Assembly: GCA_020444065.1 (NCBI GenBank)
Contig: JAHLLQ010000002.1
Span: 682,001-746,000 of the forward strand
DNA: 64,000 bases
Origin: a bacterium
GTDB lineage: Bacteria; Sumerlaeota; Sumerlaeia; SLMS01; JAHLLQ01
Reading direction: 5' to 3'
The stretch's first letter is position 1, and every line of letters starts with the position of its first letter. A model generated the notes under the pieces. It did not search any database. It saw only the letters and a list, made by a program, of their open reading frames with translations, and was not told the origin of the DNA. Both the position numbers and the translations under genes were made by a program. This document shows, in pieces, positions 1 to 64,000 of this stretch.

Positions 1-2
1 TT

Positions 3-2450
3 TCTGATTGGCTGGAGTCCTCACTCTTCTTGATCGGCTTGAATTGGGTCAACCAGATGGACATGGCCACTGGTACTGTCAGAGATGGCGATGCCGCATC
101 TGCGCTGAGCGAGTTCAATCGTCTCGATTCCTCGCCGAAGAGCAGCTTTGGAGATGGCTTGGTGACCATCGCTGACTGGGTGCAGGCTGGACGTTATTCA
201 GAGAATGAAGCGGGATTCGACGATGAGGTCAACGAACTTGGTCCCATTCGCAACGACGATCGCATTGTCCGAGTCGACAATGTTATCCTGAATCGCGGCT
301 ACACGCAGGAAGTCTCGATCCGGATGTACTCGAAGGGCGTCGAGCATGAAGTCGGTCTGACCCTGGAGTTCGATCCCAACAAGTTGCAGTTCGTAAATGC
401 TATCCGAGGCCGCGATGTTCCCCCGGATTGGGAATTTGTACTGAAGAACGAGACTGACGCCGTGTCAGGCAAGATCGGAGTTCAGGTCGGTCTGCTTCCT
501 GCCAATCCTGATCCTCCAGTCAATCTTAATACATTCCCCGGCGGGGATGTCGAAATCGCACGAATCACGTTCCGGGCGACCGACGGGATTGGTACTGTCG
601 GCACTCCTTTGACCTTCTCGGATTCGATCTTCAGCCGGGCTGTGCGTGATATCACAGGAACACGCATTTACGCGGTCTTTGCAAATGCTGCAGCCACTCT
701 CGTTGACCCCAATGCGGATCAGCCGATTGTGCGCTTTAACAACGCCGTGCTTGAGCGAGGCGAATCCGGCGATGCTTACCTGCTGCTCGACTCCGTCGGC
801 CAGGAAAACGCCATGGGATTCACTGTGGTTTACGATCCTGCCCTCCTGACGCTCAACAGCATCGAGAAGGGCTCCGATGTCCCGACCAATGCAATCCTGC
901 TGACAAATCCGTTCTTCCCATCGATGGCGACCGGTGAAGTTCAGTTCCTCCTCGGTCTTCAGCCTGGCGAGACCTTCCCGGAAGGCACCGTCAATTTGGC
1001 GAAGTTCAACTTCACCGCCGCGGCAGGAACAGACACGGTCCCGAGCGTCATTCGATTTACGCCTCTCTATGATGCGCGCGAGATCGTCGACATCGAGGCC
1101 GACCGCCTGATCTCTCGCTTCAACGACAGCATTGTGACCCTGACTACCGGTGGCGATACGTGCTTCTATTCGCTGGATCGTCCGAATCAGCAAGTCTCCC
1201 CGGACGGTGGCACGTTTGCCCTCATTCTCGATACGACGCCTGACTACCTGTCGTGTCCCTGGAATGCCAGTTCCTCCGACGCCTGGATCACCCTCTCGGC
1301 GCCAACGTCCGGAAATGGCGATGCAGTCTTGAGCTACACCGTGGCGCCGAACAATGGCCCGGCTCGTTCCGGCCAGATCACCGTGGGCGATCAGATTCAC
1401 ACCATCAGCCAGACCGGTGGCGGTCAGTTCTTCTTCGGCTTCGATACCGACGATGAGGGCTGGATGTTCGACTCTCAGGCGCCATTCACTCCCGCCGGCC
1501 ACGCCTACAACGGCGGCGCAGGGCAACTGGACCTGACCACCGTGAATAACACGGACACATTCGGCTTCTGGTACTCGCCCATCATCCCGTTGGATGAGGC
1601 GGTTCCCTCCAATAATGTGTTCCGTGCGACCTTCGCTCTGAACACCACGACGAGCCCGCAGTCGATCGTGCCGAAGTTCCGCGTTCGTTCCGCGACAGTA
1701 GACTTCCAGCAGAGCGACGTGCTCGACATGACATCCAACCTCAATGGCGCGCTGGCGCCGACGAATCTGAATCGCGAGTTCTATCACTACTTCACGCTGC
1801 CTTCGGGACAAGACTCCTTCCGGCTTGCCTTCGATATCCTCGGCTTCGATCCCAACGACGCCGCGGTCTCGACGATCGGTCTCGACTTCGTCGAAATCGA
1901 ACAACTGACGAGCGGCAACCTGGGAACCCGGCGCTCCGAGCTTCTGCTCGACTTCTCCGGCAATCCAAACAGTTGGAACTTCGGTGGCTACCCGACACTG
2001 CTGACTCCGCAGTTCTCGGTGAATGACCGCGGTCTTGTCATCGTCAGCGGCTTGTCTGCAGGCGAAACGCCCGCGGCGTTCTACTTCGGCGCCTGGCACC
2101 ACCTGACCGACGTGCAGTTGGAAGGCAACCGACTCTACCGCGCAGCCTTCACGGTTGAAGCCGATGTCGCAGAAGCCGATAAGGCCGACCTGCCGGGCTT
2201 CCGTCTGCGTCTGAACGACGATTCGTTCGAGTCCAGTGCCTATGTGAACGTCGAATCGATCGATTCCACTTCACGCCTGCCGTACGCCGGCAATCCGGTT
2301 ACCTACCATGTCTACTTCCTGGCTCCGCCGGAACTCGACGGCAACTATCTGTATGCCGCGTTCGACTATATGCTGAACCCGGCCTCGAACAACGATCCGA
2401 CGATTCCGATCGTCCTGAACAGCCTCGACATCGTCTCCTACGGAAGCTGA
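3..2450 (+). CDS. Secreted cohesin-like/BACON multidomain protein (5' end missing)
   Basis: The reading frame is open to the left edge, so the N-terminus lies outside the window; a TTG at 30 is an internal codon, not a start. Residues early in the visible part (GDGLVTIADWVQAGRY) resemble a short calcium-binding dockerin-like linker. Two successive cohesin-like beta domains follow (about residues 80-230 and 240-370 of the visible part; both start IVR.. and carry the FDP/YDP..L pattern). Then comes a BACON-type domain (SPDGGTFALIL, SSSDAWITL, ARSGQITVG) and two jelly-roll-like segments that could bind carbohydrate. It is probably an extracellular or surface scaffold/adhesion protein. A strong terminator follows. 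Domain names come from motif recognition only; the substrate is unknown. Confidence 0.75.
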   Translation, partial: SDWLESSLFLIGLNWVNQMDMATGTVRDGDAASALSEFNRLDSSPKSSFGDGLVTIADWVQAGRYSENEAGFDDEVNELGPIRNDDRIVRVDNVILNRGYTQEVSIRMYSKGVEHEVGLTLEFDPNKLQFVNAIRGRDVPPDWEFVLKNETDAVSGKIGVQVGLLPANPDPPVNLNTFPGGDVEIARITFRATDGIGTVGTPLTFSDSIFSRAVRDITGTRIYAVFANAAATLVDPNADQPIVRFNNAVLERGESGDAYLLLDSVGQENAMGFTVVYDPALLTLNSIEKGSDVPTNAILLTNPFFPSMATGEVQFLLGLQPGETFPEGTVNLAKFNFTAAAGTDTVPSVIRFTPLYDAREIVDIEADRLISRFNDSIVTLTTGGDTCFYSLDRPNQQVSPDGGTFALILDTTPDYLSCPWNASSSDAWITLSAPTSGNGDAVLSYTVAPNNGPARSGQITVGDQIHTISQTGGGQFFFGFDTDDEGWMFDSQAPFTPAGHAYNGGAGQLDLTTVNNTDTFGFWYSPIIPLDEAVPSNNVFRATFALNTTTSPQSIVPKFRVRSATVDFQQSDVLDMTSNLNGALAPTNLNREFYHYFTLPSGQDSFRLAFDILGFDPNDAAVSTIGLDFVEIEQLTSGNLGTRRSELLLDFSGNPNSWNFGGYPTLLTPQFSVNDRGLVIVSGLSAGETPAAFYFGAWHHLTDVQLEGNRLYRAAFTVEADVAEADKADLPGFRLRLNDDSFESSAYVNVESIDSTSRLPYAGNPVTYHVYFLAPPELDGNYLYAAFDYMLNPASNNDPTIPIVLNSLDIVSYGS

Positions 2451-2479
2451 TGCAGGAGCTGAAACCTCGACGCATTACA

Positions 2480-2507
2480 GAGCCTCCGCCAACCGGCGGG
2501 GGCTCTT
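2480..2507 (+). terminator. Intrinsic terminator after the cohesin/BACON gene
   Basis: An 11-bp stem (GAGCCTCCGCC with GGCGGGGGCTC, one G-U pair) encloses an AACC tetraloop, 30 bases after the stop codon. The T run after it is short. Confidence 0.7.
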
Positions 2508-2571
2508 CACTGACAGGCACCGATTTCGCTCCCGCTTTGGCGACTGCCCAAGTACGAAAGGACACCCACCC

Positions 2572-3420
2572 ATGCCGTTCCGCCGCGTGACATTTGTTCT
2601 TCAACTGATTCTCGCGATCTCGTTCCTCTCCGGATGCGCAACATTTCGGAGTGCAGAGAAGTCCGTGAATCGCTCTCTCTTCACGGCCGAGCAGGAGACC
2701 GCGCTCGGCACCGAGTACTCCCAGGAAATAGCGGGGGAGTACGAGTTCATCGACGATCCGACAGTCAATTCCTGGCTGAACGAAATGGGCGCGAAGCTTG
2801 TGGCGAACTCCCCCGAGACCGCCCAGACTTTCCAATTCCGCGTCACGAACTCCCCCGAAGTGAATGCCTTCGCGATTCCCGGCGGATTTTGCTATGTGAA
2901 TGCGGGCCTGATTTCCTATGCGACCAACGAGGCGCAAGTCGCCGCGGTTGTTGGGCACGAGATCAACCACGTTACCGCTCGGCATGGTCTGCTTTCGCTG
3001 CAGCGCGCCATGGGAATCAACATGCTGATGCAGTACCTGACGCCCGATGGAACCGGAACGGCTGCCCAGATGGCGCAGTTGGCAATGCAGTCCGGCGGCT
3101 TTCTGGTCACGCGCAAGTTTGGCCGTGACGATGAGCGCGAAGCGGACAGCCTTGGCGTGAAGGCCATGTACGGCGCCGGCTACGATCCGCGGGAAGGGGC
3201 TGCCTTCTTCCGGCGTCTCAATGCGCTGTCATCCGGCGCATCGGGGGGAATGATCGATACGATGATCTCGACGCACCCGCCCACGCCGGAGCGAATTCAG
3301 AATATCGAAGAGCAGATCGCCCAGTACGATATGAACTCGAAGGACCTTACGGTCAATTCGCCGCTGTTCAAGAAGGTACAGGGGATCGTCCGATCGGAAG
3401 TCCCCGATCTGCCCCAGTAA
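2572..3420 (+). CDS. M48 family metalloprotease, lipoprotein
   Basis: A 282-residue zinc protease. The N-terminus is a lipoprotein signal peptide ending in LSGC (Cys22), so the mature protein should be lipid-anchored facing the periplasm. The zinc motif HEINH sits in VVGHEINHVTARHG near residue 130, and the third ligand is expected in DEREADSLG near residue 190, the usual M48 layout. Size and architecture match the BepA/LoiP/YggG-type outer-membrane quality-control proteases, which lack the membrane segments of HtpX. It is a single gene between two terminators. Family assignment is firm; the specific subgroup and substrate are not. Confidence 0.92.
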   Translation: MPFRRVTFVLQLILAISFLSGCATFRSAEKSVNRSLFTAEQETALGTEYSQEIAGEYEFIDDPTVNSWLNEMGAKLVANSPETAQTFQFRVTNSPEVNAFAIPGGFCYVNAGLISYATNEAQVAAVVGHEINHVTARHGLLSLQRAMGINMLMQYLTPDGTGTAAQMAQLAMQSGGFLVTRKFGRDDEREADSLGVKAMYGAGYDPREGAAFFRRLNALSSGASGGMIDTMISTHPPTPERIQNIEEQIAQYDMNSKDLTVNSPLFKKVQGIVRSEVPDLPQ

Positions 3421-3443
3421 CTGCGTAGAATGTCCTGGTGAAT

Positions 3444-3476
3444 CGGAGCGCCGTGTTATCGGCGCTCCGCGCTTTT
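3444..3476 (+). terminator. Terminator between the M48 protease and yjbQ genes
   Basis: A perfect 10-bp palindromic stem (CGGAGCGCCG / CGGCGCTCCG) with a TGTTAT loop is followed by CGCTTTT. It serves the plus-strand protease gene and, lying between convergent genes, may act in both directions. Confidence 0.8.
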
Positions 3477-3903
3477 AAGCCCCAATGAACTGGCAGACGA
3501 CTTTCCGCTTTCTCGGGCGGTCGTCGAAGTCGAAGAGCACAATCTGCTGCCAGGTGCCCAGGATCATGTCGCCGGCGATGAACGGCACGACAAGTGATGG
3601 CCCGATCAGTGGCGCACGACAATGTGAGCTTCCGTTGTAGTCTCCCCATGTCTTGTGGTGATGATAATCGTGCTCGTAGGGAGCGATCTGTTCGAACATC
3701 TCCGGCAGGTCTTTCAGAAGACCCGGCTCGTACTCGATCGTGGACACCCCCGCGGTCGCGCCCGGGACAAAGATCGTCACATTGCCTTCGCACATACCGG
3801 ATTTCATGAGTCGCTCTCTCACGCGGGGCGTCAGGTCCAGGATGTCCGTCATCCCATTTGTCTGAACTTCGATCTGGTCGGTGACAATACGCACTTCAGC
3901 CAT
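3475..3903 (-). CDS. YjbQ/UPF0047 family protein
   Basis: A 142-residue single-domain protein of the YjbQ (UPF0047) family. Diagnostic segments are FVPGATAGVSTIEYEPG, the His-rich HDYHHH stretch, SSHCRAPLIGPS and the C-terminal GTWQQIVLFDFDDRPR. Family members are often annotated as secondary thiamine-phosphate synthases because some show weak activity in vitro, but the physiological role is unsettled. Full length for the family. It is transcribed convergently with the M48 protease and divergently from ppc. Confidence 0.88.
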   Translation of the reverse strand: MAEVRIVTDQIEVQTNGMTDILDLTPRVRERLMKSGMCEGNVTIFVPGATAGVSTIEYEPGLLKDLPEMFEQIAPYEHDYHHHKTWGDYNGSSHCRAPLIGPSLVVPFIAGDMILGTWQQIVLFDFDDRPRKRKVVCQFIGA

Positions 3904-4128
3904 GGCCCTGTCCTCGCGAGAGATTGGAAAGCCGGGGGCGCTTTGTGGAGATTTGATCGCAGTCTAGCGCGCGACTCCCATAAAGCAATCGGTTTACAGC
4001 CCCACTGCAGGCCGTGCCGGGATTTGGACCGGGTTTTTTGGTCATTTTCGTAGCTCCGGCGCGCAACCTGCTCATGTCCTTCACGGCCGCGCGCACAGCC
4101 GCTGCAACACACTTCACAGGATAAACGT

Positions 4129-6855
4129 ATGCCGACCGCCCGTATCCAGTTTAGTAAGATCGACACCGACTTCGAGATGTTGATCCGCAGCCTCAGGGAA
4201 GTCCTCGCCGATTCGGACCAACCGGCTCTGGCGGAGACATTGCCGTGGTATCGCGACGAACCGGCCGTATCGCCCGGCGACGTAGACCCGATTCGCGAAA
4301 CGCACGCGCTTTCGATCGCATTTCAGCTTCTGAACCTTGTGGAAGAAAACGCCACGATCCAGGCGCGCAGAGCGAGCGAATCGCGGCCCGAAGGCTACAT
4401 CGAGCCTGGCATGTGGCGCTCCACCCTCGAGCACTTGAAGTCTCTTGGCTATTCGGCGGAGGAGATTGCTTCGGCTTTGCCCGGCATGCACGTCGAGCCC
4501 GTCCTGACGGCCCATCCGACGGAATCCAAGCGGCGCACTGTTCTGCAGATTCACCGCCAGCTCTACCTGCATCTGCTCGACATGGAAAACACAATGTGGA
4601 CCCCGGCGGAACGCGAAAACATTCGCACGCAGATCACGGCCACGCTTGAACGGCTTTGGCGAACGGGCGAGATCCTGATCGAGAAGCCGGACGTCGCATC
4701 CGAACTCGACAACGTCATTCACTACCTGCGCGAAGTCTTCCCGATTGTTATTCAAAAGCATGACCTGCGTCTTCGCCAGGCCTGGGTCGAGGCGGGATTC
4801 GATCCGAAACTCATTGAACGCCCCGATTCGCAGCCCCGACTGACCTTCGGAAACTGGGTCGGCGGCGACCGCGACGGGCATCCTCTCGTTACGGCCGACG
4901 TGACGAAACACACGCTTCGTCGCCTGAGAAACGCAGCATTGAAACTGCTCGATGCACAGTTGGAAGAGCTCGGGACGCGGCTCAGTCTGTCGGACTTGCT
5001 TCAGCATCCGCCCTCGGAACTCGTTCAGCGGCTTGCCGAGTATGAAAGCAAGTTGTACGACAGCGATCATCAGCCTCCCGCCTGGCGCCGGCATGAGCCC
5101 TGGCGGCGCATGATCGACGCTATGCAATTGCGTCTGGCGGCGGCTCGCAAAGACGAGAGAAATGGCTATCGCAACGCGGACGAGCTTTCCGCCGATTTGA
5201 AGTTGCTGGCCGAGTCACTGGAGGCCGTTGGTGCCGGTCGTCTTGCTCTCACGGATATCTTCCCCGTTCAGCGCATCGTCGATGTCTTTGGTTTTCACCT
5301 GGCGGCGATCGACGTACGCCAGAACAGCAGTTTCCACGAGCGTGCCATCTCGCAGTTGTTGAACGCCGCCGGATTGGAGGACTGGGATTATGCTTCTTGG
5401 GACGAGGCGAAGCGCCTCGAGTTCCTGAACGAGGAACTCAAATCGCCGCGTCCGCTGGCTCCTCGCAAAGCCGATCTCGGCGCCGAAGCGAATGCGGTTC
5501 TTGGCTGCTACCAGGTGCTTTCGGACACCATCGACCAGCACGGGCCGCGATCGATCGGTTCACTAATCGTGAGCATGACCCGCACCCTGTCCGACCTGTT
5601 GGCCGTCTATCTTCTCGCGCGAGAGGTCGGTCTTGTTCGGCGCGAGGAGCACGGCCTGGCCTGTCTTGTCAGCGTCGTCCCCCTGTTGGAGACGCTCGAC
5701 GACCTGGAGCGCGCCCCGGGGATTCTCGACGCATTCTTGCAGCATCCGGTGACGCAGGCCGGCTTTGCCCTGCGCGGACAGAACCCTCCTGTCCAGCAGA
5801 TCATGGTCGGCTACAGCGACAGCAACAAAGACGGCGGCCTGCTCGCCAGCCAGTGGGCCCTCAACTGCGCGCAGACGGAACTCACAGAAGTCGCCAGGCG
5901 CCACGGGATGAAGCTCCGGTTCTTCCACGGCCGCGGGGGAACCCCCAGTCGCGGATCCGGCCCCACGTACAGATTCCTGGAGGCTCTCCCCACGGGAACT
6001 CTCTCGGGCGAATTCCGCGTTACAGAGCAGGGCGAGACGATTGCACAGAAGTACGCCAATGCCGGTACGGCTTCTTACAACATCGAGCTCTGGCTGGCGG
6101 GCGTCACCGATACGACTCTCAAGCATCGCCGCGGGGGGGAAACCGACGCAGAACTCCTTGAGGTCATCGAGCGCCTCGCGCTCTACAGCAAGACGGCGTA
6201 CCAGGACCTTCTTACCAGCGATGGATTCCTGGAATACTGGTCCCAGGTGACGCCGATCGACGCGTTGGAGCGCAGTTCCATCGGCTCGCGGCCGGCTCGG
6301 CGCACCGGAAAGCGCCAGTTCTCCGATTTGCGCGCGATTCCTTGGGTTTTCAGTTGGAACCAGGCGCGCCATTACCTCCCGGGCTGGTTCGGGCTTGGAA
6401 CCGCTCTGGATCGCCTTGAGCGCGACGATCCCGCGTCTTTCGAACTGTTGCGTGATCGTGGGCGCAAGATGCCCTTCCTCCGCAACGTGCTCAAGAACGC
6501 CGAGACGAGCCTCGCATCCGTCGATCCGGAGCTGATGGCCGAGTATGCCTCCCTCGTCGAGGACGAGACTATTCGCGAGCGATTCCTGTCGCGGATCCAG
6601 GCAGAGCTGGCCTTGACCGACGCGAAGATCGACCACCTCTTCGAGCGATCCCGCGAAGAGCGCCGCCCGCGGATGCTCAAGACGATCCGCATGCGCGACG
6701 CCGGGCTTGATCGCCTCCACCGCCACCAGATCCGGATGTTGCGAGCGTGGCGTGCTCTTCGAGCGAAGGGGCAGGAGACGCAGGCCGACGCAGTCCTCAG
6801 CCACCTGCTCCTGACGGTCAATGCCATCGCAAGCGGACTGCGAACCACGGGCTGA
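4129..6855 (+). CDS. ppc: Phosphoenolpyruvate carboxylase
   Basis: Carboxylates PEP with bicarbonate to oxaloacetate, the anaplerotic supply of the TCA cycle; cytosolic tetramer. The protein has 908 residues, the normal bacterial length. Conserved blocks are all present: TAHPTES with the catalytic His (His129), GNWVGGDRDGHP, GYSDSNKDGG, the glycine-rich Arg loop FHGRGGTPSRGSGP (around residue 600) and the C-terminal TG ending. The Arg loop is slightly unusual, with Ser replacing two glycines of the commoner GRGGxxGRGG form. ATG start with only a weak upstream SD. A gene for the opposite reaction, pckA, lies 20 kb downstream. Confidence 0.97.
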   Translation: MPTARIQFSKIDTDFEMLIRSLREVLADSDQPALAETLPWYRDEPAVSPGDVDPIRETHALSIAFQLLNLVEENATIQARRASESRPEGYIEPGMWRSTLEHLKSLGYSAEEIASALPGMHVEPVLTAHPTESKRRTVLQIHRQLYLHLLDMENTMWTPAERENIRTQITATLERLWRTGEILIEKPDVASELDNVIHYLREVFPIVIQKHDLRLRQAWVEAGFDPKLIERPDSQPRLTFGNWVGGDRDGHPLVTADVTKHTLRRLRNAALKLLDAQLEELGTRLSLSDLLQHPPSELVQRLAEYESKLYDSDHQPPAWRRHEPWRRMIDAMQLRLAAARKDERNGYRNADELSADLKLLAESLEAVGAGRLALTDIFPVQRIVDVFGFHLAAIDVRQNSSFHERAISQLLNAAGLEDWDYASWDEAKRLEFLNEELKSPRPLAPRKADLGAEANAVLGCYQVLSDTIDQHGPRSIGSLIVSMTRTLSDLLAVYLLAREVGLVRREEHGLACLVSVVPLLETLDDLERAPGILDAFLQHPVTQAGFALRGQNPPVQQIMVGYSDSNKDGGLLASQWALNCAQTELTEVARRHGMKLRFFHGRGGTPSRGSGPTYRFLEALPTGTLSGEFRVTEQGETIAQKYANAGTASYNIELWLAGVTDTTLKHRRGGETDAELLEVIERLALYSKTAYQDLLTSDGFLEYWSQVTPIDALERSSIGSRPARRTGKRQFSDLRAIPWVFSWNQARHYLPGWFGLGTALDRLERDDPASFELLRDRGRKMPFLRNVLKNAETSLASVDPELMAEYASLVEDETIRERFLSRIQAELALTDAKIDHLFERSREERRPRMLKTIRMRDAGLDRLHRHQIRMLRAWRALRAKGQETQADAVLSHLLLTVNAIASGLRTTG

Positions 6856-7166
6856 CCCCGACGGTCGAAAGAAGACCTCACCAGGAGACAGATCAGCCCT
6901 GTCGTATTCTCCAGAATCGCGAAAAGATGTCCTTTGCAGCCCGATTTGAAGGGGTCTTTGTCCAATAAACTGGAAAAGCTGGCTGGTATCAGCCGGAAAT
7001 ACCGGACCGTTTCTGTGACATAGGGCAGAAAAGCTCTTTGAGTAACACCCCTAGTCCAAATAACCTACAATCCGACAAGGGGAAACGACCTATTCGTCTG
7101 CCGAGAATGGGCTCTGTCGGCACCGTCGCCGCCCCCCTTTTACCAGATCAGATAAGGGAATGTTGC
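6856..7166. other. Intergenic region / gltB leader (311 bases)
   Basis: No convincing gene. The gltB frame is open upstream to a TTG at 7038, but that stretch looks untranslated. Two small inverted repeats adjoin (GGCT/AGCC at 6981-6994 and CCGG/CCGG at 6993-7005). I looked for a glutamine riboswitch or a T-box and did not recognise either. A clear AAGGGA ribosome binding site lies at about 7154, 8 bases before the chosen gltB start. Confidence 0.5.
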
Positions 7167-10100
7167 ATGGCTGAGGGACAGATGAACTGGACGCGGAAGG
7201 CAAGGAAGCAGGGGCTCTACGATCCCCAACACGATCACGACGCATGCGGCGTCGGGTTCGTTTGCCATATTAAGGGACAGCCAAGCCACGAAATCGTCCA
7301 GCAGGCGTTTGAGGTTCTCGAAAACCTCGATCACCGCGGCGCGAAGGGCTGCGACCCATGCTCCGGCGATGGCGCCGGCATGCTCGTATCGATGCCGGAC
7401 CTTTTCTTCCGTCGCGAATTGGACGAGAAGCAGGGCATCCGCCTCCCACCCAAGGGCGAATATGCCGTCGCGATGATGTTCCTCCCGCCGGGGGATCGCG
7501 CGCGCATCCAGCACGAGAATCTCTTCGAGAAAGTCGTCAACGATTACGACATGTACATCATGGGCTGGCGCGATGTGCCCGTGAACAGCGAATGCCTCGG
7601 CCGTCTCTCCAGCGCCGGCGAGCCCTGTATGCGCCAGGCTTTCGTCGGCATGCGAAACAACTTCTTCAATCGCAACGACTTCGAGCGCCGTCTCTACCTC
7701 GTCCGCCAGTACGTGGAGAACCAGAGCGAGCAGCTCGAAATGCCCGGCTTCGAGTATTTCTACATCAGCACCTTCTCGACGAATCGTATCGTCTACAAGG
7801 GCATGCTGACGACTGAGCAGTTGAAGGATTATTTCCCCGACCTGTCCGATCCGGATTTCTGCAGCCACCTCGCGCTCGTCCACTCGCGCTTCTCGACGAA
7901 CACATTCCCCGAGTGGCGCCTCGCGCATCCCTATCGTTATCTGGCTCACAACGGCGAGATCAATGCTCTGCGCGGAAACCGCAACTGGATGCGCGCTCGC
8001 CGCGGTGCACTGAAATCGAAGGTCTTTGGCGCGGAACTCGACAAGATGTTCCCGATCATCACCGAATCCGGCAGCGACTCGGCAACGCTCGATAACGCGT
8101 TGCAGTTTCTTGTTCTGAACGGACGATCGTTGCCGCACGCCATCCTGATGTTGATCCCTGAAGCCTGGGACAAGCATCAGTTGATGGATCCGGAGCTGAA
8201 GGCCTTCTACGAGTACCACGCATGCCTGATGGAGCCATGGGATGGTCCTGCCGCCGTGGCATTCACGAATGGCGAAATGATCGGCGCCGTGCTCGACCGC
8301 AACGGACTGCGCCCCGCGCGCTACGTCGAGACGCACGACGATCTTGTCGTCATGGCCAGCGAAGTCGGCGTGCTGCCGATTCGCGAAGAACGCATCAAGC
8401 GCAAGTGGCGCCTTGAGCCGGGTCGCATCTTCCTCGTCAACACGGCCGAAGGTCGCATTGTCGACGACGCGGAAATCAAGTCCGACATGATTAACCGGCG
8501 CCCCTGGCGTCGTTGGCTGGACCAGAACCTTGTGACGCTCGAGAGCCTCCCCGCGCCGGAGCACGTCCACCAGCCGGACCACGACACGTTGGTTCGTCGC
8601 CAGCAGGCGTTCGGCTATACGCAGGAAGACCTGCGCATGTTAATTACTCCGATGGCAGAGCACGGCAAGGAAGCGCTGGGCTCGATGGGGACGGACACGC
8701 CGCTGGCATGTCTGTCAGATCGTCCGCAGTTGCTGTATCGGTATTTCAAGCAATTGTTCGCGCAGGTCACGAACCCGCCGCTCGACGCGATTCGCGAAGA
8801 GCTGGTCACTTCACTCGTCACGTACTTCGGGCGCGAAGGGAACTTGCTCGAAGAGACACCGAAGCATTGTCGCCTGCTGCGTCTGCAGACGCCGATTCTC
8901 AGCAACTACGACCTCGAAAAGGTTCGTCGCATTGAATCGCCTCACTTCAAGGCTGCGACCATCCCGATGCTCTTCAATGTGAACGAAGACGGCGAAGGAT
9001 TGATCCGCGCTCTTGAAGAACTCAAGGCCGCGGCCTCGAGTGCAATCGCCGATGGAGCCTGCATCCTTGTCCTCTCCGATCGCGGCGTGGACGAGAACCA
9101 CGCGCCGATCCCGAGCCTGCTGGCCACGGCTGCCGTTCACCATCATCTGATTCGCGAAGGCACGCGTACGCAGGCGGGCCTTGTGATCGAATCCGGCGAA
9201 GCGCGTGAGATGCAACACTTCTGCCTCCTGATCGGCTACGGCGCCAGCGCGGTGAACCCGTACGTCGCCTTCGAAACGATTGCCGAGCTTCACCAGGAAG
9301 GCGCGCTGCACGAAGGGCTCAGCTTCGAGGAAGCTTGCGAGAACTACATCAAGGCCGTGAACAGCGGCCTGCTCAAAGTTGCCTCGAAGATGGGCATCTC
9401 CACGATCCAGAGCTACCGTGGCGCACAGATCTTCGAAGCAATCGGCTTGAACAGCACGCTGGTCGACGAGTACTTCACCGGTACCGCTTCCCGCATCCAG
9501 GGCATTGGACTGGATGTCATTGCAGAGGAAGCGCTGCTTCGTCACCGCCGGGCCTTTCCGCCGATTCGCGTCGAAGGCGAGTACCTCGACAGCGGCGGCG
9601 AATACAAGTGGCGCCGCGACGGCCAGTACCACCAGTGGAATCCCGACACCATTTCGCGGTTGCAGCATGCCGTTCGCACAAGCAGCCACGCGACGTATCG
9701 AGAGTTCGCGGAACTCGTGAACGATGAAACGCGTCGGCACTGCACAATCCGCGGCCTGTTGCGATTCCGCGAAGAGGATTCGATCCCTCTGGCCGATGTC
9801 GAACCGGCAAAGGAAATCGTGAAGCGCTTTGTCACGGGTGCCATGTCGTTCGGTTCCATCAGCAAGGAAGCGCACGAGAACCTCGCCATTGCGATGAATC
9901 GTCTCGAGGGTAAGAGCAACACCGGCGAAGGAGGCGAGGATCCAGCCCGCTTCACTCCCGATGCGGACGGCTCGCTCCGTCGCAGCGCCATCAAGCAAGT
10001 CGCGTCCGGTCGCTTTGGCGTTACGGCCGAGTACCTTGTGAACGCCGACGAGATTCAGATCAAGATGGCTCAGGGAGCGAAGCCGGGCGAGGGCGGACAA

Positions 10101-11783
10101 TTGCCCGGCCATAAGGTCAACGACGTGATCGCCCGCGTGCGTTACTCGACGCCGGGTGTGGGTCTGATCTCGCCGCCTCCGCATCACGACATTTACTCGA
10201 TCGAAGATCTCGCGCAACTGATTCACGATCTGAAGAATGTGAATCCGAATGCGCGCATTTCCGTGAAGCTCGTTTCAGAAGTCGGCGTAGGCACCGTCGC
10301 CGCCGGCGTCGCAAAGGGCAAGGCCGACCACATTCTGATCAGTGGTGACGGTGGCGGGACGGGCGCCTCTCCTTTGACGTCGATCAAGCACGCCGGCGTG
10401 CCGTGGGAACTTGGTCTCGCTGAGACGCAGCAGGTTCTCGTGATCAACGGATTGCGCGGTCGCGTTCGCCTGCAGTGCGACGGCGGAATGCGCACCGGCC
10501 GCGATGCCGCAATCGCATTCCTGCTCGGAGCGGAAGAGGTTGGTTACTCCACCGCACCGCTGATCGCGAGCGGTTGTATCATGATGCGTGCGTGCCATCT
10601 GAACACTTGCCCCGTCGGCATCGCGACGCAGGACCCTGTGTTGCGCAAGAAATTCGCAGGTGCCCCCGAGCACGTCATCAACTTCTTCTTCTTCGTCGCC
10701 GAGGAAGTGCGCGAGATCATGGCGCGCATCGGCTTCCGCACCGTTGACGAAATGGTCGGCCGCGTCGATCGCCTCGTCTACGATCCGCCGCAGGATCATT
10801 GGAAGGCCCGTGGGCTTGACCTTTCGCAGATGCTTCATGTGCCGACGCCAGATCCGGAAGCCCCATCCGTGCTTTGCACGGAGGTCCAGGACCATGGTCT
10901 CGATTACGCGCTCGACAACAAGTTGATAGAAATCGCGAAACCGGCGATCGAGAACGGCGTGAAGGTCGAAGCGGATCTAGAGATTCGCAATATCAATCGC
11001 ACCGTCGGCACGATGTTGTCCGGCCTGATCGCGCGGGCACACGGGAACGATGGCCTCGCGGACGACACGATCAACTTCCGCCTGCGGGGCAGTGCCGGCC
11101 AGAGCTTCGGCGCCTTCCTTTCGCGCGGCATTACGCTGAATCTTGTCGGTGACGCAAACGACTACCTTGGCAAGGGGCTGAGTGGTGGGCGCATCATCGT
11201 CTATCCGCCGGAGAACGCGGCGTATGTCCCCGAGAAGAACATCATCGCGGGCAATGTCATCTGCTACGGCGCAACTTCTGGAGAGGTCTATCTGCGCGGC
11301 GTTGTTGGCGAGCGATTCTGCGTTCGTAACAGCGGTGCGATCGCCGTCGTCGAAGGCGTTGGCGATCACGGCTGCGAATACATGACTGGCGGCCGTGTGT
11401 TGGTGCTCGGAACCACCGGGCGCAACTTCGCAGCGGGCATGAGCGGCGGCATCGCCTACGTCTACGATCCGCACGACCAGTTCCGTATTCGCTGTAACAC
11501 GGAAATGGTCGATCTGGAAAGCCCCGAGGAAGCCGAGGACATCGCAACGATTCGCCGCTTGCTGGAGAATCACGTGCGATACACCGATAGCACGGTGGGG
11601 GGGCGCATTCTGGCTGATTGGGAAAACAAGAGTGCGAAGTTCGTCAAGGTCATGCCGCGCGATTACAAGCGCGTGCTCCTCGAGCGGCGCGCCGCCGTGG
11701 AAAAGCAGGCGAATGCCATAGATGGCAGCAACGGAGCCGCAGCGCCATCTGCACAGCAACTCGGCACGCCGAGCCGCAACTAA
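7167..11783 (+). CDS. gltB: Glutamate synthase, large subunit
   Basis: Converts glutamine plus 2-oxoglutarate to two glutamates, with electrons delivered by GltD. The start at ATG 7167 follows a good SD and places the catalytic Cys of the class II amidotransferase at residue 27 ([10 protein letters not shown]), so a 26-residue propeptide would be removed, as is normal for GltB. The amidase domain comes first, then the central domain, then the FMN synthase domain ([19 protein letters not shown]; 3Fe-4S cysteines in [13 protein letters not shown]) and the C-terminal GXGXG beta-helix ([12 protein letters not shown]). 1538 residues, full length. The gltD gene follows 47 bases later. Confidence 0.97.
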
Positions 11784-11830
11784 TCAGGACTACGAACACT
11801 CGCCAACTCGAACGACGGAGAGAGCAAGAC

Positions 11831-13273
<1,443 letters not shown>

Positions 13274-13296
13274 CCCACTGATACGGAAGAAACGAA

Positions 13297-13331
13297 AACC
13301 GCCCGGACCAATCATCGGTCCGGGCGGTTCT
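13297..13331. terminator. Bidirectional terminator between gltD and the lamin-tail gene
   Basis: A perfect 13-bp stem (AACCGCCCGGACC / GGTCCGGGCGGTT) has a 7-base loop. The minus-strand reading gives a good U tract (TTTTCG), so it probably ends both convergent transcripts. Confidence 0.85.
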
Positions 13332-13354
13332 CATTCGGGGCAATCAACTCTGGA

Positions 13355-14479
13355 TCAGAAGTTGTACCGCTGCCATTCATCGACGTTGGTGAAGTTTGCG
13401 GGCAGCGCCGTCCAGACGGGGCCGTGCGGCGTCTCGAAGCCTTCGACGTCCACGTCGGTGACGAAGTAGCCGCGCGACTCGCCTTCAACGTACGGGGTCG
13501 GATCCGTCCAGGTGTAGGTGTTGCCGCGGAACGCATCGCCCTTGGCGGGGATCAGACCGGAAAGCGAATCGCCGGTCCGGTAGTTGCCGCCGGGGCCCAG
13601 CTTTGCCGCGTAGACCTTGAAGCCCACGTTGTCCATTTCCGCTGCCGTCTGCCAGGTCATCTCGACGCCCTGGCCGGGCTCCATCGAGGTGATCTCAAAG
13701 CTCAGCATGTCGACCAGGAGCGGGCCATTCTGCAGCGAATCGATGTAGGTTGTGTTGTCGCCACCATTGGCTGCGCCTGGTGTACATGTCTGTATATCAG
13801 ACCAATTGTTCGGATCCTGTGCCAGCGACGGATCGACCAGCAACTGCATGCACTTGCCGTTTCCGAACGTGCCGCCGACGTTCTGCACCGAGGCGTTCGT
13901 CGCAAACGCGCCGAGGGAGCCACCACCATAGTGGGCGGCGAACCCATCCGGCGAAACGGATGTAGTTGAATAGGGAGGGGTGGTAGTGGTATTCAGCGTG
14001 CGGTCAACCCAGACAACGTCCTTGCTTTCCCCGTCCATCGTATTCGCGGTGAGGGGGTTGATATAGGTCGTGTTGCTGGTCTGGATCAGCAGTTCCCAGT
14101 CGTTGTTGCCGCTCCAGGGATTATACGTCAGATCCTCGGTCGGGATGGCCGTTGTTCCGCCAATTACGATCAGAGTTCCGGCCTCGAAGTGGGTCGCGAT
14201 CAGATCCATGTTCTGGAACTGATAGATGGCGTTCTTCGCGGTCGTTGTTGCGAGAGAGTCGCCAAAGGCATAATTCCCTAGTTCCGCAGCCGTCATGCGC
14301 TCCAGAAGCAGGATTTCCACGTATTCCGTGTCCGCGAGTGTGCCGTTGTCACGATTGAACTCATTCGGAATGACCTTGAAAGATTGGGCAGACGCTGCTG
14401 CGGGCAGAAGGGCGCAAATGCAAAGCGCCGCAGCTGCTCCAATGAGCGTTGCCCGAGTCGTAATCGTCGTCTCCCTCAT
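13355..14479 (-). CDS. Secreted lamin-tail-domain / FN3-like protein, copy A
   Basis: A 374-residue exported protein with a clear Sec signal peptide cleaved after about residue 31 (PAAASAQ). The N-terminal half resembles a lamin-tail domain (VIPNEFNRDNG, TEYVEILLLE, LIVIGG). The C-terminal part is an FN3-like module with the MTWQTAAEMDNVGFKVY pattern common in extracellular bacterial proteins. There is no catalytic motif; a structural, adhesive or cell-surface role is plausible. An AAGGGG ribosome binding site precedes the ATG by 9 bases. It is a tandem duplicate of the gene at 14880-16007, with residues 142-292 encoded by an identical DNA tract. Confidence 0.8.
   Translation of the reverse strand: MRETTITTRATLIGAAAALCICALLPAAASAQSFKVIPNEFNRDNGTLADTEYVEILLLERMTAAELGNYAFGDSLATTTAKNAIYQFQNMDLIATHFEAGTLIVIGGTTAIPTEDLTYNPWSGNNDWELLIQTSNTTYINPLTANTMDGESKDVVWVDRTLNTTTTPPYSTTSVSPDGFAAHYGGGSLGAFATNASVQNVGGTFGNGKCMQLLVDPSLAQDPNNWSDIQTCTPGAANGGDNTTYIDSLQNGPLLVDMLSFEITSMEPGQGVEMTWQTAAEMDNVGFKVYAAKLGPGGNYRTGDSLSGLIPAKGDAFRGNTYTWTDPTPYVEGESRGYFVTDVDVEGFETPHGPVWTALPANFTNVDEWQRYNF
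13605..14055. repeat. 451-bp identical tract, copy A
   Basis: Compared base by base with 15133-15583 (offset 1528), I see no difference over 451 bases, silent sites included. Both sides show immediate mismatches (13604 T against G; 14056 G against A, giving Pro or Ser at residue 142). Confidence 0.85.
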
Positions 14480-14879
14480 TGTATCGATCCCCTTCAGTTA
14501 TAGTGTACGGTCCCCGGATACCTTGTGCATGGTCTTCTTCCCAGTAGACGCATGCGCCGCTGACCGCCGTCTGACTTCCGCTACATTCGTCCGTAACAGA
14601 TTGGACAACCCCGACCGGGAATATCCTTCTTCTCGTTTACCGGGCACGTACCTCCAGGATCCGGAATTTCTCTCACCCGGAAAAGGGCCCAGCAGTCTTT
14701 CGTGTGCCATTTCTGTCACTTATGGGGTCAGGCTATGCGGGTCGGCCCACCAATGCAACGGCATTTTTGAAACCTTGAGTCATCTGGCAAGTATGTTTAT
14801 ATTATGCGTATAATATAGAACAAGCCCGAGCCGGAAGCGGCTCGGGCTTGGGGAAGTCGTTTTGGGAGGGGCAGGCGGA
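14480..14879. other. Intergenic region between the two lamin-tail genes (400 bases)
   Basis: Holds the terminator of copy B (14812-14850) and presumably the promoter of copy A on the minus strand; ACTATAAC about 20 bases before its start codon (near 14500) is a reasonable -10 element. An AT-rich palindrome of 20 bases (TATATTATGC/GTATAATATA, 14798-14817, 9 of 10 pairs) adjoins the terminator. Short ORFs here show no protein-like features. Confidence 0.5.
14812..14850 (-). terminator. Terminator of lamin-tail gene copy B
   Basis: A perfect 12-bp stem (CAAGCCCGAGCC / GGCTCGGGCTTG, 14821-14850) with loop GGAAGC, just downstream of the copy B stop codon. The following minus-strand bases are AU-rich (TTCTATATTAT). 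Confidence 0.75.
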
Positions 14880-16007
14880 TTAGAATCCGTACTCGCGCCA
14901 CTCGTTGACGGAGGAGTTGTTGGTTGTCGGGACGACCGTCCAGACCGGGCCGTGCGGGGTCTCGAAGCCCTCGATGTCCACGTCGGTCACGAAGTAGCCG
15001 CGGGACTCGCCCTCGGAGTAAGGGGTCGGATCTGTCCAGGTGTAGGTGTTGCCGCGGAAGGCATCGCCCTTGGCGGGGATCAGGCCGGAAAGCGATTCGC
15101 CGGTGCGGTAGTTGCCACCCGGGCCTTCCTTGGCCGCGTAGACCTTGAAGCCCACGTTGTCCATTTCCGCTGCCGTCTGCCAGGTCATCTCGACGCCCTG
15201 GCCGGGCTCCATCGAGGTGATCTCAAAGCTCAGCATGTCGACCAGGAGCGGGCCATTCTGCAGCGAATCGATGTAGGTTGTGTTGTCGCCACCATTGGCT
15301 GCGCCTGGTGTACATGTCTGTATATCAGACCAATTGTTCGGATCCTGTGCCAGCGACGGATCGACCAGCAACTGCATGCACTTGCCGTTTCCGAACGTGC
15401 CGCCGACGTTCTGCACCGAGGCGTTCGTCGCAAACGCGCCGAGGGAGCCACCACCATAGTGGGCGGCGAACCCATCCGGCGAAACGGATGTAGTTGAATA
15501 GGGAGGGGTGGTAGTGGTATTCAGCGTGCGGTCAACCCAGACAACGTCCTTGCTTTCCCCGTCCATCGTATTCGCGGTGAGGGAGTTGATATAGGTCGTG
15601 TTGCTGGTTTGGATCAGCAGTTCCCAGTCGTTGTTGCCGCTCCAGGGGTTATACGTCAGGTCCTCGGTCGGGATCGCCGTTGTTCCGCCAATTACGATCA
15701 GGGTTCCTGCCTCGAAGTGCGTCGCGATCAGATCCATGTTCTGGAACTGGTATATGGCGTTCTTCGCGGTCGTTGCTGCGATAGAGTCGCCGAAAGCGTA
15801 ATTCCCGAGTTCTGCAGCCGTCATGCGCTCCAGAAGCAGGATTTCAACGTATTCCGTATCCGCCAGTGTTCCGTTGTCGCGATTGAACTCGTTCGGAATC
15901 ACCTTGTAGGTCTGGGCAGACGCCGCGGTGGGCAGGAGGGCGCAAATGCCAAGCGCCGCCGCTGCTCCGATGAGCGTTGCCCGAGTGCTAATCGTCTTCT
16001 CCATCAT
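14880..16007 (-). CDS. Secreted lamin-tail-domain / FN3-like protein, copy B
   Basis: A 375-residue paralogue of the neighbouring copy A with the same order: signal peptide (PTAASAQ), lamin-tail-like domain, linker, FN3-like module. The proteins are nearly identical through the middle and differ mainly in the signal peptide and the last 90 residues (for example a WTVVPTTNNSSVNEW ending against WTALPANFTNVDEW). The same AAGGGGATCGATACA leader precedes both start codons, so the upstream translation signals were duplicated too. Each copy has its own terminator and is probably transcribed separately. Function unknown. Confidence 0.8.
   Translation of the reverse strand: MMEKTISTRATLIGAAAALGICALLPTAASAQTYKVIPNEFNRDNGTLADTEYVEILLLERMTAAELGNYAFGDSIAATTAKNAIYQFQNMDLIATHFEAGTLIVIGGTTAIPTEDLTYNPWSGNNDWELLIQTSNTTYINSLTANTMDGESKDVVWVDRTLNTTTTPPYSTTSVSPDGFAAHYGGGSLGAFATNASVQNVGGTFGNGKCMQLLVDPSLAQDPNNWSDIQTCTPGAANGGDNTTYIDSLQNGPLLVDMLSFEITSMEPGQGVEMTWQTAAEMDNVGFKVYAAKEGPGGNYRTGESLSGLIPAKGDAFRGNTYTWTDPTPYSEGESRGYFVTDVDIEGFETPHGPVWTVVPTTNNSSVNEWREYGF
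15133..15583. repeat. 451-bp identical tract, copy B
   Basis: Partner of 13605-14055. Identical by eye over its whole length, while the parts of the two genes outside the tract differ at several percent of bases or more. Confidence 0.85.
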
Positions 16008-16468
16008 TGTATCGATCCCCTTAGAATATTGTCAGTGAGCACTGCGTCCTTTGAACCGCATCGGTCCCTTCCCAAAGACCGGTGCAGGCCGCAGACCTCA
16101 CCAAATGGTCACTGCGATATGCCTTGGCAGCAAGGGAGCGACAAGTATGCCAAGCCGATGCCGCCAGAAATCTACAGTTGCTAGGTTAGCGTTAGAATTG
16201 TGAGGGCCGCCCTTTCTCACTGTCAACACCATACGCATATTAAGCCAGAAAGAATATTGCTGAGACTCTTCAGGCTTGGAGCTGGCACCAGCCCTGTTCT
16301 CCCCTGTTGACGCCGCATTTTGGCGGGGGCACACAAGAAACACGGATGACGTAACCTATCCTTACATTCCACTTTCCGGTCTATGGGAGTGAATGCTTCG
16401 GCCGCGACCGCGTATAGTCTCCAGCGGGCGGAGCATCCGCCACAGTATGTCGACTAAAGGAGAAATTC
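16008..16468. other. Intergenic region between divergent secreted-protein genes (461 bases)
   Basis: No supported gene; the short ORFs lack domain features and ribosome binding sites. The right end holds a possible promoter and 5' hairpin for the gene at 16469 (listed separately) and an AAAGGAG ribosome binding site at about 16457. The left end holds the copy B leader. Confidence 0.5.
16413..16441 (+). promoter_or_regulatory. Possible -10 element and 5'-end hairpin of the DUF3352-like gene
   Basis: TATAGT at 16413 is a good -10 hexamer. A compact hairpin (GGCGGA, GCA, TCCGCC; 16427-16441) begins about 8 bases downstream, so it would form at the very 5' end of the transcript. The -35 match is poor (TGAATG), so this is tentative. 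Confidence 0.35.
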
Positions 16469-18202
16469 ATGTTCGCATATCGTAAATGCCTGACTGTACT
16501 GGCTTTACTTGTTTTGATGGTTCCATTCGCGGTACGGGCCCAGTCCGTCGCTGCCCCCCAGTATGTTCCAGCCAACTTTGACGCAATGATCAGCATCAAT
16601 GATGCAAACGGCATGTGGAAGTCGATTTCCGCCATGCCGATGCGCGAGAAGGTCGAATCGATCCTCGCCCTGCCTACCATCGCGGACGACGCCGATTTCA
16701 AGCAGTTCAAGCTCGATCTCCAGAAGGCCGAACTTGAGCTCGGTTTTGGCCTGAATCCGGACGATCTGCTGGGTAAAGTCCTCAAGGGCCTCGACCTCTA
16801 CCTGATCCCCGGCGCAGAGGGAGCTGAGCCACAAGTTCTCCTCGCAGCGCGCTTTAATGACGCGGCCAACGCGGGTAAATTGAACGACTACCTGGTCAAT
16901 AAGATCACGGCCCAGATGGGCGGCGAGGCACCCGAGGGGGCCATTCAGTCCAAGAAGATCGGAACGAACCACGTCACCAGCATCCCGATGTACAAGTTGA
17001 ACATGGCCCCGGTCGGCGACGTCCTCCTGATGTCGACCTCTGTTCCGACCATCGAAGGCGCTCTCTCGGGCGGCGGCTCGCTGGACAAGGTCGCTGGCTT
17101 TGCCAAGGCCTACAAGGAAGTCCAGATGAGCAACTCCCAGGTGCTGATCTTCGGCAAGGGCGAGAAGTTGATGAATCTGGTCACTGCCTACGCGCCCCCC
17201 GAGGCTCAGCAGGCCTTGGCGGAACTGAACATGAAGGCCGGCGATTTCTCGGCCACCATGTTGTTCGCTCCCGATCGCATCGAGGCGAACTCCTTCGCCG
17301 TCGTCGAAGACGCGGCAGTACAGAAGCTCGCTGCCACCGCAAAGCCGGGTGAACTCAAGACACTCGACTTCGCCGGGTCCGATGTCCTGCTCGGTTGGTC
17401 GGGCAACATCTTCGAGAGCGACACGGTCAAGGCCATCATCAACGAGCAGCTTGCCAAAGCCCAGAAATCAAACCCGAACGTGCCCACGCTTGAGATGATC
17501 GACGCACAGTCGCAGGGCATGCTCGGCTTCACCGTCAGCGGAGACCTTCTCCCCGCCATCGGCCCGAACGTTGGTGCTTTCCTGAATTCCTTCTCGGTGG
17601 CCAACATGATGGCGCCGGACATCGACCTGGCCTTGGTCGGTCAGATCAACAACGACGAGAAGCTGAATAAGGTCCTCACCGGCCTCGAGAACGTGATTGT
17701 CGCGCAACTGTCTCAGCAGCAGATGGATCCGAATGCTCCCGCCCCCAAGGTTGTCGAAGAGGCCTACAACGGCGCGACGATTCGTGCCCTGAACGCAACC
17801 CCTCCGGGCTCTCCGGTCCAGATGGGCCTCTACAGCGCAAAGGTCGACGGCTATGTCGTCGTCTCGATCACCGAAGCCGGGATTCGTTCCGCGATCGATA
17901 CCAAGAAGGGCCAGAAGGATGGCCTGAACAAGAGCGCGAAGTTCAATCGTGCCAGCGAATACCTGCCCAGCGCTGCCAACCAGATGTCTATCGTCAACCT
18001 CGAAGGCACTGGTAACACGCTCCAGGGCATCGCTCCGATGCTGATGGGTATGATGAGCATGGGCCAGGAAGAGATGCAGATGAGCTTCGCAGTCATCGAT
18101 CTCGTCAAGAGCCTCGGCACAATGTACAGCAGCTCATCGATGGTTGACGGCGGCCAGAAGGGTAAGATGGTCTTCATGGTTCCGCAGGCGGCCGCACAGT
18201 AA
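16469..18202 (+). CDS. Secreted protein, DUF3352-like
   Basis: A 577-residue exported protein with an N-terminal signal peptide (hydrophobic core to residue 24, FAVRAQS) and no later membrane segment. The body alternates short hydrophobic strands and helices and is rich in Met, Ala and Gly. It resembles the large DUF3352-like secreted families of planctomycete-type bacteria (opening FDAMISINDANGMWKS, later DVLLMSTSVPTIEGAL). No catalytic motif is visible. A shorter protein of similar layout lies at 44953-45870 in an ECF sigma operon. AAAGGAG precedes the ATG, and a terminator follows. Function unknown; the family name is a moderate-confidence call. Confidence 0.65.
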   Translation: MFAYRKCLTVLALLVLMVPFAVRAQSVAAPQYVPANFDAMISINDANGMWKSISAMPMREKVESILALPTIADDADFKQFKLDLQKAELELGFGLNPDDLLGKVLKGLDLYLIPGAEGAEPQVLLAARFNDAANAGKLNDYLVNKITAQMGGEAPEGAIQSKKIGTNHVTSIPMYKLNMAPVGDVLLMSTSVPTIEGALSGGGSLDKVAGFAKAYKEVQMSNSQVLIFGKGEKLMNLVTAYAPPEAQQALAELNMKAGDFSATMLFAPDRIEANSFAVVEDAAVQKLAATAKPGELKTLDFAGSDVLLGWSGNIFESDTVKAIINEQLAKAQKSNPNVPTLEMIDAQSQGMLGFTVSGDLLPAIGPNVGAFLNSFSVANMMAPDIDLALVGQINNDEKLNKVLTGLENVIVAQLSQQQMDPNAPAPKVVEEAYNGATIRALNATPPGSPVQMGLYSAKVDGYVVVSITEAGIRSAIDTKKGQKDGLNKSAKFNRASEYLPSAANQMSIVNLEGTGNTLQGIAPMLMGMMSMGQEEMQMSFAVIDLVKSLGTMYSSSSMVDGGQKGKMVFMVPQAAAQ

Positions 18203-18231
18203 TCCTCCAGTATCCAACCTGCAGTTTCCTG

Positions 18232-18262
18232 GGCGCCCGGCGGTATCGTCGGGCGCCTTTAT
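18232..18262 (+). terminator. Terminator of the DUF3352-like gene
   Basis: An 8-bp GC stem (GGCGCCCG / CGGGCGCC, 18232-18239 and 18250-18257) is followed by TTTAT. Confidence 0.7.
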
Positions 18263-18305
18263 CTTGTGCTTCGATTTCGGCGCGATGCCATGTGTTCGGC
18301 GGCCG

Positions 18306-18330
18306 TTTGGGGAGATTTGGCGGTATTTGG
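18306..18330 (+). repeat. Three TTTGG direct repeats at 10-bp spacing upstream of the atp operon
   Basis: TTTGG occurs at 18306, 18316 and 18326, separated by exactly 10 bases, so all would face the same side of the helix. They lie about 75 bases upstream of the putative operon promoter element. A possible activator-binding array; function inferred from spacing only. Confidence 0.35.
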
Positions 18331-18379
18331 CCGTTTCCCGCGGGCACGAGATTCGCTCCCCAGCCGGCCCTCGGGGCAT

Positions 18380-18410
18380 GAGAAAAAAATCACAAACTTT
18401 TCGGTTGAAG
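18380..18410 (+). promoter_or_regulatory. Putative upstream element and -35 of the ATP synthase operon
   Basis: An A-rich element GAGAAAAAAATCACAAACT (18380-18398) is followed 6 bases later by TTGAAG (18405-18410), a good -35. The -10 region (around 18428) is a weak match. The same arrangement, with nearly the same element, lies upstream of pckA at 26292-26321, which supports a functional promoter component such as an UP element or regulator site. Confidence 0.45.
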
Positions 18411-18500
18411 TGTCAGCCCCCGCTCTCCTAGACCTCCGGCCCCGCGCGCTGGGAGGTCGCCAGCGCAACGGATGGAATTTTGTCGCGCCGGGCAAATTGT

Positions 18501-18755
18501 GTGAGCGAAGACAACCGCTGGAGAAAAAACGGCGAGAAGCTGCGCAGGCAGTCCATGGCCCTCGCAATTCCGAGTCTGATACTCGGCGGGCCGCTCGGGG
18601 TCGGAGCCGTCGGCTACTTCATCGGGAAGCACTTTGGAGATTCAGCGACTGGTTTCTTCGTAGGATTTGTCCTCGGATTGATTGTCGCCGTTTGGGAAAG
18701 CGCTAAGATCTTGCGGGCAATGGCCCGGGAAGACGAAACGGATTCCAAGAAGTGA
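18501..18755 (+). CDS. AtpZ/AtpQ-like F1Fo accessory membrane protein
   Basis: A small protein of 84 residues with two hydrophobic helices separated by a short loop (LAIPSLILGGPLGVGAVGY and GFFVGFVLGLIVAVWES), as in the first-gene products (AtpZ-like) of many ATP synthase operons. Members are thought to help assemble the Fo part or the c ring, or to carry magnesium/calcium. The GTG at 18501 is chosen as the start; an upstream TTG at 18480 is possible, and neither has a strong SD. The next gene overlaps its stop by 4 bases. The position at the head of the atp operon is the main support. Confidence 0.7.
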   Translation: MSEDNRWRKNGEKLRRQSMALAIPSLILGGPLGVGAVGYFIGKHFGDSATGFFVGFVLGLIVAVWESAKILRAMAREDETDSKK

Positions 18756-19180
18756 AGAACCGGGCACTACGTTGGTTGTATTGGAAGACGGGTCTGGTCA
18801 GCGCCGCGGTGGCGATGATCACGGCGCTTCAGGTCGATTTCGACTGGGGCTCCCGTTTCGCAATCGCAGCCTTTTTCGGCCTGCTGAACTGGTTTGCTCT
18901 TGGCGCAATCCTCGTCGGCCTGACCGAGAAGAACATCGTCAGCCCGCTCATCTGGCTCTCCATCAAGATCGCGCTGCTCGGCACCCTGGTGTTCGCCGTT
19001 CTCCCGGTGACCGGCCTGCAGGCAACGAGCTTTCTCTGTGGATTCAATATGTTTCTGATCGTGGCCCTGATGGATTGCATCGGCCAGATCATTGTGGATA
19101 GCCGGAAGCAGAATCCGGATGGGCGCCAGATGCCCAAGGACATTCGATCCTTCTTTATGGGAACGGCAACCGATGCCTGA
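18752..19180 (+). CDS. AtpI/AtpR-like ATP synthase subunit I
   Basis: A 142-residue membrane protein with four hydrophobic segments (about residues 12-28, 33-55, 65-86, 90-112), the layout of ATP synthase subunit I proteins that precede atpB and assist c-ring assembly. The GTG start overlaps the previous stop by 4 bases, and the end overlaps atpB by 8 bases, so translation is probably coupled through all three. Sequence conservation in this family is low, so the call rests on topology and position. Confidence 0.65.
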   Translation: MKNRALRWLYWKTGLVSAAVAMITALQVDFDWGSRFAIAAFFGLLNWFALGAILVGLTEKNIVSPLIWLSIKIALLGTLVFAVLPVTGLQATSFLCGFNMFLIVALMDCIGQIIVDSRKQNPDGRQMPKDIRSFFMGTATDA

Positions 19181-20279
19181 ATCGTCACAAGGTGAACACG
19201 AGATTCTGCTGGTTCGCGAGAACGCGAACAGCCACGACGCTTCCGACCCCGTTTCGCACGGCGAAGCGACTCTCGGTCACGTTACGGATGCTGCTCACGA
19301 TGCCACTGCTGCCGTTCACGGTGCGGCCGATGCCGCCCACGGAGCCGAAGCGCACCACGGACGTCACGTCACGCACCCGCCCGAATTGCCGCACTTCGTT
19401 CAGATCTGGTGGGAGGCCGAAGCGCAGCAGATGGAGGCCGAAGGGAAGGATCCCTACGGCAATCCCAAGGACGGTCTGACGGTCGCGCAGACGCTGCACG
19501 TTGGTCGCCTCGAAGAGCCCGCGCCTTTCGTCGATTACGCGCCTTGGGAAAATAATCTCTTCGCCGGAATAGCCGCTCTCATCATCATCGTGGTCGCTTT
19601 CCTTGCTACGGCCCCCTTCCGACGCAGCAAAGACATCGTGATGCGTAAGCCCACGCGTACACAGTCGGCAATGGAAGCACTTGTCGACGGCGTCGACAGT
19701 TTCTGTCAGGGCATTCTTGGTAAGGAAAACGGACGGCGCTACATGCCGTACGTCGCTTCCCTTTTCTTCTTCGTTCTGATGATGAACTTCATGGGTCTGA
19801 TTCCGTTGATGAAGGCCCCGACCGCATCGCTTCTGATTACCGGCAGCCTGGCGCTTTGCACGTTTATCTACTACATGTCCGTCGCGATCTTCCGTTTGGG
19901 GCCGTTGAATTACCTGCACCACCTTGCGGGCAGCCCTCCGACGCCGTTCCACAAGAATCTGATTCCGTGGATCATGGCTCCGTTGATCATGTTCATCGAA
20001 CTGGTCAGCGATTTCTTCGCGAAGCCCGTCAGCCTTGCGCTGCGTCTGTTCGGCAATATCCTCGGCAAGGACATCCTGATGGGTGTTATGCTGGGTCTTG
20101 GCTTCACGATTTCGACGGGGATGTTCGGCAGCGCCGGCGAGTGGTTTGGCGTGCCGCTGACCTTCCCGTTCTACTTCCTGGGACTGCTGCTGTCCGCAAT
20201 CCAGGCACTGATCTTCGCGCTCCTTTCGGCGATCTACATTCTGTTGGTCCTGCCGCACGACGAGGAGCACGAGCACTAA
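19173..20279 (+). CDS. atpB: ATP synthase Fo subunit a
   Basis: The proton-channel subunit that works against the c ring. The core is typical, with the essential Arg in PVSLALRLFGN (Arg291) and the paired C-terminal helices. At 368 residues it is about 100 longer than the E. coli protein. The extra length is an N-terminal segment (residues 1-125) before the first membrane helix, rich in His, Asp, Glu and Ala, with repeats of AAHG/HDA type and a dozen histidines. The C-terminus also ends in HDEEHEH. If topology follows E. coli, the N-terminal extension faces the periplasm. The start overlaps the previous gene. Confidence 0.95.
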   Translation: MPESSQGEHEILLVRENANSHDASDPVSHGEATLGHVTDAAHDATAAVHGAADAAHGAEAHHGRHVTHPPELPHFVQIWWEAEAQQMEAEGKDPYGNPKDGLTVAQTLHVGRLEEPAPFVDYAPWENNLFAGIAALIIIVVAFLATAPFRRSKDIVMRKPTRTQSAMEALVDGVDSFCQGILGKENGRRYMPYVASLFFFVLMMNFMGLIPLMKAPTASLLITGSLALCTFIYYMSVAIFRLGPLNYLHHLAGSPPTPFHKNLIPWIMAPLIMFIELVSDFFAKPVSLALRLFGNILGKDILMGVMLGLGFTISTGMFGSAGEWFGVPLTFPFYFLGLLLSAIQALIFALLSAIYILLVLPHDEEHEH

Positions 20280-20387
20280 CGAAGGGTGGGTGAAACGCCC
20301 ACAAGATACTGGGTAATCCCGATCGCTTGGGCGAACGGTTAACCGAATAGAATTTGGAACCATTTTACCTCATTGGAGGCTTTTTCG

Positions 20388-20633
20388 ATGCTGGAGACAG
20401 TTCAACAAACTCTTGGTATTGCCTATCCCATCGGTTTGGGCATCGCCGCGCTTGGCGCAGGACTTGGCCTGGGCAAGGCCGTCGGCTCCGCTATGGAAGC
20501 CATGGGCCGTCAGCCCGAAGCCATTGGCCGCATTCAGATCGCCATGATCATCGGCGCGGCCTTCATCGAAGCTCTCGCCATCTACGCCCTGGTTGCTCCG
20601 TTCGTCGCCAAGGCCAGCGGGATGTTCAGCTAA
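20388..20633 (+). CDS. atpE: ATP synthase Fo subunit c
   Basis: 81-residue hairpin proteolipid forming the rotor ring. The first helix has the glycine-rich packing motif GAGLGLG, the loop is the conserved GRQPEA, and the second helix carries the ion-binding carboxylate as Glu61 (FIEALAIY). Ligand positions that mark sodium enzymes (Gln in helix 1, Ser-Thr after the Glu) are Leu and Ala-Leu here, so a proton-type ring is inferred. The ATG at 20388 follows GGAGG at 20375. Confidence 0.96.
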
Positions 20634-20750
20634 GCATCCGATTGTCTGCGAAATCCTCGCAGGCCATCGGTTGTTTGAAGTGAAGCACGCGCGCTCGAAA
20701 CCGCTCGCCGGATTCGGCGCAACCCGCACTCTTTACTAGGGACTTCGACC

Positions 20751-21275
20751 ATGAACGGGACATTGTTGTTGGCCGCATCTCCGATGGCGGAGATCGGCGG
20801 ACAGGTTCTCACCACCATCGTTACCTTCCTCGCCGTGCTTTGGGTGCTGAAGCTCCTGGCGTGGAAGCCGATTCTCGAATTACTCGACCAGCGGCGGGAA
20901 ACCGTCTCGTCCAAGTTCGAGGAAATCGATCGGAAGATGGGTGAAGCCAACACGCTGATCGCCGACTACGAAGAGCGGCTGAAGCGAATCGACGACGAGG
21001 CGCGCGAGCGCCACAACAAAGCCGTCGACGAAGGCCGCCAAATGGCCTCCGAGATTATCGAGAAGGCGCGCCACGAAGCAGAGAGCATCACGGTCAAGGC
21101 CAAGCAGGCTATGGACATGGAGCTCGAGAAGGCACGCCTGGAACTTCGCCGCGAAGTCGTCGAGATGACTCTCACGGCCACCGGCAAGCTCCTCTCCGTC
21201 TCGGTTGACGATGCCAAGCATCGCCAGCTCGTCGATGACTTCATCGCCGATATGGAGAAGCGGAAGAGCTCATGA
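20751..21275 (+). CDS. atpF: ATP synthase Fo subunit b
   Basis: Peripheral stalk subunit of 174 residues: one N-terminal membrane helix (about 18-36, then WKPILELLDQR) followed by a long charged coiled coil. It joins subunit a in the membrane to delta on top of F1. It is a single b gene, so the stalk should be a homodimer rather than the b/b' pair of photosynthetic bacteria. AGGGA precedes the ATG, and the end overlaps atpH by 4 bases. Confidence 0.95.
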   Translation: MNGTLLLAASPMAEIGGQVLTTIVTFLAVLWVLKLLAWKPILELLDQRRETVSSKFEEIDRKMGEANTLIADYEERLKRIDDEARERHNKAVDEGRQMASEIIEKARHEAESITVKAKQAMDMELEKARLELRREVVEMTLTATGKLLSVSVDDAKHRQLVDDFIADMEKRKSS

Positions 21276-21832
21276 GCAGAACTCGAGGAGATCTCGTGGC
21301 CGCGAAGAACTACGCCGAAGCGCTTTTCGAAGCCGCCCGTGACAAGGGCATCGACGAGCAAATCGACGGAGAGGCAGCAGCCTTCCTGAAGGCTCTTCAG
21401 GACACGCCGCAATTTGTGGCGTTTCTGGAAGGCCCGCACATTCCGCAGGGGAAGAAGATTCCCCACGTGGACAATGTGATGAAGGGGCGCTTCAATGTGC
21501 TACTGCGAAACTTCGTTCTGCTTCTTCTGCGGCGCGGACGAATCACTGCTCTCGAAGAGGCTCTCGAGCTCTATCGCGGGCTGTTCGAGAAATCCCGCGG
21601 GATCTCTCACGGCCGAGTCACCTCGGCTGTCGCTCTGGACGAGAAACAGCAGGCCGAGCTCAAGCTCGCCCTGCAGAATTTCACCGGGCTCTCGCTCAAC
21701 CTCGATTACGTGGTCGATCCGGACATCATCGGAGGCGTCGTCTTCAAAGCCGGCGATCTCCTGATCGATGATAGTCTGGAAGGTCAAATGGCCAGACTTC
21801 GCACTGAACTGATGAAAGCGCCCGTCAACTGA
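21272..21832 (+). CDS. atpH: ATP synthase F1 subunit delta
   Basis: A 186-residue OSCP-type delta subunit linking the b stalk to the alpha3beta3 head. The N-terminal helical domain starts [12 protein letters not shown], and the C-terminal domain has the conserved [21 protein letters not shown] signature. The ATGA overlap with atpF suggests translational coupling. Normal length and position. Confidence 0.95.
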
Positions 21833-21875
21833 CGGGAACCACTGCCAGCCATCGCTCTCGGGAGTATTAATACCA

Positions 21876-23399
21876 ATGGCAATTCATGCGGACGAAATTG
21901 CTTCGATTCTGAAAAAAGAACTCGAAAGCTTCGAAACGGGACTCGACGTCGATAGCGTTGGAACCGTGCTGCGAGTGGGCGACTCGATCGCCACCGTGTA
22001 CGGACTCAACAACGCCATGATGGGCGAGTTGCTCGAATTCCCCGGCGGACTGAAGGGAATGGTGCTCAACCTGGAGGAGAACTCCGTGGGCGTCGTTCTA
22101 TTCGGAATCGACACGGAAATCAAAGAGGGCGACACGGTGCGGCGCACCAACCGCATCATGGAAGTGCCCGTCGGAGAAGCCGTCATCGGCCGCGTGGTCA
22201 ACTCCCTCGGCGAGCCCATCGATGGCAAGGGCCCGATCGCGGCCAAGGAACACTGGCCCATCGAGCGCCCCGCGCCGAACGTTCTCGCTCGTAAGGGCGT
22301 GCACGAGCCCCTGATGACTGGTCTCAAGGCCGTCGACTCGATGATCCCCATCGGCCGCGGACAGCGCGAGCTCATCATTGGCGACCGCCAGACCGGCAAG
22401 ACGGCCATCGCCATCGACGCGATCATCAACCAGAAGGGGCAGGACGTTCACTGCTTCTACGTCGCTGTCGGCCAGAAGGCCTCGTCTGTGGCAGGCGTCG
22501 TTGCGACGCTTGAGGAAAACGGGGCGATGGATTACACGACGGTGATCTGCGCGTCTGCCGACGAGCCCGCCTCGCTGCAGTATATCGCACCCTACACCGG
22601 CGTTACGATGGCGGAGTACTTCCGCGATCAGAGCAAGCACGCGCTCGTCGTTTACGACGACTTGTCGAAACAGGCCGCTGCGTATCGTACGCTTTCGCTG
22701 CTGCTTCGTCGTCCGCCCGGCCGCGAAGCTTATCCCGGCGACGTCTTCTACCTGCACTCCCGCTTGCTCGAGCGCGCTGCCAAGCTCAGCGACGAGTTGG
22801 GCGCCGGTTCTCTGACGGCTCTGCCGATCATTGAAACACAGGCCGGCGACGTGTCCGCGTACATTCCGACCAACGTGATCTCGATTACCGACGGACAGAT
22901 CTACCTCGAACCCGACCTGTTCTATCGTGGCGTTCGTCCGGCCATTAACGTCGGTCTGTCCGTGTCTCGTGTGGGTGGTTCCGCCCAGACGAAGGCCATG
23001 AAGGCCGTCGGTGGTAAGCTGCGCCTCGAGTTGGCCCAGTTCCGTGAACTGGAAGCCTTCGCGCAGTTCGGCTCCGACCTCGACAAAGCCACGCAGCAGC
23101 AGCTCACGCGCGGTGCGCGCCTCGTCGAGATCCTGAAGCAGGGCCAGTACGCGCCGCTTCCGCTCTCCGAGCAGGTGCTCGAGATCTTCACTGGTACCAA
23201 TGGCTACGCGGACAGCATCGACGTTGAGAGGACGACTGAGTTCATCACCGGCCTGAAGGCCTATGTGAACGAGAAATATCCCGACATCCTGCACTCGATC
23301 CAGGAGCAGAAGGTCCTGTCCGACGACTTGCAGGAGAAGATGCACAAGGCCTGCAAAGAGTATCAGGAGAAGTTCCTGCAGGAAAACGCGTCCGAGTAA
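21876..23399 (+). CDS. atpA: ATP synthase F1 subunit alpha
   Basis: 507 residues; the non-catalytic nucleotide-binding subunit of the F1 head. The P-loop is [11 protein letters not shown] (about residue 170), with [13 protein letters not shown] as the Walker B region and [18 protein letters not shown] carrying the conserved arginine that reaches into the beta active site. Length and all domains are normal. ATG start after GGGAG. Confidence 0.98.
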
Positions 23400-23442
23400 C
23401 CGAAACGGGACCCACACCCTCGCATCAAGGCGATAGGTAACG

Positions 23443-25802
<2,360 letters not shown>

Positions 25803-25817
25803 CCGAAAGAGTAACCC

Positions 25818-26105
25818 ATGGCTGACTTTCATCTCCAGATCGTGACGCGCCAGCAGGCCGTGTTCGACGAACCCGTCACCGCACTGACGTTGCCGGGCGA
25901 GGACGGTTATTTCGGCATCCTGGCCCATCACGCGCCGATCGTCTCGGTGCTCAAGGAAGGCGATGCCGTCCTCCGGCAGGGCACCCGAGAGCAGACCATC
26001 CACATCGAGGGCGGATTCCTCGAGATGAGCCACAATCGGGCGACCCTTTTGTGTCATGGTTTGCAGGGATTGCAGGCCGCCGCTGCGGCCTCGGAAGACG
26101 AATAG
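25818..26105 (+). CDS. atpC: ATP synthase F1 subunit epsilon, short form
   Basis: A 95-residue epsilon subunit. The N-terminal beta-sandwich that binds gamma and the c ring is present (VFDEPVTALTLPGEDG, LAHHAPIVSVL). The protein stops right after it with a short Ala-rich acidic tail. The C-terminal two-helix domain that inhibits ATP hydrolysis in E. coli (139 residues) is absent. No frameshift is visible and a terminator follows, so the short form appears real. Short epsilons are known in a few groups such as green sulfur bacteria. Confidence 0.93.
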   Translation: MADFHLQIVTRQQAVFDEPVTALTLPGEDGYFGILAHHAPIVSVLKEGDAVLRQGTREQTIHIEGGFLEMSHNRATLLCHGLQGLQAAAAASEDE

Positions 26106-26140
26106 GTCGCCGCGATATCCTCAGTATAACGACAATCTGA

Positions 26141-26174
26141 CGGGCCGAGAGACACCTCTCGGTCCGTTTTCTTT
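26141..26174 (+). terminator. Terminator of the ATP synthase operon
   Basis: An 11-bp stem (CGGGCCGAGAG / CTCTCGGTCCG, one G-U pair) with loop ACAC is followed by TTTTCTTT. Confidence 0.88.
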
Positions 26175-26203
26175 GGCATTCCACGGTCCAATCTGCGGAA
26201 TTT

Positions 26204-26225
26204 GCGTACTATCGTACGATTACGC
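26204..26225. promoter_or_regulatory. Palindromic operator candidate upstream of pckA
   Basis: The perfect 10-base palindrome ATCGTACGAT (26211-26220) is flanked by GCGTA and TACGC, extending the symmetry with a 2-base offset. Having no loop, it looks like a protein-binding site rather than an RNA hairpin. Confidence 0.4.
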
Positions 26226-26244
26226 TTTTAGTGCGGGGGAACCG

Positions 26245-26253
26245 TGTGGATAA
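26245..26253 (-). promoter_or_regulatory. DnaA-box consensus sequence
   Basis: TGTGGATAA is the exact complement of TTATCCACA, the strong DnaA box. It is a single copy; no cluster or AT-rich unwinding region is nearby, so this is not evidence for an origin. Confidence 0.35.
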
Positions 26254-26291
26254 CCCAAGTACGAATTGTCGCGTGGAAGTGGTTAGGCCTT

Positions 26292-26321
26292 GAGAAAAAA
26301 TTCACAAACTGGGCCTTGACT
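26292..26321 (+). promoter_or_regulatory. Putative upstream element and -35 of pckA
   Basis: GAGAAAAAATTCACAAACT (26292-26310) is followed after 5 bases by TTGACT (26316-26321). It matches the element before the atp operon (18380-18410) at all but one position, with almost the same distance to the -35. The -10 match (TTACTT, 26339) is weak. Confidence 0.45.
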
Positions 26322-26525
26322 GGCTGCCAGCGCCTCGATTACTTTCCGCCCTGCTTTAGGGCAGGGCAAAAACTTTGACGGGAAACTCTAGCAAAGTTCA
26401 GCCAATCTCGCCGCAGAACACCACTTCTGTACCGAGATTGCACAAAAACCCGGCCAGAATCATCGGGAACACCCCTGGGTTCGGCCAAGAATTCGGTAGA
26501 ACGCCATTTTCTCAGGAGCAGGGCA

Positions 26526-28118
<1,593 letters not shown>

Positions 28119-28145
28119 TCTCCTTGGACCAAACTGAAGTCCTCG

Positions 28146-28176
28146 CCGGCCCCGGGTTCGCCCGGGGCCGGTTTTC
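28146..28176 (+). terminator. Terminator of pckA
   Basis: A perfect 11-bp stem (CCGGCCCCGGG / CCCGGGGCCGG) capped by a stable TTCG tetraloop, then TTTTCT. Confidence 0.9.
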
Positions 28177-28284
28177 TGTCACGACGCACGGCTCTGATTG
28201 CCCCCTCCCTGCTTGAGACTGAATACTCCCTCCGGTTTCCCGTAGAATAGCCAGAACGTCTCTTTGCCCGGAGGGCTACTCGAT

Positions 28285-28662
28285 ATGTCTTACGATCCCC
28301 AGAATCCGCAGTCGCCACCTCCCTATCCACCGGATCAGGGATATGGGTACCAGCAGCCCCAGCCTTGGCCGCAGCAGGTTCGAACCAATACGATGGCAGT
28401 CATGAGCCTCGTTATGGGGATCCTCGGATTCTTCGGCCTCGGCTGCATCGGTGGAATCCTTGCCATCATTTTCGCGAATATCGCGGACGATCAGATCGCC
28501 AGAAGTCAGAACATGGAAACCGGCGAGGGCATGGCCAAGGCCGGCAGAATCCTGGGGTGGATCAACATCATCTTAGCAGTTGTTGGCATTCTCATCGCCG
28601 CGGTCATCTTCCTTTTCGTCATCGTGGGCGCGGCTGCAGCCCCTGCGCTCTCCGGGCAATAG
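28285..28662 (+). CDS. DUF4190-like small membrane protein
   Basis: 125 residues. The first 40 are a disordered Pro/Gln/Tyr-rich tail (PQNPQSPPPYPPDQGYGYQQ), followed by two membrane helices (about 45-70 and 92-118) enclosing a short loop with the MAKAGRILGWIN motif of DUF4190-type proteins. Function unknown for the family. ATG 28285 is preceded by GGAGGG; a possible -10 (TAGAAT, 28243) lies about 40 bases upstream. The S1 gene begins 143 bases downstream. Confidence 0.75.
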   Translation: MSYDPQNPQSPPPYPPDQGYGYQQPQPWPQQVRTNTMAVMSLVMGILGFFGLGCIGGILAIIFANIADDQIARSQNMETGEGMAKAGRILGWINIILAVVGILIAAVIFLFVIVGAAAAPALSGQ

Positions 28663-28805
28663 GCGCCCGTCTTCCCCATGGGCGAAAAACTCGCCGCAGT
28701 GGTGCATCTCTTGTTGAAACGCCGGGGGGCGTGGGAAGACGCTTGCTCCCGTTTCGGGGCACCCCGTGCCCACTCCCCAAAATGAACCCATCACCAGAGG
28801 ACCCC

Positions 28806-30581
28806 ATGTCGGAAGATCAGATGAAAGACGCCATGTTCGACGAGGAAAAGAACTCGGACATCCCCGAGGACGAGCCTCGCGAAGAATCCACGGAAGAGGA
28901 CGACGAGTTCGCCGCCCTCCTGGACCAACACCTCCCGGAATCCGCCCCCAAGACCATGGGCGAGCTCTTCGATGCCACGGTTGTCGGCATCCTCGAAGAC
29001 GCCGTGCTTCTTGACTACGGCTCAAAGGAAGAAGCCGCCATCGCGATCGGCGAGTTCCTGGATGCCCGCGGCAATCCGACCGTCAACATCGGCGATCGCG
29101 TTCGCATCCTGATGACAGGTTGGGATGAGAACGGGAATCCGGATATGAGCTACCGGAAAGCCCGCGCCGCCCAGGCCGTGCGCATGGTTGCTGAAGCTTG
29201 GGAGAAGAAGGTCCCCGTGCGCGGCGTGATTTCCGAAGCTGTGAAGGGTGGCGTCGTTGTCGACATTGGCATGCGCGCGTTCATGCCGGGCAGCCATGTC
29301 GACCTGTTCCGTGTTGGCGATCTGTCGACCATGGTTGGACAGGATATCGAGGCGCACATTCTGGATTTCGACCCGGACCGCAAGCGCGTCGTGCTTTCTC
29401 GCCGTCAACTCCTGGCGGAGCGCCGCGAGAAGAGCCAGTTGGAGTTCCTTTCCACTGTCGCCGCCGGCCAGAATCTGAAGGGCAAGGTTCGTGACGTCTT
29501 GGACTTCGGCGCATTCGTTGAACTCGAAGGCGGCGCAGAGGGCCTTGTCCCCCGCAGCGAACTATCCTGGGATCGCGCCAGCCATCCCAGCGAGATCGTT
29601 GCACCCGGCCAGGAAATCGACGTCAAGGTTCTCGATGTTTCACCCGAAACGGGCAAGATCACGCTTTCTCGCAAGCGCCTGAATCGCGATCCGTGGGAGA
29701 CGATCAACGACATCTTCCCCGCCGGCTCCACCGTGAAGGGCAAGGTCGTTGGAATCCAGAGCTTCGGCGCCTTCGTTCAACTCCAGGAAGGCATTACCGG
29801 CTTGCTCCACGTCTCCGATCTGTCCTGGGAGTCCAGCGAAAAGAAGGTCGAAGACGAGTTCCAGGTGGGCGACGAAGTGACCTGCCAGGTCATTGAAGTC
29901 GACCAGGAGAAGAAGCGTCTCTCCCTAAGCCTGAAGCACCTCTCCCGCGATCCGTGGATGGACATTGAGGCCCAGTACCCGGTCGGTACGCGCCACAAAG
30001 GCACCGTCACCGGCCTGCGTGAGTTCGGCGCTTTCGTGAAGATCTCCGACAATGTTGAGGGACTTCTGCACATCAGCGATCTGAGTTGGACCACGCGGCC
30101 GAACCACCCGAGCGATCTCCTGAAAGAAGGCCAGGAGATTGAAGTCGTGGTTTTGGAGCTGGACCGTAACCGTAGGCGAATCAGTCTTGGAATGAAGCAG
30201 CTCAGTGAGTCCCCATTCCAGGGATTCGTGGATGCGCATCCCGCCGGTTCCGTCGTGAACGGCAAGGTCACTCGCGTCGCCGGCTTTGGCGCATTCGTCG
30301 AAGTCGCCCCCGGCGTCGAGGGTCTAGTCCATATCAGCGAGCTCGACGTTGCCCGCGTCGAATCGGCCGAGAAGGTCGTCCGCGTGGATCAGGAGATTCC
30401 CGTCAAGGTTTTGAAGATCGACCCGGACAAGGGACGGATCTCGCTGTCTCGCAAGCAGGCTCTTGACCAGATCGAGCGCGAGAATATCAAGCAGTACATG
30501 AAGAAGGAAGACGAGAAGACCGTCGGCTCCGGCCTCGGCGATCTGTTGCGTGCCGCGATGGAGAAGAAGGGGAAGAAGTAA
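28806..30581 (+). CDS. rpsA: 30S ribosomal protein S1
   Basis: 591 residues with an acidic N-terminal tail (about 45 residues rich in Glu and Asp) and six consecutive S1/OB RNA-binding repeats. The first two are the divergent ribosome-binding pair. The last four carry the classical pattern GxVxxxxxFGAFVxL..GxxGLxHxSDLSW (for example VRDVLDFGAFVELEG, VVGIQSFGAFVQLQE, VTGLREFGAFVKISD, VTRVAGFGAFVEVAP). S1 helps load mRNAs with weak SD sequences. ATG 28806 follows AGAGG; ATG 28782 is an alternative. The YfhO-like gene begins 6 bases after the stop. Confidence 0.95.
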   Translation: MSEDQMKDAMFDEEKNSDIPEDEPREESTEEDDEFAALLDQHLPESAPKTMGELFDATVVGILEDAVLLDYGSKEEAAIAIGEFLDARGNPTVNIGDRVRILMTGWDENGNPDMSYRKARAAQAVRMVAEAWEKKVPVRGVISEAVKGGVVVDIGMRAFMPGSHVDLFRVGDLSTMVGQDIEAHILDFDPDRKRVVLSRRQLLAERREKSQLEFLSTVAAGQNLKGKVRDVLDFGAFVELEGGAEGLVPRSELSWDRASHPSEIVAPGQEIDVKVLDVSPETGKITLSRKRLNRDPWETINDIFPAGSTVKGKVVGIQSFGAFVQLQEGITGLLHVSDLSWESSEKKVEDEFQVGDEVTCQVIEVDQEKKRLSLSLKHLSRDPWMDIEAQYPVGTRHKGTVTGLREFGAFVKISDNVEGLLHISDLSWTTRPNHPSDLLKEGQEIEVVVLELDRNRRRISLGMKQLSESPFQGFVDAHPAGSVVNGKVTRVAGFGAFVEVAPGVEGLVHISELDVARVESAEKVVRVDQEIPVKVLKIDPDKGRISLSRKQALDQIERENIKQYMKKEDEKTVGSGLGDLLRAAMEKKGKK

Positions 30582-30587
30582 GTTCCC

Positions 30588-32756
30588 GTGACCGCCAGAC
30601 TTCGAACGTTCCTGCGCCACGACGGCCCGCTTCTGCTGGTGCTCGTCGTGGCGCCGGTTCTTTATTGGTGGCCGTTACTGGCGGGATACCTGCCCGACTT
30701 CATGGACGTTGTCGCGCAGCTCTATCCCATGCGCCTCGAAGCCGCCCGCCAGTTCCACAGCGGCACGCTTCCGCTTTGGATGCCGACCCTCTTGTCCGGC
30801 ACGCCGCTGGCCGCCGACCCACAGATCGCTGTCTGGTACCCACCGCTCTGGCTGCTCTTCCTGGTGCCAGGCGTTCTGACGAACGGACTCGTCATTCTAT
30901 TTCACTACGTCTGGGCCGGGTGGGGAATGTACGCCTGGACCCGCCGCTTGGGCCACTGGCGAAGCGCAGCGCTTTTCGCGGCGCTGGCTTTCCAGTTTGG
31001 CTCGATGATGGTCAGTCGAATCGCTCTTCAGCCGCATCTCTTCGCCGTCGCTTGGGTGCCTTGGATTTTCCTGAGCGCTGAGTTCGCCGCCCATGCGGCT
31101 GCGCACCAGAGGCGCGGTGCCTGGCGCAGCGGGGGAGTGCTCGCGGCCTCGGTCTTCATCGCGCTGCAATTGCTGGCCGGAGCGCCCCAGATCAGCTACT
31201 ACACCGCAATCCTCTTGCCGATCTATTGGCTCGGTCGCGCATTCCAGCAAGCCCCCAAACGGCGCCGAGGACGCGTGCTCGCTCTTGCCGCCGCTCAAGG
31301 CCTCGCAGCCGGTGCCCTCGCGGCTGCGCTGGCGGCAATCCAGTTGCTTCCGACGCTCGATTTTCTCGATCAGGCCAGCCGCGGCGAGATCGGCCTCGAT
31401 CAACTTCGCACGCAAGGCCTCGGAGGATCCTTCCTGTGGACTTCGCTGATTGGTTTCTCCGGTACGCCGCTTGAGGACACTGACTCCATCAATGCGATCG
31501 GCTTCGGAGCACTGGCGCTCATCCCGTTGGCACTCTTCCGCCGAAAGACCGCGAAGCCGGCGATTCTGCTTCTTGTGATCGGCGTGCTCAGTTACGTGTT
31601 GGCACTGGGCGTACTGGCACCCGTGTGGGCGAAGATCCTTCCGCTGTACGACGGGTTTCACGCACCGCGGCGAGCGCTCATCATCTGGTCCGTTGTCGGA
31701 CCGGCGGCGGCCGGACTGGGCGCAGCGAATCTGATCGTGTTCTTCCGTCGACGGCGACTTCCGCGCATCGCAGCGATCGCGGCCTTGATGATTCTGCTCG
31801 GCGGGGGAGTGTGGATTCTGCCGCGCCTCGAACGCGTCTTCACAACGCCGGAGCGATTCGATCCCGATCCTGAGATCGCCTCGATCATCCGCGACAGCGG
31901 GCGGCGTTTCCTGACGCTCGATCCCACGATGGCGTACTCCTACGATTCGCGCCGACCGGACTTCGGCCTGTCGCTGTTGCCCGATCTCGCGGCGTGGCAA
32001 GACGTGCAGGATGCGCAAGGCTACAATCCGCTTCTACTCGAACGGTATGCTGTCGCCACGCGATTTGGATCCGGCCGAGTCATCCAGTTGTACCCTTCGC
32101 ACGGCGCATTCATGACGAACCCGAACTCGAACCTGCTTCGCGTGCTCGCCGTGCAGCACCTGGTTGGAAGGTGGGATTACTTCCGTCCCGAGTACCGCTT
32201 CCCCGGGACGGGTGGCATTGGAATCGAGCAACTCGCGCAGAATGTGGAAGTCATCGTCGACAACCCCCGCTGGCCGCTTTCGCGTTTCAAGGAAGACCGA
32301 CCGATGGCGTGGATCGTTCCGCGCGCCGTGGCGGTAGAGACGCCCGAGCAAGCCCTTCGCGGAGCCATGGCCAACGACCCTTACGAAATCGCATTCGTCG
32401 AAAGCGAAATCGCGCCTTGGCTCCGAGGAGCCATCCCTGCCGTGACATCCGCGGAGTGGGTTGATGCGCGAACATTCGATGTGACTCTGGAGTCGCCACT
32501 GCCCGACATCGCGACGGTCGTCGTCTCAATTCCATGGTGCCGTGGCTGGCAGGCAGAGAATGAAAATGGAGACCTGCTGGAACTCGTCCCGGCGGACGGA
32601 GTCATCATCGGCATCCTCGCCGATCCTGGCACCACGATGATTCGCCTTCGCTACGAGCCGAAGTCTTTTCAGCAGGGCGTCATGATCACATTCGGCGCAC
32701 TCCTCCTCCTCGGCGCCGGCCTGGCCAAACGCCGGCGCGAGTGTTACTCGCGATAG
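30588..32756 (+). CDS. YfhO-type multi-spanning membrane protein
   Basis: 722 residues with about 11-13 membrane helices and two larger extracytoplasmic parts. The N-terminal GDFVAQ-like region (LPDFMDVVAQLYPMRLEA) and the C-terminal beta domain with VVSIPWCRGWQ, PADGVIIGIL and IRLRYEPKSFQQG match the YfhO family, GT-C-like proteins proposed to transfer sugars from lipid carriers to cell-wall polymers. GTG start 6 bases after the S1 gene. Its last 13 bases overlap the convergent gene at 32744. Family call good, substrate unknown. Confidence 0.82.
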   Translation: MTARLRTFLRHDGPLLLVLVVAPVLYWWPLLAGYLPDFMDVVAQLYPMRLEAARQFHSGTLPLWMPTLLSGTPLAADPQIAVWYPPLWLLFLVPGVLTNGLVILFHYVWAGWGMYAWTRRLGHWRSAALFAALAFQFGSMMVSRIALQPHLFAVAWVPWIFLSAEFAAHAAAHQRRGAWRSGGVLAASVFIALQLLAGAPQISYYTAILLPIYWLGRAFQQAPKRRRGRVLALAAAQGLAAGALAAALAAIQLLPTLDFLDQASRGEIGLDQLRTQGLGGSFLWTSLIGFSGTPLEDTDSINAIGFGALALIPLALFRRKTAKPAILLLVIGVLSYVLALGVLAPVWAKILPLYDGFHAPRRALIIWSVVGPAAAGLGAANLIVFFRRRRLPRIAAIAALMILLGGGVWILPRLERVFTTPERFDPDPEIASIIRDSGRRFLTLDPTMAYSYDSRRPDFGLSLLPDLAAWQDVQDAQGYNPLLLERYAVATRFGSGRVIQLYPSHGAFMTNPNSNLLRVLAVQHLVGRWDYFRPEYRFPGTGGIGIEQLAQNVEVIVDNPRWPLSRFKEDRPMAWIVPRAVAVETPEQALRGAMANDPYEIAFVESEIAPWLRGAIPAVTSAEWVDARTFDVTLESPLPDIATVVVSIPWCRGWQAENENGDLLELVPADGVIIGILADPGTTMIRLRYEPKSFQQGVMITFGALLLLGAGLAKRRRECYSR

Positions 32757-33364
32757 GGATAGGCGCGCACGAAGTGACCGCGCAATACCCCCGGAATCAA
32801 GACTATCACGGCCACTCCAACAACGAGTGCGAACAAGACTGTCAGGAAACTGACGAAGATCACAGCGGTTCTGCCCCACGGTGCCACCCACAATGCGATG
32901 ATTAAGACCGCCTCCTTTAGTAGCCAGACAATGCCAAGGGCAGGCGACGAGAATAGCACTGCGAGAGGTTCTGTCCAGTAGGAGAGGTCCTTGTTCCGCC
33001 GACACGCCTGGAGACAACAGCCCCAGACAACTCCGTAACACCAGAAGGTTGCTGGCAGCAGGCATGCCGCGCCAACGAATAGCCCCACGAAGACCTTAGA
33101 GATCAGGTTGCTGGGGACGATCGGTCCCACAATCCAGCCCCCCACAATGCCGACTCCCCCCATCGTAATCGCAGCATTCAAGGCCCACTGCGACGTTCTC
33201 TTCGTTCGCTCTGCCAGATCGTGCGCAGTCGCTGCGCCGGCCAGCGTTAAGTCCCGCCGGCGCGTGGGATTCAACTCGCGGCGCATTCCGTGACACAGCA
33301 AGCCCGCTATCATCGACAGACTGCCGAAGAGCATGATCACGAAGGAGATCATAGCCACAGTCAT
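32744..33364 (-). CDS. Membrane protein of unknown function, paralogue 1
   Basis: 206 residues with four or five membrane helices (about 5-24, 62-85, 90-112, 140-160, 172-195). It shares with the adjacent gene at 33374 the N-terminal motif CHGxRRExxPTRRRDxT, a central LSYWTEPLAVLFSSPA-like block and the exact ending FVRAYPYRE, so the two are tandem duplicates. The Arg-rich PTRRRD loop and the Arg-Tyr C-terminus are probably cytoplasmic. I do not recognise the family. The 3' end overlaps the YfhO-type gene tail to tail. Confidence 0.7.
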   Translation of the reverse strand: MTVAMISFVIMLFGSLSMIAGLLCHGMRRELNPTRRRDLTLAGAATAHDLAERTKRTSQWALNAAITMGGVGIVGGWIVGPIVPSNLISKVFVGLFVGAACLLPATFWCYGVVWGCCLQACRRNKDLSYWTEPLAVLFSSPALGIVWLLKEAVLIIALWVAPWGRTAVIFVSFLTVLFALVVGVAVIVLIPGVLRGHFVRAYPYRE

Positions 33365-33373
33365 CGTGCATCC

Positions 33374-34009
33374 CTACTCGCGATACGGATAAGCGCGCAC
33401 GAAGCGAGCCTTCATCCGCTGGGGGAAAGCAAAGATGAGGCGGGTCGTGAGCCAGAAGGCAGTGATTACCAAGGGAAAAGCCAGGATTTCCCCGAGTTTC
33501 GTCGAGATAACACTCCACAACAACATGGACAGCAGAGCCCAGGGCAAAAGAACCAAGACGACGGCCGGCGAAGACAGCAGAATGGCGACAGGCTCCGTCC
33601 GATGCGGCAAATCCTGATTCTTCTCGCACGCCTGCGCGCAGTTCCATGCGATGATCCCCCAACAGACAGGAAGAGCAGGAAGGAGGCAGATGGAACCCAT
33701 CAGGATGGGACCGAGGAACGCGTTGAAGGCACGCAGTAGAATTCCCTCAGAAATCCCTGCCATTGCCAGGAAGATGAGCGAGTAGATCGCGATCAAACCC
33801 CCTCCGACCACAACAGCGGGTAGCATGATGGAACGCCTGATCGTCTTCCGTAGCCGCTCCTTCAGATCGGCCTCATTGTCTGCGCACGCCATGGTGACGT
33901 CGCGGCGGCGCGTCGGTTGAACCTCTCGGCGCAGGCCGTGGCAGGAAATTGCTGCGAACGCCGTCAGCGTTCCGATCCATACAACGAAGAATATGATCGC
34001 GCTGCCCAT
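33374..34009 (-). CDS. Membrane protein of unknown function, paralogue 2
   Basis: 211 residues, same topology and landmarks as its neighbour: CHGLRREVQPTRRRDVTMA near residue 24, LPHRTEPVAILLSSPA in the middle, FVRAYPYRE at the end. The two genes lie 9 bases apart in the same direction and surely form one unit; this copy is first. It is divergent from the PilZ gene at 34172. Apart from the shared motifs the paralogues are well diverged, so the duplication is old. Confidence 0.7.
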   Translation of the reverse strand: MGSAIIFFVVWIGTLTAFAAISCHGLRREVQPTRRRDVTMACADNEADLKERLRKTIRRSIMLPAVVVGGGLIAIYSLIFLAMAGISEGILLRAFNAFLGPILMGSICLLPALPVCWGIIAWNCAQACEKNQDLPHRTEPVAILLSSPAVVLVLLPWALLSMLLWSVISTKLGEILAFPLVITAFWLTTRLIFAFPQRMKARFVRAYPYRE

Positions 34010-34171
34010 CTCCGCGCTCCTCGACTCTGTCTACACCCATTGCTCCAGGGCGCCACCCAAAATCCACGCGCGTTTTTCACTGTTGTCCGTTTTCTTCTTG
34101 GTCCCAACTGCTCGCTCGACTACAACGAAACAGAATCGAAGTCTCGCTGTCGGAAGGAGCCTCCTCGCCCC

Positions 34172-34612
34172 ATGTCCTCTCCCGAACGTCGTCGCCTCCC
34201 ACGAGTCCGTTGCCGCTTTCGCGCTGAGCTCTACATCCTCTTTCCAGAGGAGACATTCCGCCCGATCCCCTACATGTGCCAGGTTGCAGACGTTTCACAG
34301 TCCGGGATGAAAGTTCAGGTTCCGAACCTTCCCCAGGACCAGTATCGGCTCCTGCTTACCTCTGTTCGGTTCGCACGAATCATCGTTCGGGGCGGCGAGC
34401 GGAAGGCGAAAGTCTATTGTCGGATCGTGTGGATCGGCGAGCGGAAGGACTCTGACGGACGGGGATTTCACGAGCTGGGGCTCTTTTTCGAGAAGAACGA
34501 ACGGAACACCCAGCCCGACATCCAGTTCATCGTTGAGCGGGCCCGAGAGGCTGGAAACGCCGATTCCGGCGAGCTATCGCCCCACCAGACATTCCCGGAA
34601 GGCGATGAATAA
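34172..34612 (+). CDS. PilZ domain protein 1
   Basis: 146 residues; a single PilZ domain, the usual receptor for cyclic di-GMP. The N-terminal arginine motif (ERRRLPRVRCRF) and DVSQSGMKV fit the two ligand-binding motifs RxxxR and D/NxSxxG. The rest follows the domain (KVYCRIVWIGE, HELGLFFE). No attached output domain, so it probably acts by binding a partner. ATG 34172 is preceded by GGAAGGAG with a somewhat long spacing of 12. A second PilZ gene follows. Confidence 0.85.
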   Translation: MSSPERRRLPRVRCRFRAELYILFPEETFRPIPYMCQVADVSQSGMKVQVPNLPQDQYRLLLTSVRFARIIVRGGERKAKVYCRIVWIGERKDSDGRGFHELGLFFEKNERNTQPDIQFIVERAREAGNADSGELSPHQTFPEGDE

Positions 34613-34673
34613 GCGCTTCAACACCGCGCGCGGGTCGATTTTCGTCGGTTTTTCACAATTCCCCTAAATTCCC

Positions 34674-34696
34674 GAATTGACCGGCCCGGTCAATTC
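34674..34696. promoter_or_regulatory. Palindromic operator candidate upstream of the second PilZ gene
   Basis: Perfect 11-bp inverted arms (GAATTGACCGG / CCGGTCAATTC) around a single C. TTGACC within the left arm could be a -35, with TAGGAA (34700) as -10. No T run follows, so a terminator is unlikely. Confidence 0.5.
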
Positions 34697-34708
34697 GGAT
34701 AGGAATTA

Positions 34709-34723
34709 GACCATAAATTGGTC
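34709..34723. promoter_or_regulatory. Second inverted repeat before the PilZ gene
   Basis: GACCA and TGGTC flank TAAAT, just after the putative -10. With the larger palindrome 13 bases upstream it gives two symmetrical sites around one promoter. Confidence 0.35.
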
Positions 34724-34807
34724 CGGTATTCGCACGTGTGGTTGTGCATGAGGCGTTTTGTCGATACCTGCGCCTCGCCGGCCAAGGCCGAAGGAGTACA
34801 CTTCGAC

Positions 34808-35215
34808 ATGAGCCAGAGTAACCGTCGCACCCACCTACGCGAAACGTGCCTGCTGCCCGCTCAACTGGCTTATCTGCAACCAGGGGGCGAGCTGCGTCCC
34901 CACACCTTCCTCGTCATGATGTCCGATGTTTCCACTGCCGGGGCGCGTTTGCGCTGCCCGACCGGCGCTGAAAACTGGATGCCACGCGAAGGAGGTATCG
35001 CCCTCCTGACGCTCGGCGATGGTGCATGTCTGCACCAGATTTCCTGCCGAGTCGTCTGGCGTTCTCCGCGCAATCCGGATCAGGGACGCAAGTACGATGA
35101 ACTGGGGATCGCTTTCGATATTCGCGATCCATCATCGCAACGAAGCGCAGAATATGTGCTGACTCGTGGACGCCAATCCACACCGCGCCCCATCACGCCT
35201 TACGCACACACTTGA
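34808..35215 (+). CDS. PilZ domain protein 2
   Basis: 135 residues; a second stand-alone PilZ domain. The N-terminal SNRRTHLRETCLLPAQL gives the RxxxR-type motif, and MMSDVSTAGARLRC the DxSxxG motif. The C-terminal half has CRVVWRSPRN and YDELGIAFD as in its neighbour. The start is set at ATG 34808 behind AAGGAG; an upstream TTG at 34718 would add a stretch without family similarity. It has its own promoter region with two inverted repeats, so it is probably regulated apart from the first PilZ gene. Confidence 0.82.
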   Translation: MSQSNRRTHLRETCLLPAQLAYLQPGGELRPHTFLVMMSDVSTAGARLRCPTGAENWMPREGGIALLTLGDGACLHQISCRVVWRSPRNPDQGRKYDELGIAFDIRDPSSQRSAEYVLTRGRQSTPRPITPYAHT

Positions 35216-35282
35216 GGCTCGACAACAGACCCCCTGACGGGCCACCGTCCCACGGCATCCAACCGTAGGCGGGAGCACGGTC

Positions 35283-36428
35283 GTGACCATTGGGGATCGT
35301 CTTTCCATTGCAGTGTTCAACACGGCCCATCGCTGGATCGGCGAGGCGGCCGGGACGGATCTGCTTGCGCGCGAGTTGGCCGATCGCGGTCACCGCGTGC
35401 GCATGGTCGTTCCGAACCGTGGTTGGCTCTCGAAGAACCTGCGCGAGACGACCTATCCGATCATGCGCGTGCCCTGGCGTCTCGCCGGTGGCAGGGGAGC
35501 AAATCGCCCGCGTCAGTACCGCGCCGTGGCACGCTTCCTTCGCAAGTTCCGCCCGGACATCATCCATGTCGGTCGCGGTAAGGAGCACTGGTGCGTGGCG
35601 CTGGTCCGCCCGTTCGCGACGCCCTCCAGCCGGATTGTTCGGACGCGTCATGTTGTTCTGCCGATGAAGCAGAGCGTTGCGAACCGGTGGCTCTTCCGCC
35701 GATGTACGGACGGAGTCACGGCCGTCTCGCAGGCGGCTTTCTCCGGCCTGGGAGACTTGGGCGACTGGCTGCCTGATTCACGCCGTCGGGTCGTTCTTGG
35801 TGCCGTCGATACAACGCGATTTCGGCCGGATCGGCGCGATCCGGAACTGCGCGCCTCGTTGGGCGCTCCGGGCGACGAGATTCTGATCGGGTGCCTGGGC
35901 CGCTGGCAGCGCATCAAGGGCCACGACATCTTCCTGCCCGCCGTTGCGCGTGTAGCGGCTCGCCATCCCAATGTTCGAGTCGTCGTCGCGGGCCGCAAAA
36001 TCACATTAGATCATCCGCGCCAACGTGAGTTACATCAACAATCCGGCTTGGGCGACCGCGCCCACTTCCTCGGGATGCTGGACGATGCCGCACCACTTGT
36101 CGCCTCGTTGGACATCGGGGTGATCGCTTCCCGCGGCAGCGAGGGATTCAGCCGAATTGCCGCCGAGTACGCCGCCAGTCGCGTTGCTATTGTCGCGACC
36201 CGCGTTGGAGCACTTCCGGAGATTTTCGACGATGGCGAAACAGGCCTTCTCGTTCCGCCCGAGAACGTGGATGCGATGGAAGAAGCTCTCGAGCGCGCCG
36301 TCGCCGATGTGGAACTTCGCAGGCGTCTGACTGACCAGGCCCACGAGCGTCTTGTTCCGATGTTCTCTCCCGCGCGCATGGCCGAGGAAATCGAGGCGCT
36401 CTACTACGAGACGCTCGCCGCACGATGA
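35283..36428 (+). CDS. Glycosyltransferase, GT4 family
   Basis: 381 residues, GT-B fold. The C-terminal nucleotide-sugar domain has IGCLGRWQRIKGHDIFLPA and the EX7E-type motif region EGFSRIAAEYAASRVAIVATRVGALPEIF, hallmarks of GT4. It lacks signal peptide and membrane helices and is probably peripheral at the cytoplasmic membrane. GTG start. The debranching enzyme gene follows closely, suggesting alpha-glucan or glycogen work, though a cell-envelope role is equally common for GT4 enzymes. Confidence 0.85.
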   Translation: MTIGDRLSIAVFNTAHRWIGEAAGTDLLARELADRGHRVRMVVPNRGWLSKNLRETTYPIMRVPWRLAGGRGANRPRQYRAVARFLRKFRPDIIHVGRGKEHWCVALVRPFATPSSRIVRTRHVVLPMKQSVANRWLFRRCTDGVTAVSQAAFSGLGDLGDWLPDSRRRVVLGAVDTTRFRPDRRDPELRASLGAPGDEILIGCLGRWQRIKGHDIFLPAVARVAARHPNVRVVVAGRKITLDHPRQRELHQQSGLGDRAHFLGMLDDAAPLVASLDIGVIASRGSEGFSRIAAEYAASRVAIVATRVGALPEIFDDGETGLLVPPENVDAMEEALERAVADVELRRRLTDQAHERLVPMFSPARMAEEIEALYYETLAAR

Positions 36429-36538
36429 CGCATGGGCGGCGCGAACGCCCAACAACCCCCACTCGCCCCTTGCGCTGCCCGCCCGTGTCCGTTTCCCTGA
36501 AGGGGAATGTGCGAAGAACACACCCAGGTGATCTGAAC

Positions 36539-38458
36539 ATGACGAAACGCGAATGGCTGGAACCAAATGGCAGTGGCGGCTTTGCGTGCGGGACGGAGCA
36601 CGGCGAGATTCAGCGCTTCTGGCACGGCCTGCTCTGGGTCGCTCGCAAACCACCCACGGCACGCGTGCGTCTCGTTGCGGGACTTGAGGAGTATGCCCTC
36701 GGCGATGACGATAAGCGCATCGCGCTGACGGATACTCTGCAGGGGACCGAGTGGTCAGATCCTGAACTGGAGGCCACTTTCTACGCGCATCCGTTTGCTA
36801 CGTGGACCTGGCCGCTGCCGGGCGGGGGGACGCTCGTAAAGCGCGTCTTCATGCCGCGCTTCAGCGATGCCGTTGTCGTCCAGTACGAACTCGACGGCGA
36901 AGTCCACGGGTCCAAGTCGCAGACTCTCGAACTGCGTCCGATACTTGGGCACGATCCCGGAGTGAAGAAGTGGCCAAAGGCTGGCAAACTCGGTTCCATC
37001 GATGGCACGACCCTCAAGGTCGTGTCTGCGTCCCAACTAATCGCGGGCGACGCACAGACCGAAGGACCATTCGCCGTCGTGCACGCGATTGAGGCGGACT
37101 GTGAAGAGAACGCTGTCGGAGACCTCTGGAAAGCGCCATCGTTCCGCTTCACCGTTGAGCCCGACATGCCGACGTGGATCGTGTTTACCAGCAAGAAGCC
37201 CGACTTCGAACCCGCCGAGGCGTTCCACCAGGAACGCTCGCGCCGCGCGCAGTTGGAAATTCCTGGCCTCTCCGGCTCGGACTTGTTGACTGCTTCGCAG
37301 CGCAACAGCCTGGCGAAGGCCGCGGACGATTGCGTCGTTCGTCGCCACGATGGGCGTTATACCATCCTGGCCGGCTATCCTTGGTTCACGGACTGGGGAC
37401 GCGATACGATGATCTCTCTCACCGGGCTTTGCCTGCTGCCGTATCGGTTCGAGGATGCGCGTTCGATCATCTCGCACTTCCTCGACCACGCGAACAAGGG
37501 GATCATCCCTAACCTCTTTCCCGAGGAAGGCGGCGACGAGCCCCAGTTCAATACGATCGACGGGACGCTGTGGCTCTTCGAAGCGGCGTTCCGCTACGCG
37601 CGGGCAACCGGTGACTGGTACTTCATCAAGGACAACCTGGATAAGCTTGCCGACATCATTCGGTGGCATCGCGAGGGGACACACTTCGGGATCAAGGTCG
37701 ATCGCGACGGATTGCTTCGCGGCGGCGATCCGGGCAGTCAGTTGACCTGGATGGATGTGAAGGTGAACGGGGAAGTTCCGACGCCGCGCCATGGCAAGCC
37801 GGTCGAAATCCAGGGCCTCTGGTACAACGCGCTGACATTGCTCGCGGACGCTGAGTTCGAGCTCGGCATCGGCGGCGAGACCGTGGCCGAGTGGCGCGTG
37901 ATGGCCGAGCGCTGCCGCAGCGCCTTCGCCTCCCGTTTCTTGATCGATGGAGCCGATCACCTGGCCGATGTTGTCGATCGTGACGGGCCGGGCACGCGGG
38001 ACGAAACGATCCGCCCCAATATGATCATCCCGTTCGGCCTGACAAACAACATCATCCCGTCCTATCACCGCGCGAATGTACTTCGAGCTGCGGCACATAA
38101 GCTCTTGACTCCCAGGGGTCTGCGAACGCTCGATCCGGATCATCCAAACTATCATGGGATCTATTGCGGCGATCGCCTGGCGCGTGATCGGGCCTACCAT
38201 CAGGGCACCGCATGGATGTGGTTGTTGGCGCCGTACCTGGCCGGCGTGCACTCCGAAGGCGATCGTGTTCGTGAACTCCGGTCCGCTGTTCCAGGCCTGA
38301 TCCGCGAGCTTCTGGAGCATTTCCACAACGAAGGCTGCATGGAAAGCTGCTCCGAAATCTTCGACGCGGATGCGCCCCATAAACCGCGGGGCTGTTTTGC
38401 CCAGGCGTGGTCCGTCGCGGCCCTCGTCGAGGTCCTGACGCACGACTGGAAGCGCTGA
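36539..38458 (+). CDS. Glycogen debranching enzyme (amylo-alpha-1,6-glucosidase, GH133-type)
   Basis: 639 residues. It starts with the family signature EWLEPNGSGGFACGTE and RFWHGLLWVA. The C-terminal (alpha/alpha)6 domain has AGYPWFTDWGRDTMISL, GIIPNLFPEEG, NTIDGTLWLFEA and the closing CSEIFDADAPHKPRGCFAQAW. Such proteins remove alpha-1,6-linked glucose branches from glycogen-like polymers. The ATG at 36539 is preferred (AGGTGA upstream, family-typical N-terminus). An in-frame ATG at 36425 overlapping the previous stop would add an Arg/Pro-rich stretch that looks untranslated. Confidence 0.9.
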   Translation: MTKREWLEPNGSGGFACGTEHGEIQRFWHGLLWVARKPPTARVRLVAGLEEYALGDDDKRIALTDTLQGTEWSDPELEATFYAHPFATWTWPLPGGGTLVKRVFMPRFSDAVVVQYELDGEVHGSKSQTLELRPILGHDPGVKKWPKAGKLGSIDGTTLKVVSASQLIAGDAQTEGPFAVVHAIEADCEENAVGDLWKAPSFRFTVEPDMPTWIVFTSKKPDFEPAEAFHQERSRRAQLEIPGLSGSDLLTASQRNSLAKAADDCVVRRHDGRYTILAGYPWFTDWGRDTMISLTGLCLLPYRFEDARSIISHFLDHANKGIIPNLFPEEGGDEPQFNTIDGTLWLFEAAFRYARATGDWYFIKDNLDKLADIIRWHREGTHFGIKVDRDGLLRGGDPGSQLTWMDVKVNGEVPTPRHGKPVEIQGLWYNALTLLADAEFELGIGGETVAEWRVMAERCRSAFASRFLIDGADHLADVVDRDGPGTRDETIRPNMIIPFGLTNNIIPSYHRANVLRAAAHKLLTPRGLRTLDPDHPNYHGIYCGDRLARDRAYHQGTAWMWLLAPYLAGVHSEGDRVRELRSAVPGLIRELLEHFHNEGCMESCSEIFDADAPHKPRGCFAQAWSVAALVEVLTHDWKR

Positions 38459-38630
38459 GAAAAGCCACACGCTAGCGACACGTGTCTCTTCTTGCCTGAA
38501 CCTTTGGATCCATTTGCCTTACGGGCAGGGATTTTTAGGGGCGGAAATAGTTTGCATCGGACAGCCCGGTTGTGCTCCAATCAATGACTGCACCGTGAGT
38601 ATTTCGATCCCCGCTGACGACCTGGTGAAG

Positions 38631-39458
38631 ATGACGAAGCAGCCACCGCCTGAAGAGGCATTCCGCAACGATTTGCGCGAACTCCTGCAGAAAGTCGCAC
38701 AGGGAGACTACAACCCCGAATCCGCCGTGGACCAGGTTCGCGACCTGATGGTCAAGGATCTCGGTTACGCGAAGGTGGACACGCACCGGCTCGCCCGTCG
38801 GGGACGTCCGGAAGCCATTTTCGGCCAGGGCAAGACCGCCGCGCAGATCATCGACATCGCAGAGGCACTCGTGCAGGCCGGGCAGAATGTCCTGGTTACG
38901 CGGCTGAATCCTGGAAAGCTGGATGAAGTCGCGGAGGCATTCCGGGGCTGGAAGGCCCAGCGAAACGACCGGGCGCGCACGTTGCTGGTCACTGTCAATG
39001 AACCACCTCGCAAGAGCGGCACTGTGGGTGTGGTTTGCGCCGGCACGACGGACATTCCCGTTGCGGAAGAGGCTGCTGTGACGGCCGAGGCGCTGGGAAG
39101 TCCCGTCGAGCGATTGTACGATGTGGGCGTTGCGGGGATTCATCGATTGTTGCGCCATCGCGAAGCACTGGAGCGCCTGCGCGTCCTCGTCGTCGCCGCA
39201 GGCATGGAGGGGGCACTTGCCTCCGTTGTGGGTGGGCTGGTGCGCGCACCGGTCATCGCAGTACCGACCAGCGTTGGGTACGGCGCCTCCTTCGGAGGGT
39301 TGGCGGCCCTGCTGGGAATGCTGAATAGCTGCGCGCCGGGAGTCTCTGTCGTGAATATCGACAACGGCTACGGCGCCGGTTACCTCGCCGACGTCATCAA
39401 TGAAATTGGCGAGGTTGAGGAAGACAAACCAAACGCACCATCCGGAGAATCGATCTGA
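38631..39458 (+). CDS. larB: LarB, nickel-pincer cofactor biosynthesis
   Basis: 275 residues. LarB carboxylates and hydrolyses nicotinic acid adenine dinucleotide to the pyridinium biscarboxylate mononucleotide, the first step to the nickel-pincer cofactor of lactate racemase and related enzymes. Visible: the N-terminal helical region (RELLQKVAQGDYNPE), GRPEAIFGQGKTAAQII, and the PurE-like domain (GVVCAGTTDIPVAEEAA, AAGMEGALASVVGGL, VIAVPTSVGYG). ATG 38631 gives the typical N-terminus; upstream GTG and TTG codons are less likely. larC, larE and larA are not in the window. Its stop shares bases with the next gene's start. Confidence 0.9.
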   Translation: MTKQPPPEEAFRNDLRELLQKVAQGDYNPESAVDQVRDLMVKDLGYAKVDTHRLARRGRPEAIFGQGKTAAQIIDIAEALVQAGQNVLVTRLNPGKLDEVAEAFRGWKAQRNDRARTLLVTVNEPPRKSGTVGVVCAGTTDIPVAEEAAVTAEALGSPVERLYDVGVAGIHRLLRHREALERLRVLVVAAGMEGALASVVGGLVRAPVIAVPTSVGYGASFGGLAALLGMLNSCAPGVSVVNIDNGYGAGYLADVINEIGEVEEDKPNAPSGESI

Positions 39459-39748
39459 TGGATATGGCGCGCGTGATCGGAACACTGTGGTGTTCCGTCA
39501 AGGACCCGGCACTCGACAATCTGCGACTTGCAATCGTTCAGCCGATCAATCATCGGCTCGAGGACATGGGTTCGCCTGCCGTTGCAATCGACCAGCTTAA
39601 TCGCTCCGAAGGCGAACTGGTCTACATCGTTCGCAGTGGCGATGCGATGTTTGCACACTACGGCACGCACTACGCGCCGACGGACTGTGCCATTGCCGGC
39701 ATCGTTGATTCGTTGAACGTCGAGGGCATGGAAGGTAATTCGACATGA
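39458..39748 (+). CDS. EutN/CcmL microcompartment vertex protein 1
   Basis: 96 residues; a single EutN/CcmL domain (MARVIGTLWCSVKDPAL, AVAIDQLNRSEGELVYIV, IAGIVDSLNVEG), which forms pentamers that cap the vertices of bacterial microcompartment shells. The start overlaps the larB stop (TGATG) and the end overlaps the next gene (ATGA), so expression is tightly coupled. It is clearly diverged from the following EutN protein. No hexameric shell gene (BMC domain) is in the window. Confidence 0.88.
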   Translation: MDMARVIGTLWCSVKDPALDNLRLAIVQPINHRLEDMGSPAVAIDQLNRSEGELVYIVRSGDAMFAHYGTHYAPTDCAIAGIVDSLNVEGMEGNST

Positions 39749-40047
39749 GAGTCGCCCGCGTAGTGGGGAACCTTGTTTCTACGTTCAAACTCCCCGCCTA
39801 CGAGACCCGCAAGCTGATGGTTGTCGAGGAACTGGGGCTGGATCACGAGCCCCTGGGCAAAGTGACGATGGCCATCGACTACGTGGGTGCCGGCCCCGGG
39901 GACACAGTTCTCGTCGGCGCCGCACCGGGCCTGGCATCGCTGGTCTTTCACGTCGAACGCGCACCCATCAACGACTTGATCATGGGAATCGTCGATCGGG
40001 TCGACTCCGGTGGAGTACACGAGGCATACGGGAACAGTGTTCGATAA
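39745..40047 (+). CDS. EutN/CcmL microcompartment vertex protein 2
   Basis: 100 residues; a second EutN/CcmL domain with the fuller consensus: VARVVGNLVSTFKLPAYE, MAIDYVGAGPGDTVLVG, INDLIMGIVDRVD. The AIDYVGAGxGDxV segment closely resembles CcmL. ATGA overlap with the previous gene. Two unlike vertex proteins side by side suggest hetero-vertices or a role outside a classical shell. Confidence 0.9.
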   Translation: MRVARVVGNLVSTFKLPAYETRKLMVVEELGLDHEPLGKVTMAIDYVGAGPGDTVLVGAAPGLASLVFHVERAPINDLIMGIVDRVDSGGVHEAYGNSVR

Positions 40048-41647
40048 AATCGATTTCTTGAGAAAAAAGACTCCTCCGCCGCTTCCCCCCGGCGCGAAGC
40101 CCTTCGATCAGGGCGCGATCGAGAAGATTCTCGGCACGCGCTGCGAGAAGGACTCGTTCGTCATCGTGGAAGATACGCGACGTTTCCTGGCTCCGGGTGT
40201 CAGTTGGCGACGCCGTCGCCTTGGGTGGTCCGACCATTTCACGGGCGAGGACATGGGTCTTTGCCTCAACGAGTTGCGCGTCGAGAGCGGCTTTCCGGCC
40301 AAGCTCCAGCCCAGCATTGCCATGGCCTATCCCGGGCTGCTGGACATCGATGCGATCGAGTATGCGTACTGGCAGACGCACTGGGCGGCCGGCGCGCTGC
40401 GCGGTCAATCCCCCGGGGAGAAAGAATCGCGCCTTTTCGTCAATATGCGCGCGCTGACTTGCTCGAAGTCCGGCGCTCCGCGCGGTCCGTGGGAAGATCT
40501 CGAAGCTCTTCAGCTCAGTGTCGATTCCGGCGAGTGGAACGACGATCTGCTCGATCTGATTCCCACGATGCAGCCAAGCCTGAGACGCTTCAACGGATCA
40601 CAGTTGGAGGTCGCGCGCTACCTGCCGGCCTATCCGCCCTCCTGGTCCGTCCAGGCAGATGCGAACGTGCTGGCGGCGACGAACGGCGGGTACTTCCTGA
40701 ATTTCCCCGAAGAATACGAGGACGATTTGAGCGCGCTGCATCAACCCATCGGCGCGTTGTATGCCGACGGGATGCTGCACATGCCTCCGTGGATCGAGCG
40801 TCCCTGCGCGGTGGAGTGGCGAGACGGCGTTCGCCGGATCGAAGTTCTCGGTCCGCAGAACCTGACAATGTGCGTGAATGATAACGGCGTATTCCAACTG
40901 GTCTCAGGCATTCAGGAGCCAGAAGCCGCCGCAACGGTGTGGCGCGAATTCGATGGCCCGATGCCGAGTGTCGAGCCTGGCGAACCGGTCGTCGACCTGG
41001 TGTTCTCGGGTACTGGACTCGCCAAGGTTGCCGCTCCGGGCACTGCTCATCCTCCCATCGGAGGGGCGATTGTACGCCTGATGGGCTCCCTGGCTGCTCC
41101 CTGGCAGGAGTGGCTGGATGATCCCGGGCGGGCGCCATTCCCGAAGTGGGAGCTTCGCCTGATCACTTCCCGCGACATGGCTCTCGACTGGGTGATGGCA
41201 TCCGGGCCGAAGTTGCTTTCAGACGGCCGCGTGCTTGACGCGGACGCATTGCTGTCGCCTTGGGCGGCGGGGGAGTTCCGCCCGAATGGCCCGCCACCGA
41301 GTCGCTATCCCTACGATGCCGATCGTACTCGCGGTCCCCGAACGGCCATTGGCCTGACGACCAGCGAAGACTGGGTGATTACCGTGATCGATGGACGGAC
41401 CGATATGGCTCACAGTGTGGGCCTGACACTGTGCGAGCTCGCCCGCCTGATGCATCACCTCGGCTGCTATCATTCGATGAACCTGGACGGCGGCGGCTCG
41501 AGCGTCATGGCGATCGAAGGCATCAGCCAGCTTGACCAGTTGAGGCCCGGCATTGCCAGTTCCGTCACGAACATCCCCTCCGACCCCGGATCGCGGGAAC
41601 GCATTCTGCCGGTGGCACTGACGGTCGTCAGCAACCCTGGAGGATGA
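40037..41647 (+). CDS. NAGPA-type phosphodiester glycosidase family protein
   Basis: The C-terminal half is a phosphodiester glycosidase (NAGPA) domain: NVLAATNGGYFLNF, GPRTAIGLTTSEDWVITVIDGR, and LCELARLMHHLGCYHSMNLDGGGSS. This family hydrolyses sugar-phosphodiester bonds. There is no signal peptide, unusual for a family that is mostly secreted. The protein starts with a short amphipathic stretch (VFDKIDFLRKK) and a Pro-rich linker (TPPPLPPGAKP). The GTG at 40037 is chosen; a GTG at 40010 in the same frame is also possible, and both overlap the EutN gene. About 537 residues; N-terminal half unassigned. Confidence 0.8.
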   Translation: MFDKIDFLRKKTPPPLPPGAKPFDQGAIEKILGTRCEKDSFVIVEDTRRFLAPGVSWRRRRLGWSDHFTGEDMGLCLNELRVESGFPAKLQPSIAMAYPGLLDIDAIEYAYWQTHWAAGALRGQSPGEKESRLFVNMRALTCSKSGAPRGPWEDLEALQLSVDSGEWNDDLLDLIPTMQPSLRRFNGSQLEVARYLPAYPPSWSVQADANVLAATNGGYFLNFPEEYEDDLSALHQPIGALYADGMLHMPPWIERPCAVEWRDGVRRIEVLGPQNLTMCVNDNGVFQLVSGIQEPEAAATVWREFDGPMPSVEPGEPVVDLVFSGTGLAKVAAPGTAHPPIGGAIVRLMGSLAAPWQEWLDDPGRAPFPKWELRLITSRDMALDWVMASGPKLLSDGRVLDADALLSPWAAGEFRPNGPPPSRYPYDADRTRGPRTAIGLTTSEDWVITVIDGRTDMAHSVGLTLCELARLMHHLGCYHSMNLDGGGSSVMAIEGISQLDQLRPGIASSVTNIPSDPGSRERILPVALTVVSNPGG

Positions 41648-41790
41648 TCATTCAGAGGGTTTCCGTGTTCTAGAAATCGGTTCCGGCTGGATTCCGGACC
41701 GGTCCCCCTTCATTTCCCCCCGAATTTTGGTTGATCCTAATGGCGCATGAGGGGGTTGGATAGACCGTTATTTTCTTGAGGAGACGCCCA

Positions 41791-43314
41791 TTGCTAAGAC
41801 CGGATTTTAAGCGCCGCCCGCTTCCAAGCTGGCGGATGATCAGCACGATTCTGTTGGGTACGCTGATCTGGTTCTTGACTGTACAGTCGACTGGCTTTGG
41901 CCAGAATGCTGTCGAAGAGAACTTCCCCGATGACACCGTCCAAGAGATCGAAGCTGCCGTAGCAGAGCATGGTTCCCTGGCTGATGAGGAACATGCACTG
42001 GTTGAAATGGAAGCCGAACACGGCGAAGAACACAGCGCCGGTCACTCCGATCCCATCGCGCTCGTGCTTCTCGAGCTACTCCTTGTATTGCTCGCAGCCA
42101 AGATTGGTGGGCACTTCGCTGAGAAGTTCCATCAGCCGGCGGTCCTCGGCGAACTTCTGATCGGCGTTGCGATCGGATCGGCCACGCTCTTCTGGGATGG
42201 CAGCGCCTTATCCCAGACGATCCACGCCGTGCGCGAAGAGGGATCCTACTTGGACATGGTCGCTCGCCTGGGTGTCGTCCTGTTGCTGTTCGAGGTCGGC
42301 CTGGAAACGAGTGTGAAGGAGATGATGAAGGTCGGCTGGCTGTCGTTTATCGTCGCCGTCGTCGGCGTTGTGGCTCCCTTCCTGATCGGCTACGGCGTCA
42401 GCGTTGCTCTGATCACGGATTTCCCTCCGGGCCTTCCACCCGGCCACGGCCACATGTTCGTCGGTGCCATTCTCTGCGCCACCAGTGTTGGCATTACAGC
42501 GCGCGTGTTCAAGGACCTGGGCAAACTGCAGACTCGCGAAGCCAAGGTGATCCTTGGTGCGGCTGTGATAGATGACGTCATCGGCCTGGTTATCCTGGCG
42601 GTGGTCGCCGGCATTATCGTCGCAGACGAGAACGGGGTGGAAGCCAGCGTCGTCACGATTGCCAGCATCACCACGCTGAAAGCCATCGTCTTCCTCGGTC
42701 TGGCGATCTTCCTGGGGCTGAAGTTGGCGCCGTACGGATTCCGTCTGATGGCGAAGCTTCGCGGCGCTCATCTGCTAGTGGCGACAGCGCTGATCTTCTG
42801 TTTCCTGCTTGCCTATCTGGCCAATGCGGTCGGTCTTGCGACGATCGTCGGTGCCTTCGCGGCCGGCCTTGTTCTGGAAGAATCCCACATCCGCCCGTTC
42901 TTGACGGGCGATGACGAGGAACATGCACATGACGCTCTTGGCCACCAACTGCACCCGCTCTCCGCCCTGGTTGTGCCGGTGTTCTTCGTTCTGATGGGCA
43001 TCCAAGTGCAGCTCGAGACCTTCGCTCAAGTGGATGTGCTCGTGCTGGCCGCGCTTCTAACCGTTGCAGCCATCGTCGGTAAGCAAGTCTGCGGTCTGCC
43101 CATCAAGGGTGGTATCTGGTCGAAACTGACCGTTGGTTTCGGGATGATCCCTCGTGGCGAGGTCGGCCTGATCTTCGCCGCCATCGGTCGCGGCCTGGGC
43201 GTTGTCAGCCCATCAGTCTTCTCCGCGGTCGTGATCATGGTTATTGTGACCACTCTGATTACGCCGCCGCTCCTCCGCGTTTCGATGTTCCGGATCCCGG
43301 AAGAGTCGCACTGA
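41791..43314 (+). CDS. Kef-type (CPA2) cation:proton antiporter
   Basis: 507 residues. After a signal-anchor-like helix (residues 17-35) comes a soluble segment rich in Glu and His (EAEHGEEHSAGHSDP), then 12-13 membrane helices of the Na+/H+ exchanger fold. Family motifs: HQPAVLGELLIGVAIG, LGVVLLLFEVGLE, the ion-binding Asp pair in GAAVIDDVIGLV, and GMIPRGEVGLIFA. No Rossmann (TrkA-N) domain is attached, unlike KefB/KefC. The TTG start at 41791 follows GAGGAG with good spacing. The transported ion, Na+ or K+, cannot be told. Confidence 0.9.
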   Translation: MLRPDFKRRPLPSWRMISTILLGTLIWFLTVQSTGFGQNAVEENFPDDTVQEIEAAVAEHGSLADEEHALVEMEAEHGEEHSAGHSDPIALVLLELLLVLLAAKIGGHFAEKFHQPAVLGELLIGVAIGSATLFWDGSALSQTIHAVREEGSYLDMVARLGVVLLLFEVGLETSVKEMMKVGWLSFIVAVVGVVAPFLIGYGVSVALITDFPPGLPPGHGHMFVGAILCATSVGITARVFKDLGKLQTREAKVILGAAVIDDVIGLVILAVVAGIIVADENGVEASVVTIASITTLKAIVFLGLAIFLGLKLAPYGFRLMAKLRGAHLLVATALIFCFLLAYLANAVGLATIVGAFAAGLVLEESHIRPFLTGDDEEHAHDALGHQLHPLSALVVPVFFVLMGIQVQLETFAQVDVLVLAALLTVAAIVGKQVCGLPIKGGIWSKLTVGFGMIPRGEVGLIFAAIGRGLGVVSPSVFSAVVIMVIVTTLITPPLLRVSMFRIPEESH

Positions 43315-43341
43315 TCAGTCGCAAAACCGAAGAGAACTCCT

Positions 43342-43380
43342 GCGGCCGCCACGCACTTTTTCGTGGCGGCCGCGTTCGTT
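43342..43380 (+). terminator. Terminator of the antiporter gene
   Basis: A perfect 12-bp stem (GCGGCCGCCACG / CGTGGCGGCCGC) with loop CACTTTTT, followed by GTTCGTT. Confidence 0.82.
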
Positions 43381-43425
43381 GGCTGGTACCCAAAGAGCGC
43401 TTTGTCATAACCGGGAGATGGAATC

Positions 43426-44823
<1,398 letters not shown>

Positions 44824-44829
44824 CCCTTG

Positions 44830-44848
44830 GCAGAGAAATCTGCGTTTT
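44830..44848 (+). terminator. Weak terminator candidate after asnS
   Basis: A short hairpin (GCAGA, GAAA loop, TCTGC) followed by GTTTT. Only 5 bp of stem. Confidence 0.35.
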
Positions 44849-44851
44849 CGA

Positions 44852-44880
44852 TGTAACCTTTTCGATTCTCCTGCGTAGTT
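44852..44880 (+). promoter_or_regulatory. ECF-type promoter of the sigma factor operon
   Basis: TGTAACC (44852-44858) and CGTAGTT (44874-44880) with a 15-base spacer match the AAC / CGT pattern of ECF sigma promoters. The first gene starts 72 bases downstream and the operon encodes an ECF sigma factor, so autoregulation is likely. Confidence 0.6.
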
Positions 44881-44952
44881 ATCGGGTGCAGGCCACGAAC
44901 GCTGGAACGTGATCACGTTTCGCCTCACCCGATTCTACGAAGGAGAAGACCC

Positions 44953-45870
44953 ATGTTCTTCCCACGGCTGATCCCCGCTCTTGGCGTCCTACTGACGCTC
45001 TGCTCTATTTCCATCTCGTATGCACAGGACAACCTCCTGGCCCTGGCGCCGGAGGAGGCGGAAATCGTCGCCCGCCTGGATGTTCGCAGCGCCATCGATT
45101 CCCCGCTCTTTCAGAAGGTGCTGGAGTCCTACGGCGAAGAGAAGGCTCGCAACCAGGCCAAAGTCCTCCAGAACACCACCGATCTGGACATCTTCACCGA
45201 TCTGCAGGAGCTCTATCTGTTCGGAATCGTCGATCGTGATGAGTCAATCGTCATCCTGGCGCGCGGTAACTTCAACCAGGAGAAGCTGCTCGACCTGGTG
45301 AAGTTGAACGAGTCCTACCAGTCAGACAAGGTCGACGGCGTGACCGTTCACAAGTGGCGGGATGGCGATGAGAAGTACGGCGCATTCCTCGATGACAACC
45401 TTCTGGCCTTCGCGGGCAGCGAGGAGGCGATGCGGGTCCTTCTCGACACTCGGAACAAGGATCACGCCTCCTTCATGAGTACCCCGGCAGGCAAAGCACT
45501 GCCCAACGACATGAACTCGCACGATCTCTGGTTCGCGTTGCGCTCCACCGACAACACCAAGGGAGAGTTCGGCGAAATCTCTCACGCCATCGACCTGAAC
45601 CACGCCATCGCCACGGTGGATCTTGGTTCAAGCAATGTCTCCGCGAGCGTCCAGCTTCAGCCGAATCGCAAGGAGCTCGTCGAGAATTACCTTCAGATCC
45701 AACAAGGTGCCGTTGCATTCGCCCAGCTCTTGCGCGAAGAAGAAAAGGTCATCGATCTCCTCTCTCAGCGGGCGCGTGCCGAAAAGTCCGAAGACGGCAA
45801 GGCCGCCCGGCTGACGGTGGAGATCCCGAACGATGCCGCACTGAATCTGATCAAGCAGGCAGTGGACTGA
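44953..45870 (+). CDS. Secreted protein, DUF3352-like, first gene of the ECF operon
   Basis: 305 residues with a signal peptide ending at SISYAQ (about residue 24). The rest looks like a shorter relative of the exported protein at 16469: an opening with EAEIVARLDVRSAIDSPLF, then ESIVILARGNFNQEK, then a LLAFAGSEEAMRVLLD strand-helix unit. No catalytic motif. GAAGGAG lies before the ATG. The stop overlaps the sigma gene start (TGATG). Its place at the head of an ECF operon suggests it takes part in the envelope response that the sigma factor controls. Confidence 0.7.
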   Translation: MFFPRLIPALGVLLTLCSISISYAQDNLLALAPEEAEIVARLDVRSAIDSPLFQKVLESYGEEKARNQAKVLQNTTDLDIFTDLQELYLFGIVDRDESIVILARGNFNQEKLLDLVKLNESYQSDKVDGVTVHKWRDGDEKYGAFLDDNLLAFAGSEEAMRVLLDTRNKDHASFMSTPAGKALPNDMNSHDLWFALRSTDNTKGEFGEISHAIDLNHAIATVDLGSSNVSASVQLQPNRKELVENYLQIQQGAVAFAQLLREEEKVIDLLSQRARAEKSEDGKAARLTVEIPNDAALNLIKQAVD

Positions 45871-46508
45871 TGACTCGGCAGGATTCGCCCATCATGGCTG
45901 CGGCCATCGAGCCTCTGGCGACGACTTCCTCGCATTCGCGAGTGGAGTCGTCGCAGTCGCGTGCCGCGGACGCGGCCACCGTACGGCGTGTCCTGGATGG
46001 CGATCGCCAGGCGTTCGAAGAAATCGTTTTTGCCCACGAGCATTCCGTCTACCGCATTGCGCGTCGGATCCTCGGTAATCGCGAGGACGCAGAGGATGTG
46101 GCGCAGGAAGTCTTCGCGGCAGCGTTCACGAATCTTGGCTCGTTCGACTCCCGCCAACCACTGCGCCCGTGGATTGCGCGTATCACTGTCAATACGGCCA
46201 TTTCATATCGAAGAAGGCGTCAGCCGACGACTACGCTGGAGGATCAATGGCACAGCTCCAAGCGCCCCTCGCCGCGTGAGGAAGCGGAGGCGGACCAGCG
46301 CCACGAGCAACTCGACCGAGCCGTTGCACAACTGCCGGAGGCCAGTCGCGAGGCCGTGGCGCTGTTCTACGGCGAGGAGATGAAGATCGACGACGTGGCA
46401 CGAACCCTTGGGCGTCAGCCAGGAGCCGTGAAGGTCGCGCTGCACAGGGCGCGACTTCGCTTGAGAGAAATTGTTTTTGGCAATGCCGACAGAAGGGATG
46501 GTGAATGA
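45870..46508 (+). CDS. ECF-family RNA polymerase sigma factor
   Basis: 212 residues. Region 2 (DRQAFEEIVFAHEHSVYRIA, RILGNREDAEDVAQEVFAAA) binds the -10 and core polymerase; region 4 (LPEASREAVALFYGEEMKIDDVA, GRQPGAVKVALHRARLRLRE) is the helix-turn-helix that reads the -35. There is no region 1.1 or 3, so it is a minimal group 4 sigma factor. An unusual 40-residue Ser/Ala-rich N-terminal tail precedes region 2. It overlaps both neighbours in a three-gene operon. Confidence 0.93.
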   Translation: MTRQDSPIMAAAIEPLATTSSHSRVESSQSRAADAATVRRVLDGDRQAFEEIVFAHEHSVYRIARRILGNREDAEDVAQEVFAAAFTNLGSFDSRQPLRPWIARITVNTAISYRRRRQPTTTLEDQWHSSKRPSPREEAEADQRHEQLDRAVAQLPEASREAVALFYGEEMKIDDVARTLGRQPGAVKVALHRARLRLREIVFGNADRRDGE

Positions 46509-47092
46509 TGAACAGCGAAACGATTCGCCGACTGCAGGAATATCTCGATACGCATCCGGATGAGCCGCTCTCTCCGGTTCTGCAACGAGAAGTCGATGGC
46601 GATCCGAATCTGCGCGCGCTGTGGGAGGAACTGCAGGCGGTTGATGAGATGCTGGGCGAGACCGATGAATTGCCCGAGGGGCTTCATGATCGAATCATGC
46701 ACGGCATCGGCGCCGCGCCTGCTCCGAGCCGTCGTGCGAAGGTCCGTGTGCTTCTGCTCGCCCCGCTGGCTGCCGCTGCTGCCGTCGTGTTGTTCCTGGC
46801 GCTGAACTTCGAGCCAATGAAGCAGGAACCCATCACCCGCCACTCGCCGAAAAACTCATCGACCGAGCAGATTGCTCCAAATCTGGACTTCTCCGAACTC
46901 ACCATTTCTCAAGAACTGAAAGCCCCTGGAGACTTTGTTCGCCAAAAGCGCGATCGAGCAATTGAATCCGCGGAAGGACTGTTAGCGGGTGTGGTGAAGG
47001 TCCTCCCGCGCCTGCCGGAGGATTCCCCGCCACCTACCCCGACGCGAGAATCGCGATCTGCGCAGCAAACGCACCGATCCAGGCGAGCATGA
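46505..47092 (+). CDS. Probable membrane anti-sigma factor
   Basis: 195 residues. A cytoplasmic N-terminal helical domain of about 78 residues (RRLQEYLDTHPDEPLS, LRALWEELQAVDEML), one membrane helix (about 82-101) and a periplasmic tail of 95 residues. The ATGA overlap with the sigma gene is the classic sigma/anti-sigma arrangement. It lacks the zinc-binding HxxxCxxC motif of ZAS-type anti-sigmas. The function is inferred from topology and position. The last 59 bases overlap the convergent small membrane protein gene. Confidence 0.75.
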   Translation: MMNSETIRRLQEYLDTHPDEPLSPVLQREVDGDPNLRALWEELQAVDEMLGETDELPEGLHDRIMHGIGAAPAPSRRAKVRVLLLAPLAAAAAVVLFLALNFEPMKQEPITRHSPKNSSTEQIAPNLDFSELTISQELKAPGDFVRQKRDRAIESAEGLLAGVVKVLPRLPEDSPPPTPTRESRSAQQTHRSRRA

Positions 47093-47264
47093 CCAGCCAC
47101 TTGTATGACGACTCCCATTCCAGCAGGCCGAACAGAAGCGTGTAGATCCCACAGAAGATCCCAAGAATTCCCCAGATAATGCCCTTCTGCAAGAAGATGC
47201 CTACAAGCACCCAAATGAAACAGATTGATTGAACCACACTGCATGCCAACAGAATGAACTCCAT
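47034..47264 (-). CDS. Small membrane protein
   Basis: 76 residues, almost all hydrophobic, with three likely membrane helices (about 2-23, 26-47, 56-74). A very good SD (AGGGGG, 5 bases of spacing) precedes the ATG, the main reason to accept such a short gene overlapping the anti-sigma 3' end. The SD lies inside a long inverted repeat (47270-47319). No family recognised. Confidence 0.65.
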   Translation of the reverse strand: MEFILLACSVVQSICFIWVLVGIFLQKGIIWGILGIFCGIYTLLFGLLEWESSYKWLVMLAWIGAFAAQIAILASG

Positions 47265-47269
47265 GCTAT

Positions 47270-47319
47270 CCCCCTGGATTCGCGCTTGTGATTACATTGA
47301 TCGGTGTGAATCTAGGGGG
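47270..47319 (-). promoter_or_regulatory. Long inverted repeat covering the SD of the small membrane protein
   Basis: Arms of 12 bases (plus strand CCCCCTGGATTC at 47270-47281 and GAATCTAGGGGG at 47308-47319) pair at 11 positions plus one G-U, with a 26-base loop. In the minus-strand mRNA the downstream arm contains the AGGGGG SD, so the hairpin would hide it. Confidence 0.55.
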
Positions 47320-47372
47320 GCACGTTCTGTGGCGCAAGCGTTTCTATTGGGCTGCATCCGGAAACTAAAGTG

Positions 47373-47693
47373 TCATTGGAGCAGTGTCCGCATCGTTGAA
47401 CGATATTCCTCAAATGCCCGCCGTCCAGCTTGAGTCAGTCGCAATGTGGTGACGGGTCGCTTGCCTTCGAAGTGCTTCTCGACGTCCACGTAGCCGCCCG
47501 CTTCCAGCTTCGACAAATGGGACGACAGGTTGCCCTGCGTCAGTCCTGTCTGGCGCATGACGAACAGGAAGTCGGCGCTTTCCAGGACGCTGAGCAGAGA
47601 GACGATCGCCAGGCGGGCCGGCTCGTGAACCAGCCGATCGACGGATGCGAACGCTTGCGGATCAGGCGTCTTGTCAGGAAGCGGGTCACTCAT
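47373..47693 (-). CDS. Winged-helix transcriptional regulator (HTH_34/ArsR-like)
   Basis: 106 residues. The winged helix is plain: VHEPARLAIVSLLSVLESADFLFVMRQ, then LTQGNLSSHLSKLEAGGYV (recognition helix) and TTLRLTQAGRRAFEEY (wing and last helix). It belongs to the small MarR/ArsR-like group named HTH_34 that is usually paired with a membrane protein, as here. No cysteine metal site. The start overlaps the membrane protein gene by 8 bases. Likely a repressor of its own operon. Confidence 0.85.
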   Translation of the reverse strand: MSDPLPDKTPDPQAFASVDRLVHEPARLAIVSLLSVLESADFLFVMRQTGLTQGNLSSHLSKLEAGGYVDVEKHFEGKRPVTTLRLTQAGRRAFEEYRSTMRTLLQ

Positions 47694-48339
47694 CGGATGC
47701 CTCCGGTTCATACACCGGATTCTCGCGGACGAATCGCGCAAAGAGAGCGACTCCCAGCAGAACGAGCATGAGGCCTCCCGCGCCGTAGACGATCCAGGAT
47801 GCAGCGATTTCGGCGAACTCGCGCAGTGCCAGGTCTGTTGGCACCGTGGCGCCGAGAATCACGCCAAGGAGGAACATCCGCGGCTGATCCCAGTAGTAGG
47901 CCAGGACCGCAAACACGGCGATGATCTGAAACGCCCAGATGGCGGCCATCAGCATGGGGATGTTCAGCGGCGCATCAGTCGTCGGGTGCTTCCACAGGAA
48001 CATCGTCGCGAGCACAATTCCAGTCGTCACGATGAAGCCGGCCACAAACGCGAGGCGAACCTTGCGTTCCTTCTTCTTCCGCTCCTCGCCGAAAACCGCA
48101 TTCCCCAGGCGGCGGGCTTTGATGCGGTGGAATGCGTACCGGTGGATCCCCACGGCGGCGCCGATCACCACGAGGTAGATCGCAAATGACCAGCCGACGC
48201 CAATCTTCCAGTCGAGCATCGTCATGAAGAACCCGACCGCCATGACCAGCGCGCCGACGTAGATTTCGAACAAGCCCGTGTTGCGCGTTGCGGAGTACGC
48301 TCGGCGTTCGATCTGTTGCGCATTCAGTGTATCTTCCAT
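47686..48339 (-). CDS. Membrane protein co-encoded with the HTH regulator
   Basis: 217 residues with about six membrane helices in three pairs (about 23-42, 47-63, 95-115, 130-150, 158-172, 182-205). A charged cytoplasmic loop (FHRIKARRLGNAV, ERKKKERKVR) separates the first pair. It is first in a two-gene unit with the regulator; the regulator may sense a state of, or control, this protein. Family not recognised beyond the frequent pairing with HTH_34 regulators. Confidence 0.75.
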   Translation of the reverse strand: MEDTLNAQQIERRAYSATRNTGLFEIYVGALVMAVGFFMTMLDWKIGVGWSFAIYLVVIGAAVGIHRYAFHRIKARRLGNAVFGEERKKKERKVRLAFVAGFIVTTGIVLATMFLWKHPTTDAPLNIPMLMAAIWAFQIIAVFAVLAYYWDQPRMFLLGVILGATVPTDLALREFAEIAASWIVYGAGGLMLVLLGVALFARFVRENPVYEPEASDE

Positions 48340-48375
48340 GATGGGTCCTCCTGTTCACGTTCCTCATCTGGATTG

Positions 48376-48404
48376 AGTGAACCCATTGCCCTTCTGGTTG
48401 TCAA
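48376..48404 (-). promoter_or_regulatory. Promoter of the membrane protein/HTH regulator operon
   Basis: On the minus strand a perfect -35 TTGACA (48399-48404) is followed 17 bases later by TTCACT (48376-48381). The start codon is at 48339. Confidence 0.55.
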
Positions 48405-48408
48405 CGGA

Positions 48409-48433
48409 ATTTAGTTTGTGTCGCAAACCAAAT
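48409..48433. promoter_or_regulatory. Operator candidate for the HTH regulator
   Basis: Inverted repeat ATTTAGTTTG-TGTCG-CAAACCAAAT, 9 of 10 pairs, four bases upstream of the -35 of the operon that encodes the regulator. Spacing and symmetry suit a winged-helix dimer. Confidence 0.5.
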
Positions 48434-48582
48434 TGCAGGGAGCGGCAAATGGAATGACTGGGCACCTTGCCGGAAGCCCCGGTCCCAGCCAATTGGGTTG
48501 ACGACTGGCAGGCTCGAAGGCCAGCCCTTTCAGGCATTGGCGAGCCCAACTCGCCCCGATTCCTCGACGAGAACACGCCCCC

Positions 48583-49857
48583 ATGTTGGATATTCGATTC
48601 GTTCGCGAAAACCCCGATGATGCCCGCAAAGGCCTGCAGGCCAAACTGACCGATCCGGCCCTGGTTGACCAGGTGCTGGCGTTCGACGAGCAGCGTCGCA
48701 GCCTGATCCAGGAGACGGATGAGCTGAAGCGCCGCAAGAACGAGGTCTCGAAGCAGATTCCGCAGGTCGCCAAGGCCGGCGGCGACATCGAGGCGTTGAA
48801 GACTGAATCTCGCGGGATCGGCGACAAGCTGAAGGATCTGGACGACAGTCTGCGCACAATCGAGCAGGAGCAGCATGACATCCTGCTCCGCCTGCCGAAC
48901 ATGCCCGGGCCCGATACGCCGATCGGCAAGAGCGAGGACGAGAATGTCGTCCGCCGCACGTGGGGCGAACCGGCGAAGTTCGACTTCGACGCGCAGAGCC
49001 ATTGGGACCTCGGCCAGGCGCTGGATATCCTGGATCTGGAGCGCGGCGCCAAGATTTCCGGCAGCGGATTTTACGCACTGAAAGGCGCCGGCGCGCGACT
49101 GCAGCGCACGCTGGTGCATTGGATGCTCGACACACACACACGCAAGAACGGCTACACCGAAATCGCGGCACCGCATCTCGTGACGCGCCAGACGCTGACC
49201 GGCACCGGCCAGTTGCCGAAGTTGGAAGAGGACATGTACCGAATCGAGTCGGACGACTTGTTCCTGATTCCAACGGCGGAAGTTCCGGTAACGAACTTGC
49301 ACTCCGGCGAGATTCTGGACGCGGAGCAGTTGCCGATCAAGTACGTCGGCCACACTCCGTGCTATCGCCGCGAGGCGGGCAGCTATGGTCGAGAGAATCG
49401 CGGTATTTCCCGCGTTCACCAGTTCGACAAGGTCGAGATGGTTCAGTTCGTTCTTCCGGAGAATAGCAGCGACGCGCTGGAATCGCTGACGCGCAATGCG
49501 GCGGAGTTGCTCGAAGCGCTCGGCCTGACCTATCGCGTGCTGGAACTCTGCAGCGCGGACCTGTCTTTCGCAGCACAGAAGTGTTACGACCTCGAAGTGT
49601 GGGCGCCGGGCATGGATCGCTGGCTCGAAGTCAGCAGTTGCTCGAACTTCGGCGACTTCCAGGCGCGCCGCGCAAACATCCGGTTCCGCCGCGAGCAGGG
49701 CGCCAAGCCGGAGTTCCCGCACACGCTGAACGGTAGCGGTCTCGCATTGCCGCGCCTGATGATTGCTGTGATCGAGAACTACCAGCAGGCCGACGGCTCC
49801 ATCAAGATTCCCGACGTGTTGGTGCCAATGTTCGGCCAGGATCGCATCGGGGGCTGA
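48583..49857 (+). CDS. serS: Seryl-tRNA synthetase
   Basis: 424 residues. The N-terminal long coiled-coil arm (about residues 28-100) grips the long variable arm of tRNA-Ser. The class II core has motif 2 (HTPCYRREAGSYGRENRG, VHQFDKVEM) and motif 3 (NGSGLALPRLMIAVIENY). Typical length. No T-box or other leader was recognised in the 243 bases upstream. The trmJ-like gene starts 2 bases after the stop. Confidence 0.97.
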   Translation: MLDIRFVRENPDDARKGLQAKLTDPALVDQVLAFDEQRRSLIQETDELKRRKNEVSKQIPQVAKAGGDIEALKTESRGIGDKLKDLDDSLRTIEQEQHDILLRLPNMPGPDTPIGKSEDENVVRRTWGEPAKFDFDAQSHWDLGQALDILDLERGAKISGSGFYALKGAGARLQRTLVHWMLDTHTRKNGYTEIAAPHLVTRQTLTGTGQLPKLEEDMYRIESDDLFLIPTAEVPVTNLHSGEILDAEQLPIKYVGHTPCYRREAGSYGRENRGISRVHQFDKVEMVQFVLPENSSDALESLTRNAAELLEALGLTYRVLELCSADLSFAAQKCYDLEVWAPGMDRWLEVSSCSNFGDFQARRANIRFRREQGAKPEFPHTLNGSGLALPRLMIAVIENYQQADGSIKIPDVLVPMFGQDRIGG

Positions 49858-49859
49858 CA

Positions 49860-50609
49860 ATGACGGCGCCCGCTCCTCTCACGAATTGGCGTGTGGTTTT
49901 GGTCTCCCCCCAAACCGCAGCCAATGTCGGAGCGGTTGCGCGCGCGATGAAGAACTTCGGTTGCCACGACCTGGCCGTTGTCGATCCACGTTGCGATCTT
50001 GGAATCGAAGGCCCTGCGGGCCAACTGGCCCGTTCCGCTTACGATATCATCGCCTCCCGACGCGAGGTAGAGACGCTCGGCGAAGCACTTGCCGATGTCC
50101 ACTTCTCGATCGCCTTGACCGCTCAAGAAGGCGACGACCGTCGTCGCGAGTTCATTGGTTTCGTTCCCGAGCCCTTGCTGCGCGATCGCCCGGCGGCGGA
50201 GACCCGTGCGTTGGTCTTCGGTCGCGAAGACAGCGGCCTCACAAGTGACGAGTGCGGCCTCTGCGGAAACCTGTGGGGATTCCCGACGCAGCCCGAGTAC
50301 ACCTCGATGAATCTCGCCCAGGCCGTCACGGCGGCGCTGGTCGGCGTCTCTGAAGCGCAAACTCGCGGTGCCGGAGACGAGAATGCGGAGGCACCCGCGC
50401 CGCACGAAGAAGTCGAGGCCATGTTCGCGCACTTGCGCCAGGTTCTCGACGCCGCGGGGTACGAGCGCGGTGTGCCCGTAAAGTACCCAGAGCGAGTCTT
50501 GCGTCGCGTTGCCCTCCGTGCCAGATTGCGTCACGGCGAAGTGCAAATCCTGCGTGGAATCTACCGCCGGGTGCTGAACGCGATTCTCGGATTCGAGCGC
50601 CGATCCTGA
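49860..50609 (+). CDS. TrmJ-like tRNA 2'-O-methyltransferase (SPOUT)
   Basis: 249 residues. SPOUT fold with the three family motifs: NVGAVARAMKNFG, LVFGREDSGLTSDE and YTSMNLAQAVT. The C-terminal helical extension (VEAMFAHLRQVLDAAGY) is the dimer/tRNA part typical of TrmJ, which 2'-O-methylates position 32 of the anticodon loop with SAM. TrmJ is preferred over TrmL or RlmB because of the C-terminal extension. It is probably co-transcribed with serS. Confidence 0.88.
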   Translation: MTAPAPLTNWRVVLVSPQTAANVGAVARAMKNFGCHDLAVVDPRCDLGIEGPAGQLARSAYDIIASRREVETLGEALADVHFSIALTAQEGDDRRREFIGFVPEPLLRDRPAAETRALVFGREDSGLTSDECGLCGNLWGFPTQPEYTSMNLAQAVTAALVGVSEAQTRGAGDENAEAPAPHEEVEAMFAHLRQVLDAAGYERGVPVKYPERVLRRVALRARLRHGEVQILRGIYRRVLNAILGFERRS

Positions 50610-50621
50610 TGGAGCGATGAG

Positions 50622-51323
50622 ATGCGAGTAGGACTGGTTGTCGTGGCGGCAGGTTCGGGGAAACGTTTCGGCGGTCCGAAGCAATTCGCCCTGCTCGACG
50701 ACAAGCCAATCCTTGCGCACTGCCTGGAGGCCTTTGACGAATTCGACAGCATTGCAGACCGCGTTGTTGTTCTGCCCCCGGACTTGCGCGACACCGAAGA
50801 GTGGAGGCGCATCCGGGCCGGACTGCGCTACCCCGTGCGCGTTGTGCTGGGCGGAGATGAACGCGCCGATTCCGTCCGCGAGGGCCTGGAGGGCATTATG
50901 CCCTTCTGCGATGTCGTGGCCGTTCATGACGGCGCGCGTCCGTTCGTACCGCTCGGTGCTTTTTCGGAAGCCGTCGCCTTGATGGAGAAAGATCCGCGAC
51001 TGGCGGCGGCCATTGTTTGCTCGCCCGTCACGGACACGCTGAAGGCGCTCAATTCCGATCATCTGACAATCGCCGAAACCATCGATCGGTCGCGCATGGC
51101 ACGTGCAGAAACGCCGCAGGTTTGCCGGCGCGAGTTGTTGCTGAAGGCGCTGGACCTGCCGGGCGCATATCGATTCACCGACGAGGGGCAGGCGCTTGAG
51201 GCACTCGGTCTGCGGACCGCTGCTGTTATGCACGATTCCTATAATGTGAAGATCACAACGCCCGCCGATCTGAACGCTGCCGATTCATGGATGCGATCGC
51301 GGCGCGAGGGAGAACAGTCATGA
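50622..51323 (+). CDS. ispD: 2-C-methyl-D-erythritol 4-phosphate cytidylyltransferase
   Basis: MEP pathway: joins CTP and MEP to CDP-ME. 233 residues. Nucleotide-binding [17 protein letters not shown] at the N-terminus; VHDGARPFV and the C-terminal [17 protein letters not shown] segments are typical. Overlaps ispF by 4 bases (ATGA), the frequent ispDF pairing. GGAGCG lies before the start. Confidence 0.95.
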
Positions 51324-51808
51324 GCGATTCGCCCCCATTTGCAGTTGGTTTCGGTTACGACGTTCATCGCTTCGCAGAGGGACGTCGCCTGGTTCTGGGC
51401 GGTGTCGAGATCCGCTCAGATCTTGGTCTTCTCGGCCACAGCGATGCGGACGTTCTCTTGCACGCGGTGTGCGATGCGTTGCTCGGCGCGGCTGCATTGG
51501 GCGATATCGGGCACTTCTTCCCAAACGACGATCCCAAGTGGAAAGACGCGGATAGCCGCGTCCTGCTGCGCGAAGTTCGTCGCCAGATGACCGTTCATGG
51601 CTGGTCGGTTGGAAATGTGGACGCGACTCTCGTTGCCGAGCGTCCAAAGATCGCGCCACATATCGACGCGATGCGCGCGATTATCTCGGAGGATCTTGGG
51701 ATCCCGCCTTACCGCATCGGGATCAAGGCGACAACGAACGAAGGGATGGGGTTTGTCGGCAGGGGAGAGGGCATTGCCGCGATGGCGACGGCGTTACTCT
51801 TCCGTTGA
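51320..51808 (+). CDS. ispF: 2-C-methyl-D-erythritol 2,4-cyclodiphosphate synthase
   Basis: MEP pathway: cyclises CDP-ME 2-phosphate to MEcPP. 162 residues. Zinc ligands in GYDVHRF and [33 protein letters not shown] and the closing [20 protein letters not shown] are diagnostic. Its 3' end overlaps the convergent kinase gene by 15 bases. Confidence 0.96.
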
Positions 51809-53098
51809 TGGGCCGAGAATCTCCGCCTCGATCAACGCCATCAATCGATCGACTTCCTGCCAGTCTCCGCGTGCCCGTGCGGCCTCCAATTGATTGCGGC
51901 GTTCGAACGCCCTCATTGTCAATTGCCCGCCGGATGTTTGCAGGTAGCGGTCGACCAGGCGAAGGCGTCGCTCGATCTGCGACTGATCGATTTCCGGTTC
52001 CTGCGATACATCCATCAGACCCGAATTGACCGACTGCCAGACGACGAATCCGCCAATTGCGAATCCGATCAGCAACCCGATCGCAAGTGCCCAACGTTGG
52101 AAGAACTCACGAATGCGCCGACGGAGCATCAGGCCGGAACTCGATGACTCATCCATCAGAACGCGTTCTAACTCGCGACGGAACTGGTCTGCATCGGCGA
52201 ATCGTCGCAGAGGATTCGGATGCAGGCCGCGGCTGACCAGTCGCAGCAATCCCGGCGACAAGTCGCGTCGCGTGTCTTCCAGGTTCTGAACCAGGCCGTT
52301 CTTGTTTGCGTAGAAGAACGCCTCCATGTCGCGCTGGCGCCCGAACGGCGTCATTCGCGCCAAGGCGAAGTACAGCGTCGCGGTGAGCGAGAAGATGTCG
52401 CTCGATGGTCCGAACGCCTCCCCGCGTGCCTGTTCAGGCGCCATATAGCCCAATGTTCCGCATACCGAGCCGCCGCCCGCCCAGGCTTCCTCGATGCTCG
52501 ATGCCAGACCGAAGTCCGCCACTTTCACGCGACCAGTCGGTCCGATCAGAATGTTCTGCGGCTTAATATCGCGGTGCAGAATGCCCTGGTCGTGGGCGAA
52601 CGCGATCCCGGAGGCCGCTTCGGCAATGATGCGCAGCGCCTGCGGCACAGAGACGATCGGCTCTCGCCGCACCCAGTCGTACAGCGTCTGGCCGTTGATG
52701 TATTCCATGGCGAAGAAGACGATGTCGCCCGCGCGATGCCACGAATACACCTGGACGATGTTTTCGTGAGTGAGGCGGCTCATGCGCTCCGCTTCGCGCT
52801 TCAAATCCTCAACATGCTTCTCGGAGTGCGGGCCTAAGGCAATGAATTTCAGTGCAACGCGACGGCCGAGTTGCACATCCGTCGCCAGCACCACCGCGCC
52901 CATTCCGCCTTGGCCAAGGACGCGCTCCGCTTCGAATCCAGCCTCAAGGGCGATGGCCGCCAGTTTGTCTGTGAGCGAGAGCTCTTCGCGCCCAACGTAC
53001 GGACCGCTGGTTGCGATGGACGCCAAAGACTCGAACGCCTCGCTGACGCGTCCTTCGAAGAACGAACTGGATGGGGATTGCGAGACGGCAGTTTCCAT
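51794..53098 (-). CDS. Transmembrane Ser/Thr protein kinase (Hanks type)
   Basis: 434 residues. Kinase domain: glycine loop GQGGMG (62-67), Lys84, catalytic HRDIKPQN (175-182), DFG (195-197) and APE-type PE (221-222); all key residues are present, so it should be active. One membrane helix (about 336-354) and an extracytoplasmic tail of about 80 residues that is helical and charged, with no PASTA repeats. A 57-residue N-terminal extension precedes the kinase. The unknown gene at 53116 is 17 bases upstream and likely in the same transcript. Confidence 0.92.
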
Positions 53099-53115
53099 GA
53101 CCCGTTCGCCTCAGA

Positions 53116-53877
53116 TCACCCGCGCCGGAACAGGCCTTTGACTTTGCCGAGCAGCCCGTCGTCGTCCACTTTCGTGGCTGGGGCGGCCATCGGGTAAGGC
53201 GGCAACGAGGAAAGCTTCTCGTACTCCGGCTGGCAGACCTCATCGACTTGTGTGAGGAACCGCTCCTGATCCCGCGGAGGCAACCCCACGGTTAACGCCG
53301 CCGCACGTCGGGCGCCGTCGAGGTTCTCAAAGCCCTTTGCCTTTGCAAAGCGCTTGGCGTCCTTCTCTTCGATGTGTGGAACGAAAGGGCAGAAGGGATC
53401 GAAGCTGGGCAGGACGTTCGGAACTTCGCGAATGCGTCCCATCAGGATCAGGTTCACGATGTTCTCGGCCTGCGCGGTCAGGATTACGATCTTCTCGCGC
53501 GACTTCTCCTGCTTGAACGCCCAGTTCGCGTCGACGCGGATGAAGCCCTTCTTGCCACGATTGGAAAGGCGGCGCTGCAGCAGTTGGAGGGAACTGAGCC
53601 AGACCCAAAGGTGCGGCGAACTCTGCACGGCACCAACGACGTTGCTCATGCGCGCCTCGGCGACTTCGACCGGGGTCTCGTACCGATTTCGCAACGCCGA
53701 TGAGCCGCCGCGGTCTTCGATATGATCATCCGGTTCCCAGATATTCCGTCCGCCGAAGCAGAAAATCCAGCCAATCGGGATGCCGGTCGGGCACTCGGCG
53801 ATCACATCCACGTTCGAGGTGGGTGCCTCGGCCTGGAAACGCTGGAGCGAGAACAGCAGACGTGCGGGCTTCGACAT
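53116..53877 (-). CDS. Hypothetical protein upstream of the kinase
   Basis: 253 residues from ATG 53877 (GAGG upstream). Soluble, no signal peptide or membrane helix. Features seen: GWIFCFGGRNIWEPDD in the N-terminal third, a helical middle (SLQLLQRRLSNRGKKGFIRV), a Pro-rich SFDPFCPFVPH segment, and a basic C-terminus (GKVKGLFRRG). I do not recognise the family. Position directly before the kinase suggests it is a kinase partner or substrate; that is inference. Confidence 0.6.
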   Translation of the reverse strand: MSKPARLLFSLQRFQAEAPTSNVDVIAECPTGIPIGWIFCFGGRNIWEPDDHIEDRGGSSALRNRYETPVEVAEARMSNVVGAVQSSPHLWVWLSSLQLLQRRLSNRGKKGFIRVDANWAFKQEKSREKIVILTAQAENIVNLILMGRIREVPNVLPSFDPFCPFVPHIEEKDAKRFAKAKGFENLDGARRAAALTVGLPPRDQERFLTQVDEVCQPEYEKLSSLPPYPMAAPATKVDDDGLLGKVKGLFRRG

Positions 53878-54063
53878 GAGCCTCAATCCTCACGAGAATA
53901 CCCAATGCAAAAAGGAGGAGGCTGGGAAGTCAAGCCATCTCAAACGTCGACTACGCCGGAGCGTCGGCGACCCGCTTCCAGGCCCAACGCCGCCGGGAAC
54001 CCTTCCCGGTAGACACCGCCAGGGGGTTGTGTCATAAACCGCCAAATGCCCGGAGGTTTCTCC

Positions 54064-55434
54064 ATGAAGACCATCATCGAGCCATTTCGCATTAAGACGG
54101 TTGAAACGATCCGCATGACCACGCCCGCCGAGCGCGAGGAGTACCTGAAGCGCGCCGGTTACAACGTGTTCAAGCTCCCCGCCGAGGAGGTGCTGATTGA
54201 TCTGCTGACGGACAGCGGCACAGCAGCGATGAGCGCAGAGCAGTGGGCCGCCCTGATGCGAGGCGACGAGTCCTACGCCGGCAGCCAAAGCTGGGAGCGC
54301 TTCGAGGCCTCGGTGAAAGACATCTTCGGCTTCGACTACATCATTCCCACGCACCAGGGGCGGGCAGCCGAGCGCATTCTCTTCAGCACAGTCTGCCGGT
54401 CCGGCCACATCGTGCCGAACAACACGCACTTCGACACGACGCGTGCGAACATCGAATTCGCCGATGCGAAGGCCGTGGACCTCGTGATCAAGGAAGGTCT
54501 CGATCCGGCCAGTCGCCATCCCTTCAAGGGCAACATGGACATCGCGAAGCTGGAGGCACTGATTGAAACCGAAGGCGTCGAGAACATCCCCATTTGCATG
54601 CTGACCGTGACGAATAACGCCGGCGGCGGGCAGCCGGTTTCGATGGAGAACATCAAGGCTGTTTCCGCCGTCTGTCGTAAGCACGGTATTCCGTTCTTCC
54701 TCGATGCGTGCCGAATCGCGGAGAACGCGTACTTCATCAAGATGCGCGAGCCGGGCTATGCCGATCGCACCGCAAAGTCGATTGCCCAGGAGATGTGCTC
54801 CTACGCCGATGGTTGCACGATGTCGGCGAAGAAGGACGGGCTTGCAAATATTGGCGGTTTCCTGGCGATGAACGATCCGAAGCTGGCGCGCCAGGAGCGG
54901 GATCTGTTGATCCTGACGGAAGGCTTCCCGACATACGGCGGCCTGGCCGGGCGCGACCTGGAAGCCATTGCCGTCGGACTGCAGGAAGCTCTCGACGAAG
55001 ACTACCTCGAGTATCGCACTGCGTCGGTTCGCTACCTGGGCGAACACATCAGCAAGAACGGCGTGCCGATCGTGCAACCTCCCGGCGGGCACGCGATCTT
55101 CATCGATGCAAAGGCCATGTTGCCCCAGATTCCGCCGCTGCAATTCCCAGGGCAGTCGCTCGTCTGCGCGCTGTACCTGAAGGGCGGGATTCGCGCTGTT
55201 GAGATCGGCAGCGTGATGTTCGGCAAGAAGGACAAGGATGGCAATGACTTGCCGGCGCCGATGGAACTCGTGCGCCTCGCGATCCCGCGCCGCGTTTACA
55301 CACAGAGCCACGTCGACTACCTGATTGAAGCCATTCTGGAAGTCTACGCCGAACGTGAGAACCTCCGCGGCCTGCGCATCGTTGATGAGGCGCCTTTCCT
55401 GCGACACTTCACGGCGGACTTCGAGATTGTGTAA
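54064..55434 (+). CDS. tnaA: Tryptophanase / tyrosine phenol-lyase family, probably tryptophanase
   Basis: 456 residues; a PLP beta-eliminating lyase. PLP lysine is Lys257 in TMSAKKDGL. The length equals tyrosine phenol-lyase of Citrobacter, but the two residues that set its phenol specificity (Thr124 and Arg381 there) are Asp124 (HFDTTR) and Ile381 (RAVEIGS) here, the tryptophanase-type state. So the likely reaction is tryptophan to indole, pyruvate and ammonia. ATG 54064 follows GGAGG; the upstream ATG at 54046 has none. No TnaC-like leader peptide seen. Ends at a strong terminator. Confidence 0.82.
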   Translation: MKTIIEPFRIKTVETIRMTTPAEREEYLKRAGYNVFKLPAEEVLIDLLTDSGTAAMSAEQWAALMRGDESYAGSQSWERFEASVKDIFGFDYIIPTHQGRAAERILFSTVCRSGHIVPNNTHFDTTRANIEFADAKAVDLVIKEGLDPASRHPFKGNMDIAKLEALIETEGVENIPICMLTVTNNAGGGQPVSMENIKAVSAVCRKHGIPFFLDACRIAENAYFIKMREPGYADRTAKSIAQEMCSYADGCTMSAKKDGLANIGGFLAMNDPKLARQERDLLILTEGFPTYGGLAGRDLEAIAVGLQEALDEDYLEYRTASVRYLGEHISKNGVPIVQPPGGHAIFIDAKAMLPQIPPLQFPGQSLVCALYLKGGIRAVEIGSVMFGKKDKDGNDLPAPMELVRLAIPRRVYTQSHVDYLIEAILEVYAERENLRGLRIVDEAPFLRHFTADFEIV

Positions 55435-55461
55435 TGTTAATGAAGGTCGCCCATGAATGAA

Positions 55462-55491
55462 AGGAGCGCCGAGTTTTTGCTCGGCGCTCCT
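55462..55491. terminator. Bidirectional terminator between the lyase and transketolase genes
   Basis: A perfect 12-bp stem (AGGAGCGCCGAG / CTCGGCGCTCCT) with loop TTTTTG between convergent genes; TGTTGTT follows on the plus strand. Confidence 0.85.
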
Positions 55492-55520
55492 GTTGTTCGT
55501 GTCTCAAGTCGCTCGGGCAA

Positions 55521-57539
55521 TCAGCTCAATAGCGCCTTCGCCTTGGCGACGACGTTCTCGACCGTGAAGCCGAAGTACTCGGCCAGATCCTTGGCCGGGG
55601 CGGATGCGCCGAAGCGATCCTCGATGACGACGTACGCGCCGCAATCGGTCGCGAACTCTTCCCAGCCCTGGCGGATTCCGGCTTCAACGACGACGCGCTT
55701 GCGAACGCTACTCGGGAGAACCTCTTCGCGATAGTCGTCCGATTGGCGACGGAATAACTCCTGGCTCGGCATGCTGACAACACGCACGCTCTTGCCTTCC
55801 GCCTCCAACTTCTCCGCTGCGGCGATCGCAAGGCTGAGCTCGGAGCCAGTCGCGATCAGAATGACTTCGGGCTTCGGGCCGTTTTCCTTCCGGATCACGT
55901 ACGCGCCCTTCGTCAACCCATCTGCGGCGGCCAGTTTGCCTTCGCCGCGATCGAGCGTCGGAATGCCCTGGCGGGTGAGTGCCAGTGCGATCGGGCCATC
56001 CTTCTCTTCAATGGCCACTTCCCATGCCACGGCAGCTTCATGCGCATCGCCCGGCCGGATGACGGTCAGGTTCGGAATGCAGCGAAGCGCGGCCAGGTGT
56101 TCGATGGGCTGGTGCGTTGGGCCGTCTTCACCGAGGAAAATCGAGTCGTGCGTGAAGACAAACACTGCCGGCAGGCTCATCAGGGATGCCAGACGCACTG
56201 CCGGGCGCATGTAGTCGCTGAAGACCATGAACGTCGCACCGTAGGGCTTGAACGAGCCGTAAAGGCTCATGCCGTTCATGATCGAGCCCATCGCGTGCTC
56301 GCGGATGCCGAAGTGCAAATTGCGGCCGCTGAACTTGCCAGGGCCGATGCTGTCCGAGCCCTTGATCAGAGTGTTCGTCGACGGCGCAAGGTCTGCCGAC
56401 CCGCCGACGAGCCATGGCACCGCGGGGGCGTACGCGTTCAGCGCGGCGCCGGCACTCTTGCGCGAAGCCACGCCTTTGCCCGCCTCAAACGTCGGGCGCA
56501 GAGCCTTCAGGTCCGGCACCTTCTGTTCGAACATGGCGTTGAAGGCGTCTCGCCGCTCGGCCGGGGCACCGTTCACGATCGCTTCCCACTTGGCGTAGCC
56601 GTCCGCGCCTTCCTTGGCACGGTTGCTCCAGATTTCGTAATCACCGTCGGGAACGTAGAAATCCTTATCGACGGGAAGGCCGAGGTTCTCCTTCGCCAGC
56701 TTTAGCTCTTCGGCACCCAGCGGCGATCCATGGATGCCCGCCGTTCCGACCTTGTTCGGTGCGCCAAAGCCGATCCTCGTGCGGCCGACGATAATCGACG
56801 GGCGATCCGTCTCTTCTTCTGCAGCCGTCAGCGCATGGTGCATCTGCTCAAAGTCATGACCGTCGACGTGTTGGACGTGCCAGCCGTAGGCCTCGAAACG
56901 CTTGCCCACATCCTCGCCGCTAAAGGTCAAATCCGTGTCGCCTTCGATCGTGATGTGGTTGTCGTCGTAGAAGTAAACCAGGCGGCCGAGACGATGGTGC
57001 CCAGCGAAGGAAGCGGCCTCCGCGGCGACGCCTTCCATCAAGTCGCCATCGGTCACGATTGCATAGATGCGATGATCGACGAGATCCGGGAAGCGCGCGG
57101 CCATCATGTCCGCGGCCAGCGCCATACCGACGCCATTGGCGAAGCCTTGGCCCAGTGGGCCGGTCGTTGTGTCGATACCCTTCGCGACGAAATTCTCGGG
57201 GTGTCCGGGGGTCTTGGAATGCAACTGACGGAAATTCTTCAGTTGGTCCATTGTGATATCTTCGTAGCCGCAGAGGTGCAGCAACGAGTAGAGGAGCATC
57301 GATCCGTGTCCGCCGGACAGGATAAAGCGATCGCGATTCGGCCAATCCGGGTGCGTCGGATCGAACCGAAGGTGATGCAGGAAAAGCAGAGCCGCAAAGT
57401 CCGCGCAGCCCATCGGAAGGCCCGGATGTCCGCTGTTTGCCTTCTCGATGCCGTCCATCGCAAGGCCACGAATGGTGTTGGCCAAACGGCGAAGGAGTTT
57501 GTCGTCCACAGTTTGGATACTGCCAGCTTCTGTCGTCAT
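55521..57539 (-). CDS. tkt: Transketolase
   Basis: 672 residues from ATG 57539 (AGGT upstream); the frame is open further but the extra residues have no family match. Thiamine diphosphate motif GDGDLMEGV, early motif [28 protein letters not shown], and the pyrimidine-domain segments [18 protein letters not shown] and GGSADLAPS. Moves two-carbon units between pentose and hexose/triose phosphates. rpe lies 1.4 kb upstream on the same strand. Confidence 0.96.
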
Positions 57540-57706
57540 GTGTTCTATACCTGTTTGGTGCGGATTTGTCGGCCCCTCGACAAGCGCATGAGTCAACGCA
57601 CGGCATGCCGAGTTGTCAACCGATGAGTCTGGCTGAGTAAGGTTCGCAGGCGTAATGAAAGCAATGATCGCCGGTCAGCTTCCTGGCCACGGGATCGTAA
57701 GCTGGG

Positions 57707-58903
57707 CTACTTGTCCTTCGGCAATTCACCGAACAGATAGGTCAGCGGAATCTGCAGGCGAGCGCGCCAGTCGGCTTCGCTGTGATTGGCGCCTTCCGCG
57801 ACGTAGACCATGAAGTCCTCCGGCTGCGTCCAACCCCAGCTTTCGAGCAGGGCCGTCATCTTGGCCTGGTAGGCGGCGTATTCTGAATCGATGCCCTCGG
57901 TTCCGTAGTCGAAGTACAGTTTCACATCGGTGGGGTAGTAGCCGCTCTCCTGGATTTCCTGGATGATCAGTCCGTTCTCCCACGGGTAGTGGGTCGACAG
58001 GCAACCGGCGGCGCTGAAGGTGTCGGAGTGCTTCCATCCGATGTAGAGCGAGATCAATCCGCCCATCGACGAGCCCATCACGGCCGTGTGCTCGCGATCA
58101 GGCAGCGTGCGGAACTCCGCGTCGACGCGGGGCTTCAGTTCCTCGACCATGAACTTGGCGTACAGTGGACCCAGGGCGTATGGAGAGTATTCATTCATGC
58201 GATCGTAGGTGCAGAAGGAGGCAACCACAATCATCTCCGGCATGATTCCTTCGCCGGCCAATTGTGCGATTTTCTCATCCGCACCCCAATCGACTCCCGC
58301 TGTACTGGTCCGCGGCTCAAAGACATTCTGCCCGTCGTGCATGTATAGCACGGGGTAGCGGCGCTCCGGTTCCGTCTCGTAACTCGGCGGCAACCAGATC
58401 GCGACATGTCGGTCCGGCTTCAGATATTTCGACTCCATGTTGAGCCAATACATCAGCTTGCCCGGAATCTCCGACGCCAGCGGCTCGGGAGGTTGCGGCT
58501 GTTCGTTGGAACCGAATTCGGGGATTTCAATCTCGAAGTCCGTATCGCCATCGACGACCACGACACAGTTCGGCGGGATGTTGCCCTGCTCATCCAGCGC
58601 TTCCTGTCCCCAATCGCCGAGTGTGAACTTGAACTCCACCTGCGTGCCGGTTGGGACCTCGAGAACCGCTTCGCGTTGCGTTCCCTTGCCGGTCATCTCG
58701 AAGAACCGCGGGTTCCAGGGGCCAAGCACCTTGAGGCTGCCCGCCAGGAAGACTGGCCCGAGACCTTCGGGGACTTCTGCTGTGATGCGCAGTGTACTCA
58801 TAGTTGTCGCTTCATCGGAGGAAGTGGGCTCGCTGCCAAAGGCGGAAACGGTACATCCCCAGAGGAGAAGCATCGATACAAGCATCCAGGCAGAGTGTCT
58901 CAT
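57707..58903 (-). CDS. Exported esterase (enterochelin-esterase/EstA-like) with CBM20-like domain
   Basis: 398 residues. A signal peptide with possible lipobox (LLLWGC) is followed by a starch-binding-like beta domain (VFLAGSLKVLGPWNP, LEVPTGTQVEFKFTLG). Then comes an alpha/beta hydrolase of the esterase D family: VLYMHDGQNVFEP, nucleophile Ser in MGSSMGGLISLY, likely Asp in DYGTEGIDSEY and His in VAEGANHSEADW. The order CBM20-esterase suggests action on an esterified polysaccharide or siderophore-like ester; substrate unknown. It lies between rpe and tkt on the same strand. Confidence 0.82.
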   Translation of the reverse strand: MRHSAWMLVSMLLLWGCTVSAFGSEPTSSDEATTMSTLRITAEVPEGLGPVFLAGSLKVLGPWNPRFFEMTGKGTQREAVLEVPTGTQVEFKFTLGDWGQEALDEQGNIPPNCVVVVDGDTDFEIEIPEFGSNEQPQPPEPLASEIPGKLMYWLNMESKYLKPDRHVAIWLPPSYETEPERRYPVLYMHDGQNVFEPRTSTAGVDWGADEKIAQLAGEGIMPEMIVVASFCTYDRMNEYSPYALGPLYAKFMVEELKPRVDAEFRTLPDREHTAVMGSSMGGLISLYIGWKHSDTFSAAGCLSTHYPWENGLIIQEIQESGYYPTDVKLYFDYGTEGIDSEYAAYQAKMTALLESWGWTQPEDFMVYVAEGANHSEADWRARLQIPLTYLFGELPKDK

Positions 58904-58974
58904 GGGCGAGTCCTCTCCTTCGGGGCAAAATCAGGTGCCCTCGGATGCGACATGCTGGACGTGTGTGCAAGGGG

Positions 58975-59742
58975 TTATTGCAGCTTCATCAGACCCTTGC
59001 GCAGGGCGCGCGTGTTTTCGCGGATCTTCCCATCGCGGAAGACGGACGTTCCTGCCACGAGAACATCGGCGCCTGCGGCGACGGCCAGGGGTGCAGTCTT
59101 CGGATTGATGCCGCCATCGACCTCGACCAGGTACTCGAGGCCCAACTCCTCACGAAGGAGCACCAATTCGCGCACCTTGTTGAGCGTAGCGGGGATCAAC
59201 TCTTGTCCGCCGAAGCCAGGCTCGACCGTCATCACGAGAATGAGGTCTGCGTGCTCGAGGCAATCGCGGATCTCCGCGACCTTCGTCTTCGGCTTGATGG
59301 AAATGCCGGAGTGGATGCCCTGGCGCCGGATGTACTTGAGAAGATTCACACTGTCTTCACCCGCGGCCTCGACGTGGAAGGTCAAATTCTGGACGCCCGC
59401 TTCGACGAACTGCTTCACGTACTTGCGCGGATCGTCGATCATCAGGTGACAGTCGAAATAGAGATGCTCGTTGATGGGGCGAATCTGACGGATGACGTCC
59501 GGACCGAAGCTGATGTTCGGAACGAAGTTCCCATCCATGATATCAAGATGCAGCCACGACAGAGATGTCGCCTTCAGTGGCTTAATGGAATCTTCGAGAT
59601 TTCGGAAATTCGCTGCAAGTAGTGAAGGCGCGATACGAACTCCGGTCCCCCGACCGGTACGCCTCACTGTCTTGTGATTCTTACTCTTGCGGCCTGCAGA
59701 CACCTTTGAACGGCGTGCTTTAGCGGCTTGTTCCACGTTCAT
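58975..59742 (-). CDS. rpe: Ribulose-phosphate 3-epimerase
   Basis: 255 residues from ATG 59742 (GGGGGA upstream). TIM barrel with APSLLAANF, HLDIMDGNFVPNISFGPDVI, CHLMIDDP, MTVEPGFGGQ and EVDGGINPKTAP; metal-binding His and Asp residues are in place. Interconverts ribulose 5-phosphate and xylulose 5-phosphate. A basic N-terminal extension of about 35 residues (AKARRSKVSAGRKSKNHKTV) precedes the barrel, unusual for the family. Upstream in-frame starts would lengthen it further. Confidence 0.95.
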   Translation of the reverse strand: MNVEQAAKARRSKVSAGRKSKNHKTVRRTGRGTGVRIAPSLLAANFRNLEDSIKPLKATSLSWLHLDIMDGNFVPNISFGPDVIRQIRPINEHLYFDCHLMIDDPRKYVKQFVEAGVQNLTFHVEAAGEDSVNLLKYIRRQGIHSGISIKPKTKVAEIRDCLEHADLILVMTVEPGFGGQELIPATLNKVRELVLLREELGLEYLVEVDGGINPKTAPLAVAAGADVLVAGTSVFRDGKIRENTRALRKGLMKLQ

Positions 59743-59920
59743 TCCCCCACGGAAGACGGTTTCAGAGTAGCAAGCGTATCGATGACCCTGCACAAGCAAA
59801 CTGCAGGAATCAAGGACAGCCTTGGGTGTTTCGATTTTCCTTGGGCCCAGGCCGATTTGTCTTCATGCTGTCCGCAAACAAATCCTCGCATGACCTCACA
59901 AAACAGAGAGGGGACGCGAC

Positions 59921-60982
59921 ATGAGTGCGGACTTGAATCACACAATTCTGGGAACAATGAACCCGGGGCACTGGTCTCTCGCCTCCGTTCCTCATTGCAC
60001 CGTTCAGACAATCGGCCAATCGCGGCAAGGCCTTCCGTTATTCGGTCTTACCGTTGGGTCCGGTCCAATTCGCGTCAGCATTACCGCCGGCGCTCATGCG
60101 GACGAACCGGTCGGTCCGCGTACCGCCGTGTATCTCGCAGCGGAAATGGCCGTGGGCGATTTGCCCTGGGCTCGCCAACTGGCGGAAAGGTGTACCTTCT
60201 GGATCGCCCCCCATGTCAACCCTGACGGCGATCTTCGGAACGCAAATTGGCAAGAAGCTCCCGGCGATTTCGAAGCCTGCATGAAACATGTGCACCGCGA
60301 ACTCCCCGGCGACGATGTCGAATTCAATTACCCGCGCAGCGAAGACGATGAAGAGGCACGCCCGGAGAATCTTGCTGTCGCGAAGTTTCTTCGCTCGGCC
60401 AATGGGCCGTTCGATCTGCATCTTTCTCTGCACAGCATGGGCGTGGCGGAAGGCGCGTGGTTCTTAATCTGCCGCGAGTGGGTGGAGCGCGCGCGCAACG
60501 CGGGTATGCTCGAACGCCTTGCGAACATCGCCGGTCGACACGGCGTGGGATTGCACGACATGGAACGTCACGGCGAGAAAGGCTTCAGCCGAATCGCCCC
60601 CGGTTTCTGCACAACCCCACGTTCCGATGCGATGCGCGAATTCTTCCTGGAACAGAACGATCTTGAAACGGCGGCGCTCTTCCGCCCGAGCTCGATGGAG
60701 TTTGTCCAATCGCTCGGTGGCGATCCGCTCTGTTTGGTCAGCGAAATGCCGTACTTCATCTTGCGCGCGGCGGAATCATCCGACGAGCCGCTGGATTCAC
60801 GGCCATACTTCCGACTTCGCGCGCAACTGCCTCACGTGCGCGCTGCGTTGGAACACGGCGATGAGAATCCACTCGATGAAGTCGTGAAGGAATTCGGGAT
60901 CGAACCGATGTCATGGGAATCGCACCGCGACCTGCAGCTCGCCTTCATCCGCGAAGGCGTGCGGCTGGTAGGAATGCAGTAG
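59921..60982 (+). CDS. M14 family zinc carboxypeptidase
   Basis: 353 residues, no signal peptide. Zinc ligands His and Glu in AGAHADEPVGPRT and the later His in LHLSLHSMG, with HVNPDGD as in the M14 fold. The catalytic Glu is probably in SEMPYFIL. The family removes C-terminal residues from peptides or cleaves amide-linked muropeptides or amino-acid conjugates. Alone on the plus strand, ending 10 bases from the convergent prenyl synthase gene. Confidence 0.85.
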   Translation: MSADLNHTILGTMNPGHWSLASVPHCTVQTIGQSRQGLPLFGLTVGSGPIRVSITAGAHADEPVGPRTAVYLAAEMAVGDLPWARQLAERCTFWIAPHVNPDGDLRNANWQEAPGDFEACMKHVHRELPGDDVEFNYPRSEDDEEARPENLAVAKFLRSANGPFDLHLSLHSMGVAEGAWFLICREWVERARNAGMLERLANIAGRHGVGLHDMERHGEKGFSRIAPGFCTTPRSDAMREFFLEQNDLETAALFRPSSMEFVQSLGGDPLCLVSEMPYFILRAAESSDEPLDSRPYFRLRAQLPHVRAALEHGDENPLDEVVKEFGIEPMSWESHRDLQLAFIREGVRLVGMQ

Positions 60983-60992
60983 CGGATTGGGA

Positions 60993-61988
60993 TCAGTACT
61001 GCCGCACCGTAACGGAATCGGAAATCTGGCGCAGCAACTTCACCGGCGTTGATTCGGTATCGAGCGCATCGAGCGCTTCGCCGGCGCTTGTGGCGTGCTT
61101 GGCGGCCACTTCGAGTGAGTATTCGATCGCATCATACTTCCGCACGATGCGGTGAATCGCCTCGAAGTCTCGGCCGTTGTTGAGGATATTCAGAATCAGT
61201 TCACGATCCTCTTCGCTCGCCGTCATCAGCGTTCTCAGTAGCGGAAGCGTCTGCTTGCCTTCGGCGAGGTCGGCTCCGACACGTTTGCCCCAGCGATCTT
61301 TCTGCGCTTCGTAGTCGAGCGTGTCGTCTGTGATCTGGAAAGCCAGACCGAAGTCGAGACCGTAACGCGCCATGCGCTTGACAGCCTCCATCGGTGCATC
61401 GGCGATCAATGCGCCGAGGCTCGTCGCGGCGCTGAACAAGTACGCCGTCTTGTTCGTGATAATTTCCATGTAGTCATCGACCGAAAGCCAATCGCCGCGG
61501 CGTTCGATCTGCAGCATCTCGCCTTCGGTCATGCGCTGCGTTGTCTGTGCAAGGACCCGGAGTGTCTCCGGATTCAGCGTTGAGAGCGCGAGGTCAAAGG
61601 AGGTCGCGTAGAGGTAATCCGCCATCAAGATCGCGACGTCGTCGCCCCATTTTTCATTGACCGTTTCGCGGCCGCGCCGCGTGGGAGCCTTGTCGATCAC
61701 GTCGTCGTGCAGCAGGGTCGCGACATGGAAGAGCTCGATCGAAGCGCCGAGATGGATGTGCCCGTCGGAATTGTCGGCATCCAGGCCGTGAGCGCGCGCG
61801 GACAGGCAGACCATCGACGGCCGCAGCATCTTCCCCCGGCCCTGGCGGACGTATTCCGCCACTTCCTGCATCAGGTCGCCATTCACGTCGAAGGCATCGT
61901 CCATAGTTTGTTGGACGCGTTCGAGATCCTTCGCCAGGTATTCGTACAGAAACTCCAAAGAGCGATCCTCCAGCGTTTGGGGGGTCAT
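60993..61988 (-). CDS. Polyprenyl diphosphate synthase
   Basis: 331 residues. First aspartate-rich motif in LLHDDVIDKAPTRRG and second in FQITDDTLDYEA, with GKMLRPSMVCL upstream: a long-chain trans-prenyl synthase. The residues before the first motif are small and the protein long, fitting octaprenyl/heptaprenyl (quinone side chain) synthesis rather than FPP synthase. Product length cannot be fixed from the sequence. ATG 61988 is preferred; ATG 62030 would add a basic stretch, and neither has a good SD. It uses products of the MEP route (ispD, ispF in this window). Confidence 0.92.
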   Translation of the reverse strand: MTPQTLEDRSLEFLYEYLAKDLERVQQTMDDAFDVNGDLMQEVAEYVRQGRGKMLRPSMVCLSARAHGLDADNSDGHIHLGASIELFHVATLLHDDVIDKAPTRRGRETVNEKWGDDVAILMADYLYATSFDLALSTLNPETLRVLAQTTQRMTEGEMLQIERRGDWLSVDDYMEIITNKTAYLFSAATSLGALIADAPMEAVKRMARYGLDFGLAFQITDDTLDYEAQKDRWGKRVGADLAEGKQTLPLLRTLMTASEEDRELILNILNNGRDFEAIHRIVRKYDAIEYSLEVAAKHATSAGEALDALDTESTPVKLLRQISDSVTVRQY

Positions 61989-62093
61989 TTTCTGCCGTGG
62001 GGCATGACGCAGGTCAACGCGCATCCGCACGGCGCATCTCTGTGATTTCTTTCACAAAGTCGGCTGAAACTTCGGCCCGCAAGCCGATTTTCC

Positions 62094-63449
62094 TCAGTTT
62101 CCCCACCACCGCAGAACGTGCAGGCTGATCTCCATATAGATCACCAGGCCAAACACGTCGACAATCGTGCTGATGAAAGGGCCGGACATCAGCGCCGGGT
62201 CCATCTTCAGGCGCTCGAACAAGAGCGGAAGCAACGTGCCTGCCAGATTGGAGACGATGACAATAGTCGATAATCCAAGGGCCACGCAAATTCCCAGAAT
62301 CGGATCCCCATTTATGAGCACCGCCAGGACGTAGGCCAACGTCCCCAGAGCCACCGACAGGATCATGCCGACGAAGACCTCGCGCAGCATCACCCGCAAG
62401 GCATCTCGCACAGCCACCTCGCCCGTCGCGAGAGCACGAATCACCATCGCTGCCGACTGTGTGCCTGTGTTTCCGCCCGTAGCCGTCATCGCCGGCAGGA
62501 AGAACGCCAGGGCGATCATCGATTCCAGCAACTTGTCGTAACTGCGCAGCACCAGGACTGCACCGACTTCAGCGATGAGCAGGATCACCAGCCACACCAC
62601 GCGGCGGCCGGCGAGGCTCAGAATCGAAGCGTCCAGATAGGATTCCTCGCCCGGCAAGACGGCAGCCTGCAGTTGGGCGTCCTCGGTGAACTCCTCTTCC
62701 AAGATGTCCATCACGTCGTCGAAAGTGACGATTCCGACCAGCTTGTCTTCCTTATCCACGATCGGCAGCGCAAGCAGGTCGTAGTGCTGCAGCATCTCGG
62801 CGGCTTCTTCCTGATCCGTGTCGGTGTGGCTGTAGATCAGGTCGGTTTCCATGATGTCGCCGATGATCTGTTCAAGTTCAGCGGTCACGAGGTGCCGAAG
62901 CGAGACGAGGCCCAGCAGCTTTCCAGACCGATCGACGACATAAAGGGCGTACACGGTTTCGCGATCGATGCCGATGCGCCGGACTTTCGTCAGTGCATCC
63001 GTGACCGTCATTTCCGGCAGCAGGTACACGAAATCGGTCGTCATCAGACGGCCGACGCTCTCCTCCGGATAATTCAGCAGCGCCGTCGCGATGCGGCGTT
63101 CTTCCGGGGAGAGCATTTTGAGCAACTGGCGCGCGGCTTTGGGGGGCAGTTCCTCAAGCAGAGCCGTGCGATCGTCCGGCGACATATCCTCGAGCAATTG
63201 CCCGACGGTTCCGCCGGTCAGGCGCTGCAGCAGGGCTTCCTGGTGCGGGAACTCGAGGTACTCGAAGACATCGGTGGCCAGCGCCTTGGGCAGCAGCCGG
63301 AAGACCACGACCAGATCGCTTTCTTCCAGATCCGAGATCAACTCTGCAAGGTCCGCCGCGGGGATTTCCCGGACGGTATCCTTGAGCGCACGGAAGTCCT
63401 TCCGCCGCACGAGTTCCTCGATTTCTGGAGAGAGCAGCTTACCCAGCAT
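62094..63449 (-). CDS. mgtE: Magnesium transporter MgtE
   Basis: 451 residues from ATG 63449. N-terminal helical Mg-sensing domain (LAELISDLEESDLVVVFRLL), tandem CBS domains (about residues 130-250: GRLMTTDFVYL, GLVSLRHLV, GIVTFDDVMDIL), then five membrane helices with FFLPAMTATGGNTGTQSA, the conserved pore motif. Complete and typical; magnesium bound to the cytoplasmic part should close the channel. Confidence 0.95.
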   Translation of the reverse strand: MLGKLLSPEIEELVRRKDFRALKDTVREIPAADLAELISDLEESDLVVVFRLLPKALATDVFEYLEFPHQEALLQRLTGGTVGQLLEDMSPDDRTALLEELPPKAARQLLKMLSPEERRIATALLNYPEESVGRLMTTDFVYLLPEMTVTDALTKVRRIGIDRETVYALYVVDRSGKLLGLVSLRHLVTAELEQIIGDIMETDLIYSHTDTDQEEAAEMLQHYDLLALPIVDKEDKLVGIVTFDDVMDILEEEFTEDAQLQAAVLPGEESYLDASILSLAGRRVVWLVILLIAEVGAVLVLRSYDKLLESMIALAFFLPAMTATGGNTGTQSAAMVIRALATGEVAVRDALRVMLREVFVGMILSVALGTLAYVLAVLINGDPILGICVALGLSTIVIVSNLAGTLLPLLFERLKMDPALMSGPFISTIVDVFGLVIYMEISLHVLRWWGN

Positions 63450-63540
63450 GGCGCCTCGCTTCCCAGGAAGTGGCGGGAGTAGAACCCTGGAGCCTCTGTG
63501 GCTCAACCGGGAAAGTTGAAATGGCAGAGATTGCGGCGGA

Positions 63541-64000
63541 TTACGGCTCTCGTCGAGACCAGCCGTCCCAATTGGAGACTGGATCGCCTGCGACAGTGAA
63601 TTCCTGGCCGGAATCGATTGCCAACGGCGTGCCGCGCAATCGCAGCCAGTGGTTCTCCGAATCGTAGGCCCAACCCCGCTCCGCAGTGTCCCACGCATCT
63701 GGATCGGATATCTGGGGTAGGGGCTTGCCCTGGAACTGCGCGCTCTCGGGCTGATCGAGCAGGTGAATCTCCGCCTCGTACCGCCGCAAGTCAGGCTGGC
63801 CGTCGTAAGATCCGACTGCACCGCCGATGCGAATCTTCAGGGCGTCGCCCATCGGGGCAGCTTCCACCTCGTACGTCGTCGTGGCGAAGCGCCCGTCTTT
63901 GTATTCCATCGACAGGCCGTCGTCTTCGTAGAGACGGCCGTGAACGGTGCGTCCGCGCTTCGGTGGCCAGATCCGCAGTTTCACGGTCTCTCCGGTTTCA
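63541..64000 (-). CDS. Glycoside hydrolase family 31, C-terminal part (runs off the right edge)
   Basis: The frame is open to the right edge, so only the last 150 residues are seen. They match the C-terminal beta domains of GH31 alpha-glucosidases: GETVKLRIWP and LYEDDGLSMEYKDG (DUF5110-type). The catalytic barrel lies outside the window, so activity (alpha-glucosidase or alpha-xylosidase) cannot be judged. A GTG at 63984 is internal. Confidence 0.75.
   Translation of the reverse strand, partial: ETGETVKLRIWPPKRGRTVHGRLYEDDGLSMEYKDGRFATTTYEVEAAPMGDALKIRIGGAVGSYDGQPDLRRYEAEIHLLDQPESAQFQGKPLPQISDPDAWDTAERGWAYDSENHWLRLRGTPLAIDSGQEFTVAGDPVSNWDGWSRREP

Follow-up and report, generated by a model that had tools for sequence, protein, structure and literature searches.

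A palindrome over the ribosome binding site of a small membrane-protein gene, possibly a static stem-loop of the transcript-end kind

In this study, we explored a palindrome that lies between two converging operons of a bacterial genome, within a 64,000-nt stretch of DNA analysed as a whole (the window). Our findings tentatively favour, with a probability of about 0.4, a model where the palindrome is a static stem-loop of the genome's transcript-end kind, placed in a tail-to-tail gap, overlapping the ribosome binding site (RBS) of a small gene and silencing run-in RNA without any sensor. The stem-loop would stand between an ECF/anti-sigma operon on the plus strand and a membrane protein/HTH operon on the minus strand, its strong form being the plus-strand RNA, and the small gene would begin directly behind it, so that its Shine-Dalgarno sequence (SD) and AUG fall in the downstream arm. 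On RNA running in from the HTH side the small gene is predicted to be shut, with about 13-17 kcal/mol needed for opening, and its translation would require an RNA that starts beyond the upstream arm; the proposed mechanism has no sensing step. The stem would end or protect transcripts, and a run-in RNA would presumably exist and be silent. Nothing that we found shows a role as a temperature or signal switch.

The palindrome and its neighbours

The inverted repeat is found on the minus strand, where it separates an HTH gene, with its stop at 47373, from a 76-aa open reading frame whose ATG is at 47264. In minus-strand RNA the upstream arm (CCCCCTAGATTC, 47308..47319) starts 53 nt past the HTH stop, and a 26-nt spacer (47282..47307) separates it from the downstream arm (GAATCCAGGGGG, 47270..47281), which contains the SD AGGGGG (47275-47270), 5 nt ahead of the ATG. 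These 12-nt arms, their distance and the position of the SD had been given correctly by an earlier, sequence-only reading of this DNA; its description of the stem as eleven pairs plus one G-U does not hold for the mRNA, where the twelfth pair is A-C, G-U occurring only in plus-strand RNA. Beyond the arms, and after a 3-nt bulge, CGUGC (CGTGC in the DNA, 47324-47320) pairs with GCAUG (47266-47262) in the minus-strand fold, so that the stem is longer than described in that reading and the AUG of the small gene is also paired. Read as plus-strand RNA (47264..47322), the same palindrome makes 25 pairs in a 60-nt fold and 22 in its 50-nt core (47270-47319), where much of the spacer pairs further and a 3-nt loop is left. 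Four of the wobble differences between the two strand folds, read by eye, favour the plus strand and one the minus strand. A repeat family or MITE is ruled out by the single copy in the genome (pattern and DNA searches, the other DNA matches being 14-24 nt long and no better than E 0.37). Elsewhere in this genome, similar intergenic hairpins of the CCCAGGGTCG-TCCCGGTGCC type recur at G000:C2:254244-254311 and 256466-256522, perhaps as a small repeat family.

On the minus strand, the palindrome follows the gene of an HTH_34 winged-helix regulator (47373..47693), itself preceded by that of a 217-aa membrane protein (47686..48339). The plus strand carries an ECF sigma factor (45870..46508) and an anti-sigma-like protein (46505..47092), the latter below the NCBIfam cut-off. 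At its 3' end, the anti-sigma-like gene shares 59 bp (47034-47092) with the end of the small gene, in a tail-to-tail arrangement. The regulatory neighbourhood claimed for the small gene is thus real in content, with the ECF sigma, anti-sigma-like and HTH_34 genes all present, but the ECF operon occupies the opposite strand and is followed by other DNA in the one relative where it turned up. The locus as a whole was not seen elsewhere. Of the order's 11 other genomes, only G002, of the same family, has the anti-sigma-like protein, and the 217-aa protein had a single weak partial match (E 0.007) in these genomes; the HTH protein had none at E 1e-5, and searches for relatives of the intergenic region found none. 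As judged by eye, G002 keeps the three-gene operon (L058), corresponding to 44953-47092 here and composed of a 305-aa protein with no Pfam match, the ECF sigma factor and the anti-sigma-like protein. The DNA behind that operon differs, a response-regulator-like gene facing it at 19 nt, and inspection of the unfolded sequence by eye gave no similar hairpin at the G002 locus.

The small gene itself (47034..47264, minus strand) encodes a 76-aa membrane protein, with a codon score of 17.4 over 77 codons and a size and start shared by several homologues. Relatives of similar size with 28-34% identity occur at L004, L005/L063, L006/L064 and L024/L065, and two of these relatives share its beginning. 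In a search of 40 genomes, its own included, 7 yielded matches with E no higher than 0.001. These matches total 10, counting the gene itself and its paralogue L069 (G000:C1:383541-383744), which lies in the same genome and has an ordinary leader. No Pfam or NCBIfam family reached the cut-off for the 76-aa protein, nor did any Pfam family for the five relatives scanned, and the 56 pattern matches obtained by searching the genome contigs with the small protein included no relative.

Fold strength and occlusion of the ribosome binding site

The two strands fold with very different stability. Over an identical 70-nt segment, the minus strand reaches -22.3 kcal/mol, a value attained by 3 of 500 shuffles (z -3.3), and the plus strand -33.7 kcal/mol, attained by 0 of 500 (z -5.1); isolated, the 50-nt core gives -15.6 kcal/mol with 13 pairs on the minus strand versus -31.3 kcal/mol with 22 pairs on the plus strand. 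Longer minus-strand stretches stand out less from their shuffles (z -1.6 with 12 of 200 as low, and z -2.0 with 4 of 200), and the 60-nt fold of the plus strand is -33.4 kcal/mol. In the genome's own background, the minus-strand value is reached by 27.6% of 6012 intergenic 70-nt windows and the plus-strand value by 2.0% of them; for 77314 60-nt windows taken anywhere, the shares are 44% and 0.1%, respectively. Minus-strand stability is therefore ordinary for intergenic DNA in this genome, and the plus-strand fold is exceptional.

Folding supports the proposed occlusion of the RBS by the hairpin, and whatever gave rise to the palindrome, ribosomes should be kept off the small gene on RNA entering from the HTH operon. 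Freeing the SD is predicted to cost 13.7 kcal/mol, a value reached by only 1 of the 335 genes sampled, whose median is 4.0 kcal/mol (339 genes were called in 464 kb by a simple home-made codon-based caller, 335 being usable and the 76-aa gene uncalled); opening the SD through the AUG is predicted to cost 16.5 kcal/mol. The anti-SD in these calculations is the general bacterial one, the genome's 16S match spanning model positions 9-873 only. It is the opening energy that sets this leader apart: mean SD pairing is equalled or exceeded in 28 of the 335 genes, and the total energy of the minus-strand leader is as low in 45 of 335 leaders, so that neither is exceptional. The best hairpin covers position -10 in 18 of 103 long 5' flanks, and the two most stable of these have -25.0 and -24.5 kcal/mol. 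Moreover, the leader had been chosen in the sequence-only reading from about 53 genes in the window (52 called plus the small gene), and one with an opening cost of 13.7 kcal/mol is for that reason not very surprising. Eleven homologue leaders were folded, namely those of the nine other matches from the 40-genome search, L004 and the weak L012 (E 0.05), with start positions less certain for L071 and L012; their opening costs range from 1.6 to 6.1 kcal/mol and none shows a comparable structure.

Could the palindrome be a product of chance, without function, in a GC-rich genome where repeats are common? Using as a measure 12-nt arms with at most one mismatch and a spacer of 3-60, we counted 20 inverted repeats in the window; 20 shuffles gave a mean of 10.45 (sd 3.3), so that shuffling alone predicts half the number. 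In the 44.4 kb of intergenic DNA within the 464 kb sampled there are 49, or about one per kb. The single genomic copy, the ordinary stability of the minus strand and the choice of a striking case among many gene starts are all in keeping with chance. Yet when this 280-nt gap was shuffled 500 times, such a repeat arose in only 10 cases, and both the shuffle results for the two strands, above all the plus strand, and the rarity of the SD opening cost speak against it. We regard an accidental origin as unlikely, if still deserving real weight.

A stem-loop in a tail-to-tail gap

Disregarding the small gene, the gap is a tail-to-tail one, although at 280 nt it is long for its class (median 86). 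The best 60-nt fold is at or below -30 kcal/mol in 11 of 23 tail-to-tail gaps, this one included (10 of 22 with it excluded), in 37 of 138 head-to-tail gaps and in 10 of 52 divergent gaps. Hairpins were also counted in flanks having 180 nt or more of free space, which were delimited by the home-made gene caller and shuffled once each. Single hairpins of -25 kcal/mol or lower occur in 10 of 43 3' flanks (0 of 43 when shuffled) and in 10 of 103 5' flanks (8 of 103 when shuffled). At -20 kcal/mol, the counts are 16 versus 8 shuffled for 3' flanks and 19 versus 29 for 5' flanks; at -15 kcal/mol, they are 29 of 43 versus 26 of 43 and 62 versus 61. The enrichment of hairpins behind genes is thus present at -25 kcal/mol and vanishes at the milder cut of -15.

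The fit of this palindrome to the hairpins found behind genes is mixed. In head-to-tail gaps, 41 control hairpins at most 80 nt behind a stop lie at 12-56 nt from it (10th-90th percentile). On the minus strand the distance is right, 53 nt behind the HTH stop, but the core reaches only -15.6 kcal/mol; on the plus strand the core is strong (-31.3 kcal/mol) but the hairpin lies 171 nt behind the anti-sigma stop, beyond the usual range. In the 90 nt that follow the HTH stop, no hairpin better than -6.2 kcal/mol forms, because the second arm lies farther out, and with a flank measure of this 90-nt type the hairpin counts for neither side. One strong hairpin common to both strands is present in 14 of 19 tail-to-tail gaps, this gap not being among them. 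The GC-rich stem of an intrinsic terminator is there, but no U tract follows it on either strand (plus tail CACGTTCTGT, minus tail ATAGCATGGA), and the hairpin was not listed by a terminator scan limited to loops of 3-8. Behind the genome's strong stem-loops that follow genes (G000:C2:1-400000 plus the window), the next 8 nt contain on average only 2.0 T, as measured on the 41 controls.

The stronger plus-strand fold suggested use of the stem by the RNA of the ECF operon. Among the 41 controls, however, the sense strand is the more stable in 17 and the antisense strand in 22, and a preference for the plus strand is therefore not evidence for the transcribed strand. A plus-strand function deduced from the G-U asymmetry was accordingly not upheld, the controls having no sense bias and one of the five wobble differences favouring the minus strand. 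On balance, we lean only tentatively toward use of the hairpin by the plus-strand RNA of the ECF operon.

Alternative readings and known systems

A silent run-in RNA of the HTH operon could also be combined with a promoter inside the hairpin, which would make a short, translated mRNA from near -20, devoid of the upstream arm. The best -10-like hexamer of the 110 nt before the ATG, TGTAAT (47291..47296, minus strand; 5/6), does fall in the loop; an equally good one is contained in 23 of 2000 random 26-mers from the window's minus strand, and RNA starting between -20 and -32 is predicted to open at 5.9-6.3 kcal/mol, near the highest homologue leaders. However, 101 of 1000 shuffled loops hold as good a hexamer, there is no -35 match (best 1/6), and a promoter scan of 46900-48700 gave none, with the proviso that the scored motif may not be that of this lineage. 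Such an internal promoter is rather doubtful. More doubtful still is a full chromosomal counterpart of the phage T4 lock, in which one palindrome would act as end stem of the ECF operon (perhaps of the HTH operon too), silence the small gene on run-in RNA and hold that gene's own promoter in its loop, leaving translation to mRNA started there, with antisense control added by plus-strand read-through from the ECF operon.

A regulated translational switch, be it a thermometer, a leader that responds to a protein or an RNA, or antisense control exerted in cis by RNA of the plus strand, we consider improbable. The stem does contain both the SD and the AUG, its opening cost is almost unmatched in the genes sampled, and an RNA from the opposite strand would form a compact hairpin over the RBS. 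Yet the earlier suggestion of an RNA thermometer finds no backing in silico, as the SD fails to melt: it is paired to 99.3% at 37 C, 98.8% at 55 C and still 93% at 85 C, so that pairing persists above the physiological range and a thermometer is rejected on predicted melting. For comparison, the thermosensing hairpins of Pseudomonas ibpA are reported to have -4.1 to -7.6 kcal/mol, against -15.6 kcal/mol for the core here, and perfect pairing of the SD abolished their response (PMC3669281). No Rfam riboregulator or known thermometer family was recognized either: in Rfam 15, with E up to 1, the stretch 46000-49000 gave one match only, located off-site (46340-46400) and far under its gathering score (18.1 bits versus 70). 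A conserved switch finds no support in the folded homologue leaders, 0 of 11 of which, the genome's own paralogue included, show anything similar.

A DNA operator, with two 12-bp half sites for the HTH_34 protein or another regulator, is very unlikely: the DNA is palindromic and the HTH_34 gene adjoins, but half sites 26 bp apart seem too widely spaced for a dimer of winged-helix proteins, arm matches with at most two mismatches number 12 in the window against 9.2 expected, the only exact ones being the two arms, and the absence of any arm match ahead of the HTH operon (48340-48582), hence of a second site, led us to reject it.

Overall, the static stem-loop that we favour is ordinary in kind. 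If this is right, an RBS-covering hairpin can belong to the neighbouring transcription units rather than be a sensor of the gene that follows; folding both strands, using the genome's own background and comparing homologue leaders would help to tell such cases apart. Were the promoter in the loop real, the locus would show in compact form how overlap can insulate a gene of a bacterial chromosome. The mRNAs of type I toxins combine a small hydrophobic protein with a sequestered SD, two features also seen here, but the homologous genes have ordinary leaders (11 folded), and an antitoxin RNA would be hypothetical here. RNA thermometers (ROSE-like, fourU) likewise pair the SD in a 5' hairpin; the ibpA hairpins described in PMC3669281 are weak and imperfect, whereas the core here is far stronger and unmelted in silico. 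Tail-to-tail stem-loops and intrinsic terminators, also GC-rich and placed between converging units, can be read through to make antisense RNA, as reported for the lexA-asRNA of Staphylococcus aureus (PMC8745188); here, the stem has no U tract, stands 171 nt behind the plus-strand stop and covers the RBS of a small gene. Related in arrangement are the RBS hairpins of phage T4 (I-TevI, I-TevII, I-TevIII, segB, soc, e) and mobE of phage Aeh1, which place a very stable stem over the RBS on long run-in transcripts (PMC2988022), a configuration that RNA initiated upstream also adopts here in silico. In the T4 late genes and homing endonucleases, early and middle transcripts carry the structure, and transcription from a late promoter gives RNA that lacks it in its full form (PMC2988022), whereas the locus described here, in a bacterial chromosome, offers a weak -10-like hexamer in its place.
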